This document shows positions 1 through 34,471 of a stretch of DNA of 34,471 nucleotides, piece by piece. Location of the stretch: positions 1 to 34,471 of the forward strand of contig JAGAMB010000023.1 of the NCBI GenBank assembly GCA_017624895.1, read 5' to 3'. Below the pieces are notes generated by a model. The model was given only the letters and a program-made list of their open reading frames with translations. It was not told the origin of the DNA and did no database searches. This DNA comes from Ruminococcus sp. (GTDB lineage: Bacteria; Bacillota; Clostridia; Oscillospirales; Ruminococcaceae). The position numbers and the translations under genes are program-made. Within the stretch, counting starts at the first letter, position 1, and each line of letters starts with the position of its first letter.

Positions 1-169
1 AGTAATCTGTGTTATAGTATTCATAGCGGTTCAGCTAACCTCCTGTTGCTTTTTTTGTCGCAACTTAACTGTAACACAGGTCTATGCTGTTCCGCTACCT
101 TTTTTTGTAAATTGTCTCACATCTATTGTAATCCTACAGTTGGCGGAGAGATAAAAGCAATATTTTAAC

Positions 170-198
170 TTGCAAAAAAATATAAATCGTGTTATAAT
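170..198 (+). promoter_or_regulatory. sigma-A promoter of the AI-2E transporter gene
   Basis: A -35 box TTGCAA (170-175) and a -10 box TATAAT (193-198) are separated by exactly 17 bp. The start codon at 238 follows 40 bp later and is preceded by an AGGTGA ribosome site (228-233). The 169 bp before the promoter hold no gene I can support. Confidence 0.75.
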
Positions 199-237
199 AG
201 TAATAAGGGCTTCCCATAAATAAATTGAGGTGAAGAA

Positions 238-1497
238 ATGAAAATAAACTGGAACTCAAAATATACAACAATATCCGTATATACCTTGCTGACATTTACA
301 GCGTGTATACTTGTATATGCTATACTCTTTAATTTTACGGTTATAGGGGATTTCTTGAAAAAAATAATGGATATCCTTGCGCCGATGACATGGGGAATTG
401 TTATAGCCTATCTTGTTAACCCGATTATGAAATGGACGGAAACGCGGCTTAAAAAGGTCATTGAAAAAAATAAGCCGCATTTCAGGATCACGAGGGTAAT
501 CTCTCTTTCTCTGGCAATGATAGTATTCCTTGCGGTAATTGCGGCTTTAGGAGCAATAATTCTGCCGCAGGTTATTGAGAGCATAACCACCATTATAAAC
601 AATTTCAGCACATATATCAATAATATTGAAAAATGGGTGGATTCACTTCTTGCGAAATATCCGGAAGTGCTGACAATTGTAAGCGATCAGTTTGACAATA
701 TCGAAAAAGCTCTTATGGAATTTGCAAATAATATCGCTCCTAAGGTGGGGGATATTATGATGAAGATAACTGACGGTACGCTTAGTTTTATTGTGGCGGT
801 AAAGGATGTGCTTATCGGTATAATTGTAGCAGTATATCTCCTTTATGGCAAGGAGAATTTTCAGGCGCAGATGAAAAAGCTTGTTTATGCAATTGTACCA
901 ACAAGGGGCGCAAGTACGATACTTAGAATTTGCGCGCAGACAAACAGCTCGATAAGCGGATTTATTTCAGGAAAAATTGTGGATTCCATAATTATAGGCT
1001 GCCTTTGCTTTGTATCTATGACAGTTATGAAATTCGATTTTGTTGTTCTCATTTCAGTTATTGTGGGAGTTACTAATATAATTCCGTTTTTCGGGCCGTT
1101 TATCGGAGCAATTCCCAGCGCATTGCTGCTTCTTGTGGCAGCTCCGAAACAGGTAATACCATTCCTCATACTTATTTTCGTTATACAGCAGCTTGACGGA
1201 AACGTTATTGGTCCGAAAATTCTCGGACAGACTACGGGAATATCCGCATTCTGGGTGCTTTTCTCCATACTTGTCGGCGGCGGCTTATTCGGCTTTGCGG
1301 GAATGATACTGGGTGTACCGGTATTCGCGGTTATGTATTCACTTCTTAACGAGTTTATAGCATATCGTCTTGAGAAAAGGAATATGTCTACTGAAACAAA
1401 AGATTATATGCCTGAATATGTCAAAGTAAAGCCAAAAGAAAATAAAACGCAGAAAAAAACAAATCAAAACAAAACAGATTCCGAAAACAACATATAA
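238..1497 (+). CDS. AI-2E family transporter (TqsA/PerM-like membrane protein)
   Basis: This is a 419-residue polytopic membrane protein of the AI-2E transporter family (PF01594). Members export small molecules or act as ion antiporters; few substrates are proven. Two membrane segments lie in the first 60 residues, one at about 88-112, an amphipathic stretch at about 120-180, then a hydrophobic C-terminal half. The family hallmarks are visible: NIIPFFGP at about 280-287 and DGNVIGPKILG at about 320-330. The last 40 residues are a charged, Lys/Asn-rich cytoplasmic tail. The length is normal. The ATG start is supported by a ribosome site 5 nt upstream and a consensus promoter. It is a single gene, convergent with the next one. 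The substrate cannot be read from sequence; autoinducer-2 transport should not be assumed. Confidence 0.88.
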   Translation: MKINWNSKYTTISVYTLLTFTACILVYAILFNFTVIGDFLKKIMDILAPMTWGIVIAYLVNPIMKWTETRLKKVIEKNKPHFRITRVISLSLAMIVFLAVIAALGAIILPQVIESITTIINNFSTYINNIEKWVDSLLAKYPEVLTIVSDQFDNIEKALMEFANNIAPKVGDIMMKITDGTLSFIVAVKDVLIGIIVAVYLLYGKENFQAQMKKLVYAIVPTRGASTILRICAQTNSSISGFISGKIVDSIIIGCLCFVSMTVMKFDFVVLISVIVGVTNIIPFFGPFIGAIPSALLLLVAAPKQVIPFLILIFVIQQLDGNVIGPKILGQTTGISAFWVLFSILVGGGLFGFAGMILGVPVFAVMYSLLNEFIAYRLEKRNMSTETKDYMPEYVKVKPKENKTQKKTNQNKTDSENNI

Positions 1498-1502
1498 TTC
1501 AT

Positions 1503-1665
1503 TAAGGGCATCTCTAAAAAACCCCTTTTGAGAAAAAACAGCTATGCACGACATCTATTTCGTCAACCTCCCTCGGAGTGCGAAAGCACGCCTTCGGGAG
1601 GTTTCCTTGCAGCTGTCATACCTATCTGCTTTTTTTAATCAAACGGGTTTTTAGAGATGCCCTTA
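1503..1665. repeat. fold-back (MITE-like) intergenic repeat, family A
   Basis: Two arms of about 21 bp are nearly perfect inverted copies: TAAGGGCATCTCTAAAAA begins at 1503, and its complement ends at 1665 (one extra A in the left arm). The interior has further nested pairing: ACAGCT near 1538 with AGCTGT near 1612, and an AACCTCCC/GGGAGGTT stem enclosing a GTGC-GAAA-GCAC hairpin. Both ends finish in TA, as for a TA-target element. No ORF of note is inside. It lies in the 244-bp gap between convergent genes. It is probably a non-autonomous mobile element or a structured intergenic repeat. Confidence 0.6.
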
Positions 1666-1672
1666 AAAAATA

Positions 1673-1712
1673 ATCCTGTCAAAGCTTCGGTTTTACGCTG
1701 CTTTGACAGGAT
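1673..1712. terminator. bidirectional intrinsic terminator
   Basis: A 13-bp perfect stem ATCCTGTCAAAGC (1673-1685) / GCTTTGACAGGAT (1700-1712) lies between the convergent transporter and membrane-protein genes. A T-rich run follows on the plus strand (ATTCTTTTGT), and a run of six T follows on the minus strand, so it can end both transcripts. Confidence 0.8.
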
Positions 1713-1741
1713 ATTCTTTTGTATTGCTTTTTCTGCTGTTA

Positions 1742-4108
1742 CTATCTCCAGAATTCAAAAATTCTTGCCAATGAGAGGGCGTCAGCCTGATAACCTGCCG
1801 GAAGATTTGAAAGAGGATCTATCCATGTGTATGTCTGAGCAAAGTTGAGAACGAAACAAATCACCGCTGAAGTTATCATAAGCTTGTTAAGGTGATCGCG
1901 CATATTTTCGCTGCATTTATTATAAATGATAAACGAAATTATCAAAGCACCTATAATTATCTGCCAAGCGAAATCCACACAATATCTTGCACCATAGCCG
2001 CTTTCCCATATGGACGCAATAATTATAAATGGACAAATAACACATACAGCTGAAATCAGCAGGGTATAGAGCTTCTTGTTTTTGTTTTCGCTGATACGGT
2101 ATGCTTTCAGAGTTTTGCAATATGAGATGATCGGCAGGGATTTCCAGAGGAGTCCGATGGCTGAGTAGGTCGCAATGAAATAATATCCCTGAGGGTTGAA
2201 AAGCTGAACATCTCCGTGAGTTATAAAGGGGAATGTGCTTCTGAAATTTGGTATAACAAAGAGATAATTGAAAAATCCTACAGCAGCAAGGTGCGTGTGA
2301 TATTCTGTTGATGTGAAATCATTGATTGTAAGTGAATACTGTATTCCGAAATCAAATGGATTTCCAAAGCGCATATAATTGTAGATCATCTGAATTGAGC
2401 CGATAATCACATAGGGAAGAAGTGCGCAAAGGAAATAGGGGGTATAATATTTTATCTTAGCGCCGTTTTTATCAGTATAAAGAGCTTTTTTCTTCATAAA
2501 TCCGGCATAGACAAAGAGCATTGCTGCCACACAGTATACTGCAAGAGTAGGACGGCTCAGTACAGCAAGGCTGAGGAATATGCCTGAAATGGCAAGACTG
2601 CCGTTTCTTATTTTTCCTTCGCCGATAATGTTGGAGCGCATTAGGTAATACGCACCTGCTGTTGTGCATATAAAGCCTGATGCCTGCGCTATTTCGTAGA
2701 AAAGCGGTGAATAGAAGCAAAACCAAATTCCGCAGGAAAGCTCCATTAAGATAAGTCCAAGCAGAACGAGAGATGAACGGGTGCTGCGGAAAAATTTTCC
2801 GACGAAGCACAAATAGAATTTTGCGAGGAATAACATTCCGAAAAATCCGAACAGCCATACAGCCCATAAAGCCGGGAAGTAATAGCCTGTCAGCAGATAG
2901 TACGGCAGAAACAGAGTGAGGACGGGGGCAATTCCATAGTAGGAATAATATTCACCCTCAAAATACAGATGATCCCAAGGGTAATAGCCCACCTGACCGG
3001 CTTCACGCTGACTTCCGTCATAGGGATTTTCCAGAGCCTCAAGTGCTTCATTCATCGGAATATCCATTGTGACTTTGCCGTTTGCGAAGGAGTCAACGAT
3101 CTCCTGTGTGATCTGATTACCTGAAAGCGCCATAAAGTCAGAGTGGATACTTTCGTTTTCGCCGCGGGAGATGTACGCAATAGAAAGGGATACAGCGGCA
3201 AGAAGTATGATAAATACGTTAGTGACGGTATTCATTCCTTTGATGTTGTCGCCATAGCTTCGCCTGAAAAATTCCGATGAAGCAAGAAGGTGAATAAATA
3301 CAGCACCAAGGAAGAAGAAAAGGAAGCGTATCAATGAGAAATGCAGCGTTATGGGCTTATTAAGAGTTATACTTGTAAGGGTAACAGTTTCGTCGGAGTC
3401 GGTATTGAATGAAAACTTTATATCATAAACTGTACCTGAAAAATTACAGGGAACTGTTTCGCTGCGTTTATTATCACGTATAACCTGAGCAGAAGCGATG
3501 CCGTATCTGTAATAAGCGGTGTGAGTTTCATCTGTCATATCAATGCTGAAATTGACATATCCTTTTTTGCTTGATACTGCGTCAAAGCTGACAGTACCAA
3601 CAGGCATATTAATTCCCTTAAATTCAAGAAAAGACGTTCCGCCGGCAATATTTTTTCCGGTGTTGATATCGAAATTTTCTACTGTGGCATTGTTATAATC
3701 AAGGACCGTTTCAGAATAATCGCCGAATGAAAGATGTGCGGAATTGAAGTTGAAAACCAACAGCTCCAGAAGTGTGCAAACAGCGAGAGCGCGAATTGAA
3801 AAGCGGCTTGTCCCTTTTAATTTTTCGGGGATTTTTTTGCTGAAATGCATAAACAGCGTTAAAATAATTCCCAATAATGTACAATACAGCGGCAGCAGCT
3901 TATATCCGCCGCAGCTGAGGATATTTGTTATATCGAGAATTGTAAGCAGCGCGGAAGCTCCTGTACATATGCAGGTGATAAGGCGAATTTTATTTTTCAG
4001 TTTTTTCAGCAGGCTGTTTTCACTATCTGATGTATGGATAAATGCTGCTGCTGAAAGAATTAAAAGGAAACTAACGGCTAATGCTATGGCAATAATTTCA
4101 GTAATCAT
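1742..4108 (-). CDS. large polytopic membrane protein, probable GT-C-type glycosyltransferase
   Basis: This is a 788-residue membrane protein. Three or four helices lie in the first 125 residues, followed by an extracytoplasmic beta-rich stretch at about 125-255 and then at least eight further helices. The pattern of many helices with a large outer loop, a short conserved GQVGYYPWDHLYF-type loop at about 370-382, an RPTLAVY segment, and a NYMRFGNPFDFGIQYSL segment resembles uncharacterised bacterial GT-C-fold membrane glycosyltransferases, which use polyprenyl-phosphate sugars. I see no canonical acidic catalytic signature I would vouch for, so the assignment is inference. The ATG start is preceded by AAGGAGC. 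The gene begins 28 bp after the terminator of the tRNA pair and has no promoter I can see of its own. Confidence 0.55.
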   Translation of the reverse strand: MITEIIAIALAVSFLLILSAAAFIHTSDSENSLLKKLKNKIRLITCICTGASALLTILDITNILSCGGYKLLPLYCTLLGIILTLFMHFSKKIPEKLKGTSRFSIRALAVCTLLELLVFNFNSAHLSFGDYSETVLDYNNATVENFDINTGKNIAGGTSFLEFKGINMPVGTVSFDAVSSKKGYVNFSIDMTDETHTAYYRYGIASAQVIRDNKRSETVPCNFSGTVYDIKFSFNTDSDETVTLTSITLNKPITLHFSLIRFLFFFLGAVFIHLLASSEFFRRSYGDNIKGMNTVTNVFIILLAAVSLSIAYISRGENESIHSDFMALSGNQITQEIVDSFANGKVTMDIPMNEALEALENPYDGSQREAGQVGYYPWDHLYFEGEYYSYYGIAPVLTLFLPYYLLTGYYFPALWAVWLFGFFGMLFLAKFYLCFVGKFFRSTRSSLVLLGLILMELSCGIWFCFYSPLFYEIAQASGFICTTAGAYYLMRSNIIGEGKIRNGSLAISGIFLSLAVLSRPTLAVYCVAAMLFVYAGFMKKKALYTDKNGAKIKYYTPYFLCALLPYVIIGSIQMIYNYMRFGNPFDFGIQYSLTINDFTSTEYHTHLAAVGFFNYLFVIPNFRSTFPFITHGDVQLFNPQGYYFIATYSAIGLLWKSLPIISYCKTLKAYRISENKNKKLYTLLISAVCVICPFIIIASIWESGYGARYCVDFAWQIIIGALIISFIIYNKCSENMRDHLNKLMITSAVICFVLNFAQTYTWIDPLSNLPAGYQADALSLARIFEFWR

Positions 4109-4135
4109 AGGTTTGCTCCTTTCGGTGATAACAAA

Positions 4136-4158
4136 AAAACCCGAATGATTCGGGTTTT
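4136..4158 (-). terminator. intrinsic terminator of the tRNA transcript
   Basis: The palindrome AAAACCCGAAT / ATTCGGGTTTT is followed on the minus strand by seven T. It lies 8 nt after the 3' end of tRNA-Ser and 28 bp before the start of the large membrane-protein gene. Confidence 0.85.
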
Positions 4159-4165
4159 CATTATA

Positions 4166-4257
4166 TGGCGGACAGGGAGGGATTCGAACCCTCGATACGC
4201 TATTAACGTATACACGAGTTCCAGTCGTGCGCCTTAGACCAGCTCAGCCACCTGTCC
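4166..4257 (-). tRNA. tRNA-Ser (anticodon GGA)
   Basis: On the minus strand the 92-nt sequence starts GGACAGG, pairs with CCTGTCC at the acceptor end and has an encoded CCA. The anticodon stem CACGA/TCGTG holds the loop CTGGAAC, so the anticodon is GGA. The long variable arm and the T arm with GGTTCGAATCC are those of a class II serine tRNA. It follows tRNA-Leu in one transcript. Confidence 0.95.
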
Positions 4258-4280
4258 ACTATGAGGGATTATTAAATTTT

Positions 4281-4318
4281 ATAAATGAGATAAGAAAAAA
4301 TTTTCTTATCTCATTTAT
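4281..4318 (-). other. 18-bp perfect hairpin between the two tRNAs
   Basis: The arms 4281-4298 and 4301-4318 are perfect complements separated by two bases. The hairpin starts exactly at the encoded CCA end of tRNA-Leu. It lacks a good T-run, so it is either a weak terminator that reduces tRNA-Ser expression or a processing structure. Confidence 0.6.
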
Positions 4319-4402
4319 GGTGCGAGTAATGGGACTTGAACCCATACGTCCTTCGACACACGCCCCTCAAACGTGCCTGTCTGCCTATTCCAGCACACTC
4401 GC
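4318..4402 (-). tRNA. tRNA-Leu (anticodon GAG)
   Basis: The 85-nt minus-strand sequence begins GCGAGTG, pairs with CATTACTCGC-type acceptor sequence and ends with encoded CCA. The anticodon stem CACGT/GCGTG encloses TTGAGGG, giving anticodon GAG. The class II variable arm and the GGTTCAAGTCC T arm fit leucine. It is the first gene behind the consensus promoter at 4417-4445. Confidence 0.94.
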
Positions 4403-4416
4403 AAAGTACATATAAT

Positions 4417-4445
4417 ATTATACTGCAAAAAATCGCAAATGTCAA
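4417..4445 (-). promoter_or_regulatory. consensus promoter of the tRNA pair
   Basis: On the minus strand TTGACA (4445-4440) and TATAAT (4422-4417) both match the sigma-A consensus perfectly, with a 17-bp spacer. The -10 box ends 15 bp before the tRNA-Leu 5' end. Confidence 0.92.
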
Positions 4446-4497
4446 TAGGTTTGGATATATTTTTTTTATTTAATTAATACAGCTGCTGAATAAATTG

Positions 4498-4524
4498 AAA
4501 TACCGCAGAAAAACTGCGGTATTT
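4498..4524 (-). terminator. terminator after the yfcE / membrane-protein pair
   Basis: The 11-bp stem AAATACCGCAG / CTGCGGTATTT has a five-base loop and lies 7 bp after the stop of the minus-strand gene ending at 4531. The following T-run on the minus strand is only moderate. Confidence 0.6.
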
Positions 4525-4530
4525 GTAATA

Positions 4531-5187
4531 TTATATCGAGTCCATTTCCATTTCGCTGTCCTGATTTTTCTTTGACATTAAATCGTTGGGGGTAGCTTTT
4601 GAAATATCACTCATTTCATCAGTAGCCGTTTTTTTCAGACGGTCAAAATTCTGCTGGTATTCGTCTTTTATCTCGCGCTGCCTTTTGTCGAAATCCTGAT
4701 TTGTGCGGCGTTCATTGAAGTGGGGAAATCCTACCTGTTCTTTGAGGTATTGATAATTTCTGTTGTTTATGAATGTAAGAATTCCCAGAGCGATCACAAG
4801 TATTAACAGCAGAGTGTTGAAACCTATTCCTGTTGCGGCATATCCCACAAGGTAATCAAGAAAAGTACCCGTTGAAGAACATAGTAAAACGCTTACAAAC
4901 TGTGCTGCAAAGGCGGCAACTACAAAAACATTATTTTTCTTGTAGCAGGACATAAAGCCGCAGAATGCAACGATAGGTTTCAGAATAATTGAATCGAGAA
5001 AAAGAGTTGTAGACGAAGCCGATGGAGTTGTTAGTGAGAGAATTGCCATTGCTATGGCATAAAAAAGGAATAATCCGACATACAATATAGTGGCAGTGTT
5101 GTAGAATTTGTTTGTTTTTCGGAGTAAAACGCCGTTTTTCATCATTTCGTCAGCGTCATTCTGTATCATTTCGGCATATGGATTCAT
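4531..5187 (-). CDS. four-helix membrane protein of unknown function
   Basis: I do not recognise a named family. The protein of about 218 residues has a short acidic N-terminus, four hydrophobic segments between about residues 30 and 160, and a charged C-terminal tail of about 60 residues (rich in Arg, Asp, Gln, Lys) that could form a coiled coil in the cytoplasm. The frame is also open from a GTG at 5196, but the ATG at 5187 has the better upstream spacing to AAGTGA; both ribosome sites are weak. It follows the phosphodiesterase gene by about 30 bp and likely shares its promoter. No function can be inferred beyond membrane location. Confidence 0.7.
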   Translation of the reverse strand: MNPYAEMIQNDADEMMKNGVLLRKTNKFYNTATILYVGLFLFYAIAMAILSLTTPSASSTTLFLDSIILKPIVAFCGFMSCYKKNNVFVVAAFAAQFVSVLLCSSTGTFLDYLVGYAATGIGFNTLLLILVIALGILTFINNRNYQYLKEQVGFPHFNERRTNQDFDKRQREIKDEYQQNFDRLKKTATDEMSDISKATPNDLMSKKNQDSEMEMDSI

Positions 5188-5217
5188 ATCAGTCACTTCT
5201 TTCTTTATTTTATCATA

Positions 5218-5700
5218 TTATATATCAGCGATATTCATTACAACTCCTGACGTTAAAATGTTGAGAGTGCCGAATGAACGGCTTTTTCCGTCATGGGGAC
5301 ATCCGGCGCTTCCGGGATTTAAAATGTACAGCTCATCCTCGTATTTGTTATATCTTACGTGGGTGTGGCCGTAGAGGATAATATCGCAGTTTAATCTTTT
5401 GGCGGTTTCTTTTATGATTTCAAGTCCGTTTTTTACTGCATAGCGATGACCGTGTGTGGCGAAAATCTTGTGCCCGTTGATCGGGATGATTTCAAAATCG
5501 TTGCTCAGACTGCCGAAATCGCAATTGCCTGCAACGTGGATAACTTTAGAAGTATATGATGGATTTTCGAGTAAAAACGCATCAAGATCTCTTTCACCGT
5601 CGCCCAAATGGATAAAAAGGTCGGCGTCGGAATTCCTGAGAAAAACAGAGTCTATAGCCTGTTTGTTGCCGTGGGTATCTGAAATTGCGATTATACGCAT
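5218..5700 (-). CDS. YfcE/MJ0936-type metallophosphoesterase
   Basis: The 160-residue protein has the complete calcineurin-like metallophosphoesterase motif set in order: DTHG (8-11), GDGERD (33-38), GNCD, THGH, and GHTH near residue 111. These residues bind two divalent metals and hydrolyse phosphodiesters. Length and motif spacing fit the single-domain YfcE/MJ0936 family (COG0622), whose physiological substrate is unknown. The start ATG is preceded by AAAGGA, and a consensus promoter lies just upstream. It heads a two-gene minus-strand transcript and is divergent from the small-gene cluster at 5790. Confidence 0.88.
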   Translation of the reverse strand: MRIIAISDTHGNKQAIDSVFLRNSDADLFIHLGDGERDLDAFLLENPSYTSKVIHVAGNCDFGSLSNDFEIIPINGHKIFATHGHRYAVKNGLEIIKETAKRLNCDIILYGHTHVRYNKYEDELYILNPGSAGCPHDGKSRSFGTLNILTSGVVMNIADI

Positions 5701-5747
5701 AAAACTGTCCTTTCGTATATGGAAAAATGTTCACAAAGCTTTAATAT

Positions 5748-5776
5748 ATTATAACATATATATAAATAGTTGTCAA
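5748..5776 (-). promoter_or_regulatory. consensus promoter of the phosphodiesterase operon
   Basis: On the minus strand TTGACA (5776-5771) and TATAAT (5753-5748) are spaced by 17 bp, with an extended TG before the -10. The -35 box abuts the AAGGAGG ribosome site (5775-5781) of the divergent gene at 5790, so the two start regions are interleaved. Confidence 0.85.
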
Positions 5777-5789
5777 GGAGGATTTTTAT

Positions 5790-6035
5790 ATGAACAACAT
5801 TGATAAGAACCAGCTTCAGGGCTTGCTTAATACTGTAAGCAAGAAAATCGGCGTACCCTCTGAGCAGCTCCGCAAGGAACTGGAGGAGGGAAAATTTGAC
5901 AGCGCATTGTCGGCTATGAATTCAACAGAGGCTGCAAAGTTTCAGCAGGCGGTGAAAAATCCGGCTATTGTTGAAAAGCTGATGAGCACACCACAGGCAA
6001 AGGCACTTTATAATAAGCTTACAGGCGGAAAATAG
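5790..6035 (+). CDS. small conserved-looking hypothetical protein (81 aa)
   Basis: A soluble 81-residue protein predicted to be largely helical, with no membrane segment and no motif I recognise. Residues 1-30 are rich in Gln, Leu and Lys; the C-terminal half has repeated short Ala/Lys helices ending in GGK. The ATG has a strong AAGGAGG ribosome site 8 nt upstream. It is the first of four tightly spaced genes; the next starts 8 bp after its stop. The function is unknown. The regular helices suggest a small partner or adaptor protein, but this is inference only. Confidence 0.72.
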   Translation: MNNIDKNQLQGLLNTVSKKIGVPSEQLRKELEEGKFDSALSAMNSTEAAKFQQAVKNPAIVEKLMSTPQAKALYNKLTGGK

Positions 6036-6043
6036 GTGATATT

Positions 6044-6394
6044 TTGGATGACGCAATGAACAGGATAACAGATATTCTGAAAGACGAGGAGAGTCTCCGT
6101 CAGCTTTCGGAGCTGGCGGATATGCTCCGTTCAGGGGAGTTGGCAGAGGAGCATGAAGAAACAAAATCCGTGGATAATTCGGGGAATATGCCTGATATGG
6201 ATATGATGCTCAAGCTGACAGGGATTGCAGGAGCTATGAATGGTCAGGATAAAAATACAGAGCTTCTTCTTGCGCTGCGCCCTCATCTCGGTGAGCAGAC
6301 GCAGCAGCGGCTTGACAGGGCTGTTAAGCTCTTGAAGCTTATATCCGTATATGAGGCGGCAAAAGAGTCGGGATTACTGAATAATCTTTTATAA
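6044..6394 (+). CDS. small acidic hypothetical protein (116 aa)
   Basis: The protein is soluble, helical and rich in Leu, Glu and Asp, with a Met-rich middle at about residues 48-66. No family is recognised. The chosen start is TTG at 6044, because AGGTGAT (6034-6040) sits just in front; the first in-frame ATG is at 6056, too far from that site. It follows the 81-residue gene by 8 bp and precedes the next by 13 bp, so the four genes are likely one transcript. Its repeated mention of RPHLGEQTQQRLDRA-like helices suggests a helical bundle, but nothing in the sequence gives an activity. Confidence 0.7.
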   Translation: MDDAMNRITDILKDEESLRQLSELADMLRSGELAEEHEETKSVDNSGNMPDMDMMLKLTGIAGAMNGQDKNTELLLALRPHLGEQTQQRLDRAVKLLKLISVYEAAKESGLLNNLL

Positions 6395-6407
6395 GGGAGG
6401 GTAAGAG

Positions 6408-6635
6408 GTGTCTGTATACAATTGCGGTGAGGAGAAAAAAAGCGTGTGCGATACTCCGATAAAAGCAAAAAATCAAATGACAAATTATAGCAGCGTAAAG
6501 AATCTTCTTGCAGGAATTGACAGAGATACGCTTCTTGTGGCGGCAGTAATGCTTCTTATGTTAAAAAACGGCGGTGATATAAGGCTTATTCTTGCGTTGG
6601 GATATATAATTATCGGGGGTGATTTTGGAAAATGA
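6408..6635 (+). CDS. small single-helix membrane protein (75 aa)
   Basis: The protein has a polar N-terminal half with two Cys residues and one or two hydrophobic segments in its C-terminal half (about 43-56 and 58-70). It starts at GTG, supported by AGGGAGG 7 nt upstream. Its TGA stop overlaps the ATG of the next gene (ATGA at 6632), so translation of the BofA-like protein is probably coupled to it. No family is recognised. Confidence 0.65.
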   Translation: MSVYNCGEEKKSVCDTPIKAKNQMTNYSSVKNLLAGIDRDTLLVAAVMLLMLKNGGDIRLILALGYIIIGGDFGK

Positions 6636-6886
6636 AAATGGAACAGCTGTTTTACATTATCTGTGGAATAACGGCGATTATAATGCTAATTTACTACATA
6701 AGGCGTAAAAGGCGGTTCTTGTCCGCTTTTTTCGGCATTTTTTCAGGATTTGCGGCGCTTCTTCTCGTTAATCGTTTTGGCGGATTTATAGGTGCGGAGC
6801 TGCCGCTTAATATTTTTAACGTATGCGGAAGTATGGTTCTGGGTATTCCTTTTGTTGCATTGATGATAATTATTAATATTCTATGA
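6632..6886 (+). CDS. BofA-like pro-sigma-K processing inhibitor family protein
   Basis: The 84-residue protein has about three hydrophobic helices (8-22, 30-45 and 64-82). The C-terminal NVCGSMVLGIPFVALMIIIN segment resembles the conserved end of the BofA family (PF07441). In Bacillus, BofA holds the intramembrane protease SpoIVFB inactive in the forespore membrane until pro-sigma-K is processed. BofA-like proteins also occur in clostridia without obvious sigma-K control, so the role here is open. A GGGGGTGAT ribosome site lies 8 nt before the ATG, and the start overlaps the preceding stop. It is the last of the four-gene cluster. Confidence 0.7.
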   Translation: MKMEQLFYIICGITAIIMLIYYIRRKRRFLSAFFGIFSGFAALLLVNRFGGFIGAELPLNIFNVCGSMVLGIPFVALMIIINIL

Positions 6887-6903
6887 AATGTTGAAAAAAT
6901 CTA

Positions 6904-6932
6904 TTGATTTTTGATAATTAATATGGTATAAT
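6904..6932 (+). promoter_or_regulatory. promoter of the pyrimidine-nucleoside phosphorylase gene
   Basis: TTGATT (6904-6909) and TATAAT (6927-6932) are spaced by 17 bp, with TG just before the -10 box. It lies 18 bp after the BofA-like stop and 34 bp before the chosen start codon. Confidence 0.8.
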
Positions 6933-6965
6933 TATAAAAAGTTTACTTTGAAGGTGGTGGAATAC

Positions 6966-8246
6966 TTGAACGCAGTTGATATTATTAACAAAACGAAAAG
7001 AAAAATACAGCTTGCCGAAGATGAGATAAAATATCTTGTAAATGGCTATACATCGGGGGAAATTCCCGATTATCAGATGTCGGCTTGGCTTATGGCGGTG
7101 TGCCTTAATGGTCTTACTGAGGAGGAAACCGTGGCACTTACCCTTGCTATGCGTGACAGCGGAGATATCCTTGATCTGAGCTGTATTGAAAAAATTACTG
7201 TTGACAAGCACAGTACAGGCGGAGTGGGGGATAAAACGAGCATGATCATCGGCCCTGCTGCGGCAGCCTGCGGTGTAGCTGTCCCGAAGATGTCGGGCAG
7301 AGGTCTTGGGCATACAGGCGGTACAATTGACAAGCTTGAAAGTATCAGGGGCTACCGCGTTGATGTTGTGTTTGACGAATTTGCAGATATTGTCAATAAA
7401 ACAGGCTTTTCTATCATATCACAAAGCGGACAGCTTTGCCCTGCGGATAAAAAAATCTACGCTTTGCGAAATTCTACAGGAACTGTAGATAGTATTCCCC
7501 TGATATGTGCGAGTATTATGAGTAAAAAACTTGCGCTCAATGCGGATTGCCTGCTGCTTGATGTGAAATGGGGCAGCGGCGCATTTATGAAAACTCCCGA
7601 AGACGCTCAGCGTCTTGGCACTCTTATGGAAAAAGTGGGAAAGGCGGCAGGTAAAAAATGCCGCGCTATAGTTACTGATATGAATACACCTCTCGGCTGC
7701 TGTATTGGTAATTCCCTTGAAATAAAAGAGGCGGTGGAGCTTTTACAGGGCAAGGTAAAAGGAAGATTATACGATATATGTATCGAGCTGACTGCAAATA
7801 TGCTGGAACTTGCAGGGAAAGGCACTATTGAGGAATGTACCGCGATGGCTGTTGATGCCATAGCTTCCGGAAGGGCGCTGGATATATTCAGAGAAACAGT
7901 TAAGCTGCAGGGAGGGGATAGCCGTATCTGCAATGATGTGGAATTGCTTCCTCAGGCGAAATACAGCCATATTATATATGCCCCCCGTGATGTTGAGATC
8001 ATTTCGGTAAATGCAGAGGAGCTGGGTATGGCAAGTCTTATTCTCGGTGCAGGCAGAATAAGTAAGGACGAGGATATTGACTATGCTGCCGGAATTGTTC
8101 TTGAATTTGAAATCGGGGATAAGATTTCAATGGACGCGCCGCTTATGACGCTTTATTCTGACAGCGTAAGTGATTTTTCCGAGGCTGCGCTGAGAGCATA
8201 TAACGCAATAGGCTTCAGAACGCTGACGAATAGTGCATTGACATAA
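6966..8246 (+). CDS. pdp: pyrimidine-nucleoside phosphorylase
   Basis: This enzyme phosphorolyses thymidine, deoxyuridine and uridine to the free base plus sugar-1-phosphate, in cytoplasmic pyrimidine salvage. The 426-residue product has the signature of the thymidine/pyrimidine phosphorylase family: KHSTGGVGDK at 81-90 (phosphate loop) and SGRGLGHTGGTIDKLE at 110-125, followed by the ALRN and SIMSKK substrate-site segments. The frame is open from TTG at 6948, but the TTG at 6966 has AAGGTGG upstream at the right distance and gives the family's usual N-terminus (NAVDIINK). Length is normal. It is preceded by its own promoter; the deoA-type alternative name is possible, but the Gram-positive family usually accepts uridine as well. 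Confidence 0.93.
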   Translation: MNAVDIINKTKRKIQLAEDEIKYLVNGYTSGEIPDYQMSAWLMAVCLNGLTEEETVALTLAMRDSGDILDLSCIEKITVDKHSTGGVGDKTSMIIGPAAAACGVAVPKMSGRGLGHTGGTIDKLESIRGYRVDVVFDEFADIVNKTGFSIISQSGQLCPADKKIYALRNSTGTVDSIPLICASIMSKKLALNADCLLLDVKWGSGAFMKTPEDAQRLGTLMEKVGKAAGKKCRAIVTDMNTPLGCCIGNSLEIKEAVELLQGKVKGRLYDICIELTANMLELAGKGTIEECTAMAVDAIASGRALDIFRETVKLQGGDSRICNDVELLPQAKYSHIIYAPRDVEIISVNAEELGMASLILGAGRISKDEDIDYAAGIVLEFEIGDKISMDAPLMTLYSDSVSDFSEAALRAYNAIGFRTLTNSALT

Positions 8247-8258
8247 GCTGACAAGAGC

Positions 8259-8287
8259 TTGACATTTTTCACAAAATATGTTATAAT
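8259..8287 (+). promoter_or_regulatory. consensus promoter of the zinc-ribbon gene
   Basis: TTGACA (8259-8264) and TATAAT (8282-8287) match the consensus perfectly with a 17-bp spacer. A second TTGACA lies at 8238. The start codon at 8317 follows AGGAGG. Confidence 0.9.
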
Positions 8288-8316
8288 ATAACTATCAAAA
8301 TAGGAGGTATACACCA

Positions 8317-8811
8317 ATGGGATTTAAAGAAACGGTATTCAATTTTGCCGAAAAAGTAGGAGATACAGTAGATAAGGGCATTAATATGGGCAAGGAAAGC
8401 TATAATAAGATGTCCGAAAAGAGCCGTATCAAGAAAGAAATTAATCGACTTAATACAGAAATCAACAATATTTTTGTATCTGTAGGCAGAAAGCTTTACA
8501 CAGAGGATCGCGAAAATGAGAGATTTAAAACTGTTTTCGGTGATGTTGCTTCAAAAGAAAGTGAAATTGCTGAGCTTAAAAACCAACTCAGTATTCTTGA
8601 AGGTGCAGTTTCATGTCCTTCATGCGGTGCTGTTGTGCAGAAAGACGACGCTGTTTGCCCCACCTGTGGTGCAAATATAGTTGTCGAGCCTCAGAATGCC
8701 GAGGTTGAAATAGTTGAGGCGGAAAAAGTCAGCTTTTGCAGCCAATGCGGTACGAAGCTTGACGATAATGCGAAATTCTGCAATCAATGTGGAAATAAAG
8801 TAGCTGATTAA
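8317..8811 (+). CDS. coiled-coil protein with two C-terminal zinc ribbons
   Basis: The 164-residue protein has a charged helical N-terminal part (about 25-95, probably coiled coil) followed by two zinc ribbons. Ribbon 1 uses Cys 100, 103, 114 and 117; ribbon 2 uses Cys 141, 144, 155 and 158. The two are joined by an acidic linker. Such zinc-ribbon proteins are common in clostridia as uncharacterised regulators or scaffolds. No membrane segment is present. The ATG start follows AGGAGG and a perfect promoter, and a terminator follows the stop, so it is a monocistronic gene. Confidence 0.85.
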   Translation: MGFKETVFNFAEKVGDTVDKGINMGKESYNKMSEKSRIKKEINRLNTEINNIFVSVGRKLYTEDRENERFKTVFGDVASKESEIAELKNQLSILEGAVSCPSCGAVVQKDDAVCPTCGANIVVEPQNAEVEIVEAEKVSFCSQCGTKLDDNAKFCNQCGNKVAD

Positions 8812-8836
8812 CAATTTCGCCATAATTTGTTTATAA

Positions 8837-8869
8837 GCATCGGCAGGGGAAAAACTGTCGGTGCTTTTT
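8837..8869 (+). terminator. terminator of the zinc-ribbon gene
   Basis: The stem GCATCGGCAG (8837-8846) / CTGTCGGTGC (8855-8864) has two G-U pairs and is followed by TTTTT. Confidence 0.85.
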
Positions 8870-9220
8870 GCGTATTTAGCGATATATCGACGTTTGTAAT
8901 GGTGAGAGTATTCAGTTTTTTATGAAAAAGCAATGAAAAAATTAGCAAAAAATGATAAACACGAAAATTTATAGCAAAAAACGACTTGTATTGTTCACAA
9001 AAACGTAATAAAATGTAATTGTAAACCAAAAGCGAAATCGAATAAAAAAATCAGGGAGGAAGTGGTTTGCGGCAGTGAAAAATTCGGAGTAAATCCGAAA
9101 ATATCATTATATTTTCCGCAATATGTGCGGACGCTTACAGCAGAAAGCAGAATTTTGCAAAAAAATTAAAGTTATCCATAAGGATCACACCTGCTGATTA
9201 AATTTTAAAGGAGGATTTTC
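8870..9220 (+). other. 351-bp leader region of the xylanase gene
   Basis: A-rich sequence. It contains a likely promoter (8986-9014) and then about 200 nt of 5' leader. The leader has a strong Shine-Dalgarno-like GGGAGGA (9054-9060) far upstream of the gene, a short GTG-started open frame (9062-9169, 35 codons), and small hairpins, including TTCGGA/TCCGAA near 9083 and CCGCA/TGCGG near 9116. I matched it to no riboswitch class. Confidence 0.5.
8986..9014 (+). promoter_or_regulatory. probable promoter of the xylanase gene
   Basis: TTGTAT (8986-8991) and TAAAAT (9009-9014) are spaced by 17 bp. It is the best sigma-A match in the gap and would give a leader of about 200 nt. Confidence 0.5.
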
Positions 9221-11974
9221 ATGAACTTGAAAAGTAAATTAAGTAAATTAGTTAGTGGATTTACAGCTGCGGTTATGTGTCTTGCAATGCTTCCTAATGT
9301 ATCAAGATCTTCATCATCTGCAGCAAGCGTTGGCGACAAGCTCAGCGTTGGCGGCGGCACAACTCAGCATAAGGGCGTTTGTGACGGATACAGCTACGAA
9401 ATCTGGCTTGACAGAACAGGCGGCAGCGGTACTATGACACTCGGCTCTGGTGCTACCTTTAAAGCAGAGTGGAGCGCAAGCGTTCCCAGCGGAAACTTCC
9501 TCGCTCGTCGTGGTCTTGACTTCGGCTCTCAGAAGAAGGCTACCGATTATTCCTACATCGGTATGGACTATGAGGCTGACTATCGTCAGACAGGCAGCGC
9601 AAACGGTAACTCCCGTCTTTGCGTATATGGCTGGTTCCAGAATAAGGGACTCTCAGGTGTACCGCTCGTTGAATACTATATCATTGAGGACTGGGTTGAC
9701 TGGGTTCCTGATGCACCCGGTAAGATGGTAACAATCGACGGCGCACAGTACAAGATTTTCCAGATGGATCATACTGGTCCGAGTATCAACAGCAGTAATG
9801 AAACATTCAAGCAGTATTTCAGCGTTCGTCAGCAAAAGAGAAAGTCTGGTCACATCACAGTTTCCGATCACTTCAAGGCTTGGGCTGATCAGGGCTGGGG
9901 CATCGGTAATCTTTACGAGGTTGCTCTTAACGCTGAAGGCTGGCAGAGCAGCGGTGTAGCAGACATTAAAATGCTTGATGTTTACACAAAGGAAGGCGGC
10001 GGTACTATAGAAATTCCTACAACACCTCCGGCTGAACCAGAAAAACCTGCTGACGGAAAGAATTATTTCAATGATACTTTCGAAAGCGGCAATGGTAACT
10101 GGGAGGCAAGAGGTGCAACAACACTTACTTCCAATTCAAGCAATTACTATGCAGGAAGCAAGTCACTCTTTGTAAGCGGCAGAGAAGATACATGGCAGGG
10201 TGCGGCAATTCCGCTTGATTCCAGCCAGTTTGTTCCCGGTCATGCTTACAGCTTCAGCACAGCAATTCTCCAGAACAGCGGTTCAACAGAAGAAGTAAAG
10301 ATCACTCTCCAGTATAATGACGCATCAGGAACAGAAAGCTATGATACAGTTGCTTCAGCAGACGCTGCAAGCGGCAAGTGGACAAAGCTTGAAAACACAT
10401 CATATACTATCCCGGAAGGCGCTACAAATCTTCTTCTTTATGTAGAAACAGAAAGCATGACTGATTTCTATATTGATAACGCAGTAGGCGCAGTTGAGGG
10501 TACAAAGTCATCTGTAACAACAGGCGGCGGTACAGTAGCTGGAGGAAGCACAAATCCTCCCACAACAACACCTCCTACAACACAGGATCCCGGCACATCA
10601 ACAACTCCCAACTATTCTTCTGATTCACTTGTTGGAAAGTTTGGCGGCCTCTTTAAGATGGGTACTTCTGTAAGCCCTAACGAGCTTAATTCAGGCGCTT
10701 CATTCATCAAGAAGCACTTCAATTCAATTACACCCGAAAACGAGCTGAAGCCTGATGCAATTATCGACCAGGCAGCATGTCAGTCAAAGGGTAACAACGT
10801 TAATACACAGGTAAATCTCAGCAGAGCAGCTCAGACACTTAAATTCTGCGAGGACAACAACATCGGCGTTCGTGGTCATACATTTATCTGGCACAGCCAG
10901 ACACCTGACTGGTTCTTCCGTGAGAACTTCTCAAATGATGGTGCTTATGTAAGCAAGACAGTTATGGATCAGCGTATCGAAAGCTTCATTAAGAATACTT
11001 TTGCAGCTATCGAGGCTCAGTATCCTAACCTTAACCTCTACGCTTATGACGTAGCTAATGAGCTTTTCCTCAATGATGGCGGCGGAATGAGAGGCGTAAA
11101 CGCTACAAGCAACTCAGCTGCTTCAAATTGGGCAAGAATTTACGGCGAAGAAAACGACGAATTTGTTTATACAGCATTCAGAGCAGCAAGAAAGTATGCT
11201 CCTGCAGGCTGTAAGCTTTACATCAACGATTACAATGAGTACATTCCTGCAAAGACACAGAATATCTATGATCTTGCAATGGGACTCAAGAAGGAAGGCA
11301 TTATCGACGGTATCGGTATGCAGTCACACCTTGCTACAAGCTATCCTTCTGCACAGGTTTACAAGACAGCTCTTGAAAAGTTCCTCAGCACAGGTCTTGA
11401 AGTATCTGTTACAGAGCTTGACATTACAGAAAACAGCCCTAACTCACAGGAGCAGGCAGATCTTTTCAAGGCTATCTTTGAGTTAGCAGTTGAACACGCT
11501 GATCAGATTCCTTCATTCACAGTATGGGGAACACATGATGATATCAGCTGGAGAAAGTCAAACACACCTCTCCTCTTTGGCTCAGGCTACACACCCAAGA
11601 AGGCATATGATGCAGTAATGAGCATTGATACAGGTTCTGCACCTGTTGTTACAACAGCTCCTCCTGCAACAAATCCTCCCACAAACACAACTCAGCCTGC
11701 TAATCCCGGTACATCAGCAACATTATACGGTGATGCTAACTGCGACGGAGTTATAACATTGGCTGACGCAGCATCAATCTTCCAGGCAATCGGTAACGCT
11801 GATAAGTATGCACTTTCAAAGCAGGGTGCTGCTAACGCAGACGTTGACGGTTCATCAGGTCTTACAGCTTCTGACGCTATCACAGTTCAGAAGTATGTAG
11901 CAGGAGTTATCAATTCACTTCCCGTAGGTGGAGTTCCTTCAACTTCAACTACAAAAAAAACGATAGTAACGTAA
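9221..11974 (+). CDS. secreted bifunctional endoxylanase: GH11-CBM22-GH10-dockerin
   Basis: Endo-beta-1,4-xylanase with two catalytic modules, secreted and attached to a cellulosome scaffold. In order: signal peptide (1-35); GH11 at about 45-258 with nucleophile Glu151 (VEYYIIEDW) and acid/base Glu239 (AEGWQSSG); Pro/Thr linker; CBM22 at about 280-425 for xylan binding; Pro/Thr linker; GH10 at about 468-803 with acid/base Glu614 (DVANELF) and nucleophile Glu732 (VTELDI); linker; type I dockerin at 835-903 with two calcium loops (DANCDGVITLADA and ADVDGSSGLTASDA). The ATG is preceded by AAGGAGG. The frame ends 12 residues after the dockerin, at TAA (11972-11974), immediately after an A8 tract; CBM22 and CE4 continue in the -1 frame. 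As read, the 917-residue product alone would still be active and dockable. Confidence 0.92.
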   Translation: MNLKSKLSKLVSGFTAAVMCLAMLPNVSRSSSSAASVGDKLSVGGGTTQHKGVCDGYSYEIWLDRTGGSGTMTLGSGATFKAEWSASVPSGNFLARRGLDFGSQKKATDYSYIGMDYEADYRQTGSANGNSRLCVYGWFQNKGLSGVPLVEYYIIEDWVDWVPDAPGKMVTIDGAQYKIFQMDHTGPSINSSNETFKQYFSVRQQKRKSGHITVSDHFKAWADQGWGIGNLYEVALNAEGWQSSGVADIKMLDVYTKEGGGTIEIPTTPPAEPEKPADGKNYFNDTFESGNGNWEARGATTLTSNSSNYYAGSKSLFVSGREDTWQGAAIPLDSSQFVPGHAYSFSTAILQNSGSTEEVKITLQYNDASGTESYDTVASADAASGKWTKLENTSYTIPEGATNLLLYVETESMTDFYIDNAVGAVEGTKSSVTTGGGTVAGGSTNPPTTTPPTTQDPGTSTTPNYSSDSLVGKFGGLFKMGTSVSPNELNSGASFIKKHFNSITPENELKPDAIIDQAACQSKGNNVNTQVNLSRAAQTLKFCEDNNIGVRGHTFIWHSQTPDWFFRENFSNDGAYVSKTVMDQRIESFIKNTFAAIEAQYPNLNLYAYDVANELFLNDGGGMRGVNATSNSAASNWARIYGEENDEFVYTAFRAARKYAPAGCKLYINDYNEYIPAKTQNIYDLAMGLKKEGIIDGIGMQSHLATSYPSAQVYKTALEKFLSTGLEVSVTELDITENSPNSQEQADLFKAIFELAVEHADQIPSFTVWGTHDDISWRKSNTPLLFGSGYTPKKAYDAVMSIDTGSAPVVTTAPPATNPPTNTTQPANPGTSATLYGDANCDGVITLADAASIFQAIGNADKYALSKQGAANADVDGSSGLTASDAITVQKYVAGVINSLPVGGVPSTSTTKKTIVT
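11953..11960 (+). other. A8 tract with -1 frame discontinuity
   Basis: The frame reads ACA AAA AAA ACG and meets TAA four codons later. Stepping back one base on the A-run (re-pairing on A AAA AAA) gives AAC GAT AGT and opens an uninterrupted frame to 13149. A missing A (nine instead of eight) gives the same joined protein of 1309 residues. An AGGTGGA sequence lies about 20 nt upstream, longer than the spacing known to stimulate dnaX frameshifting. Confidence 0.8.
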
Positions 11975-13149
11975 CTTCTACAACACCTGCATCTAAAGAG
12001 TATTTCAACAGCAGCTTTGACTCATCTGCAGACGATTGGGCAGGCAGAGGCGATGCTACTGTAGCACTTAATTCAGATAACAATTACTCAGGCAAATCAC
12101 TTTATGTTAGCGGCCGTACAGATTACTGGCACGGTGCAGCTATTGAGCTTGGCTCAGATTTCAAGGCAGGCAGCACATACAGCTTCTCAGGCGCAGTAAT
12201 GCAGAGAAGCGGCGAGTCCACATTAATGAAGCTTACTCTCCAGTATACACTTGACGGTGAGGAGAAGTATGACGAGGTTGCTTCTGCAACTGTTAAGACA
12301 AATGAGTGGACTAAGCTTGAAAACACATCATTCACAATTCCCGCTGGAGCTACAGGTATGATTCTTTACGTTGAAGCTCCCGACAGCCTTACAGATTTCT
12401 ACATTGATGAATTTGTAGGTGCTACAGAAGGCACAAAGTCATCTGTTACAACAGGTAAGGGTACAGTACAGTCAGGCTCATCAGCTCCTCCTGCTACAAC
12501 ACCCTCTTTACCTGGTACATCTACAGTTGATCCTACAAAGCCTATGATCGCTATCAGCTTCGATGACGGTACAGATCCTAACGGTAAGAGAATCATTGAC
12601 GCTCTTGCTAAGGAGGGCTTCACAGCTACATTCTTCTATGTTGGTAACTGGATTGACGATCCTGATCAGGTTAAATATGCATATCAGAAGGGTATGGAAA
12701 TTGCTAACCATACAACAACACATCCTTACCTTTCACAGAAATCTCCTTCTGAAATCCGTAGCGAATACGATCAGTGTGCTGCTAAGCTCAAGAGTATTAT
12801 CGGCGCAGAGCCTTCAAAGCTTCTGAGACTTCCTTACCTTGCATCTAATTCAACAGTTACATCTACACTTAAAGATGTTCCTATGATTACATGTTCAGTT
12901 GACACACAGGACTGGAACGGTGCTTCAAAGGATCAGATCGTAAGCACAGTTAAGCAGGCAATGTCCAGCGGTTCCGGTAACGGAGCAATCGTACTTTGCC
13001 ATGAAACATACGCTTCTACAGCTGCTGCTATCGAGGAGCTTGCTCCTTACTGCAAGGCACAGGGCTGGCAGATCGTAAGCATTTCTGAGATGTTTGCTGC
13101 TAAGGGCAAGACACTCAACGGTGGTCAGATTTATACAAAGTGCAACTGA
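11959..13149 (+). CDS. CBM22-CE4 acetylxylan esterase module, out-of-frame continuation of the xylanase
   Basis: This 396-codon continuation has no start of its own: the first in-frame ATG (12199) lies inside the CBM22 fold and has no ribosome site. It holds a second CBM22 (about 11999-12435), a close paralogue of the first down to the shared LENTS, TDFYID and EGTKSSVTTG segments, a Thr/Pro linker, and a CE4 polysaccharide deacetylase domain (about 12535-13110). The CE4 motifs are complete: SFDDG, NHTTTHP, RLPY, DTQDW and LCHE. The CE4 family removes O-acetyl groups from xylan or N-acetyl groups from chitin-like sugars; next to two xylanases, acetylxylan esterase is likely. It is expressed only if the A8 tract is slipped or if one A is missing from the read. 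Confidence 0.85.
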   Translation, partial: NDSNVTSTTPASKEYFNSSFDSSADDWAGRGDATVALNSDNNYSGKSLYVSGRTDYWHGAAIELGSDFKAGSTYSFSGAVMQRSGESTLMKLTLQYTLDGEEKYDEVASATVKTNEWTKLENTSFTIPAGATGMILYVEAPDSLTDFYIDEFVGATEGTKSSVTTGKGTVQSGSSAPPATTPSLPGTSTVDPTKPMIAISFDDGTDPNGKRIIDALAKEGFTATFFYVGNWIDDPDQVKYAYQKGMEIANHTTTHPYLSQKSPSEIRSEYDQCAAKLKSIIGAEPSKLLRLPYLASNSTVTSTLKDVPMITCSVDTQDWNGASKDQIVSTVKQAMSSGSGNGAIVLCHETYASTAAAIEELAPYCKAQGWQIVSISEMFAAKGKTLNGGQIYTKCN

Positions 13150-13197
13150 TTACCAACCTAATCAAGTTAATTCCTAATTAATTATCCCAAAATGCAG

Positions 13198-13227
13198 AGC
13201 ATCCTCCCGATTGATCGGGGGGATGTT
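13198..13227 (+). terminator. terminator of the xylanase gene
   Basis: The stem AGCATCCTCCCGAT / ATCGGGGGGATGTT has a two-base loop and is followed by CTGTTTATCC. It lies about 50 bp after the CE4 stop. Confidence 0.75.
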
Positions 13228-13330
13228 CTGTTTATCCTTGAAATTAATGAATATCACCGTTACATTTTTGTTGAATACCTTTTTGAAAATTATTGTAATT
13301 TTGAGGACTGAAAGTGGTCTAATGCGTTTA

Positions 13331-13359
13331 TTGACATAAATCATAAGTTGTGTTATAAT
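13331..13359 (+). promoter_or_regulatory. perfect consensus promoter without a downstream gene
   Basis: TTGACA (13331-13336) and TATAAT (13354-13359) are spaced by exactly 17 bp. A start at about 13366 would transcribe the inverted-repeat element and end at the hairpin at 13551-13570, giving an RNA of about 210 nt. There is no plus-strand ORF to drive. Confidence 0.75.
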
Positions 13360-13361
13360 TG

Positions 13362-13520
13362 ATATCAATCCCTAAAATGTTAGTAGACAAAGATGATGAG
13401 AAAAAATGATGTATGTCAAGGCGGACGACGAAAGCATACTGCCGTATGGTGAGGAGGACAACGACGACAGACAGTATTTATGCCATTAGATTTGTCTACT
13501 GTTGTTTCAGGGATTGGTAT
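13362..13520 (+). repeat. 159-bp inverted-repeat element, family B, copy 1
   Basis: Terminal inverted arms of about 28 bp: ATATCAATCCCTAAAATG begins at 13362, and its near complement ends GGGATTGGTAT at 13520. Between them are GTAGACAAA / TTTGTCTAC and a CATAC-UGCC-GUAUG hairpin. The element is about 90 percent identical by eye to the reverse complement of 34312-34471. Both ends carry TA, as expected for Tc1/mariner- or IS630-type TA insertion; a mobile origin is inference. No ORF is inside. Confidence 0.85.
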
Positions 13521-13550
13521 TAAAATATGTCATAAAATTTGTATAAAAAA

Positions 13551-13570
13551 ACGCCCGATTTATCGGGCGT
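13551..13570 (-). terminator. terminator of the hydCBA operon
   Basis: The stem ACGCCCGAT / ATCGGGCGT has a two-base centre and is followed on the minus strand by six T. On the plus strand it could also end a transcript from 13366, with a weaker T-run. Confidence 0.88.
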
Positions 13571-13594
13571 TTCATTATATCTTACTTACATGAA

Positions 13595-15337
13595 TTAGTT
13601 AATGCTTCTCTTAACATATGTTGTGTGGAGAAGCTCGTGAGCCTTATGGCTGCCTGGCTTTTCAAGGAACTCATCGTAGAGAGCCTTGATAGCAGGATTC
13701 TCGTGGGACTGTCTTACAGGCATCTCAGCGTCGATATTATAAAGAACCTTAGCTCTTTCAGCTCTGATATCAACGAAGTTTCTGATACCCATAGCAACCT
13801 GAGGCTGACCGCCGCCGTTTACACAGCCGCCGGGACATCCCATGATCTCGATGAAGTGGTAATCAGCTTCACCCTTCTGTACCTTCTCAAGAAGCTCCTT
13901 AGCGTTAGCAAGTCCGCTTGCAACAGCAACCTTAACGTCCATACCTGCAACGTTGTATGTTGCTTCCTTGATTCCCTCTGTACCACGTACCTCAGGGAAG
14001 TCAATCGGATTCTCGCCTGTGAGTGTGTATACAGCTGTTCTGAGAGCAGCCTCCATAACACCGCCTGTAGCACCGAAGATAACAGCAGCACCTGTGGAAA
14101 TTCCGAGAGGATCATCAAACTTCTCGTCCTCAAGACCGAGGAAGTTAATACCAGCGCGCTCAATCATTCTGCCAAGCTCGCGGGTTGTGAGTGAGTAATC
14201 AACATCAGGAACACCTGCAGCATTCTGGTCATCTCTGCCGATCTCAAACTTCTTAGCTGTACAAGGCATGATAGATACCATAACGATATTCTTAGGATCA
14301 ACGCCAATCTTCTCAGCGTAGTATGTCTTAGCTACAGCACCGAACATCTGCTGAGGTGACTTACAAGAAGAAAGATTCTCTGTCATCTCAGGGAAGTAAT
14401 GCTCGCAGTACTTAACCCAACCGGGTGAGCAGGATGTGATAAGAGGAAGCTTTCCGCCGTTCTTAACTCTGTCGAGGAACTCGTTAGCTTCTTCCATAAT
14501 TGTAAGGTCAGCAGCGAAATCAGTATCAAATACCTTATCGAAGCCGAGTCTTCTGAGAGCAGCAACCATCTTACCCTCAACGTTTGTGCCGATAGGAAGA
14601 CCGAAGCACTCGCCAAGACCTGCACGAACAGCAGGAGCTGTCTGAACGAGAACAATCTTCTCAGGATCAGCAATAGCCTCAAGAACAGGCTTGATATAAT
14701 CCTTTTCAGCGATAGCGCCAACAGGACATACAGAGATACACTGACCGCAGGATACACAGCTTGTTTCGCCGAGTCCCATATCAAATGCAGAGCCGATATA
14801 TGTCTTGAAACCACGCTCGTTTGCGCCGATTACGCCGATACCCTGTGTGTTAGCACATACAGCAACGCAGCGGCGGCAAAGGATACACTTGTTGTTGTCA
14901 CGGTACATATGAGCTGCACTATTGTCAACCTCATAAGTATTTGTAACGCCGTCGTACTTGGAAGCATCTTCAATGCCGTAATCCTTACAGAGCTTCTGAA
15001 GCTCACAGTTGCCGCTTCTTACGCAGGAGAGGCACTTTCTGTCGTGAGTTGAAAGGATAAGCTCAAGAGTCTTTTTACGTGACTCGATTACCTTAGGAGA
15101 AGCTGTGAGGATCTCCATATTGTCTGTGCAGGGATAAACACAGCCTGCAACAAGACGGAAGCCTCTGCCCTCGTTAACTTCAGTAACGCAGATACGGCAA
15201 GCACCGATCTCGTTAATTTCCTTCATATAGCAAAGTGTAGGAATCTCAAAACCTGCAGCGTGAGCAGCCTCAAGGACTGTAGCACCCTTGGGTACGGAGA
15301 TTTCAACACCATTAACTTTAACTGTGATATTTTCCAT
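13595..15337 (-). CDS. hydA: [FeFe]-hydrogenase catalytic subunit of electron-bifurcating HydABC
   Basis: The 580-residue subunit reduces protons to H2. An N-terminal [2Fe-2S] domain uses Cys 36, 47, 50 and 66; a His-Cys [4Fe-4S] motif lies at 98-117; two ferredoxin clusters sit at about 151-161 and 194-204; the H-cluster domain has all three signatures: TSCSPGW (Cys303), MPCTAKK (Cys359) and EIMGCPGGC (Cys501, Cys505). This order is that of the bifurcating group, not of a monomeric ferredoxin hydrogenase. In Thermotoga maritima and Ruminococcus albus, HydABC couples oxidation of NADH and reduced ferredoxin to H2. ATG follows CGGAGGAA. It is third in hydC-hydB-hydA, 15 bp after hydB, and a strong terminator follows. 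Confidence 0.95.
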   Translation of the reverse strand: MENITVKVNGVEISVPKGATVLEAAHAAGFEIPTLCYMKEINEIGACRICVTEVNEGRGFRLVAGCVYPCTDNMEILTASPKVIESRKKTLELILSTHDRKCLSCVRSGNCELQKLCKDYGIEDASKYDGVTNTYEVDNSAAHMYRDNNKCILCRRCVAVCANTQGIGVIGANERGFKTYIGSAFDMGLGETSCVSCGQCISVCPVGAIAEKDYIKPVLEAIADPEKIVLVQTAPAVRAGLGECFGLPIGTNVEGKMVAALRRLGFDKVFDTDFAADLTIMEEANEFLDRVKNGGKLPLITSCSPGWVKYCEHYFPEMTENLSSCKSPQQMFGAVAKTYYAEKIGVDPKNIVMVSIMPCTAKKFEIGRDDQNAAGVPDVDYSLTTRELGRMIERAGINFLGLEDEKFDDPLGISTGAAVIFGATGGVMEAALRTAVYTLTGENPIDFPEVRGTEGIKEATYNVAGMDVKVAVASGLANAKELLEKVQKGEADYHFIEIMGCPGGCVNGGGQPQVAMGIRNFVDIRAERAKVLYNIDAEMPVRQSHENPAIKALYDEFLEKPGSHKAHELLHTTYVKRSIN

Positions 15338-15352
15338 TATATGTTCCTCCGC

Positions 15353-17251
15353 TTATTTCTTGATGATTGCCTTGAACTTACAGGAAGCGACACAAGCACC
15401 GCACTTTACGCACTTATCCTTGTCGATAGCGTAAGCGGGCTTCTTCTTTCCGGGAGCAGTATAGTCTGTAACGTGGATAGCGTCAGCAGGACACTGCTTA
15501 GCACACATTCCGCAGCCGAAGCACTTATCAGCTTCGATCTCGTAGCTGAGGAGATCCTTACATACGCCTGCAGGACACTTCTTGTCAACAACGTGAGCGA
15601 TATACTCATCTCTGAAGAACTTAAGTGTGGAAAGAACAGGGTTAGGAGCTGTCTGTCCGAGACCGCAGAGAGAGTTTGTCTTGATGTGGTAGCAAAGCTC
15701 CTCAAGCTTGTCGATATCTTCAAGAGTACCCTTACCCTTTGTGATCTTGTCGAGAATTTCGTACATTCTCTTTGTACCGATACGGCAGGGAGTACACTTA
15801 CCGCATGACTCATCAACAGTAAATTCAAGGAAGAACTTAGCGATGTCAACCATACAGTTATCTTCGTCCATAACGATAAGACCGCCTGAACCCATCATAG
15901 AGCCGATGCCGATGAGGTTATCGTAGTCGATCGGAATATCGAAATGCTCAGCAGGGATACATCCGCCGGAAGGACCACCTGTCTGTGCAGCCTTGAACTT
16001 CTTGCCATTGGGGATACCGCCGCCGATTTCCTCGATAACTTCACGGAGAGTTGTACCCATAGGAACTTCAACAAGACCTGTGTTGTGGATCTTACCGCCG
16101 AGAGCGAATACCTTAGTACCCTTTGACTTTTCTGTACCCATTCCTGCAAACCAGTCAGCGCCGTTGAGGATGATCTGGGGGATATTAGCGTATGTTTCAA
16201 CGTTGTTGAGGATTGTGGGCTTGTTGTAAAGACCTTTTTCAGCAGGGAAAGGAGGTCTTGGACGAGGCTCACCACGATTACCCTCGATAGATGTCATAAG
16301 AGCTGTTTCCTCACCGCAAACGAAAGCACCTGCGCCAAGACGGAGGTCGATATCGAAATCGAAGCCTGTGCCGAAGATATCCTTACCGAGCATACCTGCT
16401 TCACGAGCCTGCTTGATAGCGATGTTAAGACGATCAACAGCGATTGGGTATTCAGCACGAACGTAAACGTAACCCTGATTAGCACCAATAGCGTAACCGG
16501 CAATAGCCATAGCTTCGAGAAGAACATGGGGATCGCCTTCGAGAACGGAACGGTCCATAAATGCACCCGGATCTCCCTCGTCAGCGTTACAGCAAACGTA
16601 CTTGATATCAGCATCGGGAACGATGTTTCTTGCAAGCTTCCACTTCATACCTGTGGGGAAGCCGCCGCCGCCGCGTCCGCGGAGACCGGAATCAAGGATA
16701 GTCTGGATAACATCCTCAGGAGTCATTTCTGTGAGAACCTTACCGAGAGCCTTGTAGCCGTCGCGTCCGATGTACTCATCAATGCACTCAGGATTGATAA
16801 CGCCGCAGTTTCTGAGCGCAACACGCTTCTGCTTTTTATAGAATGAAGTATCGTCGAGGGACTTGATGTTGTCGCCGTCAACAGTTTCCTCATAGAGGAA
16901 TTCCTTAACAGGATTTCCGCCGATGAGATGCTCGTCCACGATGCGGGGGATTTCGTCAAGCTCAACGCGTGAGTAGAAAGAACCCTCTGGGTAAACGATC
17001 ATAATAGGGCCTCTTTCACAAAGACCGAAACAACCTGTCTTTACGATCTGAACCTTGTCTGTAAGTCCCTTTGCAGCGAATTCTTCTTCAAGCTTAGCGA
17101 TAAGCTTGGGAGAGCCGGAAGATGTACAGCCTGTACCGCCGCACACGAGAACGTGTCTTTCGTATTTTGAAGAAGCGTTGCCATGAGTTCTGAGAGCAAC
17201 TTCGCCCTCCATAGATTCTCTGACAGCCTTGAGTTCTTCAAGAGTCTTCAT
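15353..17251 (-). CDS. hydB: NADH-binding flavoprotein subunit of HydABC (NuoF-like)
   Basis: The 632-residue subunit carries FMN and oxidises NADH, the site usually proposed for electron bifurcation. An N-terminal thioredoxin-like [2Fe-2S] domain uses Cys 37, 42, 74 and 78. The NuoF core follows with the Gly-rich loop GRGGGGFPTG (about 195-205), the flavin/NADH-site stretch ADEGDPGAFM, the GEETALMTSIEG segment and an SLBB region. The NuoF [4Fe-4S] motif SCGKCTPCR comes next, then two C-terminal ferredoxin clusters, CFGCGMCAKQC and CVKCGACVASC. The start follows TTAGGAGG. It lies 27 bp after hydC and 15 bp before hydA. Confidence 0.95.
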   Translation of the reverse strand: MKTLEELKAVRESMEGEVALRTHGNASSKYERHVLVCGGTGCTSSGSPKLIAKLEEEFAAKGLTDKVQIVKTGCFGLCERGPIMIVYPEGSFYSRVELDEIPRIVDEHLIGGNPVKEFLYEETVDGDNIKSLDDTSFYKKQKRVALRNCGVINPECIDEYIGRDGYKALGKVLTEMTPEDVIQTILDSGLRGRGGGGFPTGMKWKLARNIVPDADIKYVCCNADEGDPGAFMDRSVLEGDPHVLLEAMAIAGYAIGANQGYVYVRAEYPIAVDRLNIAIKQAREAGMLGKDIFGTGFDFDIDLRLGAGAFVCGEETALMTSIEGNRGEPRPRPPFPAEKGLYNKPTILNNVETYANIPQIILNGADWFAGMGTEKSKGTKVFALGGKIHNTGLVEVPMGTTLREVIEEIGGGIPNGKKFKAAQTGGPSGGCIPAEHFDIPIDYDNLIGIGSMMGSGGLIVMDEDNCMVDIAKFFLEFTVDESCGKCTPCRIGTKRMYEILDKITKGKGTLEDIDKLEELCYHIKTNSLCGLGQTAPNPVLSTLKFFRDEYIAHVVDKKCPAGVCKDLLSYEIEADKCFGCGMCAKQCPADAIHVTDYTAPGKKKPAYAIDKDKCVKCGACVASCKFKAIIKK

Positions 17252-17278
17252 AAGTTAACCTCCTAACAGTTATGTATA

Positions 17279-17776
17279 TTATGCGTTATACTTTTCGATG
17301 ATCTTATCAACATCGTCAACAGTAAGACGGCCGAAAACGTCCTCGTTGACAGTAAGAACGGGAGCAAGACCGCAGGCACCGATGCAGCGGCAGGCTTCAA
17401 GAGAAAATTTACCGTCAGCAGTACACTCACCGCCGGCAATTCCGAGCTTTTCCTGGAGCTTGTCGAAGATATCGCCTGAGCCCTTAACGTAGCAGGCAGT
17501 ACCGAGACAAACAGAGATTGTGTATTCGCCCTTTGGATAGAGAGAGAACTGAGCGTAGAAAGTTACAACGCCGTAGATCTTCTCAAGTGGAATACCTGTG
17601 TTGTCGGAAATGATAGTCTGAACCTCGATAGGGAGGTAGCCATAGATTTCCTGAGCCTTCTGGAGAATTGGCATAAGCGCACCCTGAGTGTCTTTTTTCT
17701 CGGCAATAAATGCGAGAAGCTGAGCTTCCTGTTCCTTAGTACCCTTAAAGGGAACTGTAGCTTTAGCTGAATTCAT
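17279..17776 (-). CDS. hydC: [2Fe-2S] subunit of HydABC (NuoE-like)
   Basis: The 165-residue thioredoxin-fold subunit passes electrons between HydB and the rest of the complex. The [2Fe-2S] ligands have the NuoE pattern: Cys 90 and 95 (C-x4-C) and Cys 131 and 135 (C-x3-C). The YGYLPIEVQ segment at about 45-53 and the KIYGVVTFYAQF segment at about 66-77 are typical. It is the first gene of the operon; the ATG follows AAGGAGG. A leader of about 105 nt with an extended -10 promoter, a hairpin and a Rex-like palindrome lies upstream. Confidence 0.94.
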   Translation of the reverse strand: MNSAKATVPFKGTKEQEAQLLAFIAEKKDTQGALMPILQKAQEIYGYLPIEVQTIISDNTGIPLEKIYGVVTFYAQFSLYPKGEYTISVCLGTACYVKGSGDIFDKLQEKLGIAGGECTADGKFSLEACRCIGACGLAPVLTVNEDVFGRLTVDDVDKIIEKYNA

Positions 17777-17803
17777 GTAAGATGAACCTCCTTTTAACTT
17801 GTT

Positions 17804-17824
17804 CCGCAGAGAGCTATTCTGCGG
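17804..17824 (-). other. leader hairpin of hydC
   Basis: The arms CCGCAGA and TCTGCGG form a 7-bp stem in the untranslated leader, about 10 nt upstream of the ribosome site. It could affect stability or translation of the hydrogenase mRNA. Confidence 0.5.
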
Positions 17825-17831
17825 CGGACCT

Positions 17832-17849
17832 ATGTGAAATAAATAACAA
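17832..17849. promoter_or_regulatory. Rex-like operator candidate
   Basis: The 18-bp sequence ATGTGAAATAAATAACAA matches the Gram-positive Rex pattern TTGTGAA-N4-TTCACAA at most of the specified positions. It lies 33-50 bp downstream of the inferred start of the hydCBA transcript. Rex represses fermentation and hydrogenase genes in clostridia when NADH is low. The AT-rich background makes a chance match possible. Confidence 0.4.
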
Positions 17850-17889
17850 TGTTATAACGACACGCATTTAGCACACATATCTCCTATAC

Positions 17890-17895
17890 ATTATA
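17890..17895 (-). promoter_or_regulatory. extended -10 promoter of hydCBA
   Basis: On the minus strand TGCTATAAT is an extended -10 element. At 17 bp upstream the -35 hexamer is TAGCAA, a poor match, so the promoter probably depends on the TG extension. Confidence 0.6.
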
Positions 17896-17899
17896 GCAT

Positions 17900-18269
17900 A
17901 TAATCAGAAAAATTGCTATCGCTTTTTTAGACTAATTAAAGATGTTTTTATTGTGGATTTTGTACAAATGCAACTGTTTTTATTTGGTTAGTATTAACTA
18001 ACTTCCATAAATTGCTAAATCAGTAAAAACAAGGAAGCATCCATAATAAATAATGAAAGAAATAAAGACAATGGACAGATGGAAAAACAAAAAATATTCT
18101 GTTAACTAAATGTTAATCCGCTAAATAAACAAACTATAAGCAAAAGACAATATTTCGTGGAATTTTGTCAGGATCGGGGCGTTATGGCGGAGTTGGCGAA
18201 AATATAAAAACAAAATACAAATTAAATAAAAATTCACAAATAAAAAGTCTGAAAAAAGCCGAAAAACCA
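17900..18269. other. gene-free AT-rich region upstream of the DUF4250-like gene
   Basis: No ORF or RNA gene is supported. It holds an interrupted palindrome GTTAGT-N4-ACTAAC (17987-18002), long A-rich stretches and one unusually GC-rich patch (about 18170-18197). I cannot assign these to a known class. Confidence 0.55.
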
Positions 18270-18298
18270 TTGACATACGGCTTTTTTTGTTGTATATT
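18270..18298 (+). promoter_or_regulatory. promoter of the DUF4250-like gene and dockerin gene
   Basis: TTGACA (18270-18275) and TATATT (18293-18298) are spaced by 17 bp, with TG before the -10. The -35 box lies in the loop of a terminator-like hairpin (AAAAAAGCCG near 18253 with CGGCTTTTTT near 18278), so promoter and terminator overlap. Confidence 0.6.
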
Positions 18299-18352
18299 TA
18301 TATCAAGCTATAGAACATATAATCAGTTGAGATAGTTATGAGAACTTTTCTT

Positions 18353-18400
18353 GCTGCTGTAAGATATTAGCACGTTTTACAGCAGCGCCATTCTTTTTTT
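18353..18400 (+). promoter_or_regulatory. terminator-like leader hairpin before the DUF4250-like gene
   Basis: The stem GCTGCTGTAA (18353-18362) / TTACAGCAGC (18377-18386) is followed, after six bases, by TTCTTTTTTT. It sits between the promoter and the ribosome site, where it could attenuate transcription. The gap between stem and T-run makes this uncertain. Confidence 0.4.
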
Positions 18401-18416
18401 GTAAGGAGTAGACTAT

Positions 18417-18593
18417 ATGAATCTGCCGAATGATCCCGCAATATTGCTTAGTTATATAAATACAAAGCTTCGTGATGAATATCCGAATCTTGACGAGCTG
18501 TGCGGAGGTCTTTGCATTCAGAAAGAAGAACTGGAACAAAAGCTCCGTTCTATCGGTTATGTTTACAGCGAAGAAACAAACAGTTTTAAATGA
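18417..18593 (+). CDS. DUF4250-like small protein (58 aa)
   Basis: A 58-residue protein beginning MNLPNDPAILLSYINTKLRD, with LDELCGGL, KEELEQKL, SIGY and a C-terminal SFK. This is the characteristic pattern of the DUF4250 family (PF14056) of about 60 residues found across Firmicutes and Bacteroidetes; its function is unknown. The helical middle resembles a small helix-turn-helix, but I do not claim DNA binding. The ATG is preceded by AAGGAG 8 nt upstream. The dockerin gene starts 31 bp after the stop in another frame. Confidence 0.78.
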   Translation: MNLPNDPAILLSYINTKLRDEYPNLDELCGGLCIQKEELEQKLRSIGYVYSEETNSFK

Positions 18594-18624
18594 TACAAAG
18601 CGTATCAGAAATGTGAGGGAAAAA

Positions 18625-20136
18625 ATGAATAAGGTATTTGCAAAAACAGCTGCGGTTTTATCTGCCGCAGTAATGTCCATGTGCGGCACATTCGGCAGCT
18701 TCACTTCAATAGCAGCCGATACACCGAAAGAGGTAACAGTTATATTTGACTTTGGCTTTGATACATCAACTCTTAAGCCCGGTTATAAGTCTGACGGCTC
18801 TGAATCCAGCGTTGCTGATTTTGCTTCATATACAATTAAGGCAGGAAGCAATGCACCTATACCGCTTGGCACATTCAGAACAGATACACACAATTTCAGC
18901 GGCTGGACTGTTGACGGCTTCTATGGTCATTACAGCGGTGAAACATACTTTATCCCTGCGGATTATGCAGAGGATACTCTTGTGTTCAAGGCAGTATGGT
19001 ATGACAAATCCGATGACAGACAGACACACTTTACATATAATTTGGAATATGACGGTGAGCCTGTTGAAAGACCTACATGGCTTAAAGATGAAATTTGTGT
19101 TCCGGGTATGATTTATGAACCGAATTTTACTACTATCAAGGTTGACAAGTTCGGTCCCAACGAAATCAATCTCACTTCAAGCGGACTTACCGACGGCAAG
19201 AACAAGTACAAAATCGGTACAAAGTTTGTTGTTACAGAGCAGGATGTGGAATTTTCTCCTATCTGGCTCAGAGAAATCAGTGTAACATATTTTGCAGGTG
19301 ATGTTGACCGTCTCAACGGTAATTCAACTGTAACATTCACGAAAATGGAAGCAGGAAAAGACGAGCTTGGTGCTTCCGATCGTTTTTCAAGAAGTGGTTT
19401 CAATCTCGTTGGCTGGACTTCAAGCATTGACGGTTCAACATATGAGCCGGGTGAAACTGTTGTAATGCCCGGAGAGGACGTTACATTCACAGCTATCTGG
19501 GAACCTAAGAAATACAACGTATTGTTCAAAACAGGCAATGGCGGTTCAAATAAGAAGGTTGAAGGTCTTACAGATACAACAATTATCTGTCCCGATCCTG
19601 AGCATACTGTTGATGGTATGACATTTGCAGGCTGGAAGGACAGCGAGGGTGATATTTATCCCGTAGGAAGTGAATACATGGTCAAGGGCGCGCTGCCGGG
19701 TTCAGGTATTTCACTTACAGGCGTATGGGTTAATGGCGAGGCTCCCATAGTAACAGAGCCTGTTGTTACAACAACTGCAACAGAGCCGGCAACAACAACT
19801 GCAACAGAGCCGGCAACAACAACTGAAACTACTGCTGCAACATCAACAACAAATCCCGGAACTACAGAGCCTCCTGTAACAGGAGAGCAGCCTACAACAC
19901 CTGCTGTTGAGCCTACAACTCTCGGTGACGCAAACTGTGACGGTATAGTTACAATGGCTGACGCAGCTGCTGTTTATCAGCATCTTGGAAACTTTGACAA
20001 GTATGCACTTTCCGCGCAGGGTGCAGCTAATGCAGATGTTGACGGCAAGGCAGGCTTAACAGCTGCCGATGCAATTTCAATTCAGAAGTTTAACGCAAAG
20101 CTTATTGATAAGCTTCCGGAGGTTGCTGAGAAATAA
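18625..20136 (+). CDS. secreted dockerin protein with InlB-type repeats
   Basis: The 503-residue exported protein has a signal peptide (1-32, AAVLSAAVMS core). About three repeats of the Listeria-Bacteroides (InlB B-like, Flg_new) kind follow, recognised by GW and AW segments such as FNLVGWTSS, FTAIWEPK and FAGWKDSE. A Thr/Glu/Pro-rich linker with ATEPATTT repeats (about 380-430) leads to a type I dockerin (about 435-497) with loops DANCDGIVTMADA and ADVDGKAGLTAADA. The dockerin is very like that of the xylanase, so both probably bind the same cohesin class. No catalytic domain is visible; a binding or structural cellulosome component is likely. The start is the ATG after GTGAGGGA; the longer open frame upstream overlaps the preceding gene and lacks a ribosome site. 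Confidence 0.85.
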   Translation: MNKVFAKTAAVLSAAVMSMCGTFGSFTSIAADTPKEVTVIFDFGFDTSTLKPGYKSDGSESSVADFASYTIKAGSNAPIPLGTFRTDTHNFSGWTVDGFYGHYSGETYFIPADYAEDTLVFKAVWYDKSDDRQTHFTYNLEYDGEPVERPTWLKDEICVPGMIYEPNFTTIKVDKFGPNEINLTSSGLTDGKNKYKIGTKFVVTEQDVEFSPIWLREISVTYFAGDVDRLNGNSTVTFTKMEAGKDELGASDRFSRSGFNLVGWTSSIDGSTYEPGETVVMPGEDVTFTAIWEPKKYNVLFKTGNGGSNKKVEGLTDTTIICPDPEHTVDGMTFAGWKDSEGDIYPVGSEYMVKGALPGSGISLTGVWVNGEAPIVTEPVVTTTATEPATTTATEPATTTETTAATSTTNPGTTEPPVTGEQPTTPAVEPTTLGDANCDGIVTMADAAAVYQHLGNFDKYALSAQGAANADVDGKAGLTAADAISIQKFNAKLIDKLPEVAEK

Positions 20137-20147
20137 TTCATAAAAAG

Positions 20148-20177
20148 AAAAGGAGCTGAAATATGCTCCTTTTTTTG
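20148..20177 (+). terminator. terminator of the dockerin gene
   Basis: The stem AAAAGGAGC / GCTCCTTTT with an eight-base loop is followed by further T residues. Confidence 0.85.
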
Positions 20178-20185
20178 TATCAAAA

Positions 20186-20230
20186 GGCGGACATTATAAA
20201 ACGTCCGCCACAGTCTGATGTGGGCATCAG
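20186..20230. repeat. intergenic palindromes, possible dispersed repeat
   Basis: Two hairpins lie side by side: GGCGGAC/GTCCGCC (20186-20209) and CTGATG-TGGG-CATCAG (20215-20230), followed by CCCCTAC. They resemble short palindromic repeats scattered through Firmicute genomes, but only one copy is seen here. Confidence 0.4.
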
Positions 20231-20286
20231 CCCCTACTTACGCCTGTCACAATTTCGGAACGAAATTTATGTTTTTAGACAATCTC

Positions 20287-20310
20287 AACGGACATCCGAG
20301 AATGTCCGTT
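20287..20310 (-). terminator. terminator after the lipoprotein gene
   Basis: The stem AACGGACAT / ATGTCCGTT lies 5 bp after the minus-strand stop at 20316. The T-run is better on the plus strand than on the minus strand. Confidence 0.55.
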
Positions 20311-20315
20311 TTAAT

Positions 20316-21212
20316 TTATTGTTGATTTGTTTCTGATTTTTTGAAAATCTCCATACCTGTTACGAAATTTTTGAAATATATAATACCGACGATAAGGCTG
20401 ATAATTGGCAATAAAATAAACAGAATTCCCCACAAGCCTAAATTGGTAATTACAAATAAAAATGACGGCATCCAGCATAATACAGCAATGAGGGAAAAAG
20501 CCGTACAAATTCCGGATAAAATTAATATTGTAAGACATCTGCGATTACCTTTTTGGTACATTCTGTTGTATATTGAATTAATAATAAGCTGAAAAATCAG
20601 ACAAGCGATAGAACATAACGACATCAGCATGAATATCAGCAATCCCGTTGTGGAAATTAGATAGTGCGGTTTAATTTTATTTTTCGCTATATTCCATTCT
20701 GTGGTATCGTTTATGTAATATAAGGGGAATTTTTTTAGTTTTACATCTTTTGAAACGCACAGGATATTTCCCTTTTCGTCAAATGCAGCAAATCGGCATT
20801 TTTTATATTTACTGCAAAAATCCATAAATGCTTCCTCACTATAGGGTGTGGTGTCCGATTTATATAGAACTTGTGGAGGATGAATAGTTCTTATTATCGA
20901 ATTATCATTTAAGACGCTTTGGTATAAACCTGCACCGCTGTAATGGACAAACATACTGCGGTAGCCGTCTTCATTATATTCCGCAAGCTCGCAGTTTTTA
21001 TCCAGTACAGGCATAGTCGTATTAAAGGCATTTTCATTATAATCCGTGTAAAATTTATCATCGTTATCGAATGGCAAAAGTATATCAACATAAACATTTT
21101 CGTGATTTTCACCTGTCAATTCAATTTGAAAAGAACTGTCCAGCCATGCACAGCTGCTTAAAAGGCAAGCTGTCACTATAAGCATAAGCAAAATTTTAAT
21201 TTTTGATTTCAT
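20316..21212 (-). CDS. membrane-anchored lipoprotein of unknown function
   Basis: About 298 residues. The N-terminus (MKSKIKILLM...) is a lipoprotein signal with lipobox LLSSC and modified Cys at about 21. An extracytoplasmic domain of about 160 residues with many Tyr and Asp follows, then about four hydrophobic helices (about 190-280). Such a lipoprotein tethered at both ends is unusual. No family is recognised. The frame is open from an ATG 12 nt further upstream; I chose the ATG with AGGAG in front and the Lys-rich signal start. It lies directly after the terminator of the GGDEF gene. Confidence 0.65.
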   Translation of the reverse strand: MKSKIKILLMLIVTACLLSSCAWLDSSFQIELTGENHENVYVDILLPFDNDDKFYTDYNENAFNTTMPVLDKNCELAEYNEDGYRSMFVHYSGAGLYQSVLNDNSIIRTIHPPQVLYKSDTTPYSEEAFMDFCSKYKKCRFAAFDEKGNILCVSKDVKLKKFPLYYINDTTEWNIAKNKIKPHYLISTTGLLIFMLMSLCSIACLIFQLIINSIYNRMYQKGNRRCLTILILSGICTAFSLIAVLCWMPSFLFVITNLGLWGILFILLPIISLIVGIIYFKNFVTGMEIFKKSETNQQ

Positions 21213-21239
21213 TTCTCCTACCATTATCCTATAATAAAA

Positions 21240-21268
21240 GGCACTTTTGAAGAAATACCAAAAGTGCC
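21240..21268 (-). terminator. terminator of the first GGDEF gene
   Basis: The 10-bp stem GGCACTTTTG / CAAAAGTGCC has a nine-base loop and is followed on the minus strand by TTTTATTAT. It ends only 28 bp before the start of the next minus-strand gene, so that gene needs read-through or a promoter overlapping the hairpin. Confidence 0.82.
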
Positions 21269-21287
21269 TTAATGTTTTATTCTGATA

Positions 21288-23192
21288 TTACTTTGCTGCT
21301 CCTGCACGGGAGTTCTTTTTGTTTTTCTTGACCTCGTACATAATTTCATCAGCCATTTTAACTACCTTAAACAGAGTGTAGCTGCTGTCAACCTTTGTGA
21401 CAACGCTTCCGATACTCGCGGATATCTTATAAGGCTTGCTGACAATTAAGTTGTGATGTTCAAGCTTTGCATTGAATTTATGTTCAAGTATAAGACGTTT
21501 GTCATCTGATGCGTTCTTGCTGAAGATGACAAATTCATCTCCGCCAAATCTTGCGCATATATCGTCGGAGTCGCAGCATTCCTTTATAACATTTGCAAGC
21601 TCTTTGATAGCGAAATCTCCCTCATCGTGACCATAGTTGTCATTGATGAATTTAAGACCGTCCATATCAATAAAGGTGAGCATAATCGTTTTTTCCGCTG
21701 CAACACAATCGTTGAAAACTTCATCGGCATGATTGATAAATCCGTTTCTGTTATAGATATTGCACAGGGGATCGATAACGTAAATTCTGTTAAGCTCCTC
21801 CATAGCTTTGTTGATGTGCGATATCTTACAGAGATTTTCAATGGAATTGCTGATATTCATTGTAAAGGTATGGCAAAGCAGGCTGTTTATCGGGAAATCG
21901 CTGTTTGTTATGATATAATAGCCCAGCACCTTGTTACGGAAATGAAGCGGAAGGAAATAGTTTACATTTCCGCCGTTATTCTGAGGGATGGGGAACATCT
22001 CATTGCCGCTGAAATATTCAACGCTTTCACAAACCCCATTGTGCCATACTAAGGGAGCTGTCATTCTGCTGAAAACATCTGATGAATTTTCGAAAGCGTC
22101 ATGCTTATAGCGTTCAAGCCAGCCGCTTGTAAGGCAGAGTGAGAAATGTTCACATTCAAGCTCATCTACGAAATCGCGGACAACATTGAAATAATCATTG
22201 GCTGATTCTGTTTCAGCAAGTCGCGCGGAAAGAATATTAAGCTTTCTTACATTGGCATTTGTGTTTTCAATTTTGTTATATGTGGTTTTGCGAAATTCGC
22301 TGAAATTTTCTTCAGTAGGAGGATTACAGCCGCAGCTTTCCGTAAATACACAGGAAGCTTCCAGCTTTTCATAACTGGGATTTTTTTTGTTTATGAGGTC
22401 AAGGATAACGCTGCAAGCTATAGATCCCATTTTGGATAGGGGACGTTTAACTGTAGTGAGCGCAGGGCAGTAATTTCTTGCGCTGTACGTATAATCAAAG
22501 CCTGTAACGATTACATCAAGAGGAATACAGAAGCCGTATTTTTCAAGGGTGCTGACAGCTGTGAGAGCCATAGCATCATTTGCGCAAACAAAAGCGTCGG
22601 GTAGCGGCAGACCTGATTTCATATACTCCTCAATGGCGTCATGACCGTCAAACTGACGAAATTCGCCGTAATAAATGCGGTCTTCCTCAACAGGGAGGTT
22701 GTTCTCAGCCATTACCTCACGGAAAGCGAGGAGTCTTTCAACGGCTTCAGGGTTTGACATAGGGCCTGAAATATAGTTTATAGTCTTTGCGCCATGTTCT
22801 TTGATAACGTGGCGAACCATTTCACGCATTGCCTTTGAGTTGTCGATGCTGATATTATAAAACTCGCTTATATTATCGCAGTCAAAAACAACAGCAGGTA
22901 TGCCGGATTCTTTGATACGGCTTGAGATTTCGTCTTTTTTGCCATTGTCGTTGATAGTATTTGTCATAAGTATAGCGCCGTCAAATTTTTTCAGATTGGC
23001 AAGGCTGTAGATGCTGTATTCGCCTATATCGAAAAGACGGCTGTCAATCATGCCGCCGAAAGCTGCAAAGTATGAAACATTGATATTATTTCTGCGAGAA
23101 AATTCATTAATGCCGACGATTATATTGTTCTGGTACTCCTCATCAAGACCAGCAACAAAAACGGCAATATTGATAACCTTTCCTAATTTCAT
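21288..23192 (-). CDS. cytoplasmic LacI-type binding domain fused to GGDEF diguanylate cyclase (copy 1)
   Basis: Predicted diguanylate cyclase that makes c-di-GMP from GTP, with a ligand-sensing N-terminus. Of 634 residues, about 1-290 form a periplasmic-binding-protein-like domain of the LacI/Peripla_BP_3 kind (DAFVCANDAMALTA, VTGFDYT, PALTTVKRP) ending in ESCGC; about 320-460 look like a GAF-type domain (FLPLHFRNKVLGYYI); about 470-634 form the GGDEF domain with intact RFGGDEF at 549-554. The product-inhibition site RxxD upstream is absent (DSDD at that place). There is no helix-turn-helix, signal peptide or membrane segment, so sensing should be intracellular. Start is the ATG after GGAGAG; an upstream GTG frame lacks a ribosome site. 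A close paralogue lies at 27486. Confidence 0.87.
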   Translation of the reverse strand: MKLGKVINIAVFVAGLDEEYQNNIIVGINEFSRRNNINVSYFAAFGGMIDSRLFDIGEYSIYSLANLKKFDGAILMTNTINDNGKKDEISSRIKESGIPAVVFDCDNISEFYNISIDNSKAMREMVRHVIKEHGAKTINYISGPMSNPEAVERLLAFREVMAENNLPVEEDRIYYGEFRQFDGHDAIEEYMKSGLPLPDAFVCANDAMALTAVSTLEKYGFCIPLDVIVTGFDYTYSARNYCPALTTVKRPLSKMGSIACSVILDLINKKNPSYEKLEASCVFTESCGCNPPTEENFSEFRKTTYNKIENTNANVRKLNILSARLAETESANDYFNVVRDFVDELECEHFSLCLTSGWLERYKHDAFENSSDVFSRMTAPLVWHNGVCESVEYFSGNEMFPIPQNNGGNVNYFLPLHFRNKVLGYYIITNSDFPINSLLCHTFTMNISNSIENLCKISHINKAMEELNRIYVIDPLCNIYNRNGFINHADEVFNDCVAAEKTIMLTFIDMDGLKFINDNYGHDEGDFAIKELANVIKECCDSDDICARFGGDEFVIFSKNASDDKRLILEHKFNAKLEHHNLIVSKPYKISASIGSVVTKVDSSYTLFKVVKMADEIMYEVKKNKKNSRAGAAK

Positions 23193-23520
23193 TTTTACTC
23201 TCCGTTTCAGCACAAATCACATAAAAGGAAAAATTCCTAAAAAATGTGAAAATGCTTATGAATTTATGTGATTTTATTATAACATATAATTCATACTTTT
23301 TAAAGGCTTTTTAAGAAATTATTGAAAATCAGCACTTTGCACATAGTAGAAGATTTGAAATTGTGCAACCATACGAAAATGATAAATTAAATATGTTGTT
23401 TAGTCTTTTGGGGCTTTTAAATTCACTTATATATAGAAGATATTATAAAAGTATCGTTGTTATGCTTTATGCACAAAATATAAGGATTTTTTTATACAAA
23501 CACAACAAGGAGGAATTTCT
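23193..23520. other. 328-bp divergent promoter region
   Basis: It lies between two divergent genes and is AT-rich. It holds the extended -10 promoter of the minus-strand GGDEF gene (23276-23281). It also holds a leader hairpin with a 10-bp stem, ATCACATAAA / TTTATGTGAT. A weak plus-strand candidate, TTCACT (23422-23427) and TATAAA (23444-23449) with 16-bp spacing, could serve the binding-lipoprotein gene. No ORF is supported. Confidence 0.55.
23276..23281 (-). promoter_or_regulatory. extended -10 promoter of the first GGDEF gene
   Basis: On the minus strand TGTTATAAT is an extended -10 element; the hexamer 17 bp upstream is TTTAAA, a weak -35. Confidence 0.6.
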
Positions 23521-25773
23521 ATGAAAAAATTATTATCTTTACTGACTGCATTGACCTTTATCTGCTCGATGACTGCCTGTTCAGACGGAAAAGGCGGAAA
23601 TGAAAGCTTACAGGCGACAGAGGAAATTACTGTTTCTCAGACTATGTACAAGGAGGAGCATATGGACTTCCCCGAAGATAAGCGCTTTGTTGATGGTATG
23701 ACCTACATTGACGGGCAGGGGGTGCGGATGATTTACACCAACAGCGAAAACTGTTACAAATATGCGGACTATGATGAAAATATGGCGGTGAAATCAACAG
23801 CGGAGCTTTTTGCTGTTGATAATAATACCCGCGTATGCTTTGAATGTGCTGATGATGGTACTATGATCGCTCTTTTAACCTATATTGACTCGGAATATGA
23901 AGTCGGAACTCCCGAATATTTCGACAATGCGGAATTTTCCTTTGAGCTGAGAAAATATGCTCCTGACGGCAGCGGTGAGGAAATTATTCCTCTGCCTGAG
24001 CTGGGAAACTATTACGATCCCTCCGCAGATATCGTCCGCAGTTTAAAGCTTATTGATGGGAAAATTCTCCTTTCACTTTCGTCGGGACAGCTTATTATGG
24101 ATATGAACGGCAGTATTCTTGAAAGCCGGCAGGAAAGCAGTTTTATCTACTACTGCGAGGACAGCAGCGGTAAAATTATAGCCGCCGCTGATACGGGCTA
24201 TTGCTATATGGACAAACTCAGCCTTGACCTTCCCGAAAATATGACGGAATACGGCGAATATCTCCGCCTAAACTTAAATCTCGGAGTATCAAAGGGCTAC
24301 GGCGGCTTTAAAGCGTTTTTTATGTTCAACAGCGGAGTTTATGGTCTGACGGAGAATAATACCTTTGTGGAGGTTTTCAACTACAACAATTCCCTTGTAT
24401 CTATCAGCGACTACAGAAATCTTGTGTACGCAGGAGAGGGAAAATTCGCAGGTATCAGCAATGAAATGGAGCATACTTTCCTTTCTAAGCTGACCGTCCG
24501 CCCTGATGATTATGTGATGAATCGTGAAGATGTGGTTATAGGCTTAGTTGGCGATATTTACACCACGGATCAGGAACTTGTCAGCAATTATAACAAGAAA
24601 AGCGACAGCTACAAGGCGGAGCTGAAATCCTACGGCGAAATGGACGATTTCACGGCGGCGGTGCTTACTGATGAAGCCCCCGACTGTATCAGCTACATCG
24701 GCACATATAATATGCGCAGGCTGAAAAATTTAGGTGCGGTTATGGATATGTACGAGCTTTCCGAAAAATATGGCGGATTTAAGAAAGAGGATATTCTTGA
24801 TAATGTTACGGAGGCTCTTGAAATTGACGGGAAGCTTTATGGAATATCCCAGAAATTCCAGTTTGAACTTGCTATAGGGAGAAGCGATATTTTCCCGAAA
24901 GGTAAAATGACATGGCAGGAATTCAAGGATATTTACGACAGCACTTCCGAAGATGTGTACTTTTCAAATATTTCAGATATGAACACAAAAGAGGACGTTT
25001 TCAGATTTTTGTGTGCCAATAATCTCAATGCATTTATCGACTTTGAAAAGGGTGAATGTCATTTTGATACTCCCGAATTTGCGGAAATGCTGGAATTTAC
25101 ACAGACTGTCCGCCTTATGCCCGAATTTGACTGGCAGGCTTTCTACGACTCGCATACAGAAGATGAAATTGTACTGTTTCAGCAGGAGGACCGCAACCGT
25201 ATATCCAACGGTGAAGCAATGATCGCAACAGGTTACGCGCATGACCTGGGCAGCTTCATTGATCTGAAGCATTTCTATAATTTCGGTGACGGTGAATACA
25301 CTATTTTCAATGCTCCCTCGGATAATCCGCAGTCAAATATAACTTTTGATATGCTTTATAGTGTTGTTACTAACGGCAAATGTCCTGAGGGTGCGTGGGA
25401 TTACATCAATTTCATCACATCTGAGCATTTTCTTACAACATATTTGCAGACAGAAAGAAGCTTTGTAACATTCAAGGACGCTTTCAAGAATATTAATGAG
25501 CAGATACGCTATTATTCTGAGCATCCTTCATATGTTGATGAACAGGGGTTAACTCATTATAACTACGGCGCTCAGAAGCCCATTACAGACGCGGAATACA
25601 ATATGGTGCTTGAATATATTTCAAACTGCACCATTCCCCGTGATTACAACGAAACGCTGTACAATATTTTAACAGAGGAATACAATGCCTTTGCCGCAGG
25701 TGACAAAACAGCCGCAGAATGTGCCGATATAATTCAGAACAGAGTGTCGATATATCTGAGCGAAAACAGCTGA
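23521..25773 (+). CDS. orphan solute-binding lipoprotein with large N-terminal domain
   Basis: The 750-residue lipoprotein has a signal with Cys at residue 20. About residues 40-330 form a beta-rich, Tyr/Asp/Gly-rich domain with propeller-like spacing that I cannot name. About 340-750 resemble an extracellular solute-binding protein of family 1 (sugar ABC importers), with segments such as PDCISYIGTYNMRRLKNLG, GKLYGISQKF and GAWDYINFI. Normal family members have 400-450 residues, so the N-terminal part is an extension. No ABC permease or ATPase gene is nearby, so it may be a ligand sensor, or it may feed a transporter encoded elsewhere. Start ATG follows AAGGAGG. It lies between two GGDEF proteins with LacI-type domains. 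Confidence 0.78.
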   Translation: MKKLLSLLTALTFICSMTACSDGKGGNESLQATEEITVSQTMYKEEHMDFPEDKRFVDGMTYIDGQGVRMIYTNSENCYKYADYDENMAVKSTAELFAVDNNTRVCFECADDGTMIALLTYIDSEYEVGTPEYFDNAEFSFELRKYAPDGSGEEIIPLPELGNYYDPSADIVRSLKLIDGKILLSLSSGQLIMDMNGSILESRQESSFIYYCEDSSGKIIAAADTGYCYMDKLSLDLPENMTEYGEYLRLNLNLGVSKGYGGFKAFFMFNSGVYGLTENNTFVEVFNYNNSLVSISDYRNLVYAGEGKFAGISNEMEHTFLSKLTVRPDDYVMNREDVVIGLVGDIYTTDQELVSNYNKKSDSYKAELKSYGEMDDFTAAVLTDEAPDCISYIGTYNMRRLKNLGAVMDMYELSEKYGGFKKEDILDNVTEALEIDGKLYGISQKFQFELAIGRSDIFPKGKMTWQEFKDIYDSTSEDVYFSNISDMNTKEDVFRFLCANNLNAFIDFEKGECHFDTPEFAEMLEFTQTVRLMPEFDWQAFYDSHTEDEIVLFQQEDRNRISNGEAMIATGYAHDLGSFIDLKHFYNFGDGEYTIFNAPSDNPQSNITFDMLYSVVTNGKCPEGAWDYINFITSEHFLTTYLQTERSFVTFKDAFKNINEQIRYYSEHPSYVDEQGLTHYNYGAQKPITDAEYNMVLEYISNCTIPRDYNETLYNILTEEYNAFAAGDKTAAECADIIQNRVSIYLSENS

Positions 25774-25791
25774 TTAGCGACATATACAAAA

Positions 25792-25821
25792 AGGACGGGC
25801 GATTTCAAAATTGCCCGTCCT
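25792..25821. terminator. bidirectional terminator
   Basis: A 14-bp stem AGGACGGGCGATTT / AAATTGCCCGTCCT (one G-U pair) with a two-base centre has T-runs on both sides, between the convergent binding-lipoprotein and carboxypeptidase genes. Confidence 0.87.
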
Positions 25822-25828
25822 GTGATTT

Positions 25829-27052
25829 TTACCGATATATGGAATCAATACCGAAATATTCTTCCATTGTGAGATAAGGATCACCGATAGCAGCACCTGT
25901 GTCCTTGATAGCCTGTGCCACATCCTTGCCCACATAGCGGATATGCCATGGCTCATATTTATAGCCTGTTATTCCCTGCTTGCCCTGAGGATAGCGGATA
26001 ATAAAGCCGTATTCCGCGCAATGCTCCTCAAGCCATATAGCTTCGGGAGTTCCGATAAATGCGTCGCTTATCTCGTTTACATCAATTGCAAGTCCTGTCT
26101 GATGCTCGGAATGACCGGGACGTGCGGAAAATGTATCGGCTGTAGCCTGTCCGTTATTGGCAACGTATGTGTTGTATATCTGCTCCTGAGTTTCATAGGA
26201 ACGGAAGCCTGATGAAATGTATATATTAAGACCATCATTTGCAGCTCCCTGAGCAAGTGACTGGAAAGCATTGTAGGTTTCGCTTGTAAGTCCGCCGGGG
26301 TTATATGTGCTGGGGAGAGCGTATGTCTTATTTGCGATAAGTACACCGTCAATATATGTTACACCATCTATCTGCTGTATGCCCTGTGGCTTTGTAACAG
26401 TTACCTCAACCTCGCCATAGGAGTTTTTGTTGTTGGCGTCTGTAACACGGATAACACATTTTCCCTCGCCTACACCTGTGATATTGCCATACTGGTCAAC
26501 CGTTGCAACGTTAGCGTCTGAGGTTGTCCATATTTCGCTGATGCTTTCGCTGACTAACGGATATTCCTTTGTCTGTCCCACTATAATTTCAGCTTTGGTA
26601 TAGCTGAGGGTAATGCTTGGTGCAGAGGGAGCTGTGGTTGTTGCAGCAGCAGTTGTGACAGCAGACGTTACAGTCTGTGTGCTTTTTTTGGCACTTGTTG
26701 CTTTGTTTCCGTTTGAAGGTTTTGCAGTATTCTTTGTTTTTTTATTGTTGTTAAGGCGATCCAGCTCCTCTTTTGAACGTGTTAAAAGGGAAGCGTTGCT
26801 GCCTGTAACAGTTGTAGCTGTATCAGGTGTATCTGTGTACTTTATGGCTGCTGTAGTGCGGGGGACAAGCTTTATTGTATCGTCGTCCTCACCCTCACTG
26901 CTTTCGCCGTTGGAAGCCTCGCCGCCTGTTATGACAAATCCGTCCTGTTCGTTTTCGAGGGAATTGGGTACAGATTTACTACCGCAGGCTGTAGCACAAG
27001 CCATGCAGCACAGCGCAGTGATCATTGCGATCATCTTTTTAGTTTTCTTCAT
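25829..27052 (-). CDS. VanY-type D,D-carboxypeptidase lipoprotein with Ig-like domain
   Basis: Extracytoplasmic enzyme expected to trim the terminal D-Ala from peptidoglycan stems. The 407 residues comprise a lipoprotein signal with Cys at 23, a long Thr/Ala/Ser/Lys-rich spacer to about 145, a Big_2-type bacterial Ig domain at about 147-222, and a VanY/peptidase M15B domain at about 255-405. Zinc ligands His317 and Asp324 (SEHQTGLAIDV) and His370 with Glu367 (EPWH) are all present. Start: ATG after CGGAGA (spacing 8). The frame stays open upstream to 27199, but that part is derived from a repeat element. A short repeat-encoded ORF with its own ribosome site overlaps this start. Confidence 0.88.
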   Translation of the reverse strand: MKKTKKMIAMITALCCMACATACGSKSVPNSLENEQDGFVITGGEASNGESSEGEDDDTIKLVPRTTAAIKYTDTPDTATTVTGSNASLLTRSKEELDRLNNNKKTKNTAKPSNGNKATSAKKSTQTVTSAVTTAAATTTAPSAPSITLSYTKAEIIVGQTKEYPLVSESISEIWTTSDANVATVDQYGNITGVGEGKCVIRVTDANNKNSYGEVEVTVTKPQGIQQIDGVTYIDGVLIANKTYALPSTYNPGGLTSETYNAFQSLAQGAANDGLNIYISSGFRSYETQEQIYNTYVANNGQATADTFSARPGHSEHQTGLAIDVNEISDAFIGTPEAIWLEEHCAEYGFIIRYPQGKQGITGYKYEPWHIRYVGKDVAQAIKDTGAAIGDPYLTMEEYFGIDSIYR

Positions 27053-27143
27053 ACTTATCATCTCCGTTTTTGTTCTGTCGGTAGAAATTAAGGCAACACC
27101 GCACAAAGCCTGACTGAAGGCTTTGCGTGAAATCCGCCTGCAT
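27039..27143 (-). CDS. repeat-encoded short ORF overlapping the VanY start
   Basis: A 34-codon frame starts at ATG 27143, 5 nt after GGAGG (27153-27149), inside the repeat element. It runs out of the repeat and stops at TAA 27039, overlapping the VanY gene start by 14 bp. The encoded peptide (MQADFTQSLQSGFVRCCL...) has no recognised motif. It could couple translation to VanY or simply be a by-product of the insertion. Confidence 0.35.
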   Translation of the reverse strand: MQADFTQSLQSGFVRCCLNFYRQNKNGDDKYEEN

Positions 27144-27267
27144 ATTTTCCTCCATCTTGCCACAAAAAACTCCTGACATACTACAGTATGCGTCTGCAAT
27201 TTTTTTTACAATCTGACGAAAAATGTGACTTTGCATCTTCCGCACAAGCTCTGTGCGGTATTGCCGC
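27090..27267. repeat. fold-back (MITE-like) repeat, family C
   Basis: The terminal inverted arms GGCAACACCGCACAAAGC (27092-27109) and, complementary with two mismatches, 27248-27265 enclose about 138 bp. The inside contains a CATACT/AGTATG hairpin and GGAGG followed by an ATG on the minus strand. It lies 39 bp upstream of the VanY start, so the VanY promoter must lie inside the element or beyond it. Confidence 0.7.
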
Positions 27268-27485
27268 TAATAATTGTTTACTTTAAATTATATCACATTT
27301 ACTATCCGGTGTAAAGTAAAATTCAATCTTTGTAACTTTTTGTGATGAAATTTTTGTAATTTCGTCACAAAAGAATGGAAAAGACAAAAAAATCTGTTGT
27401 TTTTTGACGAAACCTCTTTACTTTTAAATGATAGTGTGGTAAAATATAAGTTAGTATATTGTTCGTTTACGAGGAGGTGAATTAA
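27268..27485. other. 218-bp gap before the second GGDEF gene
   Basis: AT-rich sequence with an inverted pair TGTGACGAAA-type elements near 27340-27370 (TTTTTGTGATGAAATTTTTG followed by TTTCGTCACAAAAG), then the promoter at 27417-27445. The inverted pair could be an operator, but I recognise no regulator for it. No gene is supported. Confidence 0.45.
27417..27445 (+). promoter_or_regulatory. promoter of the second GGDEF gene
   Basis: TTTACT (27417-27422) and TAAAAT (27440-27445) are spaced by 17 bp, with TG before the -10. Confidence 0.6.
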
Positions 27486-29411
27486 TTGGAGCAGCTTCCG
27501 AAGCTTATAGGTGTATGCCTTTCTACGCTTTATAATGAAGATCGTTATAATTTTGTGAAAAAACTGAATAAATATGCGATCGACAGCGGATACAGACTGA
27601 TGATATTCAACTCGATTTCAGATTTGTTTGAACGCTATAACAAGAATAATGAAGGAGCGTCATCTGTTTTCAGGCTTATACCGTATAAAAAGCTGTCAGC
27701 AATGATAATATTCCCGAATTTTATACATAATGAGGAAATAGTTGACGATGTTGTAAAAAAATGTCGTATAAACAAAATTCCCGTTATTACGATTGACAAG
27801 GAGCTGGAGGACTGCAGTTGTTTCTCCTTTAATTATTCCGACGCCTTTGAAACTCTTTGCCGTCACGTTATTGAGGAGCATGGTGCGAAAGATGTGTATC
27901 TCATAACAGGAACAGAGGGAAATAACTATGCTGAGGAAAGGCGCGCCGCTTATCGCAGGGCGCTGGAAGCAAACGGAATAACTTATGATGAGGATAAAGT
28001 AGGTTACGGAAATTTCTGGGAGGGACCTGTAAATGATCTCCTGATGAAGTGGTTCGATATTGAAAAGCGCAGTATCCCTGACGCTATAATATGCGCCAAC
28101 GACGTAATGGCTATAACTGCCAGCAGTTTTTTGCAAAACCGCGGATATACCGTACCTGATGAGTGTATAATAACAGGATTTGACGGAATTGAACGTTCGA
28201 AGATACATATTCCTCCGCTAACAACGTGTATTCAGGACTATAATAAAATGGGCAGATTGATTATTGAAAAAATTAATTCTGCTATCGGGGGAGATATGTC
28301 CGCAGTGAGGGCAAGGGTTGAATGTAATGTCATATACTCCAATTCCTGTGGCTGCAGCTGTACACAAACGCCTAATTTCAATATGTCCATACAGCAGCTT
28401 ATTAATCATATAGAGCTTTCAAATGAACGTCAGACAATGATGTGTTCAGTACAGTCGGCTATGTCTAAAATGACTGATATTAATGAGCTGCCGTCAATAA
28501 TGATAGATAAATTCAGTTTTAATACAGCGGTGTTTGCAGTCAATAATGATGTTTTTGATCCGCCGCGTTTCGGCTCGGACAGAAAGGGCGAAAACAGTTT
28601 CAGCAAAAAGGTAGATATCCTTTGCCAGCGGTATTACTGGTTTGATATTGCTCCGTGTACTATTGAGCTTGAGGAGTTTATTCCGCACCTTGCATTAATG
28701 ATGAAGCGCAAGGAGCCGATAGTTGTGTGTGCTGTCAATTCTATGGATATGGCGATGGGTTACTGCGTATTCCAGCCTGAAATTGACACAGACGAGTATC
28801 AGAAAATACACGCGTTTGTAAATGCTGTCGGAGCAGCTTTAGGAAATTTCCATGGCAGAATACAGATACGTTCAATAAATGAAAGGCTTGTTATGGCGAA
28901 TGATGAGCTTAGTCTGCTTTCACAGCGTGATTTTATGACAGGACTTTTCAACCGCCGAGGATTTTTTGACAGGCTTAATGATTTGCTGGCGGCGGAAAAT
29001 CTTGAAAATTCCACAATGGTAATAATATCGGCGGACCTTGATAAGCTGAAATATATCAACGATACCTTTGGTCATATTGAAGGCGATAACGCTATTAGCA
29101 CCGTAAGCCGCGCTCTTGTCAGCAGCTCTGTTCACGGTGAGATATGCGCAAGATTCGGCGGTGATGAATTTTGCGTTGCGGCTGTGGTAGCCGAGGAAAA
29201 AGCAGGTTATTATTTCAACGATTTCAAGGAAAGATTTTGCGATTATCTTTATGATTATAATCGTAAATCCGGCAAGCAGTATATAGTTAATGCAAGTATC
29301 GGCTGCTGTGTCGAAAAGATAAATGGCAAGGTTGACATTGAGGGAATGATAAGGATTGCCGATGAAAATATGTATGTTGACAAAATGAAACATAGAAAGA
29401 AAAGTGAGTAG
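27486..29411 (+). CDS. cytoplasmic LacI-type binding domain fused to GGDEF diguanylate cyclase (copy 2)
   Basis: Predicted diguanylate cyclase of 641 residues and paralogue of the product at 21288, with the same order of domains. The binding-protein-like domain (about 1-295; PDAIICANDVMAITAS, ITGFDGIERS, PPLTTC) ends in SCGCSC. A linker and GAF-like region (about 310-460) precede a GGDEF domain with DFMTGLFNRRGFF near 480 and intact RFGGDEF at 557-562. The RxxD inhibition site is missing here too (VHGE at that place). No signal peptide, membrane helix or DNA-binding domain is present. The start is TTG, supported by GAGGAGGTGA at the proper distance. The gene is monocistronic, with a hairpin overlapping its stop. 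Confidence 0.87.
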   Translation: MEQLPKLIGVCLSTLYNEDRYNFVKKLNKYAIDSGYRLMIFNSISDLFERYNKNNEGASSVFRLIPYKKLSAMIIFPNFIHNEEIVDDVVKKCRINKIPVITIDKELEDCSCFSFNYSDAFETLCRHVIEEHGAKDVYLITGTEGNNYAEERRAAYRRALEANGITYDEDKVGYGNFWEGPVNDLLMKWFDIEKRSIPDAIICANDVMAITASSFLQNRGYTVPDECIITGFDGIERSKIHIPPLTTCIQDYNKMGRLIIEKINSAIGGDMSAVRARVECNVIYSNSCGCSCTQTPNFNMSIQQLINHIELSNERQTMMCSVQSAMSKMTDINELPSIMIDKFSFNTAVFAVNNDVFDPPRFGSDRKGENSFSKKVDILCQRYYWFDIAPCTIELEEFIPHLALMMKRKEPIVVCAVNSMDMAMGYCVFQPEIDTDEYQKIHAFVNAVGAALGNFHGRIQIRSINERLVMANDELSLLSQRDFMTGLFNRRGFFDRLNDLLAAENLENSTMVIISADLDKLKYINDTFGHIEGDNAISTVSRALVSSSVHGEICARFGGDEFCVAAVVAEEKAGYYFNDFKERFCDYLYDYNRKSGKQYIVNASIGCCVEKINGKVDIEGMIRIADENMYVDKMKHRKKSE

Positions 29412-29434
29412 GCGGCAGGAAATCCTGCCGCCTA
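29409..29434 (+). terminator. hairpin after the second GGDEF gene
   Basis: A 12-bp perfect stem TAGGCGGCAGGA / TCCTGCCGCCTA includes the TAG stop codon itself. No good T-run follows, so it may protect the mRNA 3' end rather than terminate. Confidence 0.55.
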
Positions 29435-29492
29435 TCAAACGTCCTGCACAAAAATAATAATTTAAACAGCTGTGAAATTCATATTTCAGCAC

Positions 29493-29521
29493 TTGTAATT
29501 TTCAGCGAAAAATGTTATAAT
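29493..29521 (+). promoter_or_regulatory. promoter of the rlmB operon
   Basis: TTGTAA (29493-29498) and TATAAT (29516-29521) are spaced by 17 bp, with a TG extension. It probably drives rlmB and the two genes behind it. Confidence 0.8.
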
Positions 29522-29575
29522 TATAATGTACATGTTTGGAACCCTTATTGTGTATTCATTATTAAGGAGATAAAA

Positions 29576-30343
29576 ATGGAAAAAAATATAAAAAAGATAG
29601 AAAACGAAAGCTTTTCTGATGTTATCTGCGGACGAAATCCCGTTATAGAAGCACTTAAATCAGGAACAGCTCTCGATATGATATATATGGACGGAAACGG
29701 CGGAAGCCTCAGCGTTATAAGACGGCTTGCAAAGGAAAAGGGTATTCCTGTCAAGGACGTTAAGGAGGATAAGCTGAAAAAACTTTCAGGAGGCGCTTCT
29801 CATCAGGGAGTTGCTGCCGTTGGTGCCTGCGGTGAATATGTCACAGTTGAAGATATCCTCGCTGTTTCACAGGAAAAGGGAACTCCTCCTTTTATTATCA
29901 TATGCGACGAAATTGAAGATCCCCATAATCTGGGCGCTATTATTCGAACAGCAGAAACGTCAGGAGCAGACGGCGTTATTATCCCAAAGCGCAGAAGTGC
30001 AGGACTTAACGCTACTGTGTTCAAGACATCGGCAGGTGCGGCAAGTTATGTTCCTGTGGCAAGAGTATCAAATCTTGCGGCAGCAATAGACAAGCTCAAA
30101 GAAAACGGCGTATGGATATACGGCACAGATGCAGACGGCACAGACTACAGCGAAACAGATCTGACAGGCAGCTGCGGACTTGTTGTAGGCTCTGAGGGCT
30201 TCGGTATAAGCAGGCTTATCAGGGAGAAATGCGACTTTATGATGCGTTTGCCTATGATGGGAAAAATCAATTCCCTTAACGCTTCAGTTGCGGCAGGCAT
30301 ATTTATGTATGAAATTCTCCGTCAGCGGAGAGCGAAAAAGTAA
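29576..30343 (+). CDS. rlmB: 23S rRNA (guanosine-2'-O-)-methyltransferase RlmB (TrmH/SpoU family)
   Basis: Methylates the 2'-oxygen of a conserved guanosine of 23S rRNA (G2251 in E. coli), using S-adenosylmethionine. The 255 residues comprise an N-terminal substrate-binding domain (VICGRNPVIEALKSG, about 15-29) and a SPOUT knot with the three motifs: NLGAIIRTAETSGA at about 117-130, LVVGSEGFGIS at about 201-211, and LPMMGKINSLNASVAAGI at about 224-241. The length is typical. ATG follows AAGGAGA. Related tRNA or 23S methylases of the same family cannot be fully excluded. The next gene begins 16 bp after the stop, so it is probably co-transcribed. Confidence 0.88.
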   Translation: MEKNIKKIENESFSDVICGRNPVIEALKSGTALDMIYMDGNGGSLSVIRRLAKEKGIPVKDVKEDKLKKLSGGASHQGVAAVGACGEYVTVEDILAVSQEKGTPPFIIICDEIEDPHNLGAIIRTAETSGADGVIIPKRRSAGLNATVFKTSAGAASYVPVARVSNLAAAIDKLKENGVWIYGTDADGTDYSETDLTGSCGLVVGSEGFGISRLIREKCDFMMRLPMMGKINSLNASVAAGIFMYEILRQRRAKK

Positions 30344-30359
30344 TTCGCAGGAGGTAAAT

Positions 30360-32867
30360 ATGGCAGACACAAAATTGTCCCTTGAGGACATTCTTGACGA
30401 ATATAAAGCAAATCCCGATGATACCTCCACATCTAAGGTAGGCAGGGACGATACAAGAAAGATACTTAATTCAACAATTCCCGATCCTGTCAGAGAAACA
30501 GCGGAAATACCAAAAGCTGTTTCCCACAGGAAAAATGAGCTTTTCGACAGCAATGAACCAAAGGCTAATCCCGCCAATGAGATACGTCCGGCGGAGCTTT
30601 CAACAAAAAAAGCGGCTGTTGCAGGGGACGAGGGAATCACAGAGGTGAAATCCACACATCCGATAGATAATGCTGATGAGGCTGAACTGACTGACGGCTC
30701 CTCAAAGATCCGCCCCATGTATGGCTCAACAAGAGCAAGAGAGGCGGAAAAAAGGAAAAAGAAGAAGTGGTTCGGACGGGAAAAGGCACAGCAGACATAT
30801 ACTAAGGAAAAAGCAGCAGGTGAATATATGTATATTCCGCCTGAGGTAAAAAAGAAAAAGCGTACAAGGGACGAGATAATCAACGAGGCGGAGGCTCCCG
30901 AAAACAAGAAGTATGTTACAGATATTGTACCGTCGCCGGCAGCGCTGGAGGCTACCCGTCCCATTGAACTTGCTCCCAGAGCAGAAACGACCAACATCGA
31001 CCTGAGCAGCGTAAGAGCTGCCTCAGAGGAGAGCATTGATGTGCGGATTGCCAGCAATACGGATGAATACACCCGTCAGGCAATGAAAACTAAGCGTACA
31101 AAACGTATAGTTGACTTTAACTATTATGGCGATGTTCAGGATGTGGGCAGAGATATTTATGAGCTTATGGGCATACTTAAAACAAGAGTTGCCGTTCTTG
31201 CAATGACAGCCTTTTTAAGCGTTTATATAACCATATGCAGCAGATTTAATTTCCCTATAGCTGAATTTCTGAGTATATACCACATACATTCATATCTCAT
31301 TGTACATCTTCTTCTCGGAGCGCTTTCGCTGTTTTATTCCGCGCCTGTGATAACAAAGGGCTTCAAAAATCTTGTGAAGCTGAAAGCGGACAGCGACTCG
31401 ATGACCGCAATAACAGCGGCAGCCTGTTTCCTATCCCTGCTTGCTTCATTTCTGCGGACGGATATGGCAAGGGCAGAGCTTATCCATATTTATATGCCCG
31501 TGGGTATACTTGCCCTGCTGACAAATGCAGTAGGAAAGTATCTCATACTGAAAAGAGCAAGACGTAATTTTAAATTTGCTTCACGGGATTTTGACCGCCA
31601 TGCTGTAGTTTATGTAAAAGATGAGGAACGTGCGGAACGTCTTACTCATGGAACTCTCGGTGATTTCCCCATACTTGCAGCAATGCGTCCTACTGACTTT
31701 CTCACGGACTTCCTGAGATATACATATTCTGCGGATATTACTGACAGCTTCTGCCGCAGAGCGACACCGTTATGCCTTATAGGTTCTCTTGTAATATCGG
31801 TGGTTCTTACATATATCCGTATGAGTACCCTGTTTTCTATAGAGGCATTTGTATTCGGACTTTCCATATTCTCAATGCTGATATGTGCCTGCTCATGTAT
31901 AGCGCTGCCCTTTGCGGCAAATATTCCTCTTGAAAAGGTTTCAAAGGAAACTATAAAAAATGACGGAATACTTCTTGGCTATCAGAGCGTGGACGACCTT
32001 TATGATGTAAATTCAATTCTTATCAAGGCGGAGGATATCTTCCCTGAGGGTACAGTACGTCTTGGCGGAATAAAGGTCTTTTCAAATACAAAGCTTGATG
32101 AGGCATTTCTTGACGCTGCAAGTCTTACATATTACGGCGGAAGTCTTATGCAGCAGCTTTTTGCCGATCTTATACATGGCAGGGAGGAACTGCTTTACCC
32201 GATTGAAAATTTCTCCTATGAGGATGGAACAGGACTTTGCGGCTGGATAAAGAACAGACGTATTCTCCTCGGAAGCCGTGAGCTTATGGAATCTCACAAT
32301 ATTGAGGGACTTCCCACCAAAACCCGTGAGGCTGAATATTCACAGGGGCATGAGCCTATATATCTTTCTATATCAGGAAATCTTGCGGCGATGTTCGTTG
32401 TTGATGTCATTGCAGGCAGAGGTGTCAGAAAATGGGCAGAAAGACTTGTCAGAAAAAAGGTGTGTATGGTAGTTAAGTCTGTTGACAGCTTCATTACAGC
32501 TGAAAAAATTGCTAAGGTGTACGGTATACCTGAGGGTATGGTAAAGGTTCTGCCGAAGAAGCTTCATGAGGATTTCGACGCTGAAACGAAAAAATCGGTT
32601 CGGTTAAGCGCTTCAATGGCGTGTGCCGGAAAATTCAGCTCAATGGCACAGCTTATACTTGGCATAAAGAGTATACACACTTCAGCAGTAATTGCTCTTA
32701 TTTTCCAGACAGCGTCAATATTGCTGGGATTTGGCTTATCAATGCTTCTTATACTTTCGAAGGCTTATGAATCAAATTACATCTATATGTCAGCAACAGC
32801 AATAATAATATACAATTTGATATGTACCTTGTTCACTTGTCTTGCAGCCGGCTCTAAAAAAAGATAA
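30360..32867 (+). CDS. P-type-ATPase-like membrane protein lacking catalytic motifs (pseudo-ATPase)
   Basis: The 835-residue protein has a disordered, charged N-terminus (1-250, with KKKK-rich patches) and then the layout of a heavy-metal-type P-type ATPase: helices at about 275-400, a transduction-domain-like loop at 405-450, helices at 465-520 with CSC (511-513) in place of the CPC motif, a cytoplasmic catalytic-like domain at 525-745, and helices at about 765-830. The nucleotide-domain part is recognisable (GTGLCGW-NRRILLGSRELM near 623-643). However, the phosphorylation motif DKTGT is replaced at 556-560 (KAEDI), and the TGD motif is replaced near 706-709 (KSVD). It therefore should not form the phospho-aspartate. 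Transport, scaffolding or sensing roles are open. Start: ATG after AGGAGG; the longer frame overlaps rlmB. The LCP gene follows by 30 bp. Confidence 0.75.
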   Translation: MADTKLSLEDILDEYKANPDDTSTSKVGRDDTRKILNSTIPDPVRETAEIPKAVSHRKNELFDSNEPKANPANEIRPAELSTKKAAVAGDEGITEVKSTHPIDNADEAELTDGSSKIRPMYGSTRAREAEKRKKKKWFGREKAQQTYTKEKAAGEYMYIPPEVKKKKRTRDEIINEAEAPENKKYVTDIVPSPAALEATRPIELAPRAETTNIDLSSVRAASEESIDVRIASNTDEYTRQAMKTKRTKRIVDFNYYGDVQDVGRDIYELMGILKTRVAVLAMTAFLSVYITICSRFNFPIAEFLSIYHIHSYLIVHLLLGALSLFYSAPVITKGFKNLVKLKADSDSMTAITAAACFLSLLASFLRTDMARAELIHIYMPVGILALLTNAVGKYLILKRARRNFKFASRDFDRHAVVYVKDEERAERLTHGTLGDFPILAAMRPTDFLTDFLRYTYSADITDSFCRRATPLCLIGSLVISVVLTYIRMSTLFSIEAFVFGLSIFSMLICACSCIALPFAANIPLEKVSKETIKNDGILLGYQSVDDLYDVNSILIKAEDIFPEGTVRLGGIKVFSNTKLDEAFLDAASLTYYGGSLMQQLFADLIHGREELLYPIENFSYEDGTGLCGWIKNRRILLGSRELMESHNIEGLPTKTREAEYSQGHEPIYLSISGNLAAMFVVDVIAGRGVRKWAERLVRKKVCMVVKSVDSFITAEKIAKVYGIPEGMVKVLPKKLHEDFDAETKKSVRLSASMACAGKFSSMAQLILGIKSIHTSAVIALIFQTASILLGFGLSMLLILSKAYESNYIYMSATAIIIYNLICTLFTCLAAGSKKR

Positions 32868-32897
32868 GCTGCAGGGATAACCTGAAAGGAGTATAAT

Positions 32898-34325
32898 ATG
32901 TCCGACAGAAATAACACAGACAATCAGGATACAAACACAATATATATTCCTCGTGAGGCGCGCAGCGTTCAGTCGCCTCAGAAACCGCTGAGGAGAGTTC
33001 AGCAAAATCCTCCGCAGTATGGGGGACAGCAGTACAGCGGCCAGCCAATGCAAAACCCTCCGCAGTATGGGGAACAGCAGAACAGTGGTCAGCCAGTGCA
33101 AAACCCTCCGCAGTATGGAGGACAGCAGTACAGCGGTCAGCCAATGCAAAACCCTCCGCAGTATGGTGGGCATCAGTACAGCGGTCAGCCAATGCAAAAC
33201 CCTCCGCAGTATGGGGGACAGCAGTACAGCGGTCAGCCATATGATAACGGATATTATTACAATGAGCCGCCGAGGAATTATCCGCCAAACAGCGGAAAAA
33301 AGCCGTCAAAGAGTAATGGCGGCAGAAACGGAAATTCTCCGCAGAAAAAGAAAAAACGCAGGAAAAAAAGTCCGTTGGGTAAATTTTTCGGCAGATTTAT
33401 AAAAACGCTGCTGATAATATTTCTGATTATTTTTGGTATGTATTCCTGCACCTCACTTCTTCTGATAAATAAGATGGACTACGTTGGAACAGGCAGCAGA
33501 AGCCGCCGAAGCGATGCTCTTTCACGGAGCTATGTCACAAATGTCCTGCTTATCGGAACGGACGGCAGAACTGCCGATGAGGCTGCAAGGTCTGATACAA
33601 TGATAATCGCCTCCATAAACAGCAAAACAAACGAAGTGAGCCTTATTTCACTTATGCGTGACTGCTATGTGGAAATACCTGATTATGGCTGTAATAAGCT
33701 GAATGCGGCGTATACTTTTGGCGGTGCAGAGCTGCTTATGGATACCATTGAGCATAATTTTGGTATAGCGATCGAAGATTATGTGTCGGTGAATTTTGTT
33801 TCCTTTGCAAATATTGTTGACAGCGTTGGCGGAATTGATATTGAAATATCCGATGCAGAGGCGCGGGAGATCAACACTATTATGCAGGCTGAGGTCAACA
33901 GCATTATGGGCGATGATGTCCTTGACGATCTTCTTGACAGCGGCGGTGAGCTTCATCTCAACGGTAAGCAGGCACTATCCTACGCCCGTATCAGATATAT
34001 CGGAAATGCTGATTTTGAGCGTACAGAGCGTCAGCGCAGGGTGATCGAGCTTGTGATGAACAAGGTGAAAACGCTTAATCCCACAATGCTTACAAGCGTT
34101 GCAACAAGTGTGCTGCCCGGTGTTGAAACAAATATGACCACAGGGGAGCTGTATATGCTTTCACTCAAAGCTCCGTTTATCGTCGGCTATGAGCGTCAGC
34201 AGCTGCAAATTCCTGCTGAGGGGACGTATTACGGCGAATACAGGGATTGCGGTGATTCTCTTATTGTGGATTTCAATGCGAATTATGACTTGATTTATGA
34301 AACAGCATATAATACCAATCCCTGA
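32898..34325 (+). CDS. LytR-CpsA-Psr (LCP) family cell-wall glycopolymer ligase
   Basis: The LCP family transfers teichoic-acid-like or capsular polymers from undecaprenyl-phosphate carriers to peptidoglycan. The 475 residues comprise an intracellular N-terminus with five near-identical 16-residue units (QNPPQYGGQQYSGQPM), a Lys/Arg-rich patch at 150-158, one membrane helix at about 168-190, and an extracytoplasmic LCP domain at about 213-395. LCP signatures are LLIGTDGR (217-224) with RSDTM (231-235), SLMRD (251-255), NAAYTFGG, and YARIRY with DFERTERQRRVI. The start follows AAAGGAG. The final residues and the stop codon lie inside a repeat element that begins at about 34312. It is third in the rlmB operon. 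Confidence 0.92.
   Translation: MSDRNNTDNQDTNTIYIPREARSVQSPQKPLRRVQQNPPQYGGQQYSGQPMQNPPQYGEQQNSGQPVQNPPQYGGQQYSGQPMQNPPQYGGHQYSGQPMQNPPQYGGQQYSGQPYDNGYYYNEPPRNYPPNSGKKPSKSNGGRNGNSPQKKKKRRKKSPLGKFFGRFIKTLLIIFLIIFGMYSCTSLLLINKMDYVGTGSRSRRSDALSRSYVTNVLLIGTDGRTADEAARSDTMIIASINSKTNEVSLISLMRDCYVEIPDYGCNKLNAAYTFGGAELLMDTIEHNFGIAIEDYVSVNFVSFANIVDSVGGIDIEISDAEAREINTIMQAEVNSIMGDDVLDDLLDSGGELHLNGKQALSYARIRYIGNADFERTERQRRVIELVMNKVKTLNPTMLTSVATSVLPGVETNMTTGELYMLSLKAPFIVGYERQQLQIPAEGTYYGEYRDCGDSLIVDFNANYDLIYETAYNTNP
33003..33242 (+). repeat. five tandem 48-bp repeats inside the LCP gene
   Basis: Units start at 33003, 33051, 33099, 33147 and 33195. Each encodes a Pro/Gln/Tyr-rich 16-residue unit. Unit 2 has the most changes (E, N and V replacing G, Y and M). 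Copy number is likely to vary between strains through slippage or recombination. Confidence 0.95.
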
Positions 34326-34471
34326 AACAGCAGTAGACAAATCTAATGGCATAAATGCCGTATGTCATCGTTGGACATCCTCACCATACGACAGTATGCT
34401 TTCGTCGTCCGCCTTGACATACATCATTTCTGCTCATCATCTTTGTCTACTAACATTTTAGGGATTGGTAT
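34312..34471 (-). repeat. 160-bp inverted-repeat element, family B, copy 2
   Basis: This is the reverse complement of the element at 13362-13520, about 90 percent identical by eye. Arms: ATACCAATCCCT at 34312 and AGGGATTGGTAT ending at 34471, with GTAGACAAA and TTTGTCTAC inside. The internal pairing is better than in copy 1: TATGTCA/TGACATA, GGAC/GUCC and CATAC/GTATG. The window ends exactly at the right arm, so its true right border cannot be checked. Confidence 0.85.

Follow-up and report, generated by a model that had tools for sequence, protein, structure and literature searches.

A conserved, apparently catalytically dead relative of P1B-type ATPases with a candidate N-terminal docking motif

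The window analysed here is a stretch of 34,471 nucleotides of a Ruminococcus genome. Towards its end lies an uninterrupted open reading frame for a protein resembling P1B-type ATPases, referred to below as the pseudo-pump, placed between rlmB and a gene of the LCP family (Table 1). The ATG at 30360 is located 16 nt past the rlmB stop codon. A TTG codon 72 nt further upstream, within rlmB, is a less likely start. Residues 1-232 were found by counting to contain 41 Lys and Arg, 44 Asp and Glu and 21% hydrophobic residues, a composition consistent with a disordered tail. The preliminary description had placed KAEDI at residues 556-560 and had also read KSVD and CSC, which lie at 706-709 and 511-513; both its coordinates and its motif readings were right. 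Three further observations were made on the window. The LCP protein contains tandem repeats like QYSGQPMQNPPQYGG in its N-terminal part. At 27486-29411 (+) a 641-aa protein is encoded with a LacI-type periplasmic-binding-like sensor domain and a GGDEF domain, likely a ligand-sensing diguanylate cyclase. A 750-aa open reading frame at 23521-25773 (+) gave no Pfam match at E 1.

Table 1. Features of the pseudo-pump gene and its direct neighbours, in positions of the window
Feature	Position	Strand	Remarks
rlmB, 23S rRNA 2'-O-methyltransferase	29576..30343	+	conserved upstream neighbour
Ribosome-binding site AGGAGGT	30349..30355	+	inside the 16-nt gap behind the rlmB stop; direct sequence reading
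Pseudo-P1B-ATPase gene	30360..32867	+	ATG start, 835 aa
N-terminal extension, residues 1-232	30360..31055	+	charged, few hydrophobics; disordered by composition
N-terminal docking-like motif LSLEDILDEY, residues 6-15	30375..30404	+	
Shrunken A-domain loop, residues 404-459	31569..31736	+	TGE segment deleted
CSC, residues 511-513	31890..31898	+	in helix M4, where P1B pumps have the CPC metal site
KAEDI, residues 556-560	32025..32039	+	replaces DKTGT; followed by F561-P562
Retained nucleotide-domain stretch, residues 621-640	32220..32279	+	with G625 and G638
KSVD, residues 706-709	32475..32486	+	replaces TGD
Two C-terminal helices, residues 776-831	32685..32852	+	M5-M6 equivalents of P1B pumps
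LCP-family protein gene	32898..34325	+	downstream neighbour kept in Ruminococcus, rare elsewhere

No Pfam model matched the window protein at E 1. A phmmer search with the window protein alone matched Legionella CopA (3rfu) at E 7.7e-11, and the NCBIfam CopA model NF007952 matched it at 2.3e-13, although its score of 49 bits is far below the cut-off of 1316. 3rfu and 3j09 are the CopA structures of Legionella and Archaeoglobus, respectively. Relatives were gathered from the taxonomic family and order of the window. From 242 hits, 119 of 238 open reading frames were retained for alignment (less than 70% identity, a core of at least 480 aa and at least 110 bits); a member split by a stop codon (L042/L181) dropped out of this set. 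When the profile of the 119 members was compared with solved structures, P1B-1 CopA was the best match among P-type ATPases, with LpCopA (3rfu) at E 7.2e-39. The 55 structure matches at E 0.01 all bear names of P-type ATPases or of domains of these, LpCopA and other copper ATPases being followed by cadmium/zinc, sodium/potassium and calcium pumps. Thirty CopA-type pumps of the same order, chosen for possessing DKTGT, were used as controls, and hhalign aligned the family profile to them nearly end to end (probability 100, E 8.5e-55, 597 columns). The homology extends across the core helices and the P and N domains. Family-average hydropathy gave eight peaks above 1.5 in the order seen in CopA, in line with the P1B plan in which two additional helices precede the core on its N-terminal side, and a weak ninth peak (1.24) inside the cytosolic module. 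In Pfam searches of 25 members at E 0.01 two models were hit, in one member each: HAD at 0.0047 and a model for a sigma factor at 0.0045, neither of them P-type-specific. The preliminary description had stated that helix order, loops and nucleotide domain follow a P1B ATPase, and the phmmer, family-profile and hhalign results all bear out the kinship. The segment order and the layout of the A loop and the P-N loop are those of P1B-1 CopA (3rfu, 3j09), and the eight-helix membrane core and nucleotide-domain-like cytosolic module would have been retained from a P1B ancestor.

The catalytic motifs of this ancestor are missing. DKTGT, GDGxND, CPC and SEHP were each found in none of the 119 relatives, all below 70% identity, whereas GDGxND, CPC and TGE were present in all 30 CopA controls, TGD in 29 and SEHP in 23. 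Neither DKTGT nor GDGxND was present in 25 further members from unsampled or thinly sampled families or in 17 members additionally opened for checking. In an earlier set of 185 hit open reading frames these two motifs occurred only in L002, a genuine CopA encoded in the same genome as the window. Both the GDGxND block and the A-domain segment with TGE are deleted in the hhalign alignment. The A-domain loop has a median length of 55 aa in the family compared to about 120 aa in CopA, the latter value being read off the alignment. The string TGE occurs somewhere in 13/119 relatives, at scattered places, and the string TGD in 17/119. Neither the phosphorylation motif DKTGT, the magnesium-site motif GDGxND nor a TGE dephosphorylation loop was found, and the CPx metal site expected in M4 of a P1B pump is CSC in the window protein. 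Unlike CopA, the pseudo-pump also carries a long charged N-terminal tail with a docking-like motif. The preliminary description had reported the motifs as replaced and had proposed a comparison of homologues; DKTGT was indeed absent from every member of the three sets. With the phosphorylation, dephosphorylation and metal-binding motifs lost, the protein should be unable to pump by the P-type cycle. Since these defining features fail, it was classed not as a P-type ATPase pump but as a pseudoenzyme that has branched off from the P1B fold. Judged from the sequence comparisons, the pseudo-pump is almost certainly a catalytically dead protein of P1B descent.

Two glycines of the nucleotide-domain module, G625 and G638, occupy the only columns that do not vary among the 119 aligned members, and we take them to correspond to ATP-contact positions of ATP7B. 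SEHP is an ATP contact of the N domain, and its histidine, important in ATP7B, is lost in the pseudo-pump family. Nucleotide sensing is doubtful because SEHP is missing from all 119 relatives. The aspartate of the TGD site (position 709) is conserved in 117/119, and the phosphorylation loop has acquired a new LFP-like signature, with F561 in 111/119 and P562 in 106/119. A still active pump with a non-canonical phosphorylation site, for example Asp 556, could draw on that residue, which is present in about half of the relatives (62/119), and on the aspartate at 709. This explanation is very improbable, as the window protein has lysine at 556, no relative has DKTGT, and the GDGxND block and TGE segment are deleted.

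A passive or gated channel for ions or metals, in which the membrane path of the pump is kept without its motor, would fit the eight conserved hydrophobic segments. It would also fit the proline found somewhere in the M4-equivalent helix of 81/119 relatives (55/119 at the aligned position 513) and the glutamine at position 783 of the M5-equivalent helix in 76/119. The CPC site is nevertheless missing from all 119 relatives, and the M5-equivalent helix of the window protein has FQ where P1B pumps have YN. Furthermore, the strongest conservation is found mostly in the cytosolic module rather than in the helices, and a channel is considered improbable, though better placed than a pump of non-canonical chemistry.

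The pseudo-pump gene is under purifying constraint. Values of dN/dS from 0.038 to 0.078 were obtained against seven close relatives (seven usable of nine comparisons), rough values given that dS was 0.98-2.9. The family is also widespread in the order. Judging by relatives that carry species names, Ruminococcus flavefaciens (with the gene in strains 007c and ATCC 19208) and its kin, we take this order to be Oscillospirales (GTDB). With an order-wide profile and a threshold of E 1e-43, matches were obtained in 275 of the 295 order genomes sampled, in 219 of the 225 near-complete ones and in 143 of 148 genera. One match was obtained per genome, except for two in G755, with at most four candidates scored in each genome. 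In a class-wide sample, a full-length match was present in 7/7 genomes of the order, and none of the 189 genomes outside it matched at E 1e-43, the best score being 138 bits. The outside-order matches listed span only helix M4 into the P domain, and DKTGT together with GDGxND was present in 22 of the 23 that were fetched. A search with a single sequence gave matches in 290/297 genomes at E 0.001; this search is lenient and can take in true pumps, and no family count was drawn from it. A genuine copper ATPase scoring above the family cut-off was also found in all 20 genomes tested.

The suggestion that the gene is a decaying pseudogene, or a normal copper pump with a local mutation, could appeal to the missing motifs. 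Among the relatives listed, a single in-frame TGA also interrupts L042/L181 (G318) and the members of G412 and G742, by sequencing error, recoding or decay. The suggestion is hardly credible and was rejected: dN/dS is low, the same losses recur in 119/119 relatives, the family reaches across the order, and the genome of the window has L002 as a separate genuine CopA. The preliminary description had read the locus as a repurposed protein and not as decay, a view borne out by the dN/dS values and by the motif losses in every relative opened.

In one survey, which covered about 9.3 million sequences, DKTGT was found in 99.77% of the identified P-type ATPases, 22 of 9,634 being without an intact motif (PMC3896382). 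These exceptions share with the pseudo-pump the loss of an intact DKTGT, but they are described as point changes, one each, in proteins that are clearly P-type ATPases, whereas the pseudo-pump has several motifs lost or deleted across an order. Against the frequency of DKTGT given there, a motif-less offshoot conserved order-wide would be an unusual pseudoenzyme. In the open-licence literature no paper was found that pairs a P-type ATPase with the term pseudoenzyme, and searches on broader topics gave no such family among the matches listed, as judged from titles and the beginnings of abstracts. P4 ATPases retain the catalytic motifs, unlike the pseudo-pump family. A scaffold role independent of transport has been considered for P4 flippases in a 2023 review (PMC10654040), in the passages searched for P4 pumps only, and it resembles the role proposed below.

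The gene neighbourhood was compared at two distances. RlmB is encoded directly upstream in 91 of 101 order-wide loci, on the same strand in all 91, and the median gap to the pseudo-pump gene is 15 nt, an approximate value since gaps were measured from the first start codon of each open reading frame. Four of the ten loci with no RlmB called upstream have an open reading frame of cluster 20 in its place, taken as antisense to rlmB and not counted. Among the 80 closest loci, 76 of them titled Ruminococcus, rlmB was upstream in all 75 with enough sequence. From this arrangement the pseudo-pump gene is probably co-transcribed with rlmB. An LCP gene was found downstream in 66 of the 67 closest loci whose sequence reached far enough, but in 3/101 of the order-wide loci. 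The preliminary description had proposed that the protein works with the LCP enzyme behind it; the rarity of the LCP gene order-wide makes this link a local one. As a conserved partner, LCP was rejected outside Ruminococcus and one near genus, to which both L185 and L191 belong. An EF-G-like gene, identified by eye, is located downstream in 14/101 order-wide loci.

The constant neighbour rlmB is a translation gene and not an envelope gene, and this was counted against a scaffold of the envelope. It speaks for a sensor of ligand or nucleotide tied to translation. Such a sensor would be made together with RlmB and would pass a metabolite or metal signal on to the ribosome or to the rRNA-modification status; the two invariant nucleotide-domain glycines fit it as well. 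Genes may, however, stay together in an operon although their functions are unconnected, SEHP is gone from all 119 relatives, and the N-terminal motif described below points towards envelope proteins. A translation-linked sensor is regarded as unlikely, though somewhat less so than a channel.

The tail before the core has a median length of 253 aa in stop-to-stop open reading frames and is shorter than 30 aa in 6/119 relatives. Many tails carry a short motif with the consensus [FYL]S[VIL][DE]DI[LI].E[YVIF]. A motif profile of 19 positions was built from 34 members. It detected the motif in 63 of the 112 members with a tail of at least 60 aa, including 29 of 78 outside the training set, and did not detect it in the remaining 49/112. 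Reversed tails gave no match. Among 1310 neighbouring open reading frames the motif was found in one, the leading part of a family member that a stop codon cuts in two.

A motif search at E 0.02, with about three chance matches expected, was performed in 148 genomes of the taxonomic family of the window (147 near-complete), using a model built solely from pseudo-pump family members. The motif was matched in 89 of the 148 genomes. Thirteen proteins outside the pseudo-pump family were found to carry it at the N-terminus, with E values from 7.9e-6 to 0.014, and all of them are envelope proteins: four sortases, three MltG, three ABC-2 permeases, two LCP proteins and one GldG-like protein. Pfam agrees for the ten that were scanned (Sortase 3, YceG 3, ABC2_membrane 2, LytR_cpsA_psr 1, ABC_transp_aux 1), and L368, L370 and L372 were identified by eye. 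Family rows among the matches were recognised by genome position or opened (L365, L376 and 17 of 18 more). Two fragments judged by eye to be the starts of family genes (G083, G073) and a 33-aa contig-end piece (G138:C45) were kept out of the thirteen. Four internal matches look like chance (L304 in G132, L408 in G109, L407 in G167 and L373 in G044, the last RsmB by eye). An earlier, strict DNA pattern applied to 14 genomes had suggested that the motif is confined to the pseudo-pump family, matches beyond the family being read as chance; this was overturned by the profile searches.

A wider model, built with these proteins as well, yielded two more, both assigned by eye: an MltG (L410) and a sortase (L406) whose motif lies near residue 45. 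It also gave three internal matches, to RsmB, to a CopA and to L413, and a match in G096 (L411) that had no reading and was left unassigned. Motif-bearing envelope proteins were found in sister genera (L361, L362, L363, L364, L366, L367, L369, L371, L374, L375 and L410). In the Ruminococcus genomes G000, G019, G135 and G260, that of the window included, the wider model found no second motif-bearing protein; in one of these four even the family's own copy was undetected by the motif, and G000 is just 70% complete. Nothing was found on this set of motif-sharing proteins in the open-licence literature. It is possible that the shared N-terminal motif is a common address tag of envelope proteins.

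An envelope role for the pseudo-pump gains support from the shared motif, which in a sister genus is also carried by LCP proteins. The preferred reading, at about even confidence, is that of a conserved pseudo-pump which the envelope machinery has taken over as a non-catalytic scaffold or sensor in the membrane. Scaffold, sensor and channel are indistinguishable by sequence. For a scaffold or sensor of the envelope, the N-terminal motif would recruit the pseudo-pump to a cytosolic partner that the machinery for wall and glycopolymers also uses, and the nucleotide-domain module, being retained, may read out a ligand or bind a partner. A further, tentative step would make the protein an order-wide non-catalytic membrane hub, its docking peptide being part of an address system in the cytosol, so far undescribed, which brings together the enzymes that build the envelope. 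Within that system of MltG, LCP, sortase, ABC exporter and GldG-like proteins, the pseudo-pump might, with the same reserve, be either the hub or the most widely conserved client. The shared motif provides a testable handle, and an address tag would connect hydrolysis of the wall in gut bacteria with the attachment of glycopolymers, anchoring by sortase and the export of polysaccharides.

Two minor observations concern copies of the motif within the pseudo-pump family. In L195 and L199 each tail contains two motif copies, about 190 residues apart. In G004, two adjacent motif-bearing open reading frames of 831 and 916 aa (G004:C3:2076361 and 2079072) have equal motif scores, possibly a tandem duplication or an assembly copy.
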